A program made the position numbers and the translations under genes. The notes below the pieces were generated by a model that searched no databases, was not told the origin of the DNA, and was given only the letters and a program-made list of their open reading frames with translations. Shown in pieces: positions 1-64,000 of a stretch of DNA of 64,000 bases; position 1 is the first letter of the stretch, and each line of letters begins with the position of its first letter. Source of the stretch: an uncultured Desulfovibrionaceae bacterium (GTDB lineage Bacteria > Desulfobacterota > Desulfovibrionia > Desulfovibrionales > Desulfovibrionaceae); contig CALUZB010000004.1 in NCBI GenBank assembly GCA_944325195.1, positions 620,001 through 684,000 of the forward strand, read 5' to 3'.

Positions 1-663
1 AATTTGCGTCGCATGGAAGAACTGGTGCAAGAAGAGCTGCATGGGCTGGAAGCTTGTTATGGTGTGATTTCCGGTCCGTCATTCGCCAGGGAAGTAATGG
101 AGGGCATGCCGACTGCTGTTGTGTTGGCTTGCAGGAATTCCGAGCTCTGCCGTCTCTTGCAGGATGTGTTTGCAACCCGCTGTTTCCGGACTTACGCAAG
201 TCTTGATGTGGTAGGGGTGGAATTAGGCGGTGCGGTGAAAAACGTAATTGCTATAGCCGCTGGGTTGATAGACGGCCTCGGGCTTGGCCATAATAGTATG
301 GCCGCTTTGATTACCCGTGGGCTGGCTGAAATATCCCGGCTGGGTATCGCAATGGGCGCAGCGGAGCAAACTTTTCTTGGTCTGTCCGGAGTAGGCGACT
401 TGGTGTTGACCTGCACTGGCGGATTATCCAGAAACAGGCATGTTGGCTTTGAACTGGGCAAAGGCCGTAAGCTTGCGGCTATTATTAAAGATATGAACAT
501 GGTGGCGGAGGGGGTGAAAACAGCGGTGGCTGTGCAGGAACTCTCCCGCAAAAATAAGGTGGATATGCCGATTACCAACGCGGTTTGCCAGGTTCTGTCT
601 GGTGTAGTCACTCCTGAAGAGGTTGTTCATCTGTTGATGACCCGCGCCTTGAAAATGGAATGA
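1..663 (+). CDS. gpsA: Glycerol-3-phosphate dehydrogenase [NAD(P)+], C-terminal part
   Basis: The reading frame is open from base 1, so the gene begins upstream of the window and only about 220 residues are seen. GpsA makes sn-glycerol 3-phosphate from dihydroxyacetone phosphate in the cytoplasm, the entry to phospholipid synthesis. The visible part carries the family signatures ISGPSFAREV, the GGAVKNVIAIAAG segment with the catalytic lysine, the GLGLGHNSMAALITRGL helix and GLSGVGDLVLTCTG. The C-terminus is complete, ending in a usual hydrophobic helix (VVHLLMTRALKME). The missing N-terminus should hold the GxGxxG nucleotide-binding loop. The family assignment is secure. Confidence 0.95.
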   Translation, partial: NLRRMEELVQEELHGLEACYGVISGPSFAREVMEGMPTAVVLACRNSELCRLLQDVFATRCFRTYASLDVVGVELGGAVKNVIAIAAGLIDGLGLGHNSMAALITRGLAEISRLGIAMGAAEQTFLGLSGVGDLVLTCTGGLSRNRHVGFELGKGRKLAAIIKDMNMVAEGVKTAVAVQELSRKNKVDMPITNAVCQVLSGVVTPEEVVHLLMTRALKME

Positions 664-932
664 ACCTCGTTATTAGTTTTAGCCCCGCATATTTAGTCTT
701 TAAGGCGTTATGGGGCTTGAAAACGGTCATTTTATTTGAATTAATTAGAAATTCAGTGCTTAGGATGTTGTGCTCACTTGAAGCCTTCAAGGCTGTTTAA
801 AAAAAGTATGAAAAAATGTTTGACAAGATACGAGAAATCGGGCAAATACATATTTCCAGAACGGTTGGTCCAAACAATTGAATGAGCAGAATAAATCTTG
901 ATTGCTCAAAATCTGGAAATTACCGGTTTTGT

Positions 933-1008
<76 letters not shown>

Positions 1009-1020
1009 TTTTGAAAAGTG

Positions 1021-1047
1021 AAGGGCTTAGAGTAATCTAAGCCCTTT
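1021..1047 (+). terminator. Rho-independent terminator after tRNA-Ala
   Basis: GGGCTTAGA and TCTAAGCCC form a perfect stem around a GTAA loop, preceded by AA and followed by TTTT. It sits just after the tRNA gene. Confidence 0.85.
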
Positions 1048-1612
1048 TATATCATTTTGGCCATGTTGCTGCCGTGTCCTGTATGTCCTTTGGTTTAAGG
1101 GGCTGACTTGAGAGCGCGCCGGGCAATATTTTCAGGCTCGGCTAGGGGTGTTTCCTCCAGGGGTTGGAGAACCTTATGCTCTTGGGTAAAGTTGGACGTT
1201 CAATAGTTATTTGCTTAAATTTTTGGTGTACTTCCGGTTAAGCGGGATAGGTACGTCTTTCTATAGTGATCTATAAGGGCTAATGGGGAATTGTCGTCTA
1301 TCCCTACAGGCGTATGCAGAATTGTTGTAATGAGGGGTAAAACATACCATGCATCGCAATAATGTATTGGGTAAATCCGGTTCATTAAATAGAAATCTAA
1401 GCAGTGCCGTTCTGGCGCGTTATTTGCAACACACACACACACACACACACACACACATTCTCTTTCTTACATTTTTTTCGGAATATAATTTCAGTATTTG
1501 TTTAGCCGGGTGTGGGCAACCAAGTTCGGTTGTTTGTCGCGCCTGGAATGGAACAGCTTAATGGCGTAGTGCTTTCTGCTGTGTTTTTAACACATCACAT
1601 TAGGGGGTAATT
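1048..1612. other. Intergenic region with AC microsatellite, upstream of chemoreceptor gene
   Basis: This 565-bp stretch has no convincing gene. Small frames crossing the microsatellite only encode His-Thr or Cys-Val repeats and lack family-like sequence. The region holds a 29-bp AC tract (1429-1457). Near its end is a strong ribosome binding site, AGGGGGT, at about 1602-1608 for the chemoreceptor gene at 1613. No confident promoter was recognised. Confidence 0.6.
1429..1457. repeat. AC dinucleotide microsatellite (14.5 units)
   Basis: A perfect run of alternating A and C, 29 bases long, lies about 155 bp upstream of the start codon of the CZB-domain chemoreceptor. It is not inside a credible gene, so if it changes length by slippage the likely effect is on promoter spacing or the 5' untranslated region. 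Confidence 0.95.
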
Positions 1613-3391
1613 ATGCTCTGGTCAAATCTCAATATGAAGAAAAAAATGGTTCTGGTTTTTGGCGGTCTGATTGTTTTCTTTTGTGGGGCAATGCTTGTAC
1701 TTACGTTTATCTTGCGGGATGTTGTCGAGCGCTCTGAAGCTGTTTTGGAAAAGACTCAATACACAGCTAATATAACGGCTCGTGAAGTGGATCATCTTAA
1801 GTGGACGGAAGAGCTCATTAGCTTTATCGAGCAAAATGGTGAAGTTCCCCTTGCCGTTCAGGCGGACCATACAAAATGCGCTTTTGGTAAATGGTTTATG
1901 GGGGATGGGAGAGATGAACTGGAGAGGCTGGTGCCCAGTGTACGCGCTCAGTTCAGTAGAATGGAAGAGCCTCACCGTAAATTGCATAACAGCGCCCCTG
2001 TTATCGAGGAGTTGATTAAAAATGGTCAACAGGCGCAGGCATTGGAAATATTCAACAAAGACGTACAAGGTTATTCAAATAATGTAGTTGGCTTGCTCAG
2101 TGAAGTGAGAGCTCAGGTGGCTCAGGCGGCTAAAGAGGATTATAACAAGTACCAGCACATGGCAAGGCTTGGCGATAAAGTGGTTTTTGCAACTATTACT
2201 CTGGCGGTTCTAGGGGGCATTGTTGCCAGCTTTATTCTGCTACGTTCGTTTGCCGTTCCCTTGCAGCGTATTGCCTCGGTCAGCGCGAGGGTTACCGGCG
2301 GCGATCTCCATGCCCGGGTGGGTATGAAGCGTAAAGACGAGATCGGGCGCATCGCTAAAAGCCTGGATGAAATGCTGGATCAACTCTGCACTAAAATGGA
2401 TGAAGCAGACGCCAGCGCCATGGAAGCCAGGCGCCAATCGGATGAGGCTGAGCGTGCGCTGGCTGAGAATGAGGCGAAGGAAAAGCAAATTCTGGGCTTG
2501 CTCGGCGCTATGAATGATACATCTTTACGGGCGGCAGGCATGGCTGAAGAACTTGATAAAGATACTACAGTTATTGCTGTCAGTATCGAGCAGGTCAGTT
2601 CGGGCAGCGCCTTGCAACAAGATCGTCTGAATGCTGTTTCCGGTAACGTCGATGAAGTGAATCATGTGGTGAGTGAAATCGCCGCCAGTGCAAAAGAGGC
2701 GGCGGACAGTGCGGCCATGACCTTGGAAAAAGCCAAGCAGGGCGCAGAAGTGGTAGTGCGCAGCGAGGAATCAATCCGTACTGTTAACACAGTGGCCGCC
2801 CGCCTTAAGGAGGATATGCAGGAGCTTGGCCACCAGGCTGAATCCATTGGCCAGGTGATGAACGTCATTTCCGACATTGCCGACCAGACCAATTTGTTGG
2901 CATTGAACGCGGCAATTGAAGCGGCCCGGGCCGGAGACGCCGGGCGAGGGTTTGCCGTAGTGGCCGATGAAGTCAGAAAGCTGGCGGAAAAGACTATGTA
3001 CGCTACCAAGGAAGTGGGCGATAAGATTAAGTCTATCCAGCAATCTGTGGCTGACGGGGTGAACAATATGAACGCGGCCTTTGTTGCAGTGGAAGAGTCC
3101 ACCCAACTTGTGCGTGAATCTGGGCACTCGTTGGAAGAAATTGTGGAGCTTGCCGCTCTGAATGCGGATAATGCTCATACAATTGCCAGCGCTGCCGATC
3201 AGCATTCGGCTTCTTCGGAAGCCATTGCCGAGAATATCCGTGAAGTAGCGGGCATTGCTGATACTACTCGTGAGGGTATGGAAAAAGTTGTGCCGCTCAT
3301 CCAAGAGCACCGGGATATTGTCCACGAACTACATATGCTGCTTGAAAATTTGAAGCAACATGGCAAGACATCACTGAAGCCGTCCAATTGA
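1613..3391 (+). CDS. Methyl-accepting chemotaxis protein with CZB zinc-binding sensor domain
   Basis: A 592-residue inner-membrane chemoreceptor that would pass a ligand signal to CheA/CheW. TM1 is about residues 11-33 and TM2 about 189-211. Between them is a CZB-type (chemoreceptor zinc-binding) domain with H61, H86 and C89 in [10 protein letters not shown], and H121/H125 in EPHRKLH. A HAMP domain (about 212-262) is followed by a long coiled coil with the highly conserved hairpin ([20 protein letters not shown], about 417-436). The start has a good RBS (AGGGGGT, 5 bases upstream); ATG 1634 is an alternative. CZB domains are more often cytoplasmic, so the periplasmic placement predicted here is worth noting. 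The cognate signal cannot be told from sequence; zinc, redox state or hypochlorous acid are known for other CZB receptors. Confidence 0.93.
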
Positions 3392-3640
3392 TCTGCAATT
3401 CAAAGCTGCCGTAGCCTGGGGGTCATTAAACCGGCAACTGCAGCATCAGTCCTTTGACGCCGTACGATGATGCGGTGTCATTCTTAAAAGTTTCTGCCGT
3501 GTCCGCCCTGAAATCAAACAGCGGACGCGGCAACCACCCCAAGAGCTTGATTGGGTTGGTGCGCCCAGTAAAATGTGCTCTGCCGTTGACCGCTCAGTTG
3601 TTTTCCCGCCTGCAGTCGGGGTGACCTGCTACGTAAAACG

Positions 3641-3667
3641 CCTGTTAAGGCAAACCGGTTTAACAGG
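3641..3667. promoter_or_regulatory. Nested inverted repeat upstream of second chemoreceptor
   Basis: CCTGTTAA (3641-3648) is exactly complementary to TTAACAGG (3660-3667), and the intervening sequence holds AAACCGGTTT. It has no following T-run, so it looks more like an operator or mRNA hairpin than a terminator. No bound factor can be named. Confidence 0.35.
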
Positions 3668-3753
3668 TGCTAGTTTCAGGCCGTTCCGCATATGGCTGTG
3701 AAGTCCTCTAGTCCAGAAAATATGTTTGACATCTCCACTTAAAAGGAGGAAGA

Positions 3754-3786
3754 ATGAACCCGGCCAGAGCTTTTACAGCATGTTGA
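3754..3786 (+). CDS. Possible 10-codon leader peptide before chemoreceptor gene
   Basis: The best Shine-Dalgarno sequence in the region (AAAAGGAGG) precedes ATG 3754, which opens a frame encoding MNPARAFTAC and stops at 3786, 30 nt before the chemoreceptor start at 3817. The chemoreceptor start itself has only a weak GGGAT-type site. The arrangement fits a translated leader that feeds ribosomes to the downstream gene, but with so short a frame this is only a suggestion. Confidence 0.3.
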   Translation: MNPARAFTAC

Positions 3787-3816
3787 CACTCATATCTTTA
3801 GCATGGGATAGCAGTT

Positions 3817-5907
3817 ATGACTATCAGAATGAGGATTTTATTGCTGTTTTTTGTTTCCGGTGTGATTATCTCCGGTGGCGTAATCAGCTATGTGACTGTG
3901 CAAATGCGTAATGATGCGGAAGCTTATTATGTTTCTTCTTCAAGCGCGCAACTTCTCCTGATGAATGATTATATCGAAAGCTTTGTCGGGTCAGCCATAG
4001 GCACGATCCGTGCCTTGGCTCAAGACACTGAATTTAACGAGGCGAAAGGCGTTTTCCCTCGGTATGTGGATAAGACCGCGGAAACAGTTTACCGCCTTGC
4101 CGATCTCAGTCCGGAAGCCAGAGATCTGATGTCTCCACTGCTGAATTTTGATGAAAGTTACAAAGACTACCTGGAAGTTTATGCAGGTTATCCTGACGGC
4201 AGTCTTGTTTCCACTCTTGACGGGCTGAAATTCCCCGCCCATTTCGATATGAGTAAGCGCCCCTGGTATTTGGATCGCGCCAATTCCCCGGACGATTACG
4301 GTCTGGCCGCCGCTTATACATCTATGAGCGGTGAAACGGTTTTCGCTGTAACCCATAAACTGAGGGACGCTCGAGGTAATCTCTCCGGCGTTTTGGGAAT
4401 TGACGTAACCTTGCATGGGCTTAGTGAAAAAGTTGCCGAGTTAAGCAAAGGAGATATCGGTTATTGGGTGCTGATTGAAAATACCGGTAAAATTCTTTGT
4501 GAGCCCGCTCATCCTGATTTTGTAGGTAAAGTGGTGGGCAAAGACATTACTGAGCCTGGTATGATGGAAATTTTTTCCACTTCAAATGGTCTGTTACACA
4601 TCACACTGGACGGTAAAAAGGTGTGGGCTAACGTTATGACCAATAAATTCGGCTGGCGGGTGGTGTCAATACAGTCGGAAGAGGCCATCTTCTCTCGCAG
4701 CAACGCTACTGTGCGGGCAGTGGTATTCATTACCTTGGGACTTGTAATTCTCGCGCTGATTGCTTGTGTGTTTGTGGTACGCTCAATCAACAGACCGCTT
4801 TCACTTATAGTTTCCAATGCGGATGAAATTTCCAACGGCAATCTGAATGCCGTCCTTAATCCAAAAGATTATTATGGCGAGTTGTCGCACCTGCAGCGCT
4901 CTCTCAGCTCTATGACGGCTAACCTGCGTAGTTTGGTGGACACTTCAGAGCAAAAGAGCGCTGAAGCGGAAGCCAAATCAATCGAAGCACAAAAAGCCGT
5001 GTCTGATGCTGAAGAGGCCAGGCGTGAGGCTGAAAATGCCCGGCGCGAGGGCTTGCTTGACGCCGCCAAACGTCTTGAAAGCGTAGTAGAGGCACTGTCG
5101 TACGCCTCCAGTCAGCTTTCTTCTCGGGTGGAAGAGTCGGACACTCATTCGCAGCAGGCGGCTGAGCGGTTGGAGGAAGCTGCTACAGCAATGAATCAAA
5201 TGAACGCAACTGTCCAGGAAGTGGCGCATAACGCCTCTTCAGCTTCCGACATGTCAGTACAAACCAAAAGTAAGGCTGAGCAGGGGGCGGAAATTGTGCA
5301 GCGTTCTCTTACCAGCATTAAATCAGTGCAGGAAGTCTCCCTTGTGTTGAAAACCGATATGGAACAGCTCAATCAGTATGCCCAGGATATCAGTCATATA
5401 ATGAGTGTGATTTCAGATATTGCCGACCAGACAAACTTGCTGGCTTTGAACGCTGCAATTGAAGCGGCCCGTGCCGGGGAGGCCGGGCGTGGTTTTGCGG
5501 TTGTAGCCGATGAGGTACGCAAGCTCGCCGAAAAAACCATGTCTTCCATCGGTGAAGTTGGCAAGGCTATCAGTGCCATTCAAAGCAGTGCAACCAAAAA
5601 TATGGATGCGGTTGACAATGCGGTTCGCCAGATTGAGCAAGCTGCGGATTATGCGCACGAGTCCGGTAAGGCGCTTGAAGAAATCGTTGTAAATGCCGAT
5701 TCAACGGCTGATCAGGTCAGTGCTATTGCCGCAGCCAGTGAGGAGCAGTCAGCGGCAAGCGAGGAAATCAATATGGCCATTATGCAGGTGAATGAGATTT
5801 CGGGGCAAACTGCCGATGCCATGACTGCAGCCGCTCATGCCGTTGCAGATTTGACGCAACAGGCTCAAAACTTAAGCAAGCTTGTGGAAGACCTGAAGAA
5901 TAGCTGA
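3817..5907 (+). CDS. Methyl-accepting chemotaxis protein with dCache sensor domain
   Basis: A 696-residue chemoreceptor. TM1 spans about residues 7-27. A large periplasmic double-Cache region (about 30-295) follows, containing KRPWYLDRA and [22 protein letters not shown], the pattern of dCache_1 domains that bind amino acids or organic acids. TM2 is about 301-322. HAMP (about 323-375) and an Ala/Glu-rich coiled coil precede the signalling hairpin ([20 protein letters not shown], about 530-549). A TAG codon at 3799 in the same frame limits the start to 3817. It shares the cytoplasmic signalling region closely with the upstream chemoreceptor but has an unrelated sensor. It ends in DLKNS with no C-terminal CheR-tethering pentapeptide that I can recognise. 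Confidence 0.94.
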
Positions 5908-5971
5908 GTCGCAACCGTTCCGTAATTGTATTCCTTGAGCATTCTTATAAATGCTCTCGTAAAAAGGCTGT

Positions 5972-6017
5972 CTGGGTCCTTAAGTGACAACAATATTGTT
6001 GTCACTTAAGGACCCAG
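5972..6017. repeat. 46-bp perfect palindrome
   Basis: The two 23-base halves are exact reverse complements with no spacer (centre AATATT, ends CTGGGTCC and GGACCCAG). It lies 65 bp after the chemoreceptor stop codon. It could fold into a terminator-like hairpin, but there is no T-run after it and no natural loop, so its role is uncertain. Confidence 0.9.
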
Positions 6018-6363
6018 CATCAATTTTGAGATTTTGAATTTCAAAAGTCAATTGGTCCGGAGGTGGGGAATGGAGGACATTCATCAGGCAATGAGTTATC
6101 ATTTTATTTCAGTGGTGCTTGGGAATAGCCGGGAATATGCTTTTGGCTTAGTTGCTTGCCCCGAGATTACCGGGGTTGGCTTGTGAACATTTGATTACAC
6201 AGTGGAGACAAACGTGCTGGCTATGAGAAAGACTCAAGCGATGTCCGATGTTAGCGTCAACAACGCTTGACGGGCCTAGAGCAATGCTGATGCCAGTCGT
6301 CTTTCCGGGGGAACCGGCAGTGGAGCCGCTGCCTACCCCTGCTTAATATCTTTGTTGGAGCAT

Positions 6364-6377
6364 GCCGAACGTTCGGC
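6364..6377. promoter_or_regulatory. 14-bp palindrome, possible operator
   Basis: GCCGAACGTTCGGC is a perfect dyad in the region before the EamA transporter gene, of a size typical for a dimeric regulator site. No regulator gene is adjacent, so this is only a candidate. Confidence 0.25.
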
Positions 6378-6645
6378 GTAACTTCGGAAGCTGCCTGATA
6401 AGCTATGCTTTGGTTGGTGTTATTTATTTAATCCACTTTATATCGGTTTTAAATCAAGCTAAGTCTTTCAGGTAGTAAATAAAGTTTGCTTCTACGAGCC
6501 ATTAATGGCTGTGTTAGCAGGGGAGCAAGGCCAATCTGGTTCAGTCAGCCAGGACACATGGGCGCTGATGCAGTGCGCTTGCAGGCCTGTTTTCAACTGA
6601 TTAGCAGCCAACCGGCTGAAACACATGGAAAAATCAGAGGTTAGT

Positions 6646-7620
6646 ATGAAGGCGGGATTCTTTTATATTATCCTTGCCACTCTGCTTTTCAGCACTATGG
6701 AAATTGCGTTGAAATCGGTGGGGGGGCAATTTAATTCCGTGCAAATCAATTTGACCCGCTTTTTGATTGGGGGGATAGTGCTTATCCCCCTGGCCATACG
6801 AGCCTTGCGGCAACGGGCTATGTTTCTTAACTTCCGTGCGATCCTCAGCTTTGCATTTTTGGGATTTTTGTGCTGCGTGGTCAGCATGACTTGCTTCCAG
6901 TTGGCTGTGGAAAACGCCAATGCCTCAGTGGTGGCCGTATTGTTCAGTTGCAACCCGGTATTTGTATTTCTGTTTGCTTTCCTGATAATGAGTATTGTTC
7001 TTTTAAGGCGGCATATCCTGGCTCTGTTAATGGAGTGTTTGGGAATATTGCTGCTGATCAACCCTTTGCACACATCAATCAGTTGTGCCGGTATAATTTT
7101 TTCTTTGCTGGCAACAGTTACTTTTGCCCTTTACGCTGTGCTGGGCGCTCGCCAATGTGAGCTGTACAGCGGCATAGTTGTTACTTGTGGGAGCTTCCTC
7201 TGTGGGGCTGCGGAGATGTTGTTGCTGGTCGTGTTCAGCCATTTTGAGCCGATAGCCACGTTCCTTTCAAATAATGGGTTAAGTATTTTTGCCGATATTC
7301 CTTTGTTTCAGGGCTATACTGCCCAAAATTTTCCGGTAATGCTATATATTTGCTTTGGGGTAACCGGAGCCGGTTTTGCTTGTTACTTTATGGCTATGCA
7401 GGCTACATCCCCTGTTACTGCCTCGCTTGTATTTTTCCTTAAACCTGCTTTGGCTCCGATCTTTGCCTTTTTCCTGCTTGGCGAGCCAATACCGTTTAAT
7501 ATGGTGCTCGGCATTTTCTTGATACTGGCAGGTTCACTGGTTTCTCTGCCGCCATTGCCTGTATTCAGCAGGGTTTGGCGGCGTTTGCATTTACGCCGCT
7601 TTTTCAGTGCGCACCTTTAG
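6646..7620 (+). CDS. EamA/DMT-family membrane transporter
   Basis: A 324-residue, very hydrophobic protein with about ten predicted transmembrane helices arranged as two EamA repeats. It has the family-like opening ILATLLFSTMEIALKSVGG, the mid-protein stretch ANASVVAVLFSCNPVFVFLF, and the second-repeat motif SPVTASLVFFLKPALAPIFA. Members of this drug/metabolite transporter superfamily export or import small metabolites across the inner membrane; the substrate is unknown. ATG 6646 is preferred over the in-frame ATG 6625 because AGAGGT lies just upstream of it. It stands alone, with tRNA-Ser 150 bp downstream. Confidence 0.88.
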   Translation: MKAGFFYIILATLLFSTMEIALKSVGGQFNSVQINLTRFLIGGIVLIPLAIRALRQRAMFLNFRAILSFAFLGFLCCVVSMTCFQLAVENANASVVAVLFSCNPVFVFLFAFLIMSIVLLRRHILALLMECLGILLLINPLHTSISCAGIIFSLLATVTFALYAVLGARQCELYSGIVVTCGSFLCGAAEMLLLVVFSHFEPIATFLSNNGLSIFADIPLFQGYTAQNFPVMLYICFGVTGAGFACYFMAMQATSPVTASLVFFLKPALAPIFAFFLLGEPIPFNMVLGIFLILAGSLVSLPPLPVFSRVWRRLHLRRFFSAHL

Positions 7621-7769
7621 GGCCGTTCAGTCGGCGTCAGTTATACGGTGAGCAAGAGGTGTATGACAATGTTATTTTGCTCAGCCGGGTCTGTTTGGGC
7701 TTGCCCAAATTTCTTGTTAAGGGTATATACGACCTGTTATTAGTCCCGCTCGCTATTTGATTATATTGC

Positions 7770-7859
7770 GGAAGGGTGGCAGAGCGGTTGAACGCGGCGG
7801 TCTTGAAAACCGTTGAGGGTGCAAGCCCTCCGGGGGTTCGAATCCCTCCCCTTCCGCCA
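7770..7859 (+). tRNA. tRNA-Ser (anticodon TGA), CCA encoded
   Basis: A 90-nt class II tRNA. The acceptor GGAAGGG pairs with CCCTTCC and the discriminator is G. The anticodon loop TTGAAAA gives anticodon TGA. A long variable arm (GAGGGTGCAAGCCCTC) and T-loop GTTCGAATC are present, and CCA is encoded. The long variable arm and anticodon both say serine. Confidence 0.97.
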
Positions 7860-7870
7860 CAAGCGAAAAC

Positions 7871-7919
7871 AACGGTGCACAACTTGATACAAAAATCATT
7901 GCTGTGCGCCGTTTTTTTT
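7871..7919 (+). terminator. Rho-independent terminator after tRNA-Ser
   Basis: AACGGTGCACA pairs with TGTGCGCCGTT (one G-T wobble) and is followed by a run of T. Confidence 0.75.
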
Positions 7920-8428
7920 GTGGGGCCGGAAATCTGGCAGGGTTGGATTTAAGCGGTATTAGTGGTGTAAATAGAGCAACCATTTAGTCCAGCAAAGCTT
8001 CAAGGAATTACTTTTGATATACTGCTGGATTGCCCTGATGTTATTGGCTTTCGGCTCGTCCCGTTTTTTCGACCTCTGTTATCCCCGCCGCCTCTCAGTT
8101 ATTGGCAGATTATTCATCGCCCGGGTTGAAAAGCCAATATTTATTTCCTATTTTGTAAAGTGTTTGCATTATCGGCTAATTCAGGCTGAAAAGCTGCTTA
8201 CCGATTTCTAGATCATGCTTGCAGAGGGCTTATCCGGGCAGCTATGAACGAACGTCCGGAAGTCTTCAGCAAGGCATACGGAAGCAAACGCATCTCTTGA
8301 ATATATATTTGCATTTTATCAGTTAGTTTGAGAGACTCAAATAGAGCTCATCATAAATCGTCTGCCAGGTGGCGGCGTTGGAATGTCATTATAAATGCCT
8401 ATCAGTGAAACATCAGTTTGAGGAAGCA
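7920..8428. other. Intergenic region between tRNA-Ser and rfbC
   Basis: About 510 bp. A 65-codon frame at 8014-8211 has no RBS or family-like sequence and is probably chance. The rfbC RBS lies at the end. Nothing else is recognised. Confidence 0.5.
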
Positions 8429-9010
8429 ATGCAGGTTATTTCAACAGAATTTCCCGGTCTGTTATTATTGGAACCCACTGTGCATAGAGATGCCCGTGGT
8501 TTTTTTCTGGAAACTTTTCGAGAAGAGCATTTCCTAAGCGTTGGAATAAACTTCCATTGTGTACAGGCCAACCAAAGTTTTTCTGCAGATAGAGGCGTGC
8601 TCAGGGGGCTGCATTTTCAGCGTCCGCCTAAGGCTCAGGCTAAGTTGGTTTGGGTTACCAGGGGGGAAGTGTTGGATGTGGTAGTGGATTTGCGTCGGGG
8701 ATCTCCCTTTTACGGCAAGCATTTCAGTGTTCATTTGTCGGAGAAGAATTTCAAGCGCCTGTTTGTTCCAAAGGGGTTTGCGCACGGCTATCTTACACTT
8801 ACCCCTGATACCGAATTTAATTACATGGTGGATGAATATTATGCCCCGGATCATGAAGGGGGCGTGCTTTGGAATGACCCGGAGCTTGGCATCGACTGGC
8901 CTTTAGAACCGATTGCGCGAACAGACGGAGTTAATTCCGTAATACCCGTTCTGTCAAAAAAAGACCAGAACCTGCCTTTACTTAGAGACTTGGAAGCTGT
9001 TTTTTATTAA
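8429..9010 (+). CDS. rfbC: dTDP-4-dehydrorhamnose 3,5-epimerase
   Basis: A 193-residue cytoplasmic epimerase converting dTDP-4-keto-6-deoxyglucose to dTDP-4-keto-rhamnose, a step in dTDP-L-rhamnose synthesis for surface polysaccharide. Family marks are HRDARGFFLETFR, the motif GVLRGLHFQRPP with the catalytic histidine, GEVLDVVVDLRRGSP, and FVPKGFAHGYLTL. ATG 8429 is chosen because GAGGA lies just upstream and the protein then has the normal length; the frame stays open upstream to 8369. Other rhamnose genes (rfbA, B, D) are not in the window, so the pathway must be completed elsewhere. RmlC-family enzymes also act in other deoxysugar routes. Confidence 0.93.
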   Translation: MQVISTEFPGLLLLEPTVHRDARGFFLETFREEHFLSVGINFHCVQANQSFSADRGVLRGLHFQRPPKAQAKLVWVTRGEVLDVVVDLRRGSPFYGKHFSVHLSEKNFKRLFVPKGFAHGYLTLTPDTEFNYMVDEYYAPDHEGGVLWNDPELGIDWPLEPIARTDGVNSVIPVLSKKDQNLPLLRDLEAVFY

Positions 9011-9049
9011 CTCTCATAAACAACACTGCTTTGCAGGCAAGAGGTGAGT

Positions 9050-9475
9050 ATGAACACTTATTTCAAACTAATGATCATTGGCCTGGCGATATTAACAGGA
9101 TTGAATTTGGGCGCTTGCGCCGGGGTTCCGACCCAAGGCGAACTGCTGCACCACAATTTTGTTCTTACAGAAGTAAACGGCGTCGTGTTTACTGGCGAAA
9201 AAATTCCAAATATCCAGTTTAATGAAGGCTTGAAAGTATCGGGAGCTATCTGTAATAACTATATGGGGCAAGGCGAGCTTGTGGGAGATAAGCTTTTTGT
9301 GAAAGAGCTGGCCAGCACGAAAATGCTTTGTTTTGACCAGAACCTTAATGAGCTGGAATTTGCATTCGGCAACATGCTGATGAACGGCGCAACTGTTAAT
9401 TACAGCGGAAATGAGCTTATGCTGTCCGGAGACGGATACAGACTGAAATTCAAGCTTCAGGATTTTGTTGATTAG
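9050..9475 (+). CDS. META/HslJ-domain lipoprotein
   Basis: A 141-residue putative lipoprotein. The N-terminus has a hydrophobic signal and a lipobox-like LGAC at residues 20-23, after which the mature protein would be lipidated and held in the envelope. The rest matches the META-domain pattern of HslJ proteins: FVLTEVNG, a PNIQFNEG strand, KVSGAICNNYMGQ and ELASTKMLCF. HslJ relatives are outer-membrane or periplasmic proteins linked to stress and antibiotic tolerance, but their biochemical role is not settled. ATG 9050 follows GAGGTG directly; GTG 9044 is a weaker alternative. Confidence 0.8.
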   Translation: MNTYFKLMIIGLAILTGLNLGACAGVPTQGELLHHNFVLTEVNGVVFTGEKIPNIQFNEGLKVSGAICNNYMGQGELVGDKLFVKELASTKMLCFDQNLNELEFAFGNMLMNGATVNYSGNELMLSGDGYRLKFKLQDFVD

Positions 9476-9508
9476 ATTGCTTTGATGTTGATGATTTAAA
9501 AAGATGTG

Positions 9509-9536
9509 TTGACTTGCATATAGTAAAACCTATATT
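9509..9536 (+). promoter_or_regulatory. Sigma-70-like promoter for the 52-codon gene
   Basis: TTGACT (9509-9514) and TATATT (9531-9536) are 16 bases apart, in an AT-rich segment about 70 bp before the start codon at 9609. Confidence 0.55.
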
Positions 9537-9608
9537 GTATTTATGGCAGATGTTAAAAGATGGCGCTGTACGTCTAACTCATTTGCTGATAAATATTAGG
9601 AGTTACTT

Positions 9609-9767
9609 ATGAAAGAAAATATGAGAAATCGTAGTGAAGATATGATCAATCAAAATCAGGAACAACGCCGCGACATGGGTGCTCGCGAAGAAATGCCGCT
9701 TAACCGGGAAAAAGACTGCGCCCGCAATAATATGGGTGAAGACGCCCATAAACAACGCGACATCTAG
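9609..9767 (+). CDS. Small hydrophilic protein of unknown function (52 aa)
   Basis: ATG 9609 has a well-placed AGGAG six bases upstream, a sigma-70-like promoter further up, and hairpins downstream, so this short gene looks real. The product is very polar and charged: it begins MKENMRNRSEDMINQNQEQR, contains repeated RRDMG-like and QRDI pieces, and has one cysteine and no membrane segment. I recognise no family. Composition suggests an intrinsically disordered or stress-type small protein, but that is a guess. Confidence 0.6.
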   Translation: MKENMRNRSEDMINQNQEQRRDMGAREEMPLNREKDCARNNMGEDAHKQRDI

Positions 9768-9775
9768 TCGGATTG

Positions 9776-9799
9776 ACTTTGAGAGTCAATTCTCAAAGT
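9776..9799 (+). terminator. Hairpin after the 52-codon gene
   Basis: ACTTTGAGA pairs perfectly with TCTCAAAGT around a 6-base loop, 9 bases after the stop codon. It has no T-run, so it may stabilise the mRNA end rather than terminate. Confidence 0.4.
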
Positions 9800-9937
9800 T
9801 GAGTTCAATCATCGATTCGCAAGTAATGCGCATTTTTGCCTTACATGGCGGATGGACGGCTGCTCGTGCAGCCGACAGAGCTTATTAAAAGGCTCTGATG
9901 ATTTCAATCTTTCGCGTATGTCGAATTAAGTCAATGT

Positions 9938-9963
9938 AAGGACAGGGCTTAGCCCTGTCCTTT
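9938..9963 (+). terminator. Rho-independent terminator
   Basis: AAGGACAGGGC and GCCCTGTCCTT form an 11-bp perfect stem with a TTA loop, followed by T. It probably ends the 52-codon gene's transcript. Confidence 0.75.
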
Positions 9964-10543
9964 ATCTGGTTGGAAGCTGAGCAAATTCAGCCCTACTTCA
10001 TCTGAATAACAACGCTCTGCTTTTACAGAAAATGCCTGCACAATCAACTCTGCAGCGGCACTGACCCAGGCTGTCGGCAGATGACCTTACCATTCATCTG
10101 AGAAATATTGCCGAGCAATGAAGTGATTTCCAGATTTCTATTTATGGTGTGGTGTCAAAAAACGCATAGTTACGCTGTTTATCGCGCCGAGGCCACTTAC
10201 TGTTCCACAGACTATTCTTGCTTGCCCGCACAGGGATTGCAATGTTGCAAACAACTCCTCACCTATGTCCAGTCTCATAACATAGATGTTCCCAGTCTGC
10301 TTGAACTCCTATGTAATCCTCTGTCTTTTAGCCTGCTCCGTTGCCCCGTAACCTATCACTGCTGGGAATCAAATAAGAAGCTTATATGATAGTCTGCCGA
10401 GGCTGCAAGCGGTTATTTACAATCCAGGTTGGATGACTGAAGCGCTTCAGCAGTTTTTTGATTTTCCGCTTGCTAACCGGGGGCAGACAAGTTATTTTCC
10501 AGCATTCATAATTATTGTGATTGTGAAACGGAGACAAAGCTAA
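9964..10543. other. Intergenic region before the aroA-like gene
   Basis: A 580-bp stretch. A 93-codon frame (10108-10389) has no RBS, a Cys/Leu-rich unstructured look, and no family likeness; I do not call it. No RNA or repeat was recognised. Confidence 0.5.
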
Positions 10544-12259
10544 ATGACGGATGAACGCCCTAAAATCTCTCTGTTGGAAGACTTGCAAGATCTTGATCGT
10601 AAGTTGGTCAGGCTGATTGCCAGACGAGCGGAAATTCTGCAAAAACTAAGCGCGCATCGGCATAAATCGCCGCGTGCAGCCGCCCGTTTTGCCTCGGAAG
10701 AAAAAGAATTACGCAAGAACTGGGAGCACGCTGCCAGCAGGTTGAGCAGAGATGAGCGCTTTTTACGGAGTGTCTTTTCGCTTCTGCAGGAAGTCACATT
10801 AATTCCAGAGCATTTGGAAGAGCGGAAAGATACCCTGTACAATCTGGCCCCGCCGCGCAAACCTGTGCAATTTGATTTACCGGCAATTGTTTCACAACGC
10901 ATGAGCTTGATGTGGATTGCGGCTGCGGCTGGTTGGGGAGCGAAATTAGAGCTTGTTGAACAGGCTTTGTCTGATATGTTGGTTGAGCTGATCAAGGCGC
11001 TTAATCAGGCCGGGGCTCATCTCGCTTGGGAAAGAGAGGCAGCTGTTTTCAATCGTGGCGGCTCCTCTTTGAGCTTTGCTGATAAAACCATTTTTGCCGG
11101 GAACTCATCTCTGAATTTCTACCTGCTTTCCGCCTTGGCGCTTGGGCAACCTGGAGTGGTTAAGTTTACCGGCGACTCTGCCCTCAAGTTGGCTGATTTT
11201 TCAGCCTGGCGCAATGCCATGCCGCTGTTCGGAGCAAGATTGGTGCATGTAATACCGAAAAGCCGCGGGCTGCCGGTACATTTGGAATGTTCAGGACTTA
11301 TTCCGGATGAGATCAATCTCCCGCAGGAATTGCCGTTGGACGCAGTGACGGCATTAATGTTGGCCGCCTCTACCTGGAATAAAAAGATTCGGTTTATGGA
11401 TAACGGTTCCCCTGCGTTCAGGGCGGCGCGGCTCGAAGTGGGGCGGCTGTTCAAAGACGGCGGCGTGAGTTGCGAAGTCACTGACTCTTATATAGATATT
11501 CACCCAGCGCCAAGAAAAACCGCTTTGCAGCCGCAAATCTTTATGGATTTGAAATTAGCGCTTCTGTTGCTTGGTTTTGCCGTCATGTCCGGGGGGGAAG
11601 CCTGCTTGAGAGGCATCTGGCCTGATTGGCTTGATTATTCTTCAAATTTTGACAGGATGTTTGCTTGGGCCGGTGCTGAATTTGAACACGATGCCGGTTC
11701 TGTCCGGGTTAGGGGCAACGCGAACACCCCGCTGGGGGAACCTGTCTGGCTGGATAGTTTGCCCGATTGGATAACTCCTTTCTGCATCGTGTTCGGTGCC
11801 CGTCTTGCATTAACGGGGGGAAGTAAGCCGCAATTGGGGTTCCGGGAAGCTGTCCCACCCCAATTTAGTCTGGAAACTGCGCAGGAGTTTTTGCAGACCT
11901 TGGGGGCAGACCTTGAGCAGGTTGAAGAAGGTCTGTGGCAAATTACAGCAGTGTCGGGCCCGGCTGAGGGAGAAGCCAGCCCGCTTTGGACCGCACCTGA
12001 TCCGGATTGGGGTCTGGCCATGACTTTGGGGGCTTACCTCCGGCCGAACATCTCTTTGACTAATCCCGCGATTATCAGCAGAGTTTTTCCGGCGTTCTGG
12101 CCGTTTTTCAACAGTCTTCCCCAACCGAATCTTACCATCAGAAGCAGGGGAAAAGTTGTAGAGGATAAACCACGACGCAAGGTTATTGCTAAAGGTGCAG
12201 CCTCTGATCTTGCTGAATTAAGGGCAGACTATGAGCCGCCGAATAACAAAGTTGAATGA
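10544..12259 (+). CDS. Chorismate-mutase-like / EPSP-synthase-like fusion protein
   Basis: A 571-residue protein. Residues about 8-90 form a helical region resembling an AroQ-type chorismate mutase (DLDRKLVRLIARRAEILQKL, then many Arg/Lys/Glu residues). From about 105 onward the sequence follows the EPSP synthase fold: a GNSSLNFYLLSALALG segment where GN(S/A)GTxMR is usual, FTGDSALK, and a later DAVTALMLAAST segment where SSQxxSALLLA is usual. EPSP synthase joins shikimate 3-phosphate with PEP. Here the normal signature residues are largely replaced, so activity is doubtful. It is translationally coupled to a small coiled-coil gene (29-nt overlap) and then to legB, which differs from a classical aromatic operon. 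Fold-level assignment is an inference. Confidence 0.65.
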   Translation: MTDERPKISLLEDLQDLDRKLVRLIARRAEILQKLSAHRHKSPRAAARFASEEKELRKNWEHAASRLSRDERFLRSVFSLLQEVTLIPEHLEERKDTLYNLAPPRKPVQFDLPAIVSQRMSLMWIAAAAGWGAKLELVEQALSDMLVELIKALNQAGAHLAWEREAAVFNRGGSSLSFADKTIFAGNSSLNFYLLSALALGQPGVVKFTGDSALKLADFSAWRNAMPLFGARLVHVIPKSRGLPVHLECSGLIPDEINLPQELPLDAVTALMLAASTWNKKIRFMDNGSPAFRAARLEVGRLFKDGGVSCEVTDSYIDIHPAPRKTALQPQIFMDLKLALLLLGFAVMSGGEACLRGIWPDWLDYSSNFDRMFAWAGAEFEHDAGSVRVRGNANTPLGEPVWLDSLPDWITPFCIVFGARLALTGGSKPQLGFREAVPPQFSLETAQEFLQTLGADLEQVEEGLWQITAVSGPAEGEASPLWTAPDPDWGLAMTLGAYLRPNISLTNPAIISRVFPAFWPFFNSLPQPNLTIRSRGKVVEDKPRRKVIAKGAASDLAELRADYEPPNNKVE

Positions 12260-12515
12260 TAATCTGCAGATTGCAGACATGGACATCCCTGATTTGGAAA
12301 AGGAAATCAGGTTGATTGAGCAGGAAGAGCGGGCTTGCCTGAGTGAGCTCAGCTCATTTCTGGCTCGTGAAAATCCTGCTGAGGGAATATTCTTTGCCGG
12401 AGAAATCCACACCTTGAAACAAAACAAACTGCGGCTGAATGTGGAAAAGGAATTTTGTCGAAAGCGGATAGCACGGCTGAAGTTTGAAGCAGAGGATTTG
12501 AATGGAGCTTGGTAA
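12231..12515 (+). CDS. Small coiled-coil protein
   Basis: A 94-residue protein rich in Glu, Leu, Lys and Arg with heptad-like spacing (DIPDLEKEIRLIEQEERACL, later LKQNKLRLNVEKEF). It overlaps the preceding aroA-like gene by 29 nt and the following legB gene by 14 nt, with AGGG upstream of its ATG, so it is probably translated by coupling. I recognise no family. Its position suggests a subunit or scaffold for its neighbours, without direct evidence. Confidence 0.55.
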   Translation: MSRRITKLNDNLQIADMDIPDLEKEIRLIEQEERACLSELSSFLARENPAEGIFFAGEIHTLKQNKLRLNVEKEFCRKRIARLKFEAEDLNGAW

Positions 12516-13503
12516 TAAAAAGATTCTGGTTACGGGGGCCGACGGGTTCATCGGCAGTCATCTGGTTGAAAAGTTGCTGGCGGAAGGCTGTGCAGTTAAG
12601 GCCTTTGTGCAGTACAATTCGTTCAATTCTTGGGGCTGGCTCGACTCATTTGACAAAGCCGTTTTGAAAGAAGTAGAGGTGGTGGCCGGAGACGTGCGCG
12701 ATCCTTATGGTGTAAAATCCGCCTGTCAGGGGGTGGACATGATTTTCCACTTGGCCGCTTTGATCGCCATTCCGTTCAGCTATCATTCACCGGCCAGCTA
12801 CGTTGAAACAAATATAAACGGCACCCTGAACATTCTGCAGGCAGCCCGCGATTTGGGGGGGATACGCACCTTTGTGACCTCAACTTCCGAAGTATATGGA
12901 ACTGCCAGATATGTGCCCATTGATGAGGAACACCCCAGGCAGGGACAGTCTCCTTATTCGGCAACGAAAATCGGGGCAGATCATCTGGCGGAAAGCTTCT
13001 GGCGCAGTTTCGGACTGCCCGTAACCATTGTGCGCCCGTTCAATACTTATGGGCCGCGCCAGTCCGCCCGGGCGGTAATCCCTACGATTATCACCCAATT
13101 GCTGTCGGGACGACAGGAGATACGTCTGGGAAGCCTGTCCCCCACCCGTGATTTTAACTATGTGGCCGATACCTGTGAGGGCTTTGCAGCCATAGCTAAA
13201 TCTGACAGGAGTGTGGGCGAGGAAATCAATATCGCTAGCCAGGCTGAAATTTCCATAGGCGAGCTTGCCCGTGAATTGGTGGCGCAAATCAACCCAGAGG
13301 CTGAAATCATTTCCAATGAAGTTGAACGTCTTCGCCCGGTCAACAGCGAGGTTGAACGTCTTTTGGGTTGTAACGCCAAAATCCGCGAGTTGTGCGGCTG
13401 GCGTCCCCGCCATACCTTGGCGGAAGGGCTCCGGCAAACCATCGCTTGGTTCCGCTGTCCGGCAAACCTTGCCCGTTATAAAAGCGAGATCTATAATATT
13501 TAA
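12502..13503 (+). CDS. legB: NAD-dependent 4,6-dehydratase, LegB type
   Basis: A 333-residue extended short-chain dehydrogenase. It has the N-terminal glycine motif TGADGFIGSH, the LegB-typical stretch FVQYNSFNSWGWLD, and the HLAALIAIPFSYHSP motif. The catalytic Ser/Thr region is STSEVYGTA, the YxxxK pair is YSATK, and RPFNTYGPRQSARAVIPTII follows. LegB-type enzymes remove water from a GlcNAc nucleotide (GDP-linked in Campylobacter) to give a 4-keto-6-deoxy sugar, the first committed step to legionaminic-type nonulosonic acids. GAGGA precedes ATG 12502. It lies directly before legC (12-nt gap). The nucleotide carried by the substrate cannot be told from sequence. Confidence 0.88.
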   Translation: MELGNKKILVTGADGFIGSHLVEKLLAEGCAVKAFVQYNSFNSWGWLDSFDKAVLKEVEVVAGDVRDPYGVKSACQGVDMIFHLAALIAIPFSYHSPASYVETNINGTLNILQAARDLGGIRTFVTSTSEVYGTARYVPIDEEHPRQGQSPYSATKIGADHLAESFWRSFGLPVTIVRPFNTYGPRQSARAVIPTIITQLLSGRQEIRLGSLSPTRDFNYVADTCEGFAAIAKSDRSVGEEINIASQAEISIGELARELVAQINPEAEIISNEVERLRPVNSEVERLLGCNAKIRELCGWRPRHTLAEGLRQTIAWFRCPANLARYKSEIYNI

Positions 13504-13515
13504 CAATCTACGATT

Positions 13516-14688
13516 ATGCGCACTGAACAGTTTGATGAAATAATTGCCTTTATCAAAAGCCTGTATCCCGGGGAAACTCCGGTTCCTTTGCATGCCCCCC
13601 GTTTTTTCGGCAATGAGAAGAAATATCTCGCTGATTGTATTGATACCACCTTTGTGTCATATGTAGGGGCTTATGTTACTCGGTTGGAAGAAATGACCCG
13701 GGAATATACCGGCGCCGGGAAAGCCGTGGCGCTGGTCAATGGTACGGCCGCCCTGCACATGGCCCTGTTGGGTCTGGGGATAGGCGAGGGAGATGAAGTT
13801 ATCACCCAGCCGCTTACCTTTGTGGCGACTTGTAATGCTGTGCGTCACGCTGGGGCATGGCCCTCATTTGTAGATGTGGACAAAGCAAGCCTGGGGCTTT
13901 GCCCGGAAGCCCTGGCTGCTTATTTGCTGGGCAATGCCCGCCGTGCTTCCGATGGTAAAATTTATAACCGGTCAACCGGCCGCCGTATCGCCCTGTGCCT
14001 GCCTATGCACACTTTCGGGCAGCTCGCCCGTATTGATGAAATTATTGCGGTGTGCGATGATTACGGAATTCCTGTATTGGAAGATTCCGCAGAGGCTTTA
14101 GGCAGTTTCAGTTCCGGCCGCCATGCGGGAACCTTGGGCAAGGCGGGAATACTGAGCTATAACGGAAACAAGCCGGTTACCTGCGGGGGTGGGGGCATGG
14201 TCATCACCAATGATGAGGAACTGGCCGCCCGCATCCGTCATCTTTCCACCACAGCCAAACAGGCGCATCCTTACCTGTTTAACCACGATCAAGTTGGCTA
14301 TAACCTGCGTCTGCCCAATTTGAATGCAGCGGTGGGTTGCGCCCAGATGGAAAATTTTCCGGCGGTTCTGGCCAACAAACGGGAACTTGCCCTGATTTAT
14401 TCCGATTTTTTCCAAAACTTGGGCATTACCTGCATTAAGGAGCGCGACGACTGTCAGGCCAACTATTGGTTAAACGGCATTCTTGCCGATTCCCGGGCGC
14501 AACGCGATGAATTTTTACAATACGCCGCGGCCAATCAGGTGCAATCCCGCCCGGTCTGGACCCTGATGAACAAGTTGCCTATGTATCGTCATTGTGCTTG
14601 CGGCCCCATTCCAAACGCGCTTTGGTTGGAAGATCGGATTATTAACCTGCCCAGCAGCTATCGTTTCCAGGCTTGTCCCCAGCACTGA
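13516..14688 (+). CDS. legC: PLP-dependent sugar aminotransferase, LegC type
   Basis: A 390-residue member of the DegT/DnrJ/EryC1/StrS family that would place an amino group at C4 of the keto sugar made by LegB. Visible marks are LVNGTAALHMALLGLGIG, the QPLTFVATCNAVRHAGA segment, DSAEALGS, and SYNGNKPVTCGGGGM, whose lysine is the expected PLP-binding residue. The N-terminal IIAFIKSLYP and LHAPRFFGNEKKYL are typical of LegC rather than ArnB or WecE. No strong RBS is seen, so translation probably couples to legB. The later legionaminic genes (transferase, hydrolysing epimerase, synthase, cytidylyltransferase) are not adjacent. Confidence 0.87.
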   Translation: MRTEQFDEIIAFIKSLYPGETPVPLHAPRFFGNEKKYLADCIDTTFVSYVGAYVTRLEEMTREYTGAGKAVALVNGTAALHMALLGLGIGEGDEVITQPLTFVATCNAVRHAGAWPSFVDVDKASLGLCPEALAAYLLGNARRASDGKIYNRSTGRRIALCLPMHTFGQLARIDEIIAVCDDYGIPVLEDSAEALGSFSSGRHAGTLGKAGILSYNGNKPVTCGGGGMVITNDEELAARIRHLSTTAKQAHPYLFNHDQVGYNLRLPNLNAAVGCAQMENFPAVLANKRELALIYSDFFQNLGITCIKERDDCQANYWLNGILADSRAQRDEFLQYAAANQVQSRPVWTLMNKLPMYRHCACGPIPNALWLEDRIINLPSSYRFQACPQH

Positions 14689-14700
14689 CAGCCGTCCGCC

Positions 14701-15903
14701 ATGATTGGGATTTCAAGATTATACCTGGGAGAGGCAGAGTCGTCTGACAGATTGCGTTATTCCGCTCAGGCCGGTCACAAGCCTATCGTTGTTTGGAACA
14801 TTACCAGACGGTGTAATCTGAACTGCCTGCATTGTTATGCCGATGCCTGCCCGCCTCAAATCGACTGTTCAGAAGTAAGCACAGCAACCGCTAAGGCCGT
14901 TATTGATGATCTGGCCGGATTTAAAATCCCGGTACTTCTTTTTTCCGGCGGTGAACCCCTGCTCAGGTCGGACTTGCCTGAACTGGCTGCTCACGCCAAA
15001 CGTCTGGGGTTGCGTGTGGTGGTATCCAGCAACGGTACGTTGGTGGATAAGCCGGCCGCTATGGCGTTGAAACAGGCCGGGGTCAGTTATCTGGGCATTT
15101 CTCTGGATGGTTTGGCAGCCACTCACAACCGGCTGAGGCAAAGCAATGATGCGTTTGAACGGGCTTTAGGCGGGCTGGCTGCAGCACGCGCTGCCGGATT
15201 GAAAACCGGCCTGAGAATCACACTTACCCGGGAGAATATTGCTCAAATAGACGAGATCTTCGCCCTTGCCCAAGAACACCGGATTGGGCGTATCTGTTTT
15301 TATCATCTGGTAACTGTCGGACGGGGCCACAATTTAGCGGATCTGGTTCCCACTGCTTGCGAAACCCGCAGGGCAATTGACGCAATCATCGCCGCTGCCG
15401 GAAGCGCTCGGACGAATGGGTTTAAAAAAGAAGTGCTTACAGTGGACAATCACGCTGATGGGCCCTATTTATGGTTGAGGCTCCAGCGGGAAGACCCGCA
15501 AAAAGCTCGTCGGGTTTGGGAGTTGTTGAGTATTTCCGGCGGCGCTTCTTCAGGAACGGGAATTGCCGCCATAGACTGGAAAGGCGATGTATTGCCGGAC
15601 CAGTTTTGGCAAAACCGGGTGCTGGGGAATGTGTTTGAGCAACCATTTGGGGAAATCTGGGCAGGAGGAGGAAAAACCCGAGCGTGGGGGGATGAAAGCG
15701 TGGGCGAGTTTTTAAGGAAACTTCGCAACAAGCAGGCATATGTGCAAGGACGTTGTTCCGGCTGCAGATTTCTTGCAATTTGCGGCGGCAATTTCAGGGC
15801 CCGCGCTGATATGCTTACCGGGAATCCTTGGGCGGAGGATCCGGCCTGCTATTTAACCGATATGGAAATATCCGGGCCTGTGCCATATTCTGATATGAAG
15901 TAA
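14701..15903 (+). CDS. ahbC: 12,18-didecarboxysiroheme deacetylase (radical SAM, alternative haem pathway)
   Basis: A 400-residue radical SAM enzyme. AhbC converts 12,18-didecarboxysiroheme to iron-coproporphyrin III in the siroheme-dependent haem route of sulfate reducers and archaea. The N-terminus MIGISRLYLGEAESSDRLRY is characteristic. The radical SAM cluster motif CNLNCLHC follows VVWNITRR, and FSGGEPLL is the SAM-binding GGE motif. A C-terminal cysteine cluster (CSGCRFLAICGG and a later C) suggests a second iron-sulfur cluster. Its stop codon overlaps the DUF116 start by one base. AhbD-like or other SPASM proteins are alternatives, but the N-terminus favours AhbC. Confidence 0.85.
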   Translation: MIGISRLYLGEAESSDRLRYSAQAGHKPIVVWNITRRCNLNCLHCYADACPPQIDCSEVSTATAKAVIDDLAGFKIPVLLFSGGEPLLRSDLPELAAHAKRLGLRVVVSSNGTLVDKPAAMALKQAGVSYLGISLDGLAATHNRLRQSNDAFERALGGLAAARAAGLKTGLRITLTRENIAQIDEIFALAQEHRIGRICFYHLVTVGRGHNLADLVPTACETRRAIDAIIAAAGSARTNGFKKEVLTVDNHADGPYLWLRLQREDPQKARRVWELLSISGGASSGTGIAAIDWKGDVLPDQFWQNRVLGNVFEQPFGEIWAGGGKTRAWGDESVGEFLRKLRNKQAYVQGRCSGCRFLAICGGNFRARADMLTGNPWAEDPACYLTDMEISGPVPYSDMK

Positions 15904-16826
15904 TGATGAATAAGCGGCAAAATAATAACCCAGAGCCAAGAGTATCAACCGCGTCGGAAGAAGGACAGGCAAAGCAATACACGGAATTGGGACGCCTGAA
16001 GTCCGCTTCGCGTTCAGCCGGCCTGGAAGAAATCAGGCCGCACGACCGCCTTGTTCGGCAGGCTGCAGAAGCCTCAGCACTTAGTAAAACCTTTGTGATC
16101 AGCTTACTGCTGGGCTCAGTGTTGTTGTTCGGGGCGATTTTGCTTGCGCTTTGGGCTCTGCCCTATTTCGGGGCCAGTCTGCTGACTCCGGAAGCAGGGC
16201 GGTTGGCCTTGGCTGTGGTGTCCGGGCTGTTCGGAATTGCTCTTTTGCTTGCAGTCATTCCGGCTGGAGCATTGGCGCTGAACAAAAGTCTTCCCTGTAT
16301 ACATAGAATGCGCGGGGTGATGAATTTCGTCTTGTTCCCGCTTATGCGCTTGGCCGGAATCATTCTGCGCATTCCGAAAAGTAAGGTCAGGCTGGCCTTC
16401 ATTCGGTTGAATAACGATTTGGCTAGAGTTTCGCGTATCAAATGCAGACCAGATGAGCTTTTGATCTTGTTGCCTCACTGTATTCAGAAAAGCACCTGTC
16501 CGCATCGGCTGACGCACAATATTCAGGCCTGCGTGCGCTGCGGCGCTTGCACGGTGGGCCCGCTGCTTAATCTGGCAGATCGTTACGGCGTGGAAGCGGT
16601 TATTGTTCCCGGCGGAACTGTCGCCCGTCAGATGGTCAGGGAAAAACGCCCGAAATGCCTGATTGCCGTAGCCTGCCATCGCGACCTTACCAGCGGAATA
16701 CGCGATGTGGCGGCTTTGCCGGTGTTTGGGGTTTTGAATGAGCGTCCCTTTGGACCTTGCATAAATACCAGCGTTGATGTGGATAAGATTGAAGAAGCCA
16801 TTCGTCTGTTCATTATAAAAGCATAG
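15903..16826 (+). CDS. DUF116 family membrane protein
   Basis: A 307-residue protein. Residues 1-55 are polar; two hydrophobic segments (about 62-87 and 98-125) anchor it in the membrane. The C-terminal half is the DUF116 domain: LLILLPHCIQKSTCPHRL, CVRCGACTVGPLL, the VIVPGGTVARQMV segment, and IAVACHRDLTSGI. The conserved cysteines suggest metal or iron-sulfur binding, but no reaction is known for the family. It overlaps ahbC by one base (TAATG), so the two are co-translated; a link with tetrapyrrole metabolism is an inference from that context. Confidence 0.82.
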   Translation: MMNKRQNNNPEPRVSTASEEGQAKQYTELGRLKSASRSAGLEEIRPHDRLVRQAAEASALSKTFVISLLLGSVLLFGAILLALWALPYFGASLLTPEAGRLALAVVSGLFGIALLLAVIPAGALALNKSLPCIHRMRGVMNFVLFPLMRLAGIILRIPKSKVRLAFIRLNNDLARVSRIKCRPDELLILLPHCIQKSTCPHRLTHNIQACVRCGACTVGPLLNLADRYGVEAVIVPGGTVARQMVREKRPKCLIAVACHRDLTSGIRDVAALPVFGVLNERPFGPCINTSVDVDKIEEAIRLFIIKA

Positions 16827-16965
16827 TGCCGTTATCCTTTATCCTCAAAGTTCATTGATAGTTCCTTTTATTCAAGGCCAGAGGCTTGCTTTTAAACGCT
16901 TAAATGCTTAAATTAGATATTATAAGTTTATTTATCGTGCTTGATACCCGGCAAAGGAGGTGCTG

Positions 16966-17508
16966 ATGAATAAGTCAGATTTGATTAAAAAACTCGAAGA
17001 TGCGGTCAATTCGTTTAAGCAGGAAGTGGATAAGAACGACGGCTCAACTCTGGCCACTGTTGCCAACAGCATAGGTTCTCGGGTGGATAACCTTGTGGAC
17101 GCCATTAGCAGCAACAAAAAAGCCCAAAAATTCGGTGAAAGAGTGAAACGGCATTGGGGCGAGCTGGAAGATGCTATTATAAAAGGTGATAAAAAAATTT
17201 CAGCTTCGGCAATGTCAGCGGTACAAAAAGGAATTTACGAGTTGAAAAAGAAAATGGGGGAAGAAAATGATGCCCCTATCTACACTTATAAAGGAACTCC
17301 TTTTGCTGAAAGCGAACCGAATCGTTCCAAGGTATTCAAGGTTGGAAAGTTCCAGGAAGCACCTGTAGCCAAGCCCAAGGCTAAGGCCAGCGCCGGGGAT
17401 ATGTCTGAAACTCGGATAATCACCACCGGGGATACACCGAATAAATCCAAGGTCTTTAAGGTAGGCAGGTTCCAGGAAGTACCTGTGGGGAAGCTTGAGA
17501 AAAAATAG
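16966..17508 (+). CDS. Lysine-rich protein with two KVFKVG tail repeats
   Basis: A 180-residue hydrophilic protein of no recognised family, with an ideal RBS (AAAGGAGGTG) before ATG 16966. Residues 1-90 look helical and charged. The C-terminal part holds two copies of a segment, SKVFKVGKFQEAPV and SKVFKVGRFQEVPV, about 40 residues apart and each followed by a Lys-rich tail. The copies are also similar at DNA level, indicating a recent duplication. There is no signal peptide or membrane segment. Function unknown; the charge and repeats would suit a nucleic-acid- or envelope-associated cytoplasmic protein, but this is not shown. Confidence 0.75.
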   Translation: MNKSDLIKKLEDAVNSFKQEVDKNDGSTLATVANSIGSRVDNLVDAISSNKKAQKFGERVKRHWGELEDAIIKGDKKISASAMSAVQKGIYELKKKMGEENDAPIYTYKGTPFAESEPNRSKVFKVGKFQEAPVAKPKAKASAGDMSETRIITTGDTPNKSKVFKVGRFQEVPVGKLEKK

Positions 17509-17885
17509 CTTCGCCCCGTGAGCAAAATGCCTTATGATTGCAGCCTCTTCCCTCATAGTAAAGTTAGGTTAATGGTTTTCCCGGTTGGCGGAGAGGTGAA
17601 ATATTTGAAGTGCAAAGTGCAGTTGCCTAAGAGCAGGGTTATCAAATATTAAATTGCAAGCAAAAAAACTCATTTTCAGAGCTTTTTGCTTGCAATATTT
17701 TTTATTTGGGGTAAAATAACAAAAATATAAGGCTGAAAAGTTTTAGGCAGAGAGTGTATTTATTATGTATTTCTTTAACTCAAATCTCGATTTTACCCCC
17801 CCAACACACACAATTAGATAGCAAGTACTATTTAGCACGGCCTTGTTCTTACGAGGTGTGTTTTCCACACGTGATAAGGTGTTTT
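17509..17885. other. Intergenic region with terminator and C7/AC run
   Basis: About 380 bp. It contains the terminator at 17653-17703, and a C7 run (17796-17802) followed by a short AC run ending near 17812, about 75-90 bp before the autotransporter start. No gene is recognised. Confidence 0.55.
17653..17703 (+). terminator. Rho-independent terminator
   Basis: ATTGCAAGCAAAAA (17653-17666) pairs perfectly with TTTTTGCTTGCAAT (17683-17696), followed by a T-rich tract. Confidence 0.8.
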
Positions 17886-19609
17886 ATGCGTTTGGCTGAT
17901 TGTGAAATGGGCTTGGCAACAGCCCTGCTTTTGTGCGCTCCTCTTCAGCGGGTTGGTCTGCGCGCCTTGTCGGTTTTGTTGGCTGCTGTGACTTCTGTCA
18001 TATTAGTAACGGGTGAGGCCGCGGCTGAAGAACTTTACTCCGGTGGTAATCTTGTGCCTGGCACGCATTATGAACATGTAGGTTACAGTGTACAACAGGC
18101 GGATAGGCCCAACACATATCTTCAAGAGGGTGAGAGCCGTATTGAATTGCAGGGGGACGTTGCTTTTAATGGTGACGGAGAGGTGACAATGACCACCTCT
18201 TTCGGCGTTTCCATTGAAAACGGCTCATTGACATTGGATGCCAGAGATACGCTGCATATTAAAAACCTTAATCGTGTAAAATATCTTGACGGGAGAATAG
18301 AGGAAAGAGCTGCTGCGGCTGGTTCATCTATGCATTTAATCGACGGTACTCTTGATATTAACGGCGGGAGGCGCACATCTCATTGCTGATCACAGCCTGG
18401 AAACAAAATTGGTCAGTGTCAGCATGGGCGGTATTTTTGAAGAAAAAAGCGCCGTTACAATTGACGGAAAAGGCGGAACCGTATCCACTCGCATGCACAT
18501 TACTACCTATCCCGGAAATGATTATTGTGAACCTGGACTGTATATTGGAGATGTGCTCATCAACTCTACAGGTGATGTGGATGATGTCGATTCTGAAGTG
18601 GGAACTCTGGTCATTGGTGGGCTGCATCGAGGTGATGTGGAGCTGCAGAACGGCATTATTGACTTCTGGCGTGGGGGAAAGCTGGATGGCAATCTGACTG
18701 TTTCCGGCGGTAATATAGCGCTGTACATTCCCACCGACCATGAAACGCCGGATATTTCCGCCATGATCACCGGTAAATTCACCCTTGCCGGCGGCAGCTT
18801 TGTATTTGAGGAAAATACATCGATGCATTTTGATGATGATCTGGAGATCCGGGCCGGAACCTTTAGTGCGGCAGGTGCTGACGTGGGAACCGCCAAGAAC
18901 CTGGATATAAGCGGCGGGAGTCTCAGCGCCAGCGGCGGTTACGCCAAATCCAAAGGAGATTTCAACTCCACCAGCAACAGCATGGATTTCTGGGGGTTGG
19001 GCGTTTATCTGGGCTGGAGCTGGAGCAACTTCGCCTTGCTGTTTGATACCGCCTATATTGCAACCAGCAACGAGCTGGAACAGTCTCTTGAGCCCGGTAT
19101 GGACATGGGCGGCAAGCTTAAGGCAGATGTGCGGGCAGACGTGTATCAGGCCGGTTTGCAAGCTGAATACAAAATAGAAACCCCGGTGGTGGATATAACT
19201 CCTCATGCAGGGGCGCGCTACATGCATATCAAAACCAATAACTATGATGTAAAGGCTGACGACACCGTGTTGTACGGGCACAAATCCTCACGCGACGTCT
19301 GGACTTTCCCGGCAGGTATAACCTTCAGCAAGGATATTGTGAGCGAGTCCGGCTGGTTGCTCAGCCCCTACCTGGACGTGGCCGTGGTCCCCGCTGCCGG
19401 AGATTTGAAAACCACAGACACTGTGGCTTACCGGTCTGCCCGGAATATACAATCTGGAAACAGAAATAGCAGATGACCTCACCTGGCAGGGCAGGGCCGG
19501 TGTTGAACTTGGTAAAGATAACCTTGCCTTGAGCCTTGATTATACCCTCCAGGCCGGAAAGCATTCCACCGGGCATGGCGTCTCTGCAATGATCAGCTAT
19601 GAGTTCTGA
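17886..19609 (+). pseudogene. Autotransporter-like outer-membrane protein, broken by two frameshifts
   Basis: Three reading frames follow one another and together read as one autotransporter-like protein. The first (from ATG 17886, RBS AAGGTG) has a signal peptide ending in VTGEAAAEEL and ends at 18389. The second runs from about 18355 to 19476 and holds a short beta-helix-like passenger and the start of a barrel (SMDFWGLGVYLGWSWSNFA). The third carries the last barrel strands and ends in MISYEF at 19609, the typical terminal Phe. Removing one G near 18365-18375 (GGCGGGAGGC) and one C near 19433 would join them into a 573-residue protein. Real inactivation and sequencing error cannot be separated here. 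Confidence 0.75.
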
Positions 19610-19989
19610 GCAGATATCTGCATCGGGGTTCCACTGCAGCTGATGTCTTCAGCGAGTGGGCGGGGTATCTAAGCCTCATAACCCCTTGGTCAGTCAGATT
19701 TTCAGACAATCCCGATGATGTCGCGAAACCTAGTTTCGCTCCCGTCGCCTGGTCTAGACGTAAAGTAGGGTAATACCGGCGATATACCTATGGGGAATAT
19801 CCGTAAGTCTCAGATTTGATATAAGGCCTGCTTTGAAAGATAAAGCAGTTTACGAACAATTATCGTTAGCTTTCCTATAAGCGGTTTTTAGCCGGAGTGG
19901 ATGAGCAGTCCGGAAATCAGTTAGTCTTATAAAAGTGCGTTAACCCAGAAATAAGCTTATTCCTATGCTATGACAGCACGTTCAAAACA
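19610..19989. other. Intergenic region between autotransporter remnant and mltG
   Basis: A 380-bp stretch between convergent genes. The only structure seen is a short hairpin, GCGAAAC-CTA-GTTTCGC, at 19723-19739. No gene recognised. Confidence 0.5.
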
Positions 19990-21252
19990 TTAATTCTGAC
20001 GGTTGCTTAGCTCTGAATCTGTCTGCACGGTTCCATTGCTGTTCTTCTGTACAGTGGAGTTGGTTTGCGGCAGTGTGTCAGGGGGTTGCGCTGCAGTGTT
20101 TTCGGGCTTTACAACCTGCTGTTTTACTTCTGCCTTCCGGCGCTTGAGTTCAGCCAGGTACTTTTTAACGTCGCGATTATGGGCTTTCAAGTTGGTATTG
20201 AAATAATGTGTGCCGTCAGGCTTGCCGGTGGCAACAAAGTAATAGAATTTATGTTCCTCTGGAGTATTGGCGGCCTGGAGGGAAGCCAATCCCGGAGAAC
20301 AGATCGGTCCGGGCGGCAGGCCCGCGTGTTTATAGGTGTTATATTTGTTCTCAGCATCGTCGAGATGCCGGCGGCGCAAGCGGCCATCGTAATCTTGTCC
20401 AAGGCCGTAGATGATTGTAGGATCGCATTGCAACAACATGTTGGCCCGCAAGCGGTTGGCATATACACCCGCCACCCGGGGGCGCTCGGCCGGTACGCCG
20501 GTTTCCTTTTCTACCAGAGACGCCATGACCACCAGATAAAACAATTCGTCTTTGGCCGGGCGGTTCTCGCCCCAGATTTTTCCGCCTCGTTGCCAGAAAG
20601 TATTGATCATGCGGGCAGCTACTTGGCGGGCTTCTTTCGGGCTGAGTTCCTGCGGCGGTTTTTTTAGAAAATAAGTGTCAGGATAGAGAAAACCCTCAGC
20701 ATTATCAAAAGGAATGCCCATTTCTTTAAGGAACTGCTTGTCGTGAATAATTGCTTTAAAATCCTCTGCTTTGGCAAAGCCCTGCTGCTCCACGGCTTTA
20801 GCCACTTCCCACCAGGGCAGGCCCTCGCGGATAGTCAGACGTTGCAGGGAGGGTTTGCCGTAAACCATATGGTGTAATACTTCCACTGGCGTCCAACCGG
20901 TTGAGAACTCAAAAACTCCCGCCTGAATATTTGCAGTTTCACCGCGTACTTTGGCCAGAATTTTGAATTTAAGCACACTGCTCACAGCGCCGGCGTCATA
21001 GAGACGCTTTGCAATCTTGTCAAAGGAGTCGCCCGGATTGATTTCCAAGACAATGCCTTTCCCCGGCTCTTCCGCCGGAGAACTGACAAAGCGATAAGCT
21101 TCTGCCCCCACAGCGGCAACAGCCAGAAACAGGATTAACAGCAACCACTTGAGCCAACGCAGTTTTCTTTCAGGCTTAAGCGGGGTAGTTTGTTCTTGTG
21201 AAAGCGGCTGAGCAGTGGGCGGTGTGTTATTGAGATTATTGCTATCAGTCAT
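19990..21252 (-). CDS. mltG: Endolytic murein transglycosylase MltG
   Basis: A 420-residue inner-membrane protein that cuts nascent peptidoglycan strands. A proline-rich cytoplasmic N-terminus is followed by one transmembrane helix (about 32-50). A LysM-like segment with the motif GDSFDKIAKRLYDAG comes next, then the YceG/MltG catalytic domain with MASLVEKETG, whose Glu is the catalytic residue, DPTIIYGLG, and LPPGPICSPGLASLQAA. The tail (from about 385) is a low-complexity Gln/Thr/Asn-rich extension. It follows ruvX on the same strand with a 175-bp gap, a frequent pairing in proteobacteria. Confidence 0.95.
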   Translation of the reverse strand: MTDSNNLNNTPPTAQPLSQEQTTPLKPERKLRWLKWLLLILFLAVAAVGAEAYRFVSSPAEEPGKGIVLEINPGDSFDKIAKRLYDAGAVSSVLKFKILAKVRGETANIQAGVFEFSTGWTPVEVLHHMVYGKPSLQRLTIREGLPWWEVAKAVEQQGFAKAEDFKAIIHDKQFLKEMGIPFDNAEGFLYPDTYFLKKPPQELSPKEARQVAARMINTFWQRGGKIWGENRPAKDELFYLVVMASLVEKETGVPAERPRVAGVYANRLRANMLLQCDPTIIYGLGQDYDGRLRRRHLDDAENKYNTYKHAGLPPGPICSPGLASLQAANTPEEHKFYYFVATGKPDGTHYFNTNLKAHNRDVKKYLAELKRRKAEVKQQVVKPENTAAQPPDTLPQTNSTVQKNSNGTVQTDSELSNRQN

Positions 21253-21427
21253 ATTTGGATTATCTTTTCAGAACAGAGTGTTAAAATCTACACAATTTAA
21301 ATGTATGTTTGTCTTTAGTTGCAGCGAAAGTATGGCTTTGCCTTACTTATAGGTAAAGCGGAAACCGGATATCCGGCCCGGACGTAGGCGCAACGTCTGT
21401 GCAGCATTTGTCCATCCGCGCTTTAAT

Positions 21428-21898
21428 TTAAAAGCTGAAACGTTCCAGAGCATATCTGGTCCGTTGTTCCAGTGGCAAATTCAAAAACTGCTGCAGAATT
21501 ATTGCAGCTGCTTGCGCATCCAATTTATTTTTAAGTTTACTGCCTTTAAAGCCGGCCTGCCTGAGTCTGTCTTCAGCCTCGCTGGAAGACAGGGCTTCGT
21601 TAACCAGATATATCGGCAGATCTGTTCGGCGGGCTAATCTGGCTGCAAAATTGCGCGCTTTACGGCAAGTCAGCGGTTCCCCCAAGTCGGCTTTTGGGGT
21701 AAGGGGAAGGGGCAGCCCGATAACCACACCGCCGATGTCTTCCTGTTCCACAAGGCCAAGCAGTTCCCCAAAGAATTGTTCCTTGGTAGGCAAAAGCCTG
21801 CGCTCCAAAGTTTTCAGGCCAAAAGCAAGACGCTCGCCTGCATCGCACACAGCCAGTCCGACCCGCTCATCGCCGTAGTCAATGCCAAGATACTTCAT
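21428..21898 (-). CDS. ruvX: Putative pre-16S rRNA nuclease / RuvX (YqgF) family
   Basis: A 156-residue RNase H-fold protein with MKYLGIDYGDERVGLAV at the N-terminus (first catalytic Asp), VVIGLPLPL, and VNEALSSSEAEDRL; a final Asp (KLDAQAAAIILQ) completes the expected acidic set. Family members mature the 5' end of 16S rRNA; a Holliday-junction role has also been proposed. It lies upstream of mltG on the same strand. Confidence 0.93.
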   Translation of the reverse strand: MKYLGIDYGDERVGLAVCDAGERLAFGLKTLERRLLPTKEQFFGELLGLVEQEDIGGVVIGLPLPLTPKADLGEPLTCRKARNFAARLARRTDLPIYLVNEALSSSEAEDRLRQAGFKGSKLKNKLDAQAAAIILQQFLNLPLEQRTRYALERFSF

Positions 21899-21990
21899 TT
21901 AACCGCAATCTGCCTGCAGCAGAGTCTCAATATCCGTGCAAATTCCCATTCAACCAGCGGCATGATCCTTCGATAATCCTCAGTTTTACT

Positions 21991-22023
21991 GGTTGGGGGA
22001 AGTCATAGACTTCTCCCCCAACC
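21991..22023. terminator. Hairpin terminator between pepA and ruvX
   Basis: GGTTGGGGGAAGT and ACTTCTCCCCCAACC pair with a small bulge around CATAG. On the minus strand it lies just after the pepA stop codon and is followed by a T-containing stretch, so it probably ends the malic-enzyme/pepA transcript. Confidence 0.6.
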
Positions 22024-22033
22024 CCAATAGTTA

Positions 22034-23560
22034 TTACTTCCAGCCCATGGCAATGTCGAGCATCAGGCGCAGCCCAAAACCGGTGGCTCCCGGCTCGCGC
22101 AAAGCGTTTCCTTTTTCATTATAGGCCGGACCGGCGATATCCAGGTGCATCCAGGTCTGGTCCTTTGAAATAAATTGTTTAAGGAATAAGGCCGCATTAA
22201 TAGCCCCGCCTTCGCGGCTTCCTGCATTGGACATATCGGCCACAATGCTTTTCATGTTTTCGAAATACTCATCCCATACCGGCAACGGCCATGCCCTGTC
22301 GCCATTAAGCTCGCCGGCGGTCAGGGCAAACTTTTGCAGTTCTTCATCGGTGCAGAACATGCCTGCTATTTCACTGCCCAAAGCTACTCGACAGGCCCCG
22401 GTTAAGGTAGCAATATCAATGATCGCTTTGGGTTTATAAGTTTGCTCGGCGTAGGTCAGGCTGTCACAAAGCACCAAACGGCCTTCAGCATCTGTGTTCT
22501 GAATTTCAATAGTCTGACCGGAAAGAGAAGTTACAATATCACCCGGGCGCATGGCTGCTCCATCGGGCATGTTTTCCGCACAGGCGAGCATGCCCACCAC
22601 CCGGTTGGGGCAGTTCAGGCTGGCCAGGGCCTCGCACATGCCCAACACGGCTGCTGCGCCGGCCATATCGCTTTTCATTTCGTGCATACCGGCGGCTGGT
22701 TTGATGCTGATCCCGCCGGAATCAAAGGTGAGCCCTTTACCCAAAAACACAAGCGGAGCAGTATGTTCCGTACCTTCCGGCGTCCATTCCAGAATTACCA
22801 GACGTCCACCAAAAGCTGAACCGTTAAATACAGCCGCGTATGCCCCCATTCCGACTTCGCGAATTTCCCGTTCACGCAACACCTGAATTTTAAAGCCATA
22901 CCGGGCGGCCACAGTCGCAGCGGCCTCTTCCATTGCCGCTGGGGTGATGATGTTGGCCGGGCCATTGCACAGGTCCTTAGTCAGTTGCAGCCCGGAAGTC
23001 ACTGCGCGGACGAAAGTCGCGGTTTTTTCTGCAAGTTCCCGGCGCGGCGTCTTTTTATACACTATGGCGTATTCAGTAAGTCTACATTCGCGTTCCTTGT
23101 TCTTAGTCCGGAAACGGTTGTAGGCGTATAGCGCGGCGGCTGCACTGATGGCGCCTTCACGGGCCAGCACTTCTTCACTGAACCGGTCAATGCCGCCTTT
23201 TTGCAGGGTACACAGCATTTGGTCGAGAACCAAACCGGCCCGGTTGAGCTTAAGTTCGCGTACCTTGCGCATTGCGGTAGCGGCGGCCATACGCAGAACC
23301 GGCAGGCTGAATTCAGCGGGATTGCCAAGTCCAGCCAGAATAATGCGTTCAGGTCCGCTTTTATCAGGGGCCTGATAATAAACCAGGGCAAGTTCATTGG
23401 GCTTGCCTTTGAAGTCTTTCAGTGCCGGGGATTCCAGCAATCCGGGAAAACATTCGCATGGGGCGGTGTTTTCCCAAGCGAACAGTATTGCTGCTTCAAT
23501 TTTAGAATCGTCAGAGACGAAACATTCGTCCCATGCAATTGCTTTTATCTCTAAATTCAT
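22034..23560 (-). CDS. pepA: Leucyl aminopeptidase (M17 family)
   Basis: A 508-residue cytosolic metallo-aminopeptidase removing N-terminal residues from peptides. The diagnostic M17 motif NTDAEGRLVL is present, together with LGKGLTFDSGGISIKPAAGM (metal-binding Lys and Asp) and MKSDMAGAAAVLG. The N-terminal domain is the variable macro-like domain. The length is usual. Good RBS (AGGAGAAC on the minus strand). It begins 11 bp after the malic enzyme stop, so the two form an operon. Confidence 0.95.
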   Translation of the reverse strand: MNLEIKAIAWDECFVSDDSKIEAAILFAWENTAPCECFPGLLESPALKDFKGKPNELALVYYQAPDKSGPERIILAGLGNPAEFSLPVLRMAAATAMRKVRELKLNRAGLVLDQMLCTLQKGGIDRFSEEVLAREGAISAAAALYAYNRFRTKNKERECRLTEYAIVYKKTPRRELAEKTATFVRAVTSGLQLTKDLCNGPANIITPAAMEEAAATVAARYGFKIQVLREREIREVGMGAYAAVFNGSAFGGRLVILEWTPEGTEHTAPLVFLGKGLTFDSGGISIKPAAGMHEMKSDMAGAAAVLGMCEALASLNCPNRVVGMLACAENMPDGAAMRPGDIVTSLSGQTIEIQNTDAEGRLVLCDSLTYAEQTYKPKAIIDIATLTGACRVALGSEIAGMFCTDEELQKFALTAGELNGDRAWPLPVWDEYFENMKSIVADMSNAGSREGGAINAALFLKQFISKDQTWMHLDIAGPAYNEKGNALREPGATGFGLRLMLDIAMGWK

Positions 23561-23571
23561 AAGAGTTCTCC

Positions 23572-24864
23572 TTATAGTACGCGCTCAATGCGCTGCTTCA
23601 GCTCTGCCATGCGTTTCCTGAGCTGAAGAGGATAGGTTTCAAGGTCAATCCGGTTGCGCGCAACGCCGTCCTGTATGGCGGCTTCAGCCACAGCCGGAGG
23701 TACGCATTCAGCCAAACGCGGATCAAAAGGCAGGGGCAGAAGCGATTCAGTACCGAACTCGCGGCTTGTAAGCCCATAGGCCGCCAACACTTCCTGGTCT
23801 GGTTCTGAACGGGCCAGCAAGGCCAGCGCTTTTGCCGCTGCTATTTTCATGCCTTCAGTGAATTGGCTGGCCCGGCAATCGAGTGCGGCCCGGAACAAAA
23901 ATGGGAAACCCAGAACGTTGTTTACCTGATTGGGATAGTCGGAGCGCCCGGTTGCCACTATCGCGTCTGCTCTGGCGGATTTGGCCAAAGGATAGGGAAT
24001 TTCCGGGTCGGGGTTGGCGCAGGCAAAAATAATCGGGGCGCGCTCCATACGGCAGATCATCTCCGGAGTGAGCACGTCGCGCACAGAACAGCCGATAAAA
24101 CAGTCTGCGCCGGCAAGAGCTTCCGCCAAAGTCAAATCCTTTTCCTGAAGGAACTGGCGCTTGGCCGGGGTTAAGTCGTCACGTCCCTGGTGAATCAGTC
24201 CACGTGAATCAAACATATAGATCTGCCCGGCGGGCACCCCCAGGCTGGTCAGGAAGCGCGCACCGGCAATGCCGGCCGCCCCGGCTCCGTTAATCACGAC
24301 TTTGAGGTCTTCCGGTTTTTTGTCCGCTAGGTATAGAGCGTTAAGCAGAGCCGCTCCCAGCACTACCGCGGTTCCATGCTGGTCATCGTGCAGCACCGGA
24401 ATATCCATGCTGTCGATCAGTTCCCGCTCAATCTGAAAGCAATCCGGGGCCTTGATGTCTTCCAGATTGATGCCGCCGAAAGTGGGGGCAAGGGCCTTAA
24501 CGCAGTCAATTACCCGCTGGGGAGCAGAGGCGTCCAGGCAGATATCAAAGGTATCCACATCGGCAAACAGCTTGAACAGCACCCCTTTGCCTTCCATTAC
24601 CGGTTTTGCGGCCAACGGTCCGATATTGCCGAGACCTAACACCGCGGTGCCGTTACTGACTACCGCAACCAGATTGCCGCGGGCGGTATAATCGTAAACA
24701 GCTTCCGGGCTAGCGGCAATGGCTCGACAAATTTCGGCCACCCCAGGGGTATAAGCCATTGACAGATGTTTTTGAGTAGCCAGCGGTTTGCACGGCAGAA
24801 CTTCAATTTTACCTTTACGCTTACCGGCGTGATATTGGAAACAATCATCTGTGAAAGACATCAA
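23572..24864 (-). CDS. NAD(P)-dependent malic enzyme
   Basis: A 430-residue short-form malic enzyme converting malate to pyruvate and CO2. It shows the N-terminal [14 protein letters not shown] motif, [18 protein letters not shown], and [18 protein letters not shown], with [17 protein letters not shown] as the Rossmann nucleotide loop. The phosphotransacetylase-like extension of MaeB is absent, so it resembles the single-domain enzymes of anaerobes. First gene of the two-gene operon with pepA; in sulfate reducers it would link C4 acids to pyruvate. Confidence 0.93.
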
Positions 24865-24995
24865 AAAGACCTCATTTAAAAGTTATAATCACAAGTAAAC
24901 AATATAAATCATAAATAATGAAAATTCAATTTGCAGGTTTGCTTTGCCTTGGGCGGCAACTGAGGTATAAGAGGGCGGGAGCATTAAGAGCAAAT

Positions 24996-26687
24996 ATGAA
25001 TATTCTGATTGTGAATTTAACCAGGTTCGGCGATTTACTGCAAACTCAACCCCTGATCAGCGGTTTAACCGACCAGGGGCACAGAGTGAGTCTGGCCTGT
25101 CTGGAACAGTTCGCCCCGGCGGCGGAGCTGTTGGCTGACCTGAAGTTCATAGCTCCATTCCCCGGTTCTGATTTGTTGAAACATCTGGATGAGGATTGGG
25201 CCGGGGCTCTGTCCGATTTGTATTCCTGGCGCAAGGAATTGCGCGCGGCCTTTAACCCCGATTTAATTGTAAACCTGACGCCAACTCTCAGCGCCCGCAT
25301 GTTGACCCGTTATCTTTGTCAAGGCGAAGAAGCTGCCGGCTCGTCCAAAGAAGTCGGGTTCATGGGGTTTGGAGTGGATCGGTTCGGGTTTATGGACAAC
25401 AGCAACGCCTGGGCCACATACCTGCAGGCGGCCAGCCGCACCAGAGGGAATTCTCCGTGCAACCTGGTGGATGTGTTTCGCAAAGTCTGTGAGCTGGGGT
25501 CTGTGCAGCCGCGCTATGCCTTGGGGCGATTCCCGGACAATGTGCTCCGCCAGCTTCAGCAAGAGCTTGCCTGCAACACCGGGCAGCGCCTTGCCGAATT
25601 TCCGACCCAGTCGGGAAAGAATGTGAATGGCTATATCGGCTTTCAATTGGGGGCAAGCGACGATCGTCGCCGTTGGCCCACTGCTTATTTTGCCCGTTTG
25701 GGTGATTTGTTTTGGCGTGAACTGGGGCTGATGCCTATACTGCTGGGCTCGAAATCTGAACGGCATTTGGGGGAACGCTACGCCGAACAGACCAATTCTC
25801 CCTATCTGAACTTGTTGGGAGCCACTGACCTGCCCGGGCTGGCTGCGGTACTCATCCTTACCAGGTTATTGGTGACTAACGATACCGGAACCATGCATCT
25901 GGCTGCCGGCTTGAATGTGCCGGTGCTGGCGATTTTTCTGGCCACCGCTCAAGCTTGGGATACAGCCCCTTACCAGGAGGGGGCGCTTTGTCTTGAACCG
26001 GATTTGCCTGACCATCCCCGCCCGTTTGATAGCCCTTGCCCACCCGGCTGTGCGTGCCGGACTGCAATTCTGCCCGAAACTGTGTTCCGGTTTGCGAAAG
26101 AGCGTCTCGGGTCAGGGGTATGGCCCCGGGCCTCTACGGCTGATGGCCCGGTCAGGGCTTGGCTTACCACACGCGCTGCAAAGGAAGCCGACCCGGAAAG
26201 CTTCCTGGATTTACTGTCTCTGTCCGGGCATGAGTATGCCCCGCGCACCTTCTGGTTGCGCTCGCAGCGTTATTTCTTGCGCGCCCACCTGGACGGACGA
26301 CTCGCCGGGGGCGACGGCGAGCGCTTTATTAAAGCGCTGCCGACATATTTAATCAGCGCGCTTTCCCATTTGCCGGTTGAGTTTCTGGAAAAGTTGCGGG
26401 CAGAGCTTGACCAGGCCGGGGCCATCCTGCATCTTTTGAGCGAGCAAGGGCAGGCTTTGAGCATTAACCCGCTTCCAGTGTTGAAGAATCGGTTCATGGC
26501 CACTTGGCAGCGGCTTCAGACGTTATGGGATAACAGCGCTTATTTCAATGTGCTGGGCCTGCTCTGGCTGGCCCAGACCCAAGAGGAGGGCGACGACCTG
26601 GGCAAAGTGCTGGCTCTGGTCCAGGAGTATGCGACGCTTTGCAGAGCTTGGAGTGCTTCCTTGACTCTTCCGTCTGCAAATCTCTGA
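24996..26687 (+). CDS. Glycosyltransferase family 9 (heptosyltransferase-like) with long C-terminal extension
   Basis: A 563-residue GT-B enzyme. The N-terminus MNILIVNLTRFGDLLQTQPL is the GT9 signature, and the C-terminal Rossmann half has GFQLGASDDRRRWP and VTNDTGTMHLAAGLNVPVLA. GT9 enzymes add heptose to the lipid A core in the cytoplasm. After the normal domain (about 370 residues) a Cys-containing linker (SPCPPGCACR) leads to a further 180 residues, helical and Leu-rich, not found in standard heptosyltransferases. ATG 24996 is chosen because GT9 proteins begin at this point; the frame is open to 24918. Divergent from the malic enzyme gene. Confidence 0.85.
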   Translation: MNILIVNLTRFGDLLQTQPLISGLTDQGHRVSLACLEQFAPAAELLADLKFIAPFPGSDLLKHLDEDWAGALSDLYSWRKELRAAFNPDLIVNLTPTLSARMLTRYLCQGEEAAGSSKEVGFMGFGVDRFGFMDNSNAWATYLQAASRTRGNSPCNLVDVFRKVCELGSVQPRYALGRFPDNVLRQLQQELACNTGQRLAEFPTQSGKNVNGYIGFQLGASDDRRRWPTAYFARLGDLFWRELGLMPILLGSKSERHLGERYAEQTNSPYLNLLGATDLPGLAAVLILTRLLVTNDTGTMHLAAGLNVPVLAIFLATAQAWDTAPYQEGALCLEPDLPDHPRPFDSPCPPGCACRTAILPETVFRFAKERLGSGVWPRASTADGPVRAWLTTRAAKEADPESFLDLLSLSGHEYAPRTFWLRSQRYFLRAHLDGRLAGGDGERFIKALPTYLISALSHLPVEFLEKLRAELDQAGAILHLLSEQGQALSINPLPVLKNRFMATWQRLQTLWDNSAYFNVLGLLWLAQTQEEGDDLGKVLALVQEYATLCRAWSASLTLPSANL

Positions 26688-26813
26688 GCCTTCTTATTCT
26701 CCAGCAATACTTTGAGCGTTTTGCCGAGAAGGTGCTTGGTCTGGTTTGACATCAGGTGGTATTAGTTTTAAAAACAGAATAAACGGATTTGCGGACGCGA
26801 CAGTAAAACGGCA

Positions 26814-27581
26814 ATGAGCGGAAAAGTGCTTGAAGAAAAACAGCGGGCAGACGAGGCTCTGAAAAAGCTTGGTCTGACCGACAGCCGGGAGCAGGCAAAA
26901 CGTCTGATTATGGCCGGTCAGGTTCTGGCACGTTTCCCGAAGGCCAGATCAGAAGAACTGGTAAACAAGCCGGGGCAGGTGTTGCCGGGCGGTACTACGC
27001 TGTTCCTTAAAGAGAAGGAACGGTTTGTAAGCCGGGGCGCTTATAAATTGCTCACCGCTATTGAAGCCTTTAATCTTGATGTCACCGGTAAGGTGTGTCT
27101 GGATGCAGGAGCTTCCACCGGCGGTTTTACTGATTGCCTGCTTCAACATGGCGCAGCTCGCGTATATGCGGTTGATGTGGGAACCGGACAGTTGGATGTG
27201 CGCTTACGGCAAGATGAGCGGGTGGTAAGCATGGAAAATACCAATCTGCGCCATGCCGGAGAGAATTTGTTGCCGGAAGCAGTTGATCTGATTGTGGCGG
27301 ATGTGTCGTTTATTTCGCTCACTCTGGTTCTGCCCCCCTGTTTGTATTTTTTGCGCGCTGGCGGTTTGTTGGTCTGCCTGGTCAAACCCCAATTCGAGTT
27401 GGAACCCAAAGAGGTAAAAGGGGGTGTGGTGCGCGACGAAGTCCTGCAAAAAAAGGCTGTGGACAAAATAGTTGCTTTCTGTACCGGACATTTGAGCTTG
27501 CGCCACCTGGGCACGGTCCCGGCTCGGCTGAAAGGGCCTAAGGGAAACCAGGAATACCTGGCGTTGTTCTCCAGACTTTAG
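26814..27581 (+). CDS. tlyA: TlyA family rRNA (cytidine-2'-O)-methyltransferase
   Basis: A 255-residue protein with an N-terminal S4 RNA-binding domain (RADEALKKLGLTDSREQAKR) and a C-terminal FtsJ-like methyltransferase domain. The SAM motif CLDAGASTGGFTDCLLQHGA, VYAVDVGTGQL, and DLIVADVSFISLTLVLPP are all typical. TlyA methylates 16S and 23S rRNA cytidines; the family was first named haemolysin. Confidence 0.93.
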   Translation: MSGKVLEEKQRADEALKKLGLTDSREQAKRLIMAGQVLARFPKARSEELVNKPGQVLPGGTTLFLKEKERFVSRGAYKLLTAIEAFNLDVTGKVCLDAGASTGGFTDCLLQHGAARVYAVDVGTGQLDVRLRQDERVVSMENTNLRHAGENLLPEAVDLIVADVSFISLTLVLPPCLYFLRAGGLLVCLVKPQFELEPKEVKGGVVRDEVLQKKAVDKIVAFCTGHLSLRHLGTVPARLKGPKGNQEYLALFSRL

Positions 27582-27712
27582 CCTTTCGAGTAAAGCCCTA
27601 TTTATAAGTTGTCGTGTTTCCAATTTGGGGTTTGCAAATCGCTGGGATATTTTTCGGGCGTTGCCCATGGTATAAGCGCTGTATAGCATTAATTATGAAG
27701 TGAGGTTTTATT

Positions 27713-28486
27713 ATGAGTTCCCACAAACCACCTTTCAAAGGGTTGCTTCTGGATGTGTATGGAGTATTGGAATATAAAGGCGAACCTTGTCCGGGAGCGC
27801 TGGAGTTTATCAGCGAGTTGAACAAGCGCGGCATACCTTACCGCCTGCTGACCAATTCCACTCTGCAAAGCCGTAAGAGTATGGCTGAAAAACTGCAGAA
27901 CTACGGCTTTGAAGTATCCCCCGATAAAGTGGTGACGGCCTCGTCTGCATCGGCGGGCTATCTGCGTTTGCAAAATGCCAAAAGTATCCGCATAATCATC
28001 GATGGCAAGGGTACTGATGAATTCGCCGGGTTGCCCGTGGATGAGGAAAATCCGGAGTGGTTGGTGCTGGGAGATGCGCGCGACGGCTTCAATTTTAAAA
28101 ATATCAATATCATGTATCGCCAGTTGCTGGCCGGTTCCAAGTTACTGGTGATGATTCCCAACATTACTTCCAAGGAGAAAGACGGGCCGGAAATCACAGT
28201 GGGCGGTTACGGAAAAATGCTTGAGCTGGCCATTGGTAAGCCTGCTGTCTGGATCGGCAAGCCCAGCCCCACCATGTTTGATGTGGCTATGAGTGAAATG
28301 GGCCTTTCCAAGCAGGAAGTGCTGATGGTTGGCGATAACGTGCACATTGACGTGGATGGAGCCAAAAACGCCGGAGTGGCTTCCGGTCTGATGCTGACTG
28401 GGGAATTTCAGGATAAGCGTCCTGGCCCGGACGCCAACCCTGATTATATATTTGAAAATATTCTGGAAATACTTAAGCTGTTTTAG
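27713..28486 (+). CDS. HAD-IIA phosphatase, NagD/LHPP-like
   Basis: A 257-residue HAD hydrolase. The nucleophile motif is LLLDVYGVLEYKG, with Tyr where many HADs have the second Asp; LHPP-type enzymes also deviate at this site. Motif II is the TNSTLQSRKSM segment; motifs III-IV are KPSPTMFDVAM and VLMVGDNVHIDVDGAKNAG. Subclass IIA cap features match NagD or phospholysine/phosphohistidine phosphatases. The substrate is unknown. GAGG precedes the ATG and a strong terminator follows. Confidence 0.85.
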   Translation: MSSHKPPFKGLLLDVYGVLEYKGEPCPGALEFISELNKRGIPYRLLTNSTLQSRKSMAEKLQNYGFEVSPDKVVTASSASAGYLRLQNAKSIRIIIDGKGTDEFAGLPVDEENPEWLVLGDARDGFNFKNINIMYRQLLAGSKLLVMIPNITSKEKDGPEITVGGYGKMLELAIGKPAVWIGKPSPTMFDVAMSEMGLSKQEVLMVGDNVHIDVDGAKNAGVASGLMLTGEFQDKRPGPDANPDYIFENILEILKLF

Positions 28487-28508
28487 GGTATTTTAAACCA
28501 CTTTAACT

Positions 28509-28540
28509 CGAAAAGCGCGCGATTTGAAGCGCGCTTTTCG
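28509..28540. terminator. Rho-independent terminator, both strands
   Basis: CGAAAAGCGCGC and GCGCGCTTTTCG form a 12-bp perfect stem around an 8-base loop; A and T runs lie in the arms, so it can work for either strand. Confidence 0.8.
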
Positions 28541-28584
28541 GTTAGACCACATACCTGCATTTTATTGTTATCTTTTAGTGCTGC

Positions 28585-28788
28585 TCAAGCATTATTTCGT
28601 AGGGCATTAAGTTCATTCAGTGCGTGCGGATTGTCAGCCGCCGCTAAGTACAGGTACTGAGTGAGCCATGCTGGTTGTTCCGCTTCATCAAAAATTTTTT
28701 TATGGTTTGAGGCCTCTTCAAAAGGCGGGAAAGAAACGGTCAACAAATCGCCAAAGCCGATGAAGTCATTTTCAGCACCACCTGCCAT
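28585..28788 (-). pseudogene. Possible C-terminal remnant of a small protein
   Basis: A 67-codon minus-strand frame has a protein-like composition (FIGFGDLLTVSFPPFEEA, later LYLAAADNPHALNELNAL) but no RBS at its ATG and no family that I know. It may be the tail of a degraded gene. The evidence is thin. Confidence 0.25.
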
Positions 28789-28943
28789 TTATGGGGGCAA
28801 TCAGCATGACTCCGAGCAGCCAGCGCTTAAGTCAGTCGGCGGTTGGCAGTGACTGTGATTAAAACGTGAAAGTAAAGAATAATTGGCTATAACTCATTAA
28901 TCTTCTCTGAATTTGAGGCCTCAGAGTGTGGAGGAAAGCTCTC

Positions 28944-29555
28944 ATGAATATTTTTGTTTTTGACCTGGACTCAACAGTTACTAAGGCGGAATTGCTGCCT
29001 GAAATCGCTAAAGCGGTTGACATGGATATCGACATGGCCCACCTCACCCAGCAGGCCTTGGATGGAGCTGTTCCGTTCGAAGAATCATTTCGTCAAAGAT
29101 TTGACCTGCTCAAACATGTTCCTTTGAATGTTATTCGACAAGTCGCAGATAAAATTGCAATTGATGAGAATATCGGCAAGTTTATCCGCGAGCACCCCAT
29201 GCAATGCGTGATTGCCACGGGAAATGTTGACATCTGGGTAAAGCCGATTACCGATAAGCTTGGTTGCCGGGTATTCGCGTCACATGCAGAGATGACTGCA
29301 AGCGGGCTCCCTTGTCTGGTTACAGTTCTGCATAAGAGGACGGTCATGCAAAGCCTTCGCTCTGAGTTGTCTGAAGATTCGAAAATCGTTGCCATAGGCG
29401 ACTCTGCCAATGATATCCCCATGTTTGAACTGGCTGATTACGCTGTTGCGTATGGCGGCGTGAATGAACCGACTGATAAGGTAAAGTCTGCGGCGCACGC
29501 ATTTATTAACGACAGTGCTGAGCTGGTTCAGCGCTTGCTTTATTTTTGTGATTAG
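28944..29555 (+). CDS. HAD phosphatase, SerB-like
   Basis: A 203-residue HAD hydrolase similar to phosphoserine phosphatase. MNIFVFDLDSTVTKAELLPE holds the DxDST nucleophile motif, the cap is short and helical, and IVAIGDSANDIPMFELADYA gives motifs III-IV (GDSxND). Phosphoserine phosphatase is possible, but its position at the head of the polysaccharide cluster also suggests a sugar- or lipid-phosphate substrate. The RBS is GGAGGAAAG; ATG 28944 is preferred over 28926. Confidence 0.78.
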   Translation: MNIFVFDLDSTVTKAELLPEIAKAVDMDIDMAHLTQQALDGAVPFEESFRQRFDLLKHVPLNVIRQVADKIAIDENIGKFIREHPMQCVIATGNVDIWVKPITDKLGCRVFASHAEMTASGLPCLVTVLHKRTVMQSLRSELSEDSKIVAIGDSANDIPMFELADYAVAYGGVNEPTDKVKSAAHAFINDSAELVQRLLYFCD

Positions 29556-29606
29556 ATGGTGTGGTATGAAATTTGCTATAACTCATGGGTTAATATAGGG
29601 GGTTAT

Positions 29607-29816
29607 ATGAGAAAGTTCAAAGTAAGCCCTGTGCTGAAAATTACAATTCTGCTTTTTGGTTTGGTTTTATTACTTCCGAATGCAGCTCATGCCGCCGGCT
29701 ATCTTGATCCGGGTTCCGGCAGCACCATTGCGCAGGGGGTTATTGCCGTTGTTGCGGTTATCAGCAGGTTTTTCAGAAAAGTAAAATCCTTTTTCATCAG
29801 AGCGGAAAGGAAATAA
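29607..29816 (+). CDS. Small membrane protein with YLDPGSGS motif
   Basis: A 69-residue protein with a signal-peptide-like start (ITILLFGLVLLLPNAAHAAG), directly followed by YLDPGSGSTIAQGVIAV and a short basic tail. Small proteins with a (Y)LDPG(T/S)GS motif after a signal occur in bacterial glycan loci beside large sulfatase- or glycosyltransferase-type membrane proteins (recollection, not checked here). It ends 2 bp before the next gene (GTG 29819), so the two are co-translated. ATG 29607 has AGGGGGT upstream. Function unknown. Confidence 0.7.
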   Translation: MRKFKVSPVLKITILLFGLVLLLPNAAHAAGYLDPGSGSTIAQGVIAVVAVISRFFRKVKSFFIRAERK

Positions 29817-29818
29817 CA

Positions 29819-32584
29819 GTGGTTTCTTTTTTTGAAAGCCCGGTATTGCTGTGCATATTGGCAACGCTTGCTCCCACAGTTGCGTTTGTTTCAGTGAATA
29901 CCAAGTTTTTTACCATGCGGCAGATGGTGCAGTCGTCTTTGGTTGCGGCGACAATCGGCGGAATTATTGGGGCAGTTGTTTGGTACGCATTTTTACGACT
30001 GGAGTCTGTCGGGGTAGCAGAAGCGTATATTCATGGGCTGCTTGCTCTTGTAACTGGGCTGCTCTTTTTGGTTTTCAGCGAAAGGTTGGTGACTGAATTA
30101 ATAGTTTCCAGAAAGGCTAGGGTTGTCGTGGTTTTAGGGGCTTTAATCGCTTTAGTCCTGCTTTCGATTGTGCTCGGCCCCGCTGTTGTCACCTGGCTGT
30201 TATTGATTTATTTAGCTTTTTCCTTGTTTGATTTGTTCAAAAAAAATACCAGACAAAAAGAGTTGCTTGTTTATGAAAGCTTGAGGTCTAAAGACTCGAA
30301 AGCTGTTGTATCAGAACGGAAAGCCAAGAGACCATTCAAGTATAAGCCTAATGTCTATCTGCTTTTTTTGGAGTCCATACATTCCGAAAAGGGAGCGGAG
30401 CAGATTTATAATATTCCGCCAGATCCGGAAATGGCGATTTTTTATCAAAAACACAAGTTTACTGTTTATGATAATTTTTTTTCGAATAATGCCTGGACAT
30501 TGCACTCCTTAAATTCTCTCATTGAAAACAAGCTGAATGCTATAATCAGCGAACTCAGCTACCCGCCGTATGTGTTCAATCATTTCATGCAGAATGGATA
30601 TAAGATTAATATCTTCGACAGAGGGACTTATGTATTTGGCAGATACTCCAAATGGGCGGATTACTGCTCATTCTTTTTGCCGTTATGGATAAAAAGGCTA
30701 TATGGGTTCTGTGGCTCCCTGTTTGCTCAATCTTCATTTCTTAGAAAGGCGGTTTGTGGGGTAGATCTGTTTGAAACTGGCATCAGCTTTGACTACACAT
30801 ATAGTGCTGTAGAGCAAAGGCTGAAAATCGACACGGGGTATCCTGTTTTTAATATCATCAGATTCGGGGCCCGGCACAATGATTATAATTTTTATTCATA
30901 CAAAGCTTGGGAAGAACTTTATGTCCCCATTTATATTAGGACCCAGGGCGAGATAAAAAGGATGGTAGAGCTTATTGTATCCCATGACCCGAAAGCTTTG
31001 ATTATTGCTACTGGCGATCATGGAGCGATGCAATACCTGGATATGTGGGCCAATGGGGATATAAATGAGAATATCGCTAAAAAAGGTTTGACCCATGATC
31101 TGGTGGCCAGATCGTTTTTTGATGTACTGCTTGCCGTCAGATGGCCTGATTGGGTTGCTGTCCCGCCCAAAATTTATACACATATAAATATATTCAAGCA
31201 TCTGTTCGCCATATTGTGCGAAGACAAATCAATCCTGTCAGAAATGAAGGCGGATATATCTCAAAAGGACAATTTTCTGGTTGCAGATAAAGGTCGGCCG
31301 CTTAAGCAGTTCCAACATGTCGGATCAGGTCTTCTTGACTATGATATTGAAGAGGCTGAAAAGACTCTTGACAGCAACCCCGAAGATAAAGGCAGTCAAA
31401 TCCAATTGGCTGAACTGCTTTTAAAAAAGAGCCCTGTCAAGGCAGAGCGCATTCTGAAGGATGTGTTGAAGCAGGGGCCGGATTTTGCTGCTGAGTCAAT
31501 GCTGGGCAATCTGTTTTTTGAACAAAACAGAATAGATGAGGCTAAGAACATATATTCTGCCAGGGTGCAGAAAGAGGCAAGCGTCGATGATTATTTGAAA
31601 TATGCCACTATCCTGAAGGCGCTAGGAAAGCCTGATGAAGCGCTTGGCCTGTTGCTCGATTCAAAAAAACAACTGGGGGCTTTTGACCCGCAAATAGCGT
31701 CTATGTTGATTTCTCTTTACTTTTACTTGGGACGCTATGATGATGGAATAAATTTTTACAGAAGCAACTACAAGGTTGAGAAGAATGAAAACAGCTTGGC
31801 CACATTATTATATTTCAAACTGCTGTTCCATAAAGAGGAGTTTGAGAAAATAGATCAGTACTTTTCTCTTCTTCCCTCGCGCTCCTTGCGTATTCTACTG
31901 AACTTATCGGTTTATAATATCGGTTTTACCTTAATTAATATGCGTAGGAAAGACTGGTCAGCTCCGCTGAAAGCCTATCTTGCGAAGTCAAATGGTATAC
32001 CGGATGGCGGCTGGAGCAGCTTTGCCAGCTATTACTGTTTGGAAAAGCAGGGGGACTTGAAATCAGTTACAAAACAAATTTTTGAACATATTGGGAATAA
32101 TGCCAGATATAGTGCGCAGTTGGCCGAATATCTTGGAAAATTGCTCATTCGGAATAATATCAGGTCTGATGATTTCAAGGTATTTACAGAGCTTGCTGCG
32201 AACAGCGTGGAAGAGCGTTTTCTGGAATATAAGAAAGCGGGCATTTTTGATGAGGTTTGGTATAAAAACAAATATCTGAAGGGGAAATCGGGTGCGGGAC
32301 ATTTACACCCGATCATGCATTATCAGTATTACGGCATGTATGAAGGCGCCTGTCCCAATAAATACTTCGACACATACCATTATATCGAATCCGTCAGGGA
32401 CGTCTTCCAGCAAGGAATAGATCCGCTTTGGCACTATCTGCACGCCGGAACCTGGAACCTGGTTGATCCTTCACTGACCTTCTGCACAAGACGTTATATG
32501 TATGAGCATAAAATTCCGCTTGGCGGGCAAAACCCTATTGTACATCTGTTGGCTCAGGAGCGATCGGGTAAAACCTTATCCTGA
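29819..32584 (+). CDS. Membrane sulfatase/LTA-synthase-like enzyme with TPR and glycan-type C-terminal repeats
   Basis: A 921-residue protein starting at GTG with a good site (AAAGGA). Residues 1-140 hold about four or five transmembrane helices. From about 165 to 470 is an alkaline-phosphatase/sulfatase superfamily domain with VYLLFLESIHSEKG, NNAWTLHSLNSLIE (a threonine where LTA-synthase-like enzymes keep the nucleophile) and LIIATGDHGAMQYLD, the metal-binding DH motif. From about 490 to 730 helical TPR-like repeats follow. The C-terminal 110 residues contain two WY/YF...HYLxxG modules (HPIMHYQYYGMYEGA, DPLWHYLHAGTW) like those in bacterial glycosyltransferases. A role adding a phospho-polyol or phosphoethanolamine unit to the glycan is likely but inferred. 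Confidence 0.78.
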   Translation: MVSFFESPVLLCILATLAPTVAFVSVNTKFFTMRQMVQSSLVAATIGGIIGAVVWYAFLRLESVGVAEAYIHGLLALVTGLLFLVFSERLVTELIVSRKARVVVVLGALIALVLLSIVLGPAVVTWLLLIYLAFSLFDLFKKNTRQKELLVYESLRSKDSKAVVSERKAKRPFKYKPNVYLLFLESIHSEKGAEQIYNIPPDPEMAIFYQKHKFTVYDNFFSNNAWTLHSLNSLIENKLNAIISELSYPPYVFNHFMQNGYKINIFDRGTYVFGRYSKWADYCSFFLPLWIKRLYGFCGSLFAQSSFLRKAVCGVDLFETGISFDYTYSAVEQRLKIDTGYPVFNIIRFGARHNDYNFYSYKAWEELYVPIYIRTQGEIKRMVELIVSHDPKALIIATGDHGAMQYLDMWANGDINENIAKKGLTHDLVARSFFDVLLAVRWPDWVAVPPKIYTHINIFKHLFAILCEDKSILSEMKADISQKDNFLVADKGRPLKQFQHVGSGLLDYDIEEAEKTLDSNPEDKGSQIQLAELLLKKSPVKAERILKDVLKQGPDFAAESMLGNLFFEQNRIDEAKNIYSARVQKEASVDDYLKYATILKALGKPDEALGLLLDSKKQLGAFDPQIASMLISLYFYLGRYDDGINFYRSNYKVEKNENSLATLLYFKLLFHKEEFEKIDQYFSLLPSRSLRILLNLSVYNIGFTLINMRRKDWSAPLKAYLAKSNGIPDGGWSSFASYYCLEKQGDLKSVTKQIFEHIGNNARYSAQLAEYLGKLLIRNNIRSDDFKVFTELAANSVEERFLEYKKAGIFDEVWYKNKYLKGKSGAGHLHPIMHYQYYGMYEGACPNKYFDTYHYIESVRDVFQQGIDPLWHYLHAGTWNLVDPSLTFCTRRYMYEHKIPLGGQNPIVHLLAQERSGKTLS

Positions 32585-32597
32585 GCAGGAGGAATAA

Positions 32598-34013
32598 ATG
32601 CAGAAGGTCTTTGGTTCGTTCCGTGACCCTTCCGGGTATGTCTATGACAACGGTGAAGATATCTATCGTACCATAAACCGGGTCTATCAAAGCCAGTGGG
32701 AAACCATGACCCGCTCCGGGTTCCTTGACGGTCTGGTTGAACAGGGTTGTGTGTGCGGGTTTTCGGAAATGTTGCCGGAGCAATTGCCGGCGAGTTTGGG
32801 GGGTAAGGAAGTCTGGAAGGCGATTAAGGTTGAGAGAATACCTTTTATCTCTTATCCCTACGAGTGGTCTTTCGACCAATTGAAGGATGCGGCTTTGCTG
32901 ACTCTGGATATCCAGAAGTCGGCATTGACCAATAATCTGTCTACCAAAGACGCATCAGCCTATAATATTCAATTTCATGGCTCCAAGGCCCTGTTTATAG
33001 ACCTTTTGTCCTTTGACCACTACCATGAGGGTGACCCGTGGCAAGCATACCGGCAGTTTTGTATGCACTTTTTAGCCCCGCTGGCTCTGCACCGTCATAA
33101 TCTGTATCTCGGCTCGCTTTCCAGACTGTGGATAGACGGCATTCCTTTACCTGTGGCTTCAGCGCTGTTGCCCTGGAAGTCGCAATTGTCGCTGGGATTG
33201 CAGATGCACATTCATACCCATGCCCGCATGGAGAAAAAGCATTCCGACGGGCGGGCGGCCCGACGAAAAGTGGAGGCCACCAAAGTAAGTAAGAACGCCT
33301 TGCTCGCCATTGTCGAATCATTGGAGAGCTCCGTAAGGTCTTTGAATCTGCCGAAGGTAGATACGGAATGGGGCGAATATTACAGCGATACAAACTACAC
33401 GGCAACAGCAGAGCAAACAAAAGAAGGCATTGTGAACGAGCTTGCCGCCGGTTGTGCTTCTAAAGGCCATCGGACATTGGCTGTGGATCTGGGCGCAAAC
33501 AACGGGAAGTACAGCGCCATATTGGCCGCGCATTTTGACTATGTGGTGGCGGCCGATATTGACCCTGTGGCAGTGAACAGCCATTACAACCACCTGAAAG
33601 CAAGCGGGAATAATAATATTCTCCCCTTGGTGCTGGACTTGGGCAACCCCTCTCCGGGGCTGGGTTGGATGTGTCGTGAAAGAGACTCCTTTTCCGCAAG
33701 ATGTAAAGCGAATTTTGTAACGGCTTTGGCCCTGGTTCACCATCTCAGGTTTACAGTGGGAATACCTTTTCCGCTAATGGCCGCATTTTTTGCCGAGCAC
33801 GTTTTGCCGGGCGGGTATTTATTGGTTGAGTTTGTGCCGCGGGAGGATAGCCAGGTGCAAAGGCTGTTAGCCGCCAGAGACGATATCTTCACTGATTATA
33901 CTTTGGATGCGTTCTGTGAAGCTTTAGCTCCGCAGTTCCAGAAAGAGTGTGTTCTGCCGGTCGCTGACTCGCTCCGGTACTTAATTTTATTTAAACGCAG
34001 AAATGATGAATAA
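32598..34013 (+). CDS. SAM-dependent methyltransferase, NoeA-like
   Basis: A 471-residue cytoplasmic protein. The N-terminal domain begins FGSFRDPSGYVYDNGEDIYR and includes KVERIPFISYPYEWSFDQLK, a pattern in NoeA-type nodulation-factor methyltransferases and other glycan-cluster enzymes. The C-terminal half (from about 290) is a class I methyltransferase with LAVDLGANNGKYSAILAAHF and VVAADIDPVAVNSH, and LALVHHLRF further on. The substrate is probably a sugar or lipid-linked glycan. RBS AGGAGGAA; 13 bp after the sulfatase gene. Confidence 0.82.
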   Translation: MQKVFGSFRDPSGYVYDNGEDIYRTINRVYQSQWETMTRSGFLDGLVEQGCVCGFSEMLPEQLPASLGGKEVWKAIKVERIPFISYPYEWSFDQLKDAALLTLDIQKSALTNNLSTKDASAYNIQFHGSKALFIDLLSFDHYHEGDPWQAYRQFCMHFLAPLALHRHNLYLGSLSRLWIDGIPLPVASALLPWKSQLSLGLQMHIHTHARMEKKHSDGRAARRKVEATKVSKNALLAIVESLESSVRSLNLPKVDTEWGEYYSDTNYTATAEQTKEGIVNELAAGCASKGHRTLAVDLGANNGKYSAILAAHFDYVVAADIDPVAVNSHYNHLKASGNNNILPLVLDLGNPSPGLGWMCRERDSFSARCKANFVTALALVHHLRFTVGIPFPLMAAFFAEHVLPGGYLLVEFVPREDSQVQRLLAARDDIFTDYTLDAFCEALAPQFQKECVLPVADSLRYLILFKRRNDE

Positions 34014-34027
34014 TTTTAGGAACTGAA

Positions 34028-35233
34028 ATGTCAGAGCTCACTGTCGATATGCTTTTAAAGCTTGCCGAGGTTTCCGGGAACACACCCAAGATTCCGGATT
34101 TGGTATTGTTTCTCGGACGTAACGGCGGCGGATTGTTTGATAACGCCAAGCACTGTTACCTTGAAACTGTGCGTAATAAATACCGGTTCAAAAGTGTATT
34201 TTATACGGCGTCTCCCCGGGCGGAGCGGGAATTGAGCGCGCTTGGTGTTTCATTTATAAATGAGCTGGACTTTGAACTGCTCAGCAGAGTCGCCTTGATA
34301 GTGTGCGACGATTTTTATTGGCGAGAAAGTTTGGTTGAATATATAACCAAGGGGGCGAAGATCTTTCAGCTTTGGCACGGGATACCGCTCAAGTCCATTG
34401 GAATGGTTCAGGCGACTATCGAGCACCGGAACATGTCCCCTGAGCGCCAACGCTGGATTCGCTTCGGGTACAGCGGTTATAATACGGTGCTTTCCACCTC
34501 GGAATATGTCAGCCGGGAGATCTTCAGCCAGGTATTTGAAACCGGAAAGTTTGTGAATTTAGGTTACCCCCGCAACGATGTTTTGTTGCGTCCGGCAACG
34601 AAACTCGACAGGCTGGATATGCTTAACGTGCCCAGGGATATTCTGGCTCGTCTGCAAAGACAGCGCAAAGCCGGCGGCAAGGTTGTTGTTTACATGCCCA
34701 CTTTTCGCGACTACAATGCGAACGGCGAAGTGAACGGCACTCAAAATGCCGGGTGTTATCTGGATATTGCGGCGCTTGGCGAATTTGGGCGACGCAACGG
34801 CGTGCTGTTCCTGCTCAAGTATCATCCTTATGTAAAGGATATTCCCGCCGCCCTCCCGGAATCATGCATTTTCTGTCCGCACACAGCGGACATCTATCCG
34901 CTTCTGCGCTTTTCCGACGCCCTGCTTACCGATTATTCATCAGTATATTTTGATTATTTGCTGCTCAACCGGCCCATTCACTACTTTACCCCGGATAAAG
35001 AGGAATATGAACGGAAAGATCGTAAATTCATGCTGAATTTTGACGATTGGACACCCGGCGTAAAAAGCCGCTCCCAGGAGGAATGCTTTGCGGCGCTGAC
35101 TGATTTGCTGGCTGCCGATATGAACGACGGCTTTGAGGGCGAACGCTTGCGGATGCGCGATATCCTGTTTGAACATATTGATGATCGGGCTGCAGTCAGA
35201 TGTTGCGAATATATAACCGAGCTTTTGGGCTGA
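34028..35233 (+). CDS. CDP-glycerol:glycerophosphotransferase family protein
   Basis: A 401-residue GT-B enzyme of the TagB/TagF family. Key marks are QLWHGIPLKSIG, the NLGYPRNDVLL segment, VVYMPTFRDY, FLLKYHPYVKD, and LLTDYSSVYFDYLLLNRPIH. The family moves a polyol phosphate from a CDP-linked donor onto a glycan or lipid. It is about half the length of TagF, so it probably adds a single unit (TagB-like). Together with the sulfatase-like gene upstream it points to a phosphopolyol decoration. No gene for CDP-glycerol synthesis (tagD) lies in the window. Confidence 0.88.
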   Translation: MSELTVDMLLKLAEVSGNTPKIPDLVLFLGRNGGGLFDNAKHCYLETVRNKYRFKSVFYTASPRAERELSALGVSFINELDFELLSRVALIVCDDFYWRESLVEYITKGAKIFQLWHGIPLKSIGMVQATIEHRNMSPERQRWIRFGYSGYNTVLSTSEYVSREIFSQVFETGKFVNLGYPRNDVLLRPATKLDRLDMLNVPRDILARLQRQRKAGGKVVVYMPTFRDYNANGEVNGTQNAGCYLDIAALGEFGRRNGVLFLLKYHPYVKDIPAALPESCIFCPHTADIYPLLRFSDALLTDYSSVYFDYLLLNRPIHYFTPDKEEYERKDRKFMLNFDDWTPGVKSRSQEECFAALTDLLAADMNDGFEGERLRMRDILFEHIDDRAAVRCCEYITELLG

Positions 35234-35353
35234 GGATAACATGCCTGCTTGCGGGGCGGGTCTATATCAGGCCTGAAGGGTGTGGTATTGAGTTGGTGGC
35301 TTTGGAGCACAAAGTCTGCTGTTTCTTTAATTATCTTTAAGGTTGATTATCCT

Positions 35354-38083
35354 ATGCCGTTTCCGAGTAAGCAACAAATATTGAAGCAGAAGCAAAGAAC
35401 TTTGGAAGCAGCCACAGCCGCCTGTGGGCTGCAAGATATTCCCGTCGGACTGTTTGACGAGGTGTTGGACTTTCTGACTTATTATGGAGATTCCCCGCGC
35501 CTGGCCCATTGGGTAAAAGACGTATATCTGAGCCGGGGTATAATTCAACCGCCTTGTCCGGAACCAACACCGCTGGTTTCCGTGATCATACCCTGCCATA
35601 ATTACGGACGCTATTTGCGGGAATGCGTGGAAAGCGTGCTGATGCAGACCATGCCGAATTGGGAAATTATCATCGTGGATGACGGCAGCACAGATAACAC
35701 GCCGGAAGTAGCTGCAAAAATTCTAGATGATTTTCCGGAGCATAAAATCCGCCTGATCAGTCAGGAGTGCCAGGGCATAGTTCAGCCGCGCAACCGGGGA
35801 GTGACTCTTGCCAAAGGCGAGTTCATTCTGCCTTTAGATGCGGATGACCTGATTGCTCCGACGTTTCTGGAAAAGACCGTAGCAACGCTTCAGGCGGATG
35901 ATGACCTTGGCTATGTAAGCACGCGAGCATTGTTTTTCGGCAGTTCCAACAAGATATGGCCAATGGAGCCGTTTGTTCCTTTAGCCCTTCTGGTGGCAAA
36001 TCAGCAGGGCAATACTACCCTTTACCGCAAAAAGATGTGGAAAGATGTAGGCGGATATGAAAAGGAAATGATTTACGGCTATATGGATTGGGAATTCTGG
36101 ATTCACTGCACTAAAGCCGGTTGGGTTGGTCGGCAGCTTGAAGAGCCTCTTTATTTATATAGGCGGAAGGATAACTCCGTGGTGATGCAGGCCAAGAAGC
36201 GCGATGTGAATATAAAGAAGCAAATAGTGTCACTGCACCCGGAAATTTATGACACCGCCAAGCTGGCTGCCGTCGGAGATGAGATCAACAATAAAAATTG
36301 GATCCCGCCCGGGCTCTTGCGCTCACCCCTGCTCATTCCGCCGCGGCCCGGGCAGAAGCCGCAACCGGTTCTGTTTTCAGTTGCCGAATATTTATCAGTT
36401 CAATCGTTCAAGCGTATGGTGCTTAATCAGCTTGCCGAGATTTTCCCCGGGCATCTGTCCATGTTCATGGGGGGGGATGCGGGTAACGGTGAATTGGGCT
36501 CATTTACACAGTTCTTTTCACTATTGTCCGGAAAAATGGATGCCTATATCCTAGCGGGTAAGCGTAAGGAAGCAGGACTGCTCGCATTACAATTGCTTTC
36601 CAGTTATCCTTTGTGTAAGAATGGCGTTATCAAAGCCTTGCAGGCTATTTCTTCCGGTTTATGTCCGCAGGCAAGCTACGAGGCAGGCAAGCTTTACTAT
36701 TCCATTTTTCCTGATGATGAAATGGCGGAATGTCTGGCTAAACTCCTTTATGCCACTATCCCGGCTGAGGACAGTTTGTATACTCTGGGCCTGCTGGAAG
36801 GTGTTGCTCAATTGGCGCCGAATTTTCCGGAAATAGCAGAAAAACTGGCGGGAATGAAAGAAAGGTTGGGTTTCTCTTTCGGCAGTGATGAGAAAACCGC
36901 TCCAATATGGTATGTGGCGGATGAATTTGGTTATGTGCGCGGCAATATCCATGGGGTGAATAAAGCGCGGGTAATGACCATGTCTTCAATATTGCAGGGG
37001 CGCAATGGGCCTGAAGTTTGTATAGTTACCCCTCTTCACGCTAATATTGCCGAGGCTGTTTCCCTGTTTTATAAAAAGCTGGAGCAGACCGCCCCGGACA
37101 AAGACCACCGGCTCCCTCAATGGTGTTGTACAAAACCGACAAACGGCGGCGCTGGCTTTATTTCAGTTCCGGCGGTGAAGCCGGGCGTTGTTATCACGGA
37201 AGGAGTGCGCCTGGAGGCATATGACTACTTCAAGGTACTGAAATGTGAAGGGGTGCAGCCAACGGTATTCATGCACCATGCTTCGCCAAAACAATATGAA
37301 AAGGCCTACACCGGCGACTTTATACTTCCAGAGCTTCTAAGGGTTCTTGAAAGATACAAATACAACATTTGTGTTTCCCGGAATGTGATGGATGAGTGGA
37401 AACAGATACCCTCTCTGGCTGAAAAGAACTGGACATATATTCCTAATTGCGTCCCGGATGAGGAGGATGCAATTCTGCTGAGCGGGGTTGACAAACAAGA
37501 TATTCGAAAAAAATTACAACTTCCGGAAAATGTGTTTATCGGTCTTTGTCTGGCCAGCGTTCAAACCCGTAAGGGGCAGGATATTCTTTTGCGCCAGTTG
37601 CATGAAGTGCTGAAAAAAGCTCCGGAATCTCTGTTTCTGTTTGCTGGACCTGTTTTGTGGCATTGGGGCGGCGGCGAAATCGTAGATTATGCGCAAGCAA
37701 ACTTCACGCCTGAAAATGTCAGGATTTTGGGCTCAAAACCGAATCCGTTTGAGTATATTCTGGCGGCGGATTGTCTGATATTGCCGTCGCGTGAGGAAGC
37801 ATTGCCGCTTACTATTCTTGAAGCGATGTTATTAGGCAGGCCGGTTATCGCCGCGAGTGTGAACGGTATCCCTGAACTCGTGGTGCCGGAAGAAACAGGT
37901 CTGCTGTTTGCGCACAACACTCCAAGTGATTTGGCAAAACATATTTTGCGTTTGGTTGGTGATCCCGGTCTGGCTGAGAAAATGGGGCAGGCCGGGCGCA
38001 AGCGATATTTTGCAAACTTTTCGCGTGAGCGCCATACCGCTAGATGGCATGAGTTTTGCAATTTAATCGGAGCCCGTAAGTGA
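35354..38083 (+). CDS. Bifunctional GT2-GT4 glycosyltransferase
   Basis: A 909-residue fusion. Residues about 70-290 are a GT2 domain: LVSVIIPCHNYGRYLRECVE, IIIVDDGSTDNTPEV, and LPLDADDLIAP as DxD motif. A middle helical region (about 380-560) links to a GT4 domain, where residues about 580-710 are the acceptor half and about 710-900 the donor half (LASVQTRKGQDILLRQL, ILPSREEALPLTILEAMLLG, the E(x)7E-type motif). Two different sugars are probably added in turn. ATG 35354 is chosen over 35249 because AAGGTT precedes it and the added residues look random. A G8 tract (36469-36476) lies between the two domains. Confidence 0.86.
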   Translation: MPFPSKQQILKQKQRTLEAATAACGLQDIPVGLFDEVLDFLTYYGDSPRLAHWVKDVYLSRGIIQPPCPEPTPLVSVIIPCHNYGRYLRECVESVLMQTMPNWEIIIVDDGSTDNTPEVAAKILDDFPEHKIRLISQECQGIVQPRNRGVTLAKGEFILPLDADDLIAPTFLEKTVATLQADDDLGYVSTRALFFGSSNKIWPMEPFVPLALLVANQQGNTTLYRKKMWKDVGGYEKEMIYGYMDWEFWIHCTKAGWVGRQLEEPLYLYRRKDNSVVMQAKKRDVNIKKQIVSLHPEIYDTAKLAAVGDEINNKNWIPPGLLRSPLLIPPRPGQKPQPVLFSVAEYLSVQSFKRMVLNQLAEIFPGHLSMFMGGDAGNGELGSFTQFFSLLSGKMDAYILAGKRKEAGLLALQLLSSYPLCKNGVIKALQAISSGLCPQASYEAGKLYYSIFPDDEMAECLAKLLYATIPAEDSLYTLGLLEGVAQLAPNFPEIAEKLAGMKERLGFSFGSDEKTAPIWYVADEFGYVRGNIHGVNKARVMTMSSILQGRNGPEVCIVTPLHANIAEAVSLFYKKLEQTAPDKDHRLPQWCCTKPTNGGAGFISVPAVKPGVVITEGVRLEAYDYFKVLKCEGVQPTVFMHHASPKQYEKAYTGDFILPELLRVLERYKYNICVSRNVMDEWKQIPSLAEKNWTYIPNCVPDEEDAILLSGVDKQDIRKKLQLPENVFIGLCLASVQTRKGQDILLRQLHEVLKKAPESLFLFAGPVLWHWGGGEIVDYAQANFTPENVRILGSKPNPFEYILAADCLILPSREEALPLTILEAMLLGRPVIAASVNGIPELVVPEETGLLFAHNTPSDLAKHILRLVGDPGLAEKMGQAGRKRYFANFSRERHTARWHEFCNLIGARK
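36469..36476 (+). repeat. G8 homopolymer inside the GT2-GT4 gene
   Basis: Eight consecutive G lie in frame as part of ATG GGG GGG GAT (about codons 372-375), between the two glycosyltransferase domains. A slip here would leave a GT2-only protein. Confidence 0.9.
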
Positions 38084-38115
38084 ACACTTAGATAATAAAG
38101 AGTGGAAGGTAGCCT

Positions 38116-39003
38116 ATGGCAGAATTATGTTTAACAGGTTTACAGCCGAATTCTCCGGAGTTGGTCCGACGTTTGCGGAATGTGGACTGGCTTGGCAGGG
38201 AGTTCAGCTATGCACAGTATATTCGTAGCATAAAGATGGCTGAAGCACCTGAACCGCCTGCAATGAGTCTTATTCTGTGCCTTGATCGTTTGGAGAAGAA
38301 GGTTGTGGCCGCCTTGCATATGCTGTTGGATGCCAATCCTGACTCACTGGAAATAATAATAGTCAATCCTCAATGTTCCTCGCCGTGGCTGGCGGTTCTT
38401 CCGCGAATAGCGCATGTTTGGATTGATGTTGATGATAACTGCCCTGAATATACATCAAGAAATATGGGAGCCCTGTTTGCCAATGCTCCCATGTTGCTTT
38501 TTTTATCTGATGCGGTTGCACCAGTTCCGGCATTACCCCAAGCTTACATCAATTGTCTGAGCCGGGAAGGAGTCATAGCCGCCAGAGGGCGGGTTCTTAA
38601 AGAACGTCAGTCATACACTGCTTTGTTTCGCCGCTTCGACTTGGGAGATTGCTCTTTCCCTTGGGCCTTGGACTTAGATGAGAATATGGCGATACTGGCT
38701 CAACAGTTTTTCAGCATCGGTGGGTTTGATGAAACCTTGCAGCCAGGCTTCGGAGCTTTGGAGCTGTCCGCTAAAATATACCAACGTTTCCCGGAATATC
38801 AGGCGCAGCAATACTGTCCTGAGGCGGCGGCGTTTTCTCATGCCGGTTCCACTCCTCTCCACCACGGTATGGACAGTCAGATTTCCTGGAAGCAGCTTAC
38901 AGAGAAATATGCTCCAAAAAAAGACGAAAACCATTTATTGCTTTACTATGATTATTGGTTCAGTCTTTTGAAAAAGTTTATGAAAGATAAGGGGGCAGTA
39001 TGA
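38116..39003 (+). CDS. GT2-like glycosyltransferase (GT-A fold), divergent
   Basis: A 295-residue protein with a GT-A-like pattern: MSLILCLDRLEKKVVAALHM, LEIIIVNPQCSSPWLA, and TSRNMGALFANAPMLLFLSD, in which LSD stands where a DxD-type motif is expected. FFSIGGFDETLQPGFGALEL is the acceptor-region motif. The metal-binding motif is weak, so it may be a divergent or non-catalytic partner. It overlaps the next gene by 4 nt (ATGA). Confidence 0.72.
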   Translation: MAELCLTGLQPNSPELVRRLRNVDWLGREFSYAQYIRSIKMAEAPEPPAMSLILCLDRLEKKVVAALHMLLDANPDSLEIIIVNPQCSSPWLAVLPRIAHVWIDVDDNCPEYTSRNMGALFANAPMLLFLSDAVAPVPALPQAYINCLSREGVIAARGRVLKERQSYTALFRRFDLGDCSFPWALDLDENMAILAQQFFSIGGFDETLQPGFGALELSAKIYQRFPEYQAQQYCPEAAAFSHAGSTPLHHGMDSQISWKQLTEKYAPKKDENHLLLYYDYWFSLLKKFMKDKGAV

Positions 39004-40223
39004 ACGACTGGTCAAAACGGCATGGAGGGAGTAGAGCTTTTCTGGCGCTGTCCCGTTCTTTTCCCGATCCTACCGGATATAATGTGCGCTCTCACTCCAT
39101 AGCTACACATCTTCTGGCGCATGGCGTGGATTTAAGTGTATATACCAGGCCGGGGTTCCCTTTGTTTGAGAGGAATGCTCCCATGGATTTTGAATATGAT
39201 GGCGTCATCTATCATCGCCTGCCGCATTTGGCTCCTGAAACCGGTTATTCGGGAGTATTTTATCGGGAGATGGCAAGAGAGGTTTACAGACAGGCAATAC
39301 GCGAGTCGCGAGCATGTATCGTCCATGCGGCTTCTGATAAAGAAAACGGTTTGCCCGCAGTAATAGCCGGGAAAGATTTGGGGGCACGCACTATATATGA
39401 ATATCGCGGCATGTGGCATTATACGCGTGACAGCCATGTTCCGTGGCATCATATAACGGCTGATTATTCCAACAGCCATGCCCTTGAGTTGGAGGTTGGC
39501 ACAAAAGCTGATGCTGTGTTTACAATTTCTGAGGCCTTGCGGGAAGATTTGGTCAGTTATGGCCTAGACAGAAATAAAATAAGCATACTGCCTAACGCAG
39601 TGGACGTAGAACGGTTTTCACCTCAACCAAGGGATGAACAGCTACGCAGTGAACTTGGCTTGCAGGGTAAAGTTGTTGGATTTGTAGGAAGCATTACCCG
39701 TTATGAGGGAATAGACTATTTGATTGATGCGGTGTTAAGCCTTAACGCGGCTGGAGAAAAGGTCTCGTTGTTGGTTGTCGGGGATGGGCATAATCTGGCA
39801 TATCTTAGGGAGCACCACCGCGTTCGGGGCTCACACCCTTGTGTTGTCTTTGCCGGCAGAGTGCCTTTTGATGAGATTAACCGCTATTATTCCATTATTG
39901 ATATAATTGCCCTTCCCCGGGTTAACTGCAAGGTTTGCCAGTGTATTCCACCGCTCAAGCCTTTGGAGGCAATGGCCATGGGCAAGGGTTTAATAGTATC
40001 GGACATGGCGGCAATGTGCGAAATAGTCAAGCATGATCAAACAGGCCTGGTCTGTCGTTCAAACAGCGTGAACAGCTTGGCAGAGCAACTGGGAAGGTTG
40101 ATCAACGAGCCGGAATTGTTCCGAGTTCTTACTGAAAACGCCATGGATTGGGTGCGTCAAGAACGCGATTGGGCTATAGTCAGCAAGCGAATTTTGCAGG
40201 TATATGAAAAACTGATTGGATAG
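39000..40223 (+). CDS. GT4 glycosyltransferase
   Basis: A 407-residue GT-B retaining glycosyltransferase. The N-terminal half has FPDPTGYNVRSHSIATHLLA; the C-terminal half has VGFVGSITRYEGIDYLIDAV, LLVVGDGHNLAYL, VVFAGRVPFDEINRYYSIID, and PLKPLEAMAMGKGLIVSDMA with the ExxxxxxE-like motif. The start codon overlaps the previous stop (ATGA) with AAGGGGG just before it. The sugar is unknown. Confidence 0.9.
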   Translation: MNDWSKRHGGSRAFLALSRSFPDPTGYNVRSHSIATHLLAHGVDLSVYTRPGFPLFERNAPMDFEYDGVIYHRLPHLAPETGYSGVFYREMAREVYRQAIRESRACIVHAASDKENGLPAVIAGKDLGARTIYEYRGMWHYTRDSHVPWHHITADYSNSHALELEVGTKADAVFTISEALREDLVSYGLDRNKISILPNAVDVERFSPQPRDEQLRSELGLQGKVVGFVGSITRYEGIDYLIDAVLSLNAAGEKVSLLVVGDGHNLAYLREHHRVRGSHPCVVFAGRVPFDEINRYYSIIDIIALPRVNCKVCQCIPPLKPLEAMAMGKGLIVSDMAAMCEIVKHDQTGLVCRSNSVNSLAEQLGRLINEPELFRVLTENAMDWVRQERDWAIVSKRILQVYEKLIG

Positions 40224-40228
40224 AAGAA

Positions 40229-41806
40229 ATGGACAGAAGTTTTGAAGTGTATTTAGGCATGGCCATGAGCCAATGGGTACAGCGAATGACAAAACGTCGT
40301 ATTGACTGGCTCTGTGCGCAGGCCAGAGGGTTTGTGTTAGATATAGGCTGCGGACAGGGGCTTGTGCCTTGGCTGTTGGCCAGTAGAGGGTTAAGAGTTA
40401 TTGGGGTTGATATGGATGCCGAAGCGCTGGGCTGGGCGCGGGAAAATCTTGCTCCCAGCAACCCTGCAGTTTGGGAACGTATTACTTTTGTGCATGGTGA
40501 CTTTGCCACTTTCAATTCACAAGAGAAGTTCGATACTATAATTGCGGGCGAGTATCTGGAACATTTACCGGATGAGATATTGGATAAGCACTTGCAACAC
40601 ATAAGCTCTTTATTAGCTCCGGGGGGTGTTGTTGCCATTACCACGCCATTGGGCCTGCATCCTCACCCGGATCATTACCAGACATTTTTCCCGCGCAATT
40701 TGGCGGAAAAATTGTCGAAATATTTTTCCATTAGATCTATGGATGTTCAGGACTGCTATTTCCGTTGTTTGTGTGACCTGTCAACGCCCAAACTAATCCC
40801 GGATCAGGAAGAATTACTTTACTTGAGTGAAAGGGGAATTCAGCAGGCGCAGGAAAGAGAATATGCACGCATGGGGTTGAAGGTAAAGACTCCCCCGCCG
40901 CCGCAAAAGTCTTCTTCATGTATTAAAAGGCCAGTTGTTAAGGATAACATTGAAGATTATCTGCACGAAAAACATATTACGGAAGTCAGCCTGTTACAAA
41001 AGAAACTGGCTGAACGAGGCATACATACCCCATTTGTATACGATGTCCGACTGTTTAAAGAACTTAATTCTTTGTATGCCGACAAGCCTCTGGTACCTTC
41101 TCCGCGCAGTATCACCCCGGAAGGGCTTTTTGCCCAAGCTGATTCCAGAGTAAGCTCTCTGCTGAAAATGTTACCGTCTTTTGCAGGCTTAAAATGTCTT
41201 GAAGTTGGTTGCGGGCGGGGAGAAACTTCTGTGCGTTTGGCTGAAAGGGGGGGATGTGATGTCGTTGGGGTAGATATCACTCAGTATGACGAATGGGAAG
41301 AGCGCTGGAGTAAGCAGACTCGCTTTCTACCTATTGATATTACATATGATGCACCTTTCCCGCCCAACTCCTTTGACTTCATTTTTTCTTTTGTAGTGCT
41401 TGAGCATGTGGCCGCTCCTCTTGATATGCTTACCGCATTGCATAGATTGTTAAAGCCGGGGGGTAGGCTGTATTTCACTGCTAACCTTTACCGTGGTCCT
41501 ATGGCGTCACACCGGTACAGAGAGGTCTTTTTCCCTTGGCCCCACCTTTTGTTTGATGATGAAGTATTTGAGCAGTTCTACAAACAAGAAGGCTATACTT
41601 TCAGTGGGAAACCTGCTTGGGTTAACAAGTTGATACATTTACACTACCTTGAGCATGTCAAGTCACTTGGTTTTACAATTCTGGAGTGTAATTATACGCG
41701 TCGTCCTTTAGATAAGGATTTCTATTTGTGCTTTGAGGAAAAGCTGGGCAGATATCCTGTAAATGACCTGGAGTTGGATTTTATTAAAATGCTGCTTTGT
41801 AAATAG
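40229..41806 (+). CDS. Tandem-domain SAM-dependent methyltransferase
   Basis: A 525-residue protein with two class I methyltransferase domains. The first (about 25-180) has FVLDIGCGQGLVPWLLASRG and VIGVDMDAEALGWAREN. A linker with the proline-rich PPPPQKSS follows. The second (about 300-460) has CLEVGCGRGETSVRLAERGG, VVGVDITQYDEWEE, and ACGGFD-like FDFIFSFVVLEHVAAPLDML. It would methylate sugar residues of the surface glycan at one or two positions. Six bp after the GT4 gene, same strand. Confidence 0.88.
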   Translation: MDRSFEVYLGMAMSQWVQRMTKRRIDWLCAQARGFVLDIGCGQGLVPWLLASRGLRVIGVDMDAEALGWARENLAPSNPAVWERITFVHGDFATFNSQEKFDTIIAGEYLEHLPDEILDKHLQHISSLLAPGGVVAITTPLGLHPHPDHYQTFFPRNLAEKLSKYFSIRSMDVQDCYFRCLCDLSTPKLIPDQEELLYLSERGIQQAQEREYARMGLKVKTPPPPQKSSSCIKRPVVKDNIEDYLHEKHITEVSLLQKKLAERGIHTPFVYDVRLFKELNSLYADKPLVPSPRSITPEGLFAQADSRVSSLLKMLPSFAGLKCLEVGCGRGETSVRLAERGGCDVVGVDITQYDEWEERWSKQTRFLPIDITYDAPFPPNSFDFIFSFVVLEHVAAPLDMLTALHRLLKPGGRLYFTANLYRGPMASHRYREVFFPWPHLLFDDEVFEQFYKQEGYTFSGKPAWVNKLIHLHYLEHVKSLGFTILECNYTRRPLDKDFYLCFEEKLGRYPVNDLELDFIKMLLCK

Positions 41807-41899
41807 CGTATTAAGCCCAAGCTGTTTTGAGCTTTGGGAAGGGAATTGAAGTTGGCCTGTAGTAAAGCCATATTTTGAAAATAACTTGTAGGTAAAAAT

Positions 41900-42385
41900 A
41901 TGAAGCAACGTGTTGCTATTGCTGTTCACATTGAGGCGCAGCCGGACTTTGCGAAGGAAAATCATATCGACCGGTTAATCTGGGGAAAGTTTGGAAAATC
42001 TGGGTTCGGGCTTGGACTGATGTTGTCTATGGCAGCTCAATACGGCATACATGCGACTTGTTTCATCGATTATGCAGAACATGAACTATATGGGGAAGGA
42101 TGGTTGGATGTTGGCAGAGAAATTCTGCGGCGAGGGCATGAACTACAGCCAAGTCTTTCCCCAAAATTTTTAGGCGACAAGTTTTGGAGACGGTATAATT
42201 TAAAGCCGGTCAACGATTTCCGTCATGCCGATTTGGAACAATGTCGTGTAGGGATTAACTACATGCTGGAGACACATGCAGGCATTAGCTCTGAAAAACA
42301 CATAGCCTATAGAAGCAGTTACCTACCTACCTACCTACCTACCTACCTACCTACCTACCTACTCTCTTCTCTCGGTAATGGGTGA
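41900..42385 (+). CDS. Phase-variable glycan enzyme, N-terminal fragment as sequenced (OFF frame)
   Basis: As sequenced this frame encodes 161 residues: a polysaccharide-deacetylase-like start (AVHIEAQPDFAKENHIDRLI, then GWLDVGREILRRGHELQ) followed by YLPT repeats from the tetranucleotide tract and a stop at 42383-42385. The downstream frame (from 42378) lies +1 relative to it and continues the same domain. Deleting one 4-bp unit, or adding two, joins them: YLPTYS-LLSVMGEAGIF follows directly. The deacetylase-like copy here lacks the metal residues found in the later copy (HIEAQ against TIDTE; QPSLSPKFL against QVHMHPEMF), so it is probably a non-catalytic or sugar-binding domain. Confidence 0.8.
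   Translation: MKQRVAIAVHIEAQPDFAKENHIDRLIWGKFGKSGFGLGLMLSMAAQYGIHATCFIDYAEHELYGEGWLDVGREILRRGHELQPSLSPKFLGDKFWRRYNLKPVNDFRHADLEQCRVGINYMLETHAGISSEKHIAYRSSYLPTYLPTYLPTYLLSSLGNG
42320..42362 (+). repeat. Tetranucleotide repeat tract (10.75 units of TACC) inside a gene
   Basis: A perfect period-4 tract of 43 bases (TACC/ACCT/CTAC/CCTA phases). Starting in frame at 42320 it reads Tyr-Leu-Pro-Thr repeatedly. The unit length is not a multiple of three, so each gain or loss changes the reading frame. Tracts of this kind are the standard basis of slipped-strand phase variation in Haemophilus and Neisseria. Confidence 0.97.
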
Positions 42386-44612
42386 AGCGGGCATCTTTTT
42401 AGATGCCAGTTATGCTCCGCATATAGAAGATAACCCAACAGGGCAAACCTTCCGCTCTCCTTTCTTTTGGAGTAATGGGGTGTTTGAGGTCCCTGTTTCT
42501 TGTTTGTTGAATTTTAATAGACATTCATTTGTCGATTATGATTTTAACTCGCCGGCATTGCTGAGCGGAAGTCCGGAAAGATGTGTACAGCAACATGAGG
42601 CTTATTTGAACAGCTTTTTTGCGCGCTACGGCAATCAGGCCATAGCTGTACTCACTATTTGTCCTTGGTATTTCTACTCTCCGGATGAAAATGGCTATTA
42701 CAGTATTTTTCAGCCTGACTCAGTTAATAAGCTTAACTTAGTGTTGGAGATGCTGAGCAAAAAATACGACATAGTAACATTGGGCGATATAGCAGCATCT
42801 CTCCATGAAGAAAGACAGCGGGCAATTCCGGAATATGTAGAGCTGGGGCAATCAGAACCATATTGTACGATTTGTCGCGCTCCGGCCAGTCACTTTACTA
42901 ATCTTAATGATGTTCCTAAACGGCATTGCCCGGTCTGTAAGTCTCTGGAACGCCAACGCGTTTTTTATGATTTGTATACTAAAGGGGTATTCGGAAAAGG
43001 CGCGCTTGGGGACAAGAAGATCTTACATATAGCTCCAAGTATAGTTGAAAGAAGAATATTCAGTGAAATTAACTGCTATACTGTATCAATAGATATAAGG
43101 CCCGACTTCAAACCGGATATTTTAGGAAACATAAGCAATATCCCGCAAATACCTGATGAGAGTTTTGATATTGTTTTCGGCAGCTTTGTATTCACATGCA
43201 CGGAAAATTTTCAAGACGCTGTTAAGGAATTATGGCGGATACTACGCCCGGGAGGATTTATCCTTTGTCATGATCCGCTAAGGGAAGGTGTTACAAAAGA
43301 AATAAGGGAGCATGAGGAGATAGTCGCCTACTACGGCGGGGAGGCTTACCAAAAATACCATGTCGGAACTTTTCGTATTTTTGGAGAGGAAGATTATGCA
43401 AGTAAGTTTTCTCCTTACTTTAATGCTGAGTTGTATTACGGCATAGATACACCTACCGGAATCCGTCAGGGTTGGCTTAAAGCCGTTAAGCCTGCCCCAC
43501 CTAGTAAGGCTTCCTTAATAGCTTCCTGTATTAAGGACATTCCTGTAAAAGCATCACAAAGGTCTGCTCGCAAAGTTGTTATTACTATTGATACAGAAGC
43601 TCACAAACTGCGAGCTGAACGCGATCATGTGAGGCGTTTAATCTGGGGTGAGCATAATGGCGATCAATATGGGCTGGGGCGCATGATGGATATAGCTGAG
43701 GCTCATAATGTTCAGTTTACATCGTTTTTAGATTTACCGGAGTATACTTCATATGGAGAAGATATTCTGGATGTAGGCAGGGAGGTGTTGCGTCGCGGGC
43801 ACGATTTGCAGGTGCATATGCACCCGGAGATGTTTTCCAGAGAGTTTTTTGATATGCATGGTCTTAGGTCTGAAAGCTATGTCCTTCCTCGGGTAAGTAA
43901 TTTGTCTGTTGCAGAGCATGTAAAAAGAGGAAGGTGTGCATGGGACCCTACGCTTTCTTCAAGAGATCATATACGTTGCTATATTGATACTACACTGGAC
44001 ATTTATTCACGGATTACTCCTGTACCACCGAGTGCTTTCCGTACAATGGGCTTTAAATTGACTCCGGCTTTAATTGAACTTTTGGGAGAGACCTCCATCC
44101 CTCTCAGTTCTAATTATAATCCACAATTTCCAGATAGAGCCCCTTTTCTTAAGGGAGTTATTCTGCCGCCTTTTTATTGGCATACGGGAATGCTGGAGTT
44201 GCCGGTAAGCTGTCTCATGTTTGTAGGGGCCAAAGGTCCGGAGCATTATAATTTCAATACATCTTTATTGTTAGGGGGCGATGCTGGTGAATGCGCCCGG
44301 CGGCATGAGGCTTTCTTGAATTGCTTTTTTGACAGTAACCCGCAGAATACAGTTGCAGTAATGGTAATGCACTCATGGTCTTTTTTAATAATGGACAAGA
44401 AAGGCTTTTTTACCATACCAAATGAACATGCTGTTGAGGTATTCGATACTGTTTTAAGCAGGCTATCAAAACAATTCGAGTTTATAACCCTGAAAGAAGT
44501 TGCCAGTCAGAGGGAAAACTTATTTCCTTCGGCTACAAAGAGGCAGGCGGAATCTCCGGTGCAAAGCGAGGCATGGTCATTTTCCCCCACAGCTCTCCCA
44601 CCATTTGTTTGA
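42378..44612 (+). CDS. Phase-variable glycan enzyme, main part: deacetylase-like end, methyltransferase, second deacetylase-like domain
   Basis: A 744-codon frame whose ATG at 42378 has no RBS; the frame is also open upstream through the repeat tract, so it is best read as the continuation of the 41900 gene. In the fused numbering, the first deacetylase-like domain ends near 300. A zinc-ribbon-like motif (CTICRAP...HCPVCKSLERQR) and a methyltransferase-like domain (LHIAPSIVERR, FDIVFGSFVFTC, WRILRPGGFILCHDP) cover about 310-525. A second deacetylase-like domain (about 555-870) has VVITIDTEAH, DLQVHMHPEMF (candidate metal His residues) and FRTMGFKLTP. It could deacetylate and methylate a surface sugar. 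As sequenced it may be expressed only weakly or not at all. Confidence 0.8.
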   Translation: MGEAGIFLDASYAPHIEDNPTGQTFRSPFFWSNGVFEVPVSCLLNFNRHSFVDYDFNSPALLSGSPERCVQQHEAYLNSFFARYGNQAIAVLTICPWYFYSPDENGYYSIFQPDSVNKLNLVLEMLSKKYDIVTLGDIAASLHEERQRAIPEYVELGQSEPYCTICRAPASHFTNLNDVPKRHCPVCKSLERQRVFYDLYTKGVFGKGALGDKKILHIAPSIVERRIFSEINCYTVSIDIRPDFKPDILGNISNIPQIPDESFDIVFGSFVFTCTENFQDAVKELWRILRPGGFILCHDPLREGVTKEIREHEEIVAYYGGEAYQKYHVGTFRIFGEEDYASKFSPYFNAELYYGIDTPTGIRQGWLKAVKPAPPSKASLIASCIKDIPVKASQRSARKVVITIDTEAHKLRAERDHVRRLIWGEHNGDQYGLGRMMDIAEAHNVQFTSFLDLPEYTSYGEDILDVGREVLRRGHDLQVHMHPEMFSREFFDMHGLRSESYVLPRVSNLSVAEHVKRGRCAWDPTLSSRDHIRCYIDTTLDIYSRITPVPPSAFRTMGFKLTPALIELLGETSIPLSSNYNPQFPDRAPFLKGVILPPFYWHTGMLELPVSCLMFVGAKGPEHYNFNTSLLLGGDAGECARRHEAFLNCFFDSNPQNTVAVMVMHSWSFLIMDKKGFFTIPNEHAVEVFDTVLSRLSKQFEFITLKEVASQRENLFPSATKRQAESPVQSEAWSFSPTALPPFV

Positions 44613-44789
44613 TTTCGTATTGGTTGGGTTTATTTTGCGCGTTAAGATAGATGCTATGTCTTAAACTGTTCAAACGACGGGACGGATATTATGATCTTAT
44701 ATTTTTTATATTGTTGAGAAGGGATTATGGTATAAAGTCGACGACGAATATTAAGGGCTTGGATGCCTTAAACAGTTCGTTCTAATCAT

Positions 44790-44823
44790 CTGGCCTGAGT
44801 CTAGCTGACACTCAGGCCAGTTT
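44790..44823. terminator. Bidirectional terminator between convergent genes
   Basis: CTGGCCTGAGT and ACTCAGGCCAG form an 11-bp perfect stem around a 9-base loop, followed by TTT. It separates the phase-variable gene from the convergent methyltransferase gene. Confidence 0.7.
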
Positions 44824-44890
44824 ACCATTTGAGTAGATGTGCAGTATCGCGGCTGTGAATTTCACAGTACCATGTCTGCCATCTCAAGGG

Positions 44891-45577
44891 TTATTTTCTG
44901 CCCACAACAATTGTTCCGCCCATTAAAACTTCCTGGCGGAATGAATCAGGGAAGTTTTGTACTTTTGAAATGGTAATCGAGAAACCCACCTGCTGCAGGC
45001 GTTCACAAAATGCTTCCAGGCTGTAGCCTCTGACATGGTCTTTCTGACCAAATGCTTTTTCTCTTTCTTCTGGAGCAACTATTGAGTAATTTTCATAAAG
45101 CTGCGGAAATAAAGGCACACAGAGGAAGGCTGTCCCGCCGGGTTTAAGGGTTCTGTGCAGTTCTCTCATAGCGCGGATATCGTCAACGATATGTTCAAGC
45201 ACATGGATACAAATTATATAATCAAAAAAGTCGTTATCATATTGTATGTCTGTTATATCCACTTGGTAAGAGGCTTTTCTCGGATTTATGTCGCAGTCGA
45301 AGTATTTTGCAGAAGATTGTTCAAAAAGACTCCGGAAACATTTTTCTGGAGCAAAGTGTAAAATATTTTTATTTTGTACAAATGGAAAGATGGAAAGTAG
45401 GTGTATATACAAATGGCGTTGTCGTTCCAGGCTTCCGCAAATGGGACACATTGCTTCGCGGGGTTTCAGCCCGAAACTTTTGAACTTAGCAAACCTGAAC
45501 CCGCAGACATTGCAGTATCTTTTGGTTCCTGCAAAATCGGGGTTTTCCTGAATGAAATTTTCGTAGATGGTTGTCAA
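44891..45577 (-). CDS. SAM-dependent methyltransferase with CxxC zinc-ribbon motif
   Basis: A 228-residue protein, the only minus-strand gene in the polysaccharide locus. The N-terminus has two cysteine pairs (CNVCGF and CPICGSLERQRH), followed by a class I methyltransferase-like domain: ILHFAPEKCFRSLFEQ, ISYDCDINPR-like FDCDINPRKASYQVDIT, YIICIHVLEHIVDDI, and LHRTLKPGGTAFLCVPLF. It is clearly related to the middle domain of the phase-variable gene next to it (same CP(V/I)C(K/G)SLERQR and LHxAP signatures). The start is TTG with TAGGAG upstream, at good spacing. Confidence 0.85.
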   Translation of the reverse strand: MTTIYENFIQENPDFAGTKRYCNVCGFRFAKFKSFGLKPREAMCPICGSLERQRHLYIHLLSIFPFVQNKNILHFAPEKCFRSLFEQSSAKYFDCDINPRKASYQVDITDIQYDNDFFDYIICIHVLEHIVDDIRAMRELHRTLKPGGTAFLCVPLFPQLYENYSIVAPEEREKAFGQKDHVRGYSLEAFCERLQQVGFSITISKVQNFPDSFRQEVLMGGTIVVGRK

Positions 45578-45814
45578 CTCAGTTACTCCTAGCTATGTAT
45601 AATCAAATCAAGCTTTAGTGTATCGGTGCCGGTAGTATTTTTGCCAGTAAGAATGCGAACAAGTTTAACCAGCAATAATTGTACCAGGTATTTGCTTATC
45701 CTTTAACTTGAAGCGATCCTTTATTTAGTTCTATATATGGAGTATCCAAATAATTGGCACTCTGGCTGCAAATGATGAAGTTTTTAAAACCAACAAAACA
45801 TAGCCGGGATAAGT

Positions 45815-47203
45815 ATGAGAAATTTAAGGAATTTACATGTTTTTCAGGCCAGAAGGGAGAAACAGGGGGTAGTTTATTTAAGTACAACAGTTCCCATTGA
45901 AGAGGGACTGGATATGTTCAGCCTGTCTGCTGCTTTATTTTCGCCGGCTGAAGCCGGGCAGGGGGGCGCTGGTATAAACTTTGAGCAGAAACAATATGCT
46001 TCACCCCATGAGCTTTTGACCTGTCTTAACAGCATGACCTGTGAAGATGCGGTTTTAAACCTTCTCCCGCGTACATATAAAACTATTGGCTTGTTCCGGG
46101 CCATAAACGCCGCACCACTGCAAAGTATTGAATTGCGCAATAACGCGGTGGCGGTTGGCGGAGCCCCCGGCCGTTTTTTCGCTCGACTCAGACGGTTCAC
46201 GCCCGGTAGATTGCTTTGTTTTATGCTTAGGCAGCCGTTTGTCTGGCGGCGGCTGGTGGGCATACCCGGCCGGATTATTTATGGGGGCGCGAGGCTTCGC
46301 CCAGCCCCAAGCGATGCTTTACGTTTGCTTTCCGCTCAGGCGTGGGATTATGACCAGTGGCTCGGGTTATTATCGGATCGGGGAATAGATTGGGGAGACA
46401 GTCGGGAGATGAAGCTGGAAAAACTGTGTGGATGCGGGATTGGATTGGTGCAGCAGGCTTTGGGGGGAAGTACTCTGAAGGATGCCCCCGTCTTCTTTGA
46501 CGGCGAAGCCGGTGAAGCGCTTGCTCCGGACAATGCCGACACCTGCATATCTCCTTGCAGAATACTGGAGAACGCTGTGCGCCCAATGTCAGTTCCAGTC
46601 GGCAGTACAAGATCCCTATGCCAGGAGAAGTATCTGCTTTTTCTCGACCAGAACCTTCCCTTTCACCCTGATTTTAAAGAGCTTGGCCGCAAACAGCCGG
46701 CCAGCGCTGAGAAGTATTTTCCGGCCCTGTGCAATTTTTTTGACTGTCTGGAACAGGCTGTCGGTCTGCCGATAATCATCGCCGCTCACCCCCGGGCCGC
46801 GTATGCCCAACCCAACTATTCCGGTCCGGACTGGTTCGGCGGGCGCACCTTGGTCAGCGGGAAAACCTTACCGCTTATAGTGGACAGCGCTCTGGTGCTC
46901 TGCCATACATCAACAGCCCTCAATTTCGCGGTAATCGTGGGAAAGCCTGTGCTTCACCTGACCAGTCGTGAACTGGAGTTTACTGAAGGACATATTATCC
47001 GCTCAATGTCCACACATTTGCATACTCGGATTATTAATATTGATGAGCCGCCCAACCAATTCGAATTATACAAGGCCGCAAGCATGCAGGCGGATGCAGC
47101 CGCCTATGCCCACTATTTCCATAATTATATCAAGGAAGCGGGCAGCCCGGAAAAGCCGTTCTGGCAAATTCTGATAGACGACTTGCAGGCCCATGCGCTA
47201 TAG
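45815..47203 (+). CDS. Surface-polysaccharide protein, probable GT-B glycosyltransferase
   Basis: A 462-residue cytoplasmic protein of no firm family. The C-terminal part has GT-B-like features: PIIIAAHPRAAYAQPNYSG, then LVDSALVLCHTSTALNFAVI (a donor-site-like HTSTALNFA), and GKPVLHLTSRELEFTEGH. The N-terminal part has no recognised motif. It shares this type of architecture with the protein encoded at 56309. Located between a methyltransferase and a further glycosyltransferase-like gene, so a role in glycan assembly is likely. Confidence 0.65.
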   Translation: MRNLRNLHVFQARREKQGVVYLSTTVPIEEGLDMFSLSAALFSPAEAGQGGAGINFEQKQYASPHELLTCLNSMTCEDAVLNLLPRTYKTIGLFRAINAAPLQSIELRNNAVAVGGAPGRFFARLRRFTPGRLLCFMLRQPFVWRRLVGIPGRIIYGGARLRPAPSDALRLLSAQAWDYDQWLGLLSDRGIDWGDSREMKLEKLCGCGIGLVQQALGGSTLKDAPVFFDGEAGEALAPDNADTCISPCRILENAVRPMSVPVGSTRSLCQEKYLLFLDQNLPFHPDFKELGRKQPASAEKYFPALCNFFDCLEQAVGLPIIIAAHPRAAYAQPNYSGPDWFGGRTLVSGKTLPLIVDSALVLCHTSTALNFAVIVGKPVLHLTSRELEFTEGHIIRSMSTHLHTRIINIDEPPNQFELYKAASMQADAAAYAHYFHNYIKEAGSPEKPFWQILIDDLQAHAL

Positions 47204-47211
47204 GCGGAAGC

Positions 47212-48060
47212 ATGGATTATACTCTGGCCCTGTTCACCTCAACAAATTCTCCGCAGTCTGGTCTTGATGACGTGCGTCTGCCTCTTTACCATGCCCTGCT
47301 TGAGTTGGGACACAATGTTCAGTTGTGTCACCAATCGATTTACCCGGATTCCCAAAACATAATTTTCGGCCTGCACGATCGCCCGTATGTTCCTCTGCAC
47401 AGGCTTCCGCCTGATAGTATTATTTATAATCTTGAGCAGATCACTCCCCGAAGTCGTGCGATGACCCCTGCATACTTGAAAGCCTTGGCCAAGTTTAAAG
47501 TGTGGGATTACAGCCTGCGCAACATTGAAAGACTGAAACAGAGTTTCGGAGTGGGAGACGTGACCCATGTTCCGCTGGGGTATGTGCCCCAGATGACTGT
47601 AATCAATCCGGATTACCCCAAAGATATAGATGTGCTGCTGTACGGTTGTCCCAATTCCCGGCGCAAAGCTGTGATTGATGCGCTGAGGGCTCACGGCGTG
47701 AACGCTTTGCTGGCCTGTCATGTATTCGGTAAATTGCGCGACGGCCTGATTGCCCGTTCTCATCTGGTGTTGAACGTTCACTTCTATTACCCGGGAATTT
47801 TGGAGGTTGTCCGCCTGAGTTACCTGCTGGCCAATCGCGTTCCGGTGATTTCTGAATTGAATGCGGATACCGAAGCGCCGGACGGCTATGAGGCGGCGTG
47901 TATTTACAGCCCGTATGAAAAATTGACGAAAACAGTCATCGCGGCGCTTGCGGACAAACAGGCGTTGCGCCGACAGGGTGTGCGGGGATATGAGATTTTT
48001 GCAGCTACAAAGTATGCGGATATTTTAAGGGAAGTGTTAAACCGCCCGGATCGCACATAA
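47212..48060 (+). CDS. Glycosyltransferase-like protein (GT-B, group 1 type)
   Basis: A 282-residue protein. The N-terminal half has LPLYHALLELGHNVQLCHQS and IIYNLEQITPRSRAMTPAYL; the C-terminal half has DVLLYGCPNSRRKAVIDALR and SHLVLNVHFYYPGILEVVRL with SYLLANRVPVISE, resembling the donor half of GT-B glycosyltransferases. It is short, so it may be a reduced enzyme. RBS GGCGGAAG; 8 bp after the previous gene. Confidence 0.7.
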   Translation: MDYTLALFTSTNSPQSGLDDVRLPLYHALLELGHNVQLCHQSIYPDSQNIIFGLHDRPYVPLHRLPPDSIIYNLEQITPRSRAMTPAYLKALAKFKVWDYSLRNIERLKQSFGVGDVTHVPLGYVPQMTVINPDYPKDIDVLLYGCPNSRRKAVIDALRAHGVNALLACHVFGKLRDGLIARSHLVLNVHFYYPGILEVVRLSYLLANRVPVISELNADTEAPDGYEAACIYSPYEKLTKTVIAALADKQALRRQGVRGYEIFAATKYADILREVLNRPDRT

Positions 48061-48097
48061 AGCTTGAAGATTTGGCGGTTCCGGCTTATTGCAGGGG

Positions 48098-49831
48098 ATG
48101 TCGGAAATTCAGGATAATAAATTCACTGCCGGTCTGAAGGGAAAAGACAGCTTCAACAATCCGGAAAATCCGGAGGGTGGGCAGGCTTCCACGGCTTTTC
48201 CCCCTGTTTCCCCTTCGCTTGCCCGTCGTTATTCGTTCAAGCTCATAGCTAATATCGCTGGCATTCCTTTATATCTGCTGATGGAGGCGATCCTTCCCCG
48301 TGCTTTAGGCCCTGTAGCCTATGGGGCTTTTTCCTATGCTACCGGCATGTTTCAGTATCTGACCAATTTCCTTGATTTCGGAGCTTCAACCTGCTTATTC
48401 ACAGCCTTGTCCAAACGCCAGTCGGAGTGGTCTCTGTTGGCGTTTTTTTTGCGGATAAGCGGGCTGATTTTTATCCTCTGTCTGCTGATGTCAGGCTTGT
48501 GTATGGTGCCTCAGATCGGTGCGCGCCTCATGCCGGGGGTGCCGGCCTGGATCATGCCCTGGGCTGCTCTTTGGGCGCTGGCCACCTGGGGGGTGCGCGT
48601 TTTGCGCGGGGTGAACGACGCCTTGGGGCAAACCGTAAAAAGCGAAAAGCTGCGCACTATAGCCGGGGTGCTGGCTTGTGTGGCCCTGGTTGTGCTGCAT
48701 TTGGCGGGCGTGCTCAATCTGCCGGTTCTGTTCGCTCATCAACTTGCTTATTTATTCGGAATGATCATTGCCTTTAAGATTATAATTCTGGAGGGGTTCC
48801 CTGGCCCTCAAGGAAAGAGCACTGAGTCGGGCAGGGAAAACAGTACAGGGCAGCGTTTGCCGTCCCTTGCTCTGAGCAAAGAGCAGAAGCGCGCATATGC
48901 CCGTGAATTTGCTGCATATTCTCTGCCCTTGTTCTTTCAACTGGTGGTTACTTCCCTGGCCTTAATGGGCGATCGCTGGTTGCTTCAGATGTTTGACGGC
49001 AATATCGAGCAGGGTTATTTTTCAATATCTCAAAAAGTTGGCATGGCCTGCTTTCTGTTCGTTTCGGCAATGACTCCCCTGCTCACCCGCGAGCTTGCCG
49101 TAGCGCACGCCAAGAGCGACTTTATTCAAATGGGCCGCCTGTTTGCCCGGTTCGCCCCGATGCTGTATGCTGTGGCGGCTTATTTCTCCGCTTACGCCTG
49201 CCTTGAGGCGGATACGGTAGTTGCTGTTTTTGGGGGAAGTCAATATGCGGCGGCGGTTTTCACTGTGCAGATTATGACGCTTTATCCCATTCACCAGGGC
49301 TATGGCCAGCTCACTCAAGCGGTATATTATGCCGCGGCTGAAACCAAAGCGTTGAGTAAAATTACAGTTGTCGGTTGTGGGGTGGGAGTGTTGGCTTCAA
49401 TTTTTCTGCTCATGCCGGAGCAGTATGGGGGGCTGGCTTTGGGGGCGTCTGGGCTGGCGGTGAAAACAGTCGGACTGCAATTTCTTGTTGCCAACTTTAT
49501 GTTGTTAATGTGTTCGAGACTTATTCCTCTGCCTTTGGGGCGCTTATTTGCCCATCAGTTCATCAGTTTGGGGGTGTTCATGTTGCTGGCTTGGCTGGTG
49601 GGACAGGCCGGGAACAGCTTCCCCGGAGTTTTGGGGAATACGTCGTTTGGGCTGAACGGCTTGCCCGGGCAGATCGCCGGGTTCTGTTTACGCGGCATAG
49701 TTTACAGCCTGGGAGTGGGGATTGTTTGCTTTATATTCCCTTGGCTCATCGGTACATCGCATACTGAACTCAAAGGCGTGCGGAAACGAATCGGGCTGTG
49801 GCGCTCCGGAAACAGGAACACCCTCTTGTAA
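48098..49831 (+). CDS. Polysaccharide flippase, Wzx/MATE-like
   Basis: A 577-residue integral membrane protein with about 12-14 predicted helices, beginning after a soluble N-terminal stretch of about 35 residues. IAGIPLYLLMEAILPRALGP and AYGAFSYATGMFQYLTNFLD are typical of O-antigen flippases, which move lipid-linked repeat units across the inner membrane. A cytoplasmic loop with a Ser/Gly/Thr-rich low-complexity piece lies near residues 235-265. Start uncertain: ATG 48098 or TTG 48089. No Wzy or Wzz was recognised nearby. Confidence 0.85.
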   Translation: MSEIQDNKFTAGLKGKDSFNNPENPEGGQASTAFPPVSPSLARRYSFKLIANIAGIPLYLLMEAILPRALGPVAYGAFSYATGMFQYLTNFLDFGASTCLFTALSKRQSEWSLLAFFLRISGLIFILCLLMSGLCMVPQIGARLMPGVPAWIMPWAALWALATWGVRVLRGVNDALGQTVKSEKLRTIAGVLACVALVVLHLAGVLNLPVLFAHQLAYLFGMIIAFKIIILEGFPGPQGKSTESGRENSTGQRLPSLALSKEQKRAYAREFAAYSLPLFFQLVVTSLALMGDRWLLQMFDGNIEQGYFSISQKVGMACFLFVSAMTPLLTRELAVAHAKSDFIQMGRLFARFAPMLYAVAAYFSAYACLEADTVVAVFGGSQYAAAVFTVQIMTLYPIHQGYGQLTQAVYYAAAETKALSKITVVGCGVGVLASIFLLMPEQYGGLALGASGLAVKTVGLQFLVANFMLLMCSRLIPLPLGRLFAHQFISLGVFMLLAWLVGQAGNSFPGVLGNTSFGLNGLPGQIAGFCLRGIVYSLGVGIVCFIFPWLIGTSHTELKGVRKRIGLWRSGNRNTLL

Positions 49832-49969
49832 TGCCGGCGGCATAGGGGTAATATTAACACTTATCGGATTTGGTAATCGCCCTGTCGTTATTGCGGTATT
49901 TTTTGCCGTTTAGCGGGCGGACATTGGTAAAACCAGAGGTAATGATATTTATTGAGGCGTTAAGTTTAT

Positions 49970-50752
49970 ATGCTCAGTGCTCAGAAAATTCGAGAAAAGT
50001 TGAACAGCGGCAAGCCCAGCATTGGCACCTGGATGCAACTGGTCAGCCCGGATGCCGCGGAAATTCTGGCAGAATGCGGTTACGACTGGGTGGCCATAGA
50101 TATGGAACATGGTGGTTTTTCCCGCCTGAATCTGGCTGATCTTTTCCGCGCTCTTGAGTTGAGGGGGGCTGCTCCGTTTGTGCGGGTTGCGGAAAACAGC
50201 ATGATCAATATCCGTTCCGCCCTGGATGCCGGAGCCCGCGGTATTATTCTGCCGATGATTGAAAGCGCCACTCAGTTGGAGGATGCGCTCAAACATATTT
50301 ACTACCCCCTGAGAGAGGGGGGGGAAACGCCCCGGCGCGGCGCGCGCGGTGTAGGGTTTTGCCGGGCCAATTCGTTCGGCAGACAGTTTGGCGAATATCT
50401 TGAATGCACTTCCCGGGAAACCATGGTGGTGGCTCAGATTGAACATATTTGTGCTGTGGGCGCTTTGAATGAAATCCTGGAAGTACCCGGTCTGGATGCG
50501 ATCATGGTGGGGCCCTATGATCTTTCCGCTTCTATGGGCATACCCGGTGATTTCAAGAATCCGGAGTTCGAGAAAGTAATGGCTGAAATCACCAAAACCG
50601 CCGGGAAATATAATATTCCCATGGGAGCACATGTAGTAGAGCCCGATCCCGTCCAGTTGAAGGCCCGCATTGACCAAGGTTATCTGTTTTTGGCTTATGG
50701 AATTGATACGGTTTTTCTGCAGCGTATGGCCGCGCTTCCTTCACTTTCTTAA
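49970..50752 (+). CDS. HpcH/HpaI family aldolase
   Basis: A 260-residue class II aldolase of the pyruvate-dependent HpcH/HpaI family. It has IGTWMQLVSPDAAEILAECG, DWVAIDMEHGGFS, ARGIILPMIESATQLEDALK, and LEVPGLDAIMVGPYDLSASM, all standard in the family (metal ligands Glu/Asp, Arg at the pyruvate site). Typical substrates are 4-hydroxy-2-oxo acids and 2-keto-3-deoxy-glucarate. Lying before an SDR and a KdsB-like gene, it could build a ulosonic acid for the surface glycan; that is an inference. A G8 tract occurs at 50317-50324. Confidence 0.85.
   Translation: MLSAQKIREKLNSGKPSIGTWMQLVSPDAAEILAECGYDWVAIDMEHGGFSRLNLADLFRALELRGAAPFVRVAENSMINIRSALDAGARGIILPMIESATQLEDALKHIYYPLREGGETPRRGARGVGFCRANSFGRQFGEYLECTSRETMVVAQIEHICAVGALNEILEVPGLDAIMVGPYDLSASMGIPGDFKNPEFEKVMAEITKTAGKYNIPMGAHVVEPDPVQLKARIDQGYLFLAYGIDTVFLQRMAALPSLS
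50317..50324 (+). repeat. G8 homopolymer in the HpcH/HpaI aldolase gene
   Basis: Eight G in a row lie in the coding frame (codons for E-G-G-E), with the gene in frame as sequenced. A slip would truncate the aldolase. Confidence 0.9.
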
Positions 50753-50766
50753 TCAGCGAGTTGCTT

Positions 50767-51678
50767 ATGAACATTACAGTTTTCGGCGGGTCCGGCTTTT
50801 TAGGATCGCATGTGTGCGATAAACTGACTGAAGCCGGGCATAAGGTCACTGTGTTTGATATTCACGCTTCACCTTGGTTAAAAGCCGGCCAGACCATGAT
50901 TACGGCCAATATTCTCGACCGTGAGGCGGTTGATGCGGCGATAAAGGGGGCGGATGTCGTATATAATTTTGCAGGCATCGCGGATATCGGCGAAGCAAAC
51001 ATGAGCATTGTTCGCACTACAGAGTTGAATGTGCTGGGGAATTCGCTGGTTTTAGACGCCTGTGTGCGCCATAAAGTAAAACGCTTTGTGTTTGCGTCCA
51101 CTTTATATGTGTACAGCAAAGACGGGGGATTTTACCGCTGTTCCAAGCAGGCCTGTGAGTTGTTTATTGAGCATTGCCAGGCCACTTATGGGTTGGAATA
51201 TACCATTCTCCGCTACGGTTCTCTTTATGGACCCCGCTCAGACAGTCGCAACGCCATTTATCGGTTTGTGCGCGAAGCCCTGGAGGGAAAAAGGATCAGT
51301 TATTTCGGGCACCCCACGGCTTTGCGCGAGTATGTGCATGTGGAGGACGCCGCCGGCACTACACTGGAAATTCTCAGCCCGGAATTTGCCAACCAGAATG
51401 TAATCATCACCGGAAACCAGCCCATGCAGGTTGGCGATCTGCTGCGTATGCTGGCCGAGATGTTGGGCGGCGGAATTGAGTTTGAGTTTTTGGATAAAGA
51501 CGCCACCGGGCACTATGAAATTACTCCATATTCTTTCAGTCCGAAAATCGGGCGTAAGCTCATACCACGTTTAAATATCGATTTGGGACAGGGCTTGCTT
51601 AAGGTAATTGAGGATGTACATCGCGAGTTGAACCCGGAGTTGTCCAGTGTTCAGGATTTGCTGCTGGAAAAGCAATAA
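50767..51678 (+). CDS. NAD-dependent epimerase/dehydratase (SDR)
   Basis: A 303-residue extended SDR. VFGGSGFLGSHVCDKLTEAG is the dinucleotide loop, VYNFAGIADIGEAN follows, and RFVFASTLYVYSKDGGFYRC holds the Ser/Thr and a Tyr that shifts the usual YxxxK to YRCSK; EYTILRYGSLYGPRSDSRNA follows. The substrate is a nucleotide-linked sugar, probably one used by the neighbouring aldolase and cytidylyltransferase. ATG 50767 is used; a TTG lies at 50761. Confidence 0.85.
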   Translation: MNITVFGGSGFLGSHVCDKLTEAGHKVTVFDIHASPWLKAGQTMITANILDREAVDAAIKGADVVYNFAGIADIGEANMSIVRTTELNVLGNSLVLDACVRHKVKRFVFASTLYVYSKDGGFYRCSKQACELFIEHCQATYGLEYTILRYGSLYGPRSDSRNAIYRFVREALEGKRISYFGHPTALREYVHVEDAAGTTLEILSPEFANQNVIITGNQPMQVGDLLRMLAEMLGGGIEFEFLDKDATGHYEITPYSFSPKIGRKLIPRLNIDLGQGLLKVIEDVHRELNPELSSVQDLLLEKQ

Positions 51679-51795
51679 CATTGTTTTACAACTCGTTCAG
51701 ATAATCTTTGCCGGGCGATTTGTGTGGATTACGCCGCCGCAAAATGTGCTTGAGATTCCCGACGGATTTGCCGCCGTGTCAGGCTCCCGCCAGAC

Positions 51796-51823
51796 CCCGG
51801 AAGCTGTTTGAACAGCTTCCGGG
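51796..51823. terminator. Inverted repeat between SDR and KdsB-like genes
   Basis: CCCGGAAGCTGTT and AACAGCTTCCGGG are perfect complements with only TG between them. With no T-run, it may be an operator or weak terminator. Confidence 0.45.
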
Positions 51824-51873
51824 CAGTAATGATTTATTCCGGCTGTACGATCAGCCGACTTTGAGAGGAAATT

Positions 51874-52644
51874 ATGAATATTATTGCTGTTATCCCTGCC
51901 CGCATGGGCTCATCGCGTTACCCGGGCAAACCGCTCGCTGATATTCTTGGTATGCCCATGCTTGGGCATGTGGCTTTGCGCACAGCTATGAGCAAGACCT
52001 TGAAAGGAACCTACATCGCCACTTGTGACCAGGAGATTATGGATTTTGCCCAAGGCATAGGCATTCCGGCAATAATGACTTCCGACACCCACAACCGCTG
52101 CACCGACCGTACCGCTGAGGCTGTGCTGAAAATCGAGCAGGAAACCGGCTGTAAGGTGGATATAGTGGTAATGGTTCAGGGCGATGAGCCGATGACTACC
52201 CCGGAAATGATCGATGCGGCGGTTAAGCCGATGCTGGAAGACCCAAGTGTGAATGTGGTCAACCTCATGGCCGATATCCCTAGTGTGGAGGATTTTGAGA
52301 ACCCCAACGAGGTCAAGGTGGTGGTCAATCTCAAAAATGAGGCCCTTTATTTTTCCCGTGAGCCGGTTCCTTCCCGCAAAAAAGGGGTGGATCAGGTGCC
52401 GATGAAAAAGCAGGTGTGCATTATTCCTTTCAGGCGTGACTATCTGATGCATTATAACGCGTTGCCTGAAACTCCGCTGGAAATTATTGAATCCGTGGAT
52501 ATGATGCGCATTCTCGAACACGGCGATAAGGTGTTGATGGTGCCTACCTGTGCCAGAACCCTCAGTGTAGACACGCCGGAAGATCGGGTTGCCGTTGAAG
52601 CCGCCATGCGGGCGGATCCTTTACTGAAGGCATATCTGAAATAG
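51874..52644 (+). CDS. kdsB: KdsB-like 3-deoxy-manno-octulosonate cytidylyltransferase family protein
   Basis: A 256-residue cytidylyltransferase. The N-terminal VIPARMGSSRYPGKPLADIL is the KdsB/CMP-sugar signature; VVMVQGDEPMTTPEMID and FSREPVPSRKKGV are the later conserved parts. KdsB charges Kdo with CMP for LPS core. Its place in this mobile-looking glycan set, next to an aldolase, suggests it may act on another ulosonic acid rather than being the housekeeping enzyme; its motifs (QGDEPM rather than usual GDEPLI) allow either. RBS GAGAGGAAA. Confidence 0.82.
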   Translation: MNIIAVIPARMGSSRYPGKPLADILGMPMLGHVALRTAMSKTLKGTYIATCDQEIMDFAQGIGIPAIMTSDTHNRCTDRTAEAVLKIEQETGCKVDIVVMVQGDEPMTTPEMIDAAVKPMLEDPSVNVVNLMADIPSVEDFENPNEVKVVVNLKNEALYFSREPVPSRKKGVDQVPMKKQVCIIPFRRDYLMHYNALPETPLEIIESVDMMRILEHGDKVLMVPTCARTLSVDTPEDRVAVEAAMRADPLLKAYLK

Positions 52645-52717
52645 TTGGTGAGGGCGTAAAGCCATTACTCCCGATCGTGCGTAGTCCGGCACATGGGAGC
52701 GGACTTGAACAGCAACG

Positions 52718-52798
52718 GTTCATTCTTAAGGGGAATGGAAGTCAATGACTGCAACGCCGGGCAAGAGCCGGGGGGCATCAATGCCGCTGAGAATGAAC
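52718..52798 (+). other. Possible structured RNA element (outer stem with three inner hairpins)
   Basis: GTTCATTCT (52718-52726) is complementary to AGAATGAAC (52790-52798). Between them lie AGTC-AAT-GACT, CCGG-GCAAGAG-CCGG and GGCA-TCAA-TGCC, so a cloverleaf-like fold is possible. It is not a tRNA. It lies in the 241-bp gap before the acyltransferase gene. Confidence 0.3.
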
Positions 52799-52885
52799 TA
52801 AACCATGCTTTTCGGCGAGCTGTTCCCCATAACTCGCCTTGCAGACAGTTTATGAAATGAGTTGTAAATAAAAGCGGAGAAACAT

Positions 52886-53467
52886 TTGAACCTCAGCACC
52901 AGAATACTGCTCCATATCAGGGAGATTTACCGTTCTTTGTTCAGTTGGGTGCCGGCCGCTCCGGGCACAGTGCTGCGTTGGCTGGCGTTCAGGCCTCTGT
53001 TCAAAAGCAGTTCCTCATTCCGTATCGGGCCGGGTGTGTTTATTTTGGGGTTTAAAAACATCAGTTTGGGATATGGGGTTGCACTTAACCGCCACTCTTC
53101 GTTGACCGCCGACCGGGGATACATCAACTTGGGCAATCAGGTATATCTGGGAGATTTCTCGATTATCTCCGGCGATGACGGAGAGGTGCGTATCGGCAAT
53201 AACGTGCTCATCGGCCCCAACTGCCTGATCCAGGCGGCGAATCATCGTTTTGACCGGCTGGATGTGCCCATTATGGATCAGGGGCACATCAGCAACCGGG
53301 TGCTCATTGAGGATAATGTCTGGATTGGCGGAAACGTCGTAATTTGTCCCGGCGCTCATATCGGCAGCGGCTGTGTAATTGGGGCCGGTGCAGTGGTGAC
53401 CGGCACCATTCCGCCCAACGCCATAGCGGTGGGAGTGCCGGCCAGAGTAATCAAATTCAGAGGCTGA
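52886..53467 (+). CDS. Left-handed beta-helix acyltransferase (WbbJ-like)
   Basis: A 193-residue hexapeptide-repeat protein. Repeats begin with INLGNQVYLGDFSIISGDDG and VRIGNNVLIGPNCLIQAANH (catalytic His candidate), and end VIGAGAVVTGTIPPNAIAVG. This is the WbbJ/serine-acetyltransferase-like class that O-acetylates sugars using acetyl-CoA. The start is TTG 52886 with GCGGAG upstream; there is no nearby in-frame ATG. Confidence 0.88.
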   Translation: MNLSTRILLHIREIYRSLFSWVPAAPGTVLRWLAFRPLFKSSSSFRIGPGVFILGFKNISLGYGVALNRHSSLTADRGYINLGNQVYLGDFSIISGDDGEVRIGNNVLIGPNCLIQAANHRFDRLDVPIMDQGHISNRVLIEDNVWIGGNVVICPGAHIGSGCVIGAGAVVTGTIPPNAIAVGVPARVIKFRG

Positions 53468-53478
53468 TAGAGGCGGAT

Positions 53479-54381
53479 ATGAAAATTGCTGTTACCACTT
53501 CCAGTTTCGGGAAGTTCTCGTCGGAACCGTTAGAACTGTTGCGTCGGCACGGCCTGAAAGTAGTTTTGAACCCATATGGGCGTACCCTGCAACCTGCTGA
53601 AATCGGGGAAATGTTGGCCGGGTGTACGGGGGTAATTGCCGGTACAGAGAAATATACAGCGGATATTTTGGCGGAATTGCCGGAATTGAGGGTTATTTCC
53701 CGTTGCGGGACCGGCATGGACAGCATTGACCTCAATGCAGCCAGGAGCTCGGGCATTTTGGTGAAAAACACCCCGGACGCTCCAACAGAAGCAGTGGCGG
53801 AATTGGTGCTGGGGCTGGCCTTTGATCTGGCTCGCGGCATCAGCCGTCAGGATCGGGCTGTTCGGGCCGGAAAATGGCAAAAACAAATGGGGGGACTGGT
53901 TTCCGCCCTGAATGTGGGTATCGTGGGTATGGGGCGCATCGGACGCTCTGTTGAGGCGAAGTTCCGGGCCTTGGGAGCTGTATGCGCCTATAGCGATCCA
54001 TTTGTGCCGGACGGACCTTGCCGCCGAATGGAGCTGGAGGAATTGCTGGCCTGGGCGGATTTGCTTACTCTGCATGTGCCGGGCGGCGATAAGCCGTTGC
54101 TGGGGCAAAAGGAATTGCAATTACTGAAAGAAGGAGCATTTATTATTAACTGTTCGCGCGGTGGAGTGGTGGATGAATCCGCCCTGTATGAATGCCTGAC
54201 CACAGGTTCTTTGGGTGCCGCTGCCCTGGACGTGTTTGAGCAAGAGCCTTACTTCGGGCCTCTGAGTAAGTTGGATAATGTAATTTTAACTCCGCATATC
54301 GGCTCGTACGCGCGGCAAGCGCGCGTGGCAATGGAACAGGCGGCGGCCGTCAATTTGCTGGAAGCTTTGGAAATAGATTAA
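53479..54381 (+). CDS. D-2-hydroxyacid dehydrogenase, phosphoglycerate-dehydrogenase-like
   Basis: A 300-residue NAD-dependent dehydrogenase. VISRCGTGMDSIDLNAA and TPDAPTEAVAELVLGLAFDL match the family, VGIVGMGRIGRSVEAKFRAL is the Rossmann loop, and SRGGVVDESALYECLTTGSL and LTPHIGSYARQAR hold the catalytic Glu and His regions. No ACT domain is present, unlike long serine-pathway SerA. ATG 53479 is used because GAGGCGG precedes it. In this locus it may reduce or oxidise a 2-keto acid sugar precursor. Confidence 0.87.
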   Translation: MKIAVTTSSFGKFSSEPLELLRRHGLKVVLNPYGRTLQPAEIGEMLAGCTGVIAGTEKYTADILAELPELRVISRCGTGMDSIDLNAARSSGILVKNTPDAPTEAVAELVLGLAFDLARGISRQDRAVRAGKWQKQMGGLVSALNVGIVGMGRIGRSVEAKFRALGAVCAYSDPFVPDGPCRRMELEELLAWADLLTLHVPGGDKPLLGQKELQLLKEGAFIINCSRGGVVDESALYECLTTGSLGAAALDVFEQEPYFGPLSKLDNVILTPHIGSYARQARVAMEQAAAVNLLEALEID

Positions 54382-54635
54382 ATTAGGACGGGCAGTTGTC
54401 GGAGTTGTATTGCAGCCTTTGGTGCCCGGCCCGGCAGCAAAAGAGTATCATTTTGAGGAAAGTTGCCGGAAAGCTATTAATTTAATATAAGCTTGCAGGT
54501 TTGCTCTAAGCTGTTATAAGTAATAATTATGTATTGTGGTCTGGAGTGCATGGGAATTAATCTGCCCGGGAGGGAACATCGCGCCTGTTGTCTCTCTCCG
54601 GCGTTTGCCCGGTTCAGTGCGGCTTTGGTGAGGCT

Positions 54636-55274
54636 ATGTTTTTTTCCGCTATAGTCTTTGATTTTGATGGTGTAATTGTTGAAAGCACCGACGTTAAAAC
54701 ATCTGCTTTTTATGAGCTGGCCCTGCCTTGGGGTGAAGTTGCCGCAAAACAAATGCGGGAATATCATCTTGCGCATTTTGGAGTCAGTCGATTTATAAAA
54801 TTTGAATGGTTTTTCCGGAACATACTGGGTAAAAATATCACTCCTGGGGAAAACCAGGCATTAAGTGAACAGTTTGCGGCCCTTTGCCTGGAAAAAATTT
54901 TGGATGCCCCTATGGTGCCGGGATTTACAGATGTAATAAGTTTGGCATATGGGCATTGTCCTCTATACGTCGCTTCTGCATCACCACAGCCTGAATTGGA
55001 ACAAGTGCTTGAAAAGCGGGATTTGAGCAAATTCTTTAAAGCTATATACGGCTTTCCACCAAAAAAGAGCGAAAGTCTGCAACGAATAGTTGATGGTTTG
55101 CAACTTGACCCCACAACAGTTCTGATGGTTGGCGACAGCCCGTGGGACCTGGCGGCGGCTGAAGAGGTTGGAACAAATTTTTATGGCAGGGGTAAACAGT
55201 TTGAAAGCAGCGGGTATCCATGGGGCGAAGACCTGAGAAACCTGGCCGTGAGTTTGGCTGAAAAGTCGGCTTGA
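54636..55274 (+). CDS. HAD-IA phosphatase
   Basis: A 212-residue HAD hydrolase with IVFDFDGVIVESTDVKTSAF (DxD nucleophile), a helical cap, LYVASASPQPELEQVLEK (motif II Ser) and VLMVGDSPWDLAAAEEVG (motif IV). Similar enzymes remove phosphate from sugar phosphates such as ulosonic acid 8-phosphates; GmhB- and Kdo-8P-type phosphatases belong to other HAD subclasses, so the substrate is open. ATG 54636 is preferred over 54588. Confidence 0.85.
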   Translation: MFFSAIVFDFDGVIVESTDVKTSAFYELALPWGEVAAKQMREYHLAHFGVSRFIKFEWFFRNILGKNITPGENQALSEQFAALCLEKILDAPMVPGFTDVISLAYGHCPLYVASASPQPELEQVLEKRDLSKFFKAIYGFPPKKSESLQRIVDGLQLDPTTVLMVGDSPWDLAAAEEVGTNFYGRGKQFESSGYPWGEDLRNLAVSLAEKSA

Positions 55275-55350
55275 CTGTAATTTGCAAACAGCCGCTGTTC
55301 GTCTGAGCAAGTAGCTGAACGCGGCAACATATTAGGCAGGAGGTGATCCT

Positions 55351-56286
55351 GTGGCTGACTATCTCGTAACCGGAGTAGGCGGCTTCATCGGAGCGGCGGT
55401 TGCAGCCCGGCTTTTGCAGGGCGGACACACTGTGGTTGGAGTTGACAATCTGACTACCGGATATGTTGACAATATCCCGCCCGGAACAGAGTTTTTTAAA
55501 TCTGATTGTCAGGACGCTACACTTTATGAGCGTCTCCCGGAGCGCAAGTACGAGGCAATTCTGCATATCGCAGGGCAAAGCAGTGGAGAAATCAGCTTTG
55601 ATGATCCGGTTTATGATCTCCGCACCAATGCTGAATCAACCCTGCACCTGCTTAAATTTGCTTTGAAAGTGGGTTGTTCCCGCATGGTTTACGCCAGCAC
55701 CATGAGTGTTTACGGAATGCATCCTGACTGCCCGACAAAAGAAAGCGATCCCTGTTTTCCCCACTCTTTTTATGGGGTTGGAAAACTGGCCTCTGAGCAC
55801 TATTTGCGCCTTTACGAGCAGTATGGGGTGGCCTCAACTGCTCTTCGCCTGTTCAACGTGTATGGTCCAGGTCAGAATATGTCCAATTTGCGCCAAGGCA
55901 TGGTCAGTATTTTCATGGCAATGATGCTTGCCGATAATTACGTGCATGTCAAAGGTTCGCCGGACCGTTACCGCGATTTCGTATATATTGATGATGTTGT
56001 CGATGCCTTTATGCTTAGTTTACAGAACCCGGCCGCCAAGGGAGGCGTGTTCAATATTGCCGGCAGCGGAAAAGTTACGGTCGGACAACTTATTGATAAA
56101 ATGACAGCCCTTCATTCTCATAAAACAGAGGTCAGATTCGAAGGCAGTACGGCCGGTGATATCCCCGGCATATACGCTGACCTGAGCCATTCCGCCAAGG
56201 TGCTGGGCTATTTCCCCAAGGTAAGTCTGGATCACGGGCTGGCCAGGATGTATGCCTGGGCCGCTAAGGCTATGGCGGAGAAGTAA
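55351..56286 (+). CDS. NAD-dependent sugar epimerase (UDP-glucose 4-epimerase-like SDR)
   Basis: A 311-residue extended SDR. LVTGVGGFIGAAVAARLLQG is the dinucleotide loop, ILHIAGQSSGEISFDDPVYD the usual HxAxQ-type segment, YASTMSVYGM the Ser region, and YGVGKLASEHY the YxxxK pair. LRLFNVYGPGQNMSN follows. The likely reaction is 4-epimerisation of a UDP- or CDP-hexose. The GTG start has a near-perfect site (GGAGGTGAT). Confidence 0.88.
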   Translation: MADYLVTGVGGFIGAAVAARLLQGGHTVVGVDNLTTGYVDNIPPGTEFFKSDCQDATLYERLPERKYEAILHIAGQSSGEISFDDPVYDLRTNAESTLHLLKFALKVGCSRMVYASTMSVYGMHPDCPTKESDPCFPHSFYGVGKLASEHYLRLYEQYGVASTALRLFNVYGPGQNMSNLRQGMVSIFMAMMLADNYVHVKGSPDRYRDFVYIDDVVDAFMLSLQNPAAKGGVFNIAGSGKVTVGQLIDKMTALHSHKTEVRFEGSTAGDIPGIYADLSHSAKVLGYFPKVSLDHGLARMYAWAAKAMAEK

Positions 56287-56308
56287 ACATTCAAACCGCA
56301 GGTATACC

Positions 56309-57943
56309 ATGAACCCGATAGGCAAGAGCAAAGAGTTGTTTGACGAGTTGAGCCGGATAAACAAAATGGCCTATGCCGACACCGTTCATCTGGCTAATCA
56401 TGTGCTTTCCAAGACCCCTTGTTGCGGCATGTGGGAACGTTATGAGCGCAATATACCGCCACCGCAGTTTACCAGATTGCAAGTAGCGTTTAAGGTGATG
56501 CGTACCTGGATTGTGCATGCGGCAGTAATAGGGTTAATGATGCTTGCGCGCCTTGCCCAATTGCGCACGGGTATGAACAATGTCAGACGTATAAACAAAA
56601 AAATCCATAAATTCACGCTTGTTGACGTTTTTATCCTCATTAACAAGGTCCTTGATGAAAAAAAGTTTAAGGATCCGTATCTTCCCGGTCTGACTGATGT
56701 CCTTCAGAAAAAAGGTTATAATGTTGCAATCCTGGCCCGGTTTTATGGAACCCGTAATCCCCGTAGCTTACGGCGTGCTTTCACTATTCTGAAAAAGAAC
56801 AATATCCCGATAATTACAGAGTATGAGCTGTTTACCGCTGCTGATTGGTTGGATTTGATTAAATTCGGTTTCGTCTTTCCAATCAGAACCTTGTCGCTTG
56901 TCGGTAAATTAGAACGTGAGGAACAACTGAGCCGACTTTCCAGCCGGGAATCCGACTTGAATCAGGAGCATTATTCGCCTCTGGCCTATATTTCAGCTTC
57001 ATTAATTCAATGTCTCGGGCAAAATTATCTGTCCGGAGAAGCCAGGCGCTTGGCTGCTAAGCGACTTGCAAAGATTCTGCCGCCTGATTCCAGAATTATC
57101 GGCTGGTACGAAAACCAGACTGTTGATAAATGTTTTTACCGTGGCCTTGCTGATGCAGGTGCGGAGTTTTCCACGATTGGGGCGCAGTTGTTTACCTGGC
57201 CTGCCGAGTTGCTGAACAACCATGCTGACCCGGCAGATGGGCTGCACCGGGCGGTTCCTGAAACTGTTTTGGTAAATGGCCCGTATTTTCTGCCTGCCCC
57301 TTCCAGGCAGGAAGAAGACCAAACCGGCTTCTCTGTGGAAGTACCGGGTTTAAAGCCGTATATTCCCTATCCTGACGGGCCGGAATATCGAATTGGCCCT
57401 TCTTTGCGTTATAAAGATTTGTTTGAGACGGAAATTGACCCGGATCCGGACGCTCCCGTCCTGATGCTCCTGTCTTATCATCGAGAAGAAACTGAACGGG
57501 TACTCGCCTTTGCCAAGCCGCTTGCGGAAAAAGGTGTGAAGTTGGCTATCCGTTTTCACCCCGCCACCAATTTACAGGAATTTAAGCACATGTTGCCTGT
57601 AAACTATTCACTGGCTTCAGGGCCTCTTCAAAGCGTAATGCGGGAAGCGTCCATGGTCATTGGCTCCGGCTCCGGTACTCTGGCTGAAGCAGTGTGTATG
57701 GGGTTACCGGTTATTGCCGTAAAGGCCAAGGACGGTACCGGTTTAAACTACTTGCCTGACTACGGGAAAGGAGAACTGTGGGAATGCATCAGTAGTGTGG
57801 AAGAGTTCCAGGCGGCCAGCGAAAAGTTGCTTGAAGCGTTGAAGTCCAGTAAAGCGAGCCGGCAAGAAAGAATAAACGCCTTCAGAAGTCTTTTATTTAC
57901 TAAACCGGATGAAGAAAAGATTATCCAGTCATTTGAGTTATAG
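56309..57943 (+). CDS. Surface-polysaccharide protein, probable GT-B glycosyltransferase
   Basis: A 544-residue protein. An N-terminal part (about 1-110) has a hydrophobic stretch (AAVIGLMMLARLAQ). The C-terminal part has LMLLSYHREETERVLAFAKP, LAIRFHPATNLQEFKHM, and SMVIGSGSGTLAEAVCMGLP, the last a nucleotide-sugar-donor-like motif of GT-B enzymes; KDGTGLNYLPDYGKGELWEC follows. No exact family is recognised. Architecture and motif style parallel the protein at 45815. Confidence 0.7.
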   Translation: MNPIGKSKELFDELSRINKMAYADTVHLANHVLSKTPCCGMWERYERNIPPPQFTRLQVAFKVMRTWIVHAAVIGLMMLARLAQLRTGMNNVRRINKKIHKFTLVDVFILINKVLDEKKFKDPYLPGLTDVLQKKGYNVAILARFYGTRNPRSLRRAFTILKKNNIPIITEYELFTAADWLDLIKFGFVFPIRTLSLVGKLEREEQLSRLSSRESDLNQEHYSPLAYISASLIQCLGQNYLSGEARRLAAKRLAKILPPDSRIIGWYENQTVDKCFYRGLADAGAEFSTIGAQLFTWPAELLNNHADPADGLHRAVPETVLVNGPYFLPAPSRQEEDQTGFSVEVPGLKPYIPYPDGPEYRIGPSLRYKDLFETEIDPDPDAPVLMLLSYHREETERVLAFAKPLAEKGVKLAIRFHPATNLQEFKHMLPVNYSLASGPLQSVMREASMVIGSGSGTLAEAVCMGLPVIAVKAKDGTGLNYLPDYGKGELWECISSVEEFQAASEKLLEALKSSKASRQERINAFRSLLFTKPDEEKIIQSFEL

Positions 57944-57944
57944 T

Positions 57945-58733
57945 ATGGAAAATATGAAAGTAGTGATCCTTTGCGGGGGCAAGGGAACAAGGCTGCGGGA
58001 AGAAACAGAATTTAAACCAAAGCCCATGGTAGAAGTAGGCGGCTACCCGATAGTCTGGCACATCATGCACTGTTATGCCCGTTATGGGTTCAGGGATTTC
58101 ATTCTGGCCCTCGGATACAAAGCTGAGGTGGCTAAAGAATACTTTTATCATTACAGAATGCGCAATTCCGATTTTACCATAGATCTGGGCAATGGCGATT
58201 TGACCACTCACGGGCACAGCAGCGGTTTTAATTGTGAAGATTGGCGGGTAACCTTATGTGATACCGGTGAGGATACTTTGAAAGGAGCGCGGATTAAGCG
58301 GGTAGCCAAGCACATTGATACTGATCGGTTTATGGTAACTTACGGAGACGGCGTGGCCAACATTGATATAGAGCGCTTGGTTCAGTTTCATAAAAGCAGC
58401 GGTAAAATCGGAACATTTACCGGAGTGCGCATGCCCTCTCGATTCGGCACAGTAAAAACCGATGCGGCCGGCAATATCATCTCCTGGCAGGAAAAGCCTA
58501 TCCTGGATGAATATATCAACTGCGGCTTTTTTGTGTTCAAACGTGCATTTTTGGAATATCTGTCGGAAGACGAGACTTGTGATCTGGAAAAAGAACCCAT
58601 GGAAAAGTTGGCGGCACAAGGCGAATTGTCTATGTACCCGCATGACGGCTTCTGGCAATGTATGGATACGTTGCGCGATCACCAGTTGTTGAGCCGGCTT
58701 TGGGACTCTGGGGAAAGACCTTGGACAAAATGA
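57945..58733 (+). CDS. rfbF: Glucose-1-phosphate cytidylyltransferase
   Basis: A 262-residue nucleotidyltransferase making CDP-glucose from glucose 1-phosphate and CTP. MKVVILCGGKGTRLREETEF is the family start, then KPKPMVEVGGYPIVWHIMH, FMVTYGDGVANIDIERLVQF (DGxxN), and FGTVKTDAAGNIISWQEKP. This is RfbF rather than the glucose-1-P thymidylyltransferase RfbA, which lacks this MVEVGG-type motif. The usual next gene (CDP-glucose 4,6-dehydratase, rfbG) is not in the window. Start two bases after the previous stop; ATG 57954 is an alternative. Confidence 0.92.
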   Translation: MENMKVVILCGGKGTRLREETEFKPKPMVEVGGYPIVWHIMHCYARYGFRDFILALGYKAEVAKEYFYHYRMRNSDFTIDLGNGDLTTHGHSSGFNCEDWRVTLCDTGEDTLKGARIKRVAKHIDTDRFMVTYGDGVANIDIERLVQFHKSSGKIGTFTGVRMPSRFGTVKTDAAGNIISWQEKPILDEYINCGFFVFKRAFLEYLSEDETCDLEKEPMEKLAAQGELSMYPHDGFWQCMDTLRDHQLLSRLWDSGERPWTK

Positions 58734-59077
58734 CGGGTGACTTCACCGGTTGAGTTGGTGAATAACATGCCTTTTGCCCGGTTCAGCGTGCGCTGGGGCC
58801 ATATTCTGCGGACTGTGAGCTGGCTAAGCTATGTACCCGTGGCAGCTTGCCTTGCGGGAACAGGGTGGCTCTGAAGATATATATAATTGCAATGTAGTAA
58901 GCAATTTGACCTGTACATAAACGTCTGTTGGTTTTAAGTATGGCCGGGTGTGCAGAGGCTGTACCAGACTACGGTGAATGGATGACTGTTTTAACCGGGA
59001 AAGTGGGGGATAAGACGAGTATGGATGCTAAGGCATTGCAACTCATAAACTCGTAAAACATTTTGACAGGAGTGGCA
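58734..59077. other. Intergenic region after the polysaccharide locus
   Basis: About 340 bp without a recognised gene, RNA or repeat. It marks the end of the polysaccharide block and the start of the AMMECR1 gene. Confidence 0.5.
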
Positions 59078-59647
59078 ATGGGCGAGTTTACTTTCAGCCT
59101 CAGCGGTAATGAGAGATTGTATTTAAAAGACTTAGTCAAGTGGACCCTGCTCTATTACTTTGAACGCGGCGGCAATCCTTCCGTAAGAGAGATTCCGGCG
59201 CCCCCGGAAGGATCCCGTTTGTATGATGAGTTGGGAGCATTTGTTACTTTGACCAAAGGCGGTCAGCTCAGAGGCTGCATCGGGCAGATTATCGGACGCG
59301 GTCCGCTGTACCTTACGGTAGCGCAGATGGCTGTGGCTGCGGCATTCAACGACCACCGCTTCCCCCCTTTGCATGTGGACGAAATGGAAAACCTGGAGTG
59401 GGAAATATCAGTAATGGGGCCGATCTTGCCCTGCCAGGATGTGGAGAAAATTGTTATCGGCAGACATGGACTGATTATTGTGAAAGGAAACTCCCAAGGC
59501 TTGCTGTTGCCGCAGGTTGCGGCTGACCGGAACTGGACTGTTGAGCTGTTTTTGGAAAATTTATGCCGCAAAGCCGGTTTGGAGCCGGAGGATTGGAAAT
59601 TGCCCGATGCCCAGATTTATTGCTTTGAGTGTGTGGTTGTGGAATAA
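59078..59647 (+). CDS. AMMECR1 domain protein (AmmeMemoRadiSam system protein A)
   Basis: A 189-residue protein with the AMMECR1 domain: LGAFVTLTKGGQLRGCIGQI with conserved Cys, AAAFNDHRFPPLHVDEM, and LEWEISVMGPILPC. The domain occurs with a radical SAM and a MEMO protein in the AmmeMemoRadiSam triad in many anaerobes; the partner genes are not beside it here. Function unknown. ATG 59078 follows ACAGGAG. Confidence 0.9.
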   Translation: MGEFTFSLSGNERLYLKDLVKWTLLYYFERGGNPSVREIPAPPEGSRLYDELGAFVTLTKGGQLRGCIGQIIGRGPLYLTVAQMAVAAAFNDHRFPPLHVDEMENLEWEISVMGPILPCQDVEKIVIGRHGLIIVKGNSQGLLLPQVAADRNWTVELFLENLCRKAGLEPEDWKLPDAQIYCFECVVVE

Positions 59648-59948
59648 AAATCGAATGCAATCCTTCCGGGTGGGATCCGTGATAGTCGTGCCTGGTGGGG
59701 CTTTTATAGATTGCTTTTCCATGAAATAACTTCATTTTCTGATTAATTATGGTTCCTACCCAGTTAATCAGGTTTGAAAGGTATGCCCTGTGGCTGGAAT
59801 TAAACAATACTGATGCAATGCCTGAGCAAAGATATCGCCCACGCCGGAACTGAAAAACTGCTTTTTTTGATGCAGGCAGCGTGATGATTGAAATGTATAA
59901 CATTTTAATCTGAGAATGTTCTGATATGATTTAAGGGTTAACTTATTT
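59648..59948. other. Intergenic region before bioY
   Basis: About 300 bp. AT-rich near the end, with AAGGG upstream of the bioY start. I do not see a clear BirA or BioR operator. Confidence 0.5.
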
Positions 59949-60482
59949 ATGTCCGAGTTTTATTCCCTTTATCGTTTGGTCTGGGCAGGGCTGATGGCTG
60001 CACTGATCAGTGTGGGCGCCTTTATTTCCATACCATTGCCGGTAAGCCCGGTACCCATTACTTTGCAAGATATGTTTCTGGCTCTTACCGGATTGATCCT
60101 GGGGCGCAAATATGGGTTGCTCGCTCTTCTGCTGTACCTGGCGGCCGGAACATCTGGCTTGCCGGTTTTCTCTGGCGGTAAAGGCGGAGTAGCTGTTTTG
60201 CTTGGTCCCACTTCCGGTTATTTTTTGGGGTTTGCCTTGGTTGTGCTCGCGGCTGGTTGGGTCAGGAGAAGAAGCTTGTGGCTGGCCGGCATCGTAGTGT
60301 TCATTGCTACAATGGTTATGCTTTGTATGGGGGCGTTGCGTTTGGGGCATTTTATGGATATCTCTCCGATGCAGGCTTTACTGGTTGGATTTTTGCCTTT
60401 TATACCTGGCTCATTGTTTAAAGTCCCGGCAGCGATTATAATTTATAAGTCCATGCGGGAGCATCAGCTTGGACCCAAATGA
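59949..60482 (+). CDS. bioY: Biotin transporter substrate-binding component BioY
   Basis: A 177-residue membrane protein with about six helices. The BioY marks are SVGAFISIPLPVSPVPITLQ and GLILGRKYGLLALLLYLAAG, then LPVFSGGKGGVAVLLGPTSG with the GPTSGY biotin-binding pattern. BioY is the S component of the energy-coupling-factor (ECF) biotin importer. It overlaps the ATPase gene by 4 nt. Confidence 0.94.
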   Translation: MSEFYSLYRLVWAGLMAALISVGAFISIPLPVSPVPITLQDMFLALTGLILGRKYGLLALLLYLAAGTSGLPVFSGGKGGVAVLLGPTSGYFLGFALVVLAAGWVRRRSLWLAGIVVFIATMVMLCMGALRLGHFMDISPMQALLVGFLPFIPGSLFKVPAAIIIYKSMREHQLGPK

Positions 60483-61219
60483 TCAAATCACGCAATCTTT
60501 CTTTCAGGTATCCGGACGCTAAGACGGATACGCTGCATAACCTGAACTTCTCCGTGTCAAAAGGAGCGCTTATTTGTCTGCTGGGCAGTAACGGCAGCGG
60601 TAAGTCCACATTATTAACCCTGTTGGCCGGTCTTTACACAGATTTTCAGGGCGTACTGCTCATCGGCGGTTTTGACTCAGGCCGGGAGCAGAAACAGGTG
60701 CGCGGATTGTGCGCTTTGGTTCCTCAAAACCCCGATCTGTATCTGTTGGGCTCCACCCTAAGAGAAGACATGTGCCTGGGGCTTTCGTATAAGCGGGAGG
60801 ATAAACAAATTGATTTACGGGTTGGGCAGTTATGTGCAGCGCTTGGTTTGAGTGGTCTGGAAGATGTTCCTATTCAGACTTTGTCTTTTGGGCAACGACG
60901 TAAAGCCAGTCTGGCTTCCGCATTAATGCGCAATCCCAGTCTGTTTTTGCTTGATGAACCGTTCAGTGGCTTAGACTATGATGCCCAACTGCATTTGCGG
61001 CGAATGATAATTGAAACCAGACAACAAAATATAACTCAAGTTATGGCAACTCATGATCTTGACATGGCGGGTGATTTGGCTGACGATTTTATCCTGCTTA
61101 AAGACGGTACTATTCTGGCTCAGGGCGGCCGGGATACGGTATTCCCCCGGCTGAGTCAGGCAAATGTACGTCCACCGTGTTGGTGGCTGCATGGAGAGAC
61201 CGGGCCCCAATTTATTTAG
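60479..61219 (+). CDS. bioM: ECF-type ABC transporter ATPase (BioM-like)
   Basis: A 246-residue ATPase. Walker A is LLGSNGSGKST; the Q-loop region includes LVPQNPDLYL, the signature is LSFGQRRKASLASAL, Walker B is LFLLDEPFSG, and the H-loop is MATHDLD. Its overlap with bioY argues for biotin uptake. A gene for the membrane-spanning EcfT/BioN component does not follow; the next gene is convergent. Confidence 0.87.
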   Translation: MIKSRNLSFRYPDAKTDTLHNLNFSVSKGALICLLGSNGSGKSTLLTLLAGLYTDFQGVLLIGGFDSGREQKQVRGLCALVPQNPDLYLLGSTLREDMCLGLSYKREDKQIDLRVGQLCAALGLSGLEDVPIQTLSFGQRRKASLASALMRNPSLFLLDEPFSGLDYDAQLHLRRMIIETRQQNITQVMATHDLDMAGDLADDFILLKDGTILAQGGRDTVFPRLSQANVRPPCWWLHGETGPQFI

Positions 61220-61454
61220 AGCATTTTTCACCCCCAGATTCATGGCAAAAGAGCTGTTTCTAATTGATAAAGTGTCCGCTCGTCTCACCGTGGCATGGTT
61301 CTAAGTCTTTTGGCGCAAGTGGAAGAGGCACCATTCGTTCCGGTTCAGTCCGTAGGTCAATTTATAGATTTGCTCTGGGATTGACTGATTCTGCTTTCTG
61401 GATACGTAATTGGTGGAAAAGTGCGCTGGCATTATCCGCATAGGGGAGACGGGC

Positions 61455-62696
61455 CTACCCCGGCATATTTTGCTCAGATGTAGTCTGAGATATAGGCCTT
61501 TTCTTTGGGGATAATTGCATCCAGTACGGCAGCGTTGTTTTGTCAGTTTTCAGACGTTCAATCCGGTGTAAATAAGTCGGGGTTTTATAGCCCATAAGCA
61601 TCGTGGTAAGAGTTCCGATGGAAAGCGTCAGCACATTGTCGGAAGCGGAGTTGCTCAGTTGCGGCTTTTCACCCGGCGCAATTTTTACGTTAAAGGTCCG
61701 ATTATTCCATTCAAGCAAGGGATCAGAAATATTAAAGGTCAGGTGTGCCGGTCTCCCAACCTGAAGGAAGTTGTATTTTTGAATAAACTGCTCGAAGTCC
61801 ACGATTCTGGCCATCATGTATGGTTGTATTGACTCGCGTATGTCACTGTCCTCCAGCCAATAGGCAATGGAATTATTTGAAAAATTATTGCCGTTAACCG
61901 CATCGATCATTGATTCATGGGCAGTGATGAATTCCCAAAGCCCGTTCCAGGCTTCGTTATTCAGACAGACCATTTCTTTAATCCGCATGATATCGTTTTT
62001 CAGCAAATAAACCATATATCCCAAGGGTTCATTGCTTTCTGAGTAATAGACAGCTACGGTAATATCATCAACTTCCCAGCGCCAGTATTCATCCCAAGCC
62101 AGTTTATTCCGAATCAGGCAACCGTGTGTGAGTCTTGCAAAGCGATCATGCAAAGCGTAAAGGTCCGGTTCATTTTCTTCTTCTTCCAGCCGCCGTACCC
62201 GTCCGGGTGCACTTATTTTAGTTGGCAACTGTACATCGCGAATATGGAAAGTCATTTTATCGGAGATCAGGTCCCAACCTTTATGTCGGTAAAACGGTAT
62301 GGAATAAGGGTAAAGCAAGGACAGACTTTGCCTGCGGGCACGCATATTGGCAAGGCTTTTCTGCATCAGTTTGGACATCAGTCCTACGCCGGAATATTCC
62401 GGGTAGGTACTGACCCCTGTAATGTACCCAACATCATAGATTGTGCCTTGAATATTCATTTGCATGGGATAAACTGAAATCTGGGATACCAGATTTTCGC
62501 CCTCAAACCAACCCAACACGTCAGCCGCTTCTAAAATCGGCACCTTAGCCAGGCGGATTTCGTCGTCTTCCCAGCCCACTTTCAGCAATTCTTCGTCTGT
62601 TACCTGAAATGCATAACGGAGTAGATTGTCGTATTGTTCAAGATGTTCCAATCCCACTTTACGGATTTCAAGCTTGTTTATCAAGTCGCTTTTCAT
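61455..62696 (-). CDS. Eis-like GNAT N-acetyltransferase with SCP2-like C-terminus
   Basis: A 413-residue protein. The N-terminal GNAT domain has IYDVGYITGVSTYPEYSGVG and GLMSKLMQKSLANMR (acetyl-CoA-binding region). A second GNAT-like domain follows, and the C-terminal 100 residues resemble a sterol-carrier-protein-2 fold (RPAHLTFNISDPLLEWNNRT). This is the Eis/YkkB-type arrangement, best known in Firmicutes and actinobacteria, where it acetylates amines such as aminoglycosides. RBS AGGAGAAC on the minus strand. Possibly acquired by transfer; not shown. Confidence 0.82.
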   Translation of the reverse strand: MKSDLINKLEIRKVGLEHLEQYDNLLRYAFQVTDEELLKVGWEDDEIRLAKVPILEAADVLGWFEGENLVSQISVYPMQMNIQGTIYDVGYITGVSTYPEYSGVGLMSKLMQKSLANMRARRQSLSLLYPYSIPFYRHKGWDLISDKMTFHIRDVQLPTKISAPGRVRRLEEEENEPDLYALHDRFARLTHGCLIRNKLAWDEYWRWEVDDITVAVYYSESNEPLGYMVYLLKNDIMRIKEMVCLNNEAWNGLWEFITAHESMIDAVNGNNFSNNSIAYWLEDSDIRESIQPYMMARIVDFEQFIQKYNFLQVGRPAHLTFNISDPLLEWNNRTFNVKIAPGEKPQLSNSASDNVLTLSIGTLTTMLMGYKTPTYLHRIERLKTDKTTLPYWMQLSPKKRPISQTTSEQNMPG

Positions 62697-62754
62697 TGCG
62701 TTCTCCTGAGCCGAATATTGCGTAAACTCATATGTACGTCAACTACTTAGGGAT

Positions 62755-62788
62755 ATAAAAAAGCCGCTTCCTAACAGAAACGGCTTTG
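62755..62788 (-). terminator. Rho-independent terminator of argC
   Basis: On the minus strand, AAAGCCGTTTC pairs with GAAGCGGCTTT (one wobble) around a short loop, followed by TTTT. It lies just after the argC stop codon. Confidence 0.85.
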
Positions 62789-62808
62789 TCTACATGAATG
62801 ATGCTTGA

Positions 62809-63861
62809 TTAAGGTATCAGAGCAGTATCGCGCAAGGCAATGTCAACAGGCATTCCCAGCATCAGGTTTGCATTGGCAAGAGCCTGTCCTGAAGCGCCGC
62901 GGCACAGATTGTCAATAGCTGACATGACTGTAAGCATTCCGGTTTTTTTATCTACATGTACGGAGACATCACAGTACATGGTACCGCGAACATTGCGCAA
63001 CTCCGGGTAGGCGCCTTCAGGAAGGAATCTTAACCACTTGTGACGCCGGAATCCGGCTTCATAAGCCGAGCGCACGCGCGCTTCATCAACCCCCTTACGC
63101 AACGGAGCGTAAATAGTGGATAAAATTCCCCGGTTAATTGGAAGCAGGTGTGGTGTGAAAATTACATTCATGCTTTTCTTGCCAAGCTCTACAATCTCCT
63201 GAGTTATTTCCGGGGTATGGCGATGTTTGCCGGCATTATATGGTCTGAAGGAATCGTAAACTTCACAGAACAGATTGGGAACATTGGCGCCACGCCCGGC
63301 CCCGGTAGCGCCTGACTTGGAATCTACGATAATGGTTCCGGATTTAAGCAGGTTTAACCGGAGCGCCGGCAAAAGTCCTAAGATAACTGAAGAAGGGTAA
63401 CAGCCCGGGTTGGCCACCAATCTGGCCCGGCGGATACTGCTGGCATTGATTTCCGGAATTCCATAAACTGCTTCTTTGAGATATTGGGACTGGGTATGCG
63501 GCACCTTGTACCACTCTTCATAAACAGCTTTATCTTTCAGGCGGAAGTCTGCCGAGAGATCAACAACCTTGGTTTTTAAAGTGAGTAATTCCGCAGCCAT
63601 AGTCATTGCTGTGCCGTGTGGCACGGCCAGGAAAACCAAGTCGCACGCTTTAGCCAGATCCGTCATTTCAGGCTCACAAGCGACCACATCTGCCAGAGAT
63701 GTACGCTGCAAAAAGGGGTGAAGCTCTGCAAGGGTTTTTCCGGCGTCTGCCCTCGCCGTGGCGCGGGTGAGGGTTAGGCGTGGGTGATAGGCTATCAGCC
63801 TGAGCATTTCCATGCCGGTATAGCCATTTGCTCCAACCAGCCCTACGCGAAAACGTTTCAT
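62809..63861 (-). CDS. argC: N-acetyl-gamma-glutamyl-phosphate reductase
   Basis: A 350-residue enzyme of arginine synthesis that reduces N-acetylglutamyl phosphate with NADPH. VGLVGANGYTGMEMLRLIAY is the N-terminal nucleotide loop, and LVANPGCYPSSVILGLLPAL holds the catalytic cysteine. KSGATGAGRGANVPNLFCEV and HTPEITQEI follow. Normal length. RBS AAGGAG upstream; gene runs leftward with its own terminator. Confidence 0.95.
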   Translation of the reverse strand: MKRFRVGLVGANGYTGMEMLRLIAYHPRLTLTRATARADAGKTLAELHPFLQRTSLADVVACEPEMTDLAKACDLVFLAVPHGTAMTMAAELLTLKTKVVDLSADFRLKDKAVYEEWYKVPHTQSQYLKEAVYGIPEINASSIRRARLVANPGCYPSSVILGLLPALRLNLLKSGTIIVDSKSGATGAGRGANVPNLFCEVYDSFRPYNAGKHRHTPEITQEIVELGKKSMNVIFTPHLLPINRGILSTIYAPLRKGVDEARVRSAYEAGFRRHKWLRFLPEGAYPELRNVRGTMYCDVSVHVDKKTGMLTVMSAIDNLCRGASGQALANANLMLGMPVDIALRDTALIP

Positions 63862-64000
63862 TTAACAACTCCTTGTTAAAATTTGCTCAGAATGGCGAGT
63901 TCTGTTTTATTCAAAGCAAGTCCCGAACCGGAACTCAACGTCTTTTGCAATTTATAAAATTTGAGGTTTGGATAAGTGGGGGGGTAAAACACCGCCTATT

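Follow-up and report, generated by a model that had tools for sequence, protein, structure and literature searches.

Is the gene at 41900–44612 simply broken, or does the tetranucleotide repeat that interrupts it act as a switch? The gene, from a gut-type sulfate reducer, lies in a 64-kb window, which is the whole stretch of DNA that was analysed (Table 1). We consider it likely that the locus is a translational contingency gene, a random on/off switch for a protein whose enzyme activities are predicted from its sequence.

Table 1. Features of the interrupted gene and its neighbourhood (positions in the window).
Position	Strand	Feature	Evidence
34028..40223	+	Glycosyltransferases and CDP-glycerol:polyglycerophosphate glycerophosphotransferase-like gene, glycan cluster	Domain matches
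40229..41806	+	Upstream double methyltransferase, orthologous (54–58%) to same-cluster gene of relatives	
41900..44612	+	D1-MT-D2, candidate phase-variable gene over its full length; frame broken (OFF) in the assembly	Frames; collinear with D-MT and D-MT-heparinase genes of relatives
41900..42385	+	161-aa ORF of the OFF state: beginning of pseudo-deacetylase D1, crossing the tract and ending at TGA	HMM match E 5e-54, D-domain profile positions 2–143
42320..42362	+	Perfect (TACC)10.75 tetranucleotide tract	Loop after conserved Arg of D domain; encodes YLPT repeats
42363..42818	+	Remainder of D1, +1 frame	D-domain profile positions 145–296; alignment
42378..42385	+	ATGGGTGA: overlap of the OFF-state stop with the in-frame ATG that opens the 744-aa ORF	Possible reinitiation site
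42819..43550	+	CxxC...CxxC zinc-ribbon-like stretch and class I SAM-dependent methyltransferase domain (MT)	PF08241; AlphaFold; Foldseek
43569..44609	+	D2, plausible NodB/CE4-like deacetylase domain; D8, H83, H85 and H268 kept	Alignment; AlphaFold; Foldseek
44891..45577	-	Small methyltransferase with Zn ribbon, homologue of the MT domain in the interrupted gene	
48089..49831	+	Polysaccharide flippase-like protein	PF01943

Repeat tract and reading frames
Tandem Repeats Finder reported the TACC tract with period 4, 10.8 copies, 100% matches and a score of 86, the highest within the window. Together with direct reading of the sequence, this confirmed the statement of an earlier sequence-only reading that a perfect 43-bp TACC tract lies inside a single gene. 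The tract begins at codon 141 of the 902 codons of the restored gene. The same reading had the upstream frame running through the tract into a stop and the +1 frame open downstream, and direct frame reading agreed. Beyond the tract, the open frame spans 42306–44609, with 744 aa counted from its first ATG at 42378. One TACC unit fewer yields a single frame of 902 aa, as had been proposed; two units more yield 906 aa, where 905 had been given. The third frame of the gene stops after 160 aa. Apart from the tract, ∼900 codons are open.

The broken domain is uninterrupted in same-family G102 (L058), G094 (Candidatus Desulfovibrio intestinavium) and G152 (an uncultured Desulfovibrio MAG), and homologues have no repeat at the aligned position of the tract. 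Since relatives encode this domain in one frame and ∼900 codons are open, 41900–44612 is, by its sequence, one gene and probably no decaying pseudogene. Two separate genes at this position, which had been put forward as a test to be made on homologues (the two frames apart, with no joining domain), were rejected, as the homologues carry the D domain whole and in one frame. No further copy of the gene was found in the same genome, and it is absent from one other species of the same genus (G001).

In G102 and G094 two adjacent genes, D-MT and D-MT-heparinase II/III, were identified. The window gene shows collinearity with all of D-MT and, in the other gene, with the D domain; it has neither a second MT nor a heparinase part. 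Stappia has a gene pair D-MT and D-heparinase. The pairs of G094, of G102 (from the genus of G094) and of Stappia have the same domains in the same order as the window gene, but they are two genes, with an intact first domain and no TACC tract. In a tree with long branches, both window D domains group, at moderate support, with the G102 and G094 domains. In Burkholderiales (L120, L123, L124, L126, L127, L129, L132, and L135), D genes of a single domain lie side by side in pairs, and both members have intact metal ligands.

Domain composition of the predicted protein
When the frames are joined, D1 and D2 align with 28% identity (E 5e-44), and PF08241 is matched between them. The order deacetylase-like, methyltransferase, deacetylase-like, as first read from the letters, was therefore upheld. 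MT matches PF08241 (Methyltransf_11) with 38.6 bits against a cut-off of 21.2. Its AlphaFold model has a pLDDT of 82 and was matched by Foldseek to the SAM methyltransferases 2p8j and 6f5z (E ∼1e-8), so that MT has both a Pfam model above cut-off and the fold of class I SAM-dependent methyltransferases. The NodS model PF05401 did not match MT; it was matched only by the upstream neighbour, among many generic methyltransferase models. A PDB sequence search with the 744-aa frame gave a weak methyltransferase match only.

The D domain was assigned by fold and motif, and no curated Pfam or NCBIfam deacetylase model matched the D domains above cut-off. The AlphaFold model of D2 (pLDDT 80) resembles 3rxz (E 2.6e-9), ArnD 8t0j (E 8e-8) and the Bordetella O-antigen protein WbmS 3hft (E 1.6e-4) according to Foldseek, and the D-domain profile finds 3rxz by sequence too (E 2.5e-4). 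D2 has the NodB fold, the Asp-His-His metal triad and the catalytic His; the metal and catalytic motifs of deacetylases have been described (PMC10967932). A NodB/CE4-type deacetylase is thus a plausible assignment for D2 from its sequence and model. We call it a NodB-like fold and not a classified CE4 member, because no curated deacetylase model matches.

D1 is different. The alignment places H, S, S, and C at the positions of the metal Asp, the two metal His and the catalytic His, residues that are kept in ∼90 non-redundant homologous domains wherever the alignment covers them. Judged by this alignment, D1 is a pseudo-domain without any of the metal and catalytic positions, and it lacks the triad and catalytic His by which a NodB/CE4-like deacetylase is recognized. 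It retains 9 of the 20 near-invariant columns of the D domain. The lost columns are nearly all in active-site motifs, and outside them glycines, Phe, Glu, Arg, and Pro are retained; a loss this selective would be unexpected from neutral decay. D1 probably has a binding or structural role. At the tract loop, after the conserved Arg, it is ∼7 residues longer than its homologues. A pseudo-deacetylase is an unusual carrier of a switch tract.

Genomic context
The genes around the locus (glycosyltransferases, glycerophosphotransferase-like and flippase-like genes, together with sugar-nucleotide genes in the same cluster) support a surface glycan as the predicted target, without specifying one. The earlier proposal of a gene for sugar deacetylation or methylation agrees with this glycan cluster and with a slippage-prone tract in one gene. 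It has to be corrected for the first domain: the full protein would be no double deacetylase, because D1 lacks metal and catalytic residues.

A promoter and terminator scan gave promoters no better than those of shuffled sequences, and a search for known RNAs found tRNAs only. A phage origin of the gene was rejected after a scan of IMG/VR found no relative, and a plasmid origin was rejected as well, with only a distant single-domain homologue on one plasmid.

Simple repeats in the genome and in the family
Repeats were surveyed in 868 kb of the genome, taken as stretches, and by pattern searches. Perfect period-4 runs longer than 14 bp in the 868 kb were only the TACC tract, an intergenic AGGT/GGTT tract of 44 + 31 bp (C11:494-565) and one 29-bp run, which is a dinucleotide (AC)14.5 tract. 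As the number of perfect runs drops about fourfold with each added base, the 43-bp tract is far beyond chance. TACC units in at least five copies were found in only two places of the 2.48-Mb genome. The published cut-off for candidate phase variation is at least five tetranucleotide units (PMC6321876), which the 10.75 units inside this coding frame exceed.

Other repeats also interrupt or enter genes. In the same genome, 62 kb upstream, a poly-G9 at C4:600286 (L101:286-294) breaks a glycosyltransferase gene that would be restored to 401–402 aa by one G fewer or two more, and a poly-G11 at C4:609438 (L101:9438-9448) is in frame inside a methyltransferase gene. In G152 a (GA)10.5 tract (L060:3420-3440) breaks a 1172-aa gene with a TPR C-terminal part that adjoins the D-MT gene, and in G102 a poly-G12 is in frame within a radical SAM/SPASM gene of the cluster. 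The D-MT gene of Stappia has a poly-G10 (L113:10098-10107) in frame inside its deacetylase domain, where any gain or loss of 1–2 bases truncates the gene. We treat the poly-G and GA tracts as leads, because poly-G runs of at least 9 are not rare in the source genome (∼21 tracts) and many are intergenic or in genes without a visible frame break.

A TACC tract of at least five units was found in 5 of 285 genomes of the family. The tracts examined outside the window gene look intergenic, and the unit can therefore expand without a frame-switching role. The orthologous tracts of G089 and G155 are 41 and 45 bp long, one unit apart, with flanks ∼99% identical, which indicates that TACC-type tracts change length within the family. 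These two tracts (L222:5280-5320 and L223:6409-6453) stand behind a well-spaced ATG of a short ORF.

Proposed switch and alternative explanations
We infer slippage of the TACC tract in living cells, as well as the enzyme activities, their substrate and a surface phenotype. Slipped-strand changes in the tract would shift the remainder of the gene into or out of frame. The full protein would be made from one third of the tract lengths (9.75, 12.75... units), the other two thirds would stop after ∼160 residues, and the assembled copy with 10.75 units is OFF. The full protein would consist of the pseudo-deacetylase D1, the SAM methyltransferase MT and the deacetylase D2, with one deacetylation and one methylation predicted. 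The likeliest chemistry, by analogy, is that D2 removes an N-acyl group and MT then methylates the freed group. Cells of one population would in this way differ in a single decoration of a surface sugar. Frame switching is supported because the tract is far above chance and published cut-offs and a change of -1 or +2 units restores the frame, because the restored domain matches its homologues across the break with the remaining codons open and the D2 active-site residues kept, and because of the glycan-cluster context, the other SSRs in the same system and the length change between G089 and G155.

The OFF form might still be productive. Ribosomes stopping at the TGA at 42383–42385 could restart at the ATG at 42378 and make a 744-aa MT-D2 protein without most of D1, in which case the tract would toggle the pseudo-domain (substrate docking or partner choice) and not the whole enzyme. 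The overlap of ATG and stop in ATGGGTGA fits such a restart, and the 744-aa frame holds all plausible catalytic parts; D1 itself, without catalytic residues and with conserved structural positions kept, has the look of a binding module. However, no clear Shine-Dalgarno sequence precedes 42378, just one of the two OFF frames ends at the overlap, and the 744-aa product starts mid-domain, leaving roughly half of D1 at its front, unable to fold into the complete domain. We regard this trimming as improbable. Specificity phase variation, where OFF would be MT-D2 made by reinitiation and ON would add D1 and change the target glycan or partner, is likewise doubtful; here the D1 loop would grow by four residues (YLPT) for every three TACC units.

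The gene may also be a simple pseudogene, killed by one tract expansion and now decaying. The degenerate D1, the lack of the second MT and heparinase part and the break in the one genome of this bacterium that was analysed would all suit this explanation, but ∼900 codons apart from the tract are open, the active site of D2 is intact, and D1 has lost active-site residues specifically and kept structural ones. The frame-broken poly-G glycosyltransferase gene is moreover a parallel case in the same genome, and we think loss of the gene unlikely. An error in the repeat count, with the gene really intact and fixed, would be conceivable in a 27-contig assembly, since repeat tracts are error-prone; yet a 43-bp tract fits inside ordinary short reads, and even if the correct count were an ON one, the coding frame would still contain a long tract prone to slippage. 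Such an error is very unlikely to explain the locus. The on/off switch is the reading that we follow below.

Comparison with known systems
The classical tetranucleotide contingency loci are lic1A, lic2A, lic3A, and modA of Haemophilus influenzae, and phase variation by simple repeats is best known from a small number of mucosal pathogens. For H. influenzae, De Bolle et al. (2000, cited in PMC11868660) reportedly treated tract length and switching rate. Like the lic loci, the window gene has an in-frame tetranucleotide tract in a predicted surface-sugar gene and would be ON in one frame of three. Unlike the H. influenzae loci, it has the unit TACC, belongs to the Desulfovibrionaceae and encodes a fused multi-domain enzyme, and its switching is a prediction; the tract is inside a folded domain, whereas the H. 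influenzae tracts are near the start codon.

The sequence-only reading had known of no contingency locus of this architecture. The architecture is indeed undescribed as far as we found, but a phase-variable polysaccharide deacetylase gene has already been reported (PMC2823697). HCAN_0153 of Helicobacter canadensis, a polysaccharide deacetylase family protein with a (G)12 tract (range 9–14), is a strong candidate for translational phase variation and, like the window gene, is broken by an SSR beside surface-glycan genes (PMC2823697). It differs in having a homopolymer instead of a tetranucleotide and in that reads showed its length to vary; neither a methyltransferase fusion nor a pseudo-domain is named for it (PMC2823697). 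In the open-access literature, with its incomplete coverage, we found no description of D1-MT-D2 under a repeat and no report of SSR phase variation in Desulfovibrionaceae.

The proposed chemistry is modelled on Nod-factor synthesis, where N-methylation by NodS takes place only after deacetylation by NodB (PMC5080398). NodB and NodS are a deacetylase and a SAM methyltransferase acting on the same sugar, as D2 and MT may be, with the substrate of the latter predicted by analogy. In rhizobia NodB and NodS are separate proteins, and the window MT does not resemble NodS at the level of its Pfam model. For D1 there is a counterpart in the CE4 pseudoenzyme BA3943 of Bacillus anthracis (PDB 7bkf), a known inactive NodB-fold domain. 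Activity appears to be lost in both, in D1 by residue loss; D1 differs in being fused ahead of a methyltransferase and an intact deacetylase and in carrying a repeat.

If the switch is real, sulfate-reducing commensals also diversify their coats (the Desulfovibrionaceae are a family with many gut members), which would be relevant to resistance against phages and to immune recognition. The sugar change would also be directly testable, with both a deacetylase and a methyltransferase controlled by one switch.

Additional repeats
The intergenic tract on C11 (L028:494-565 of G000) is a compound (AGGT)11 followed by (GGTT)7.8, with the same unit as the window TACC tract, and it lies in ∼1.5 kb devoid of clear genes. 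G135 has intergenic AGGT arrays at dispersed sites (L219:6411-6446, L220:928-974, and L221:5672-5727); their flanks are conserved, and they are apparently a repeat family that carries the array. The window tract was also considered as a mobile or dispersed element and rejected as such, since its flanks are D-domain coding sequence, unlike those of the G135 element. Finally, the window contains a perfect (AC)14.5 tract at 1429–1457, ∼155 bp upstream of a chemoreceptor gene (MCP, CZB, HAMP; 1613–3391), which is a candidate for promoter-type phase variation.
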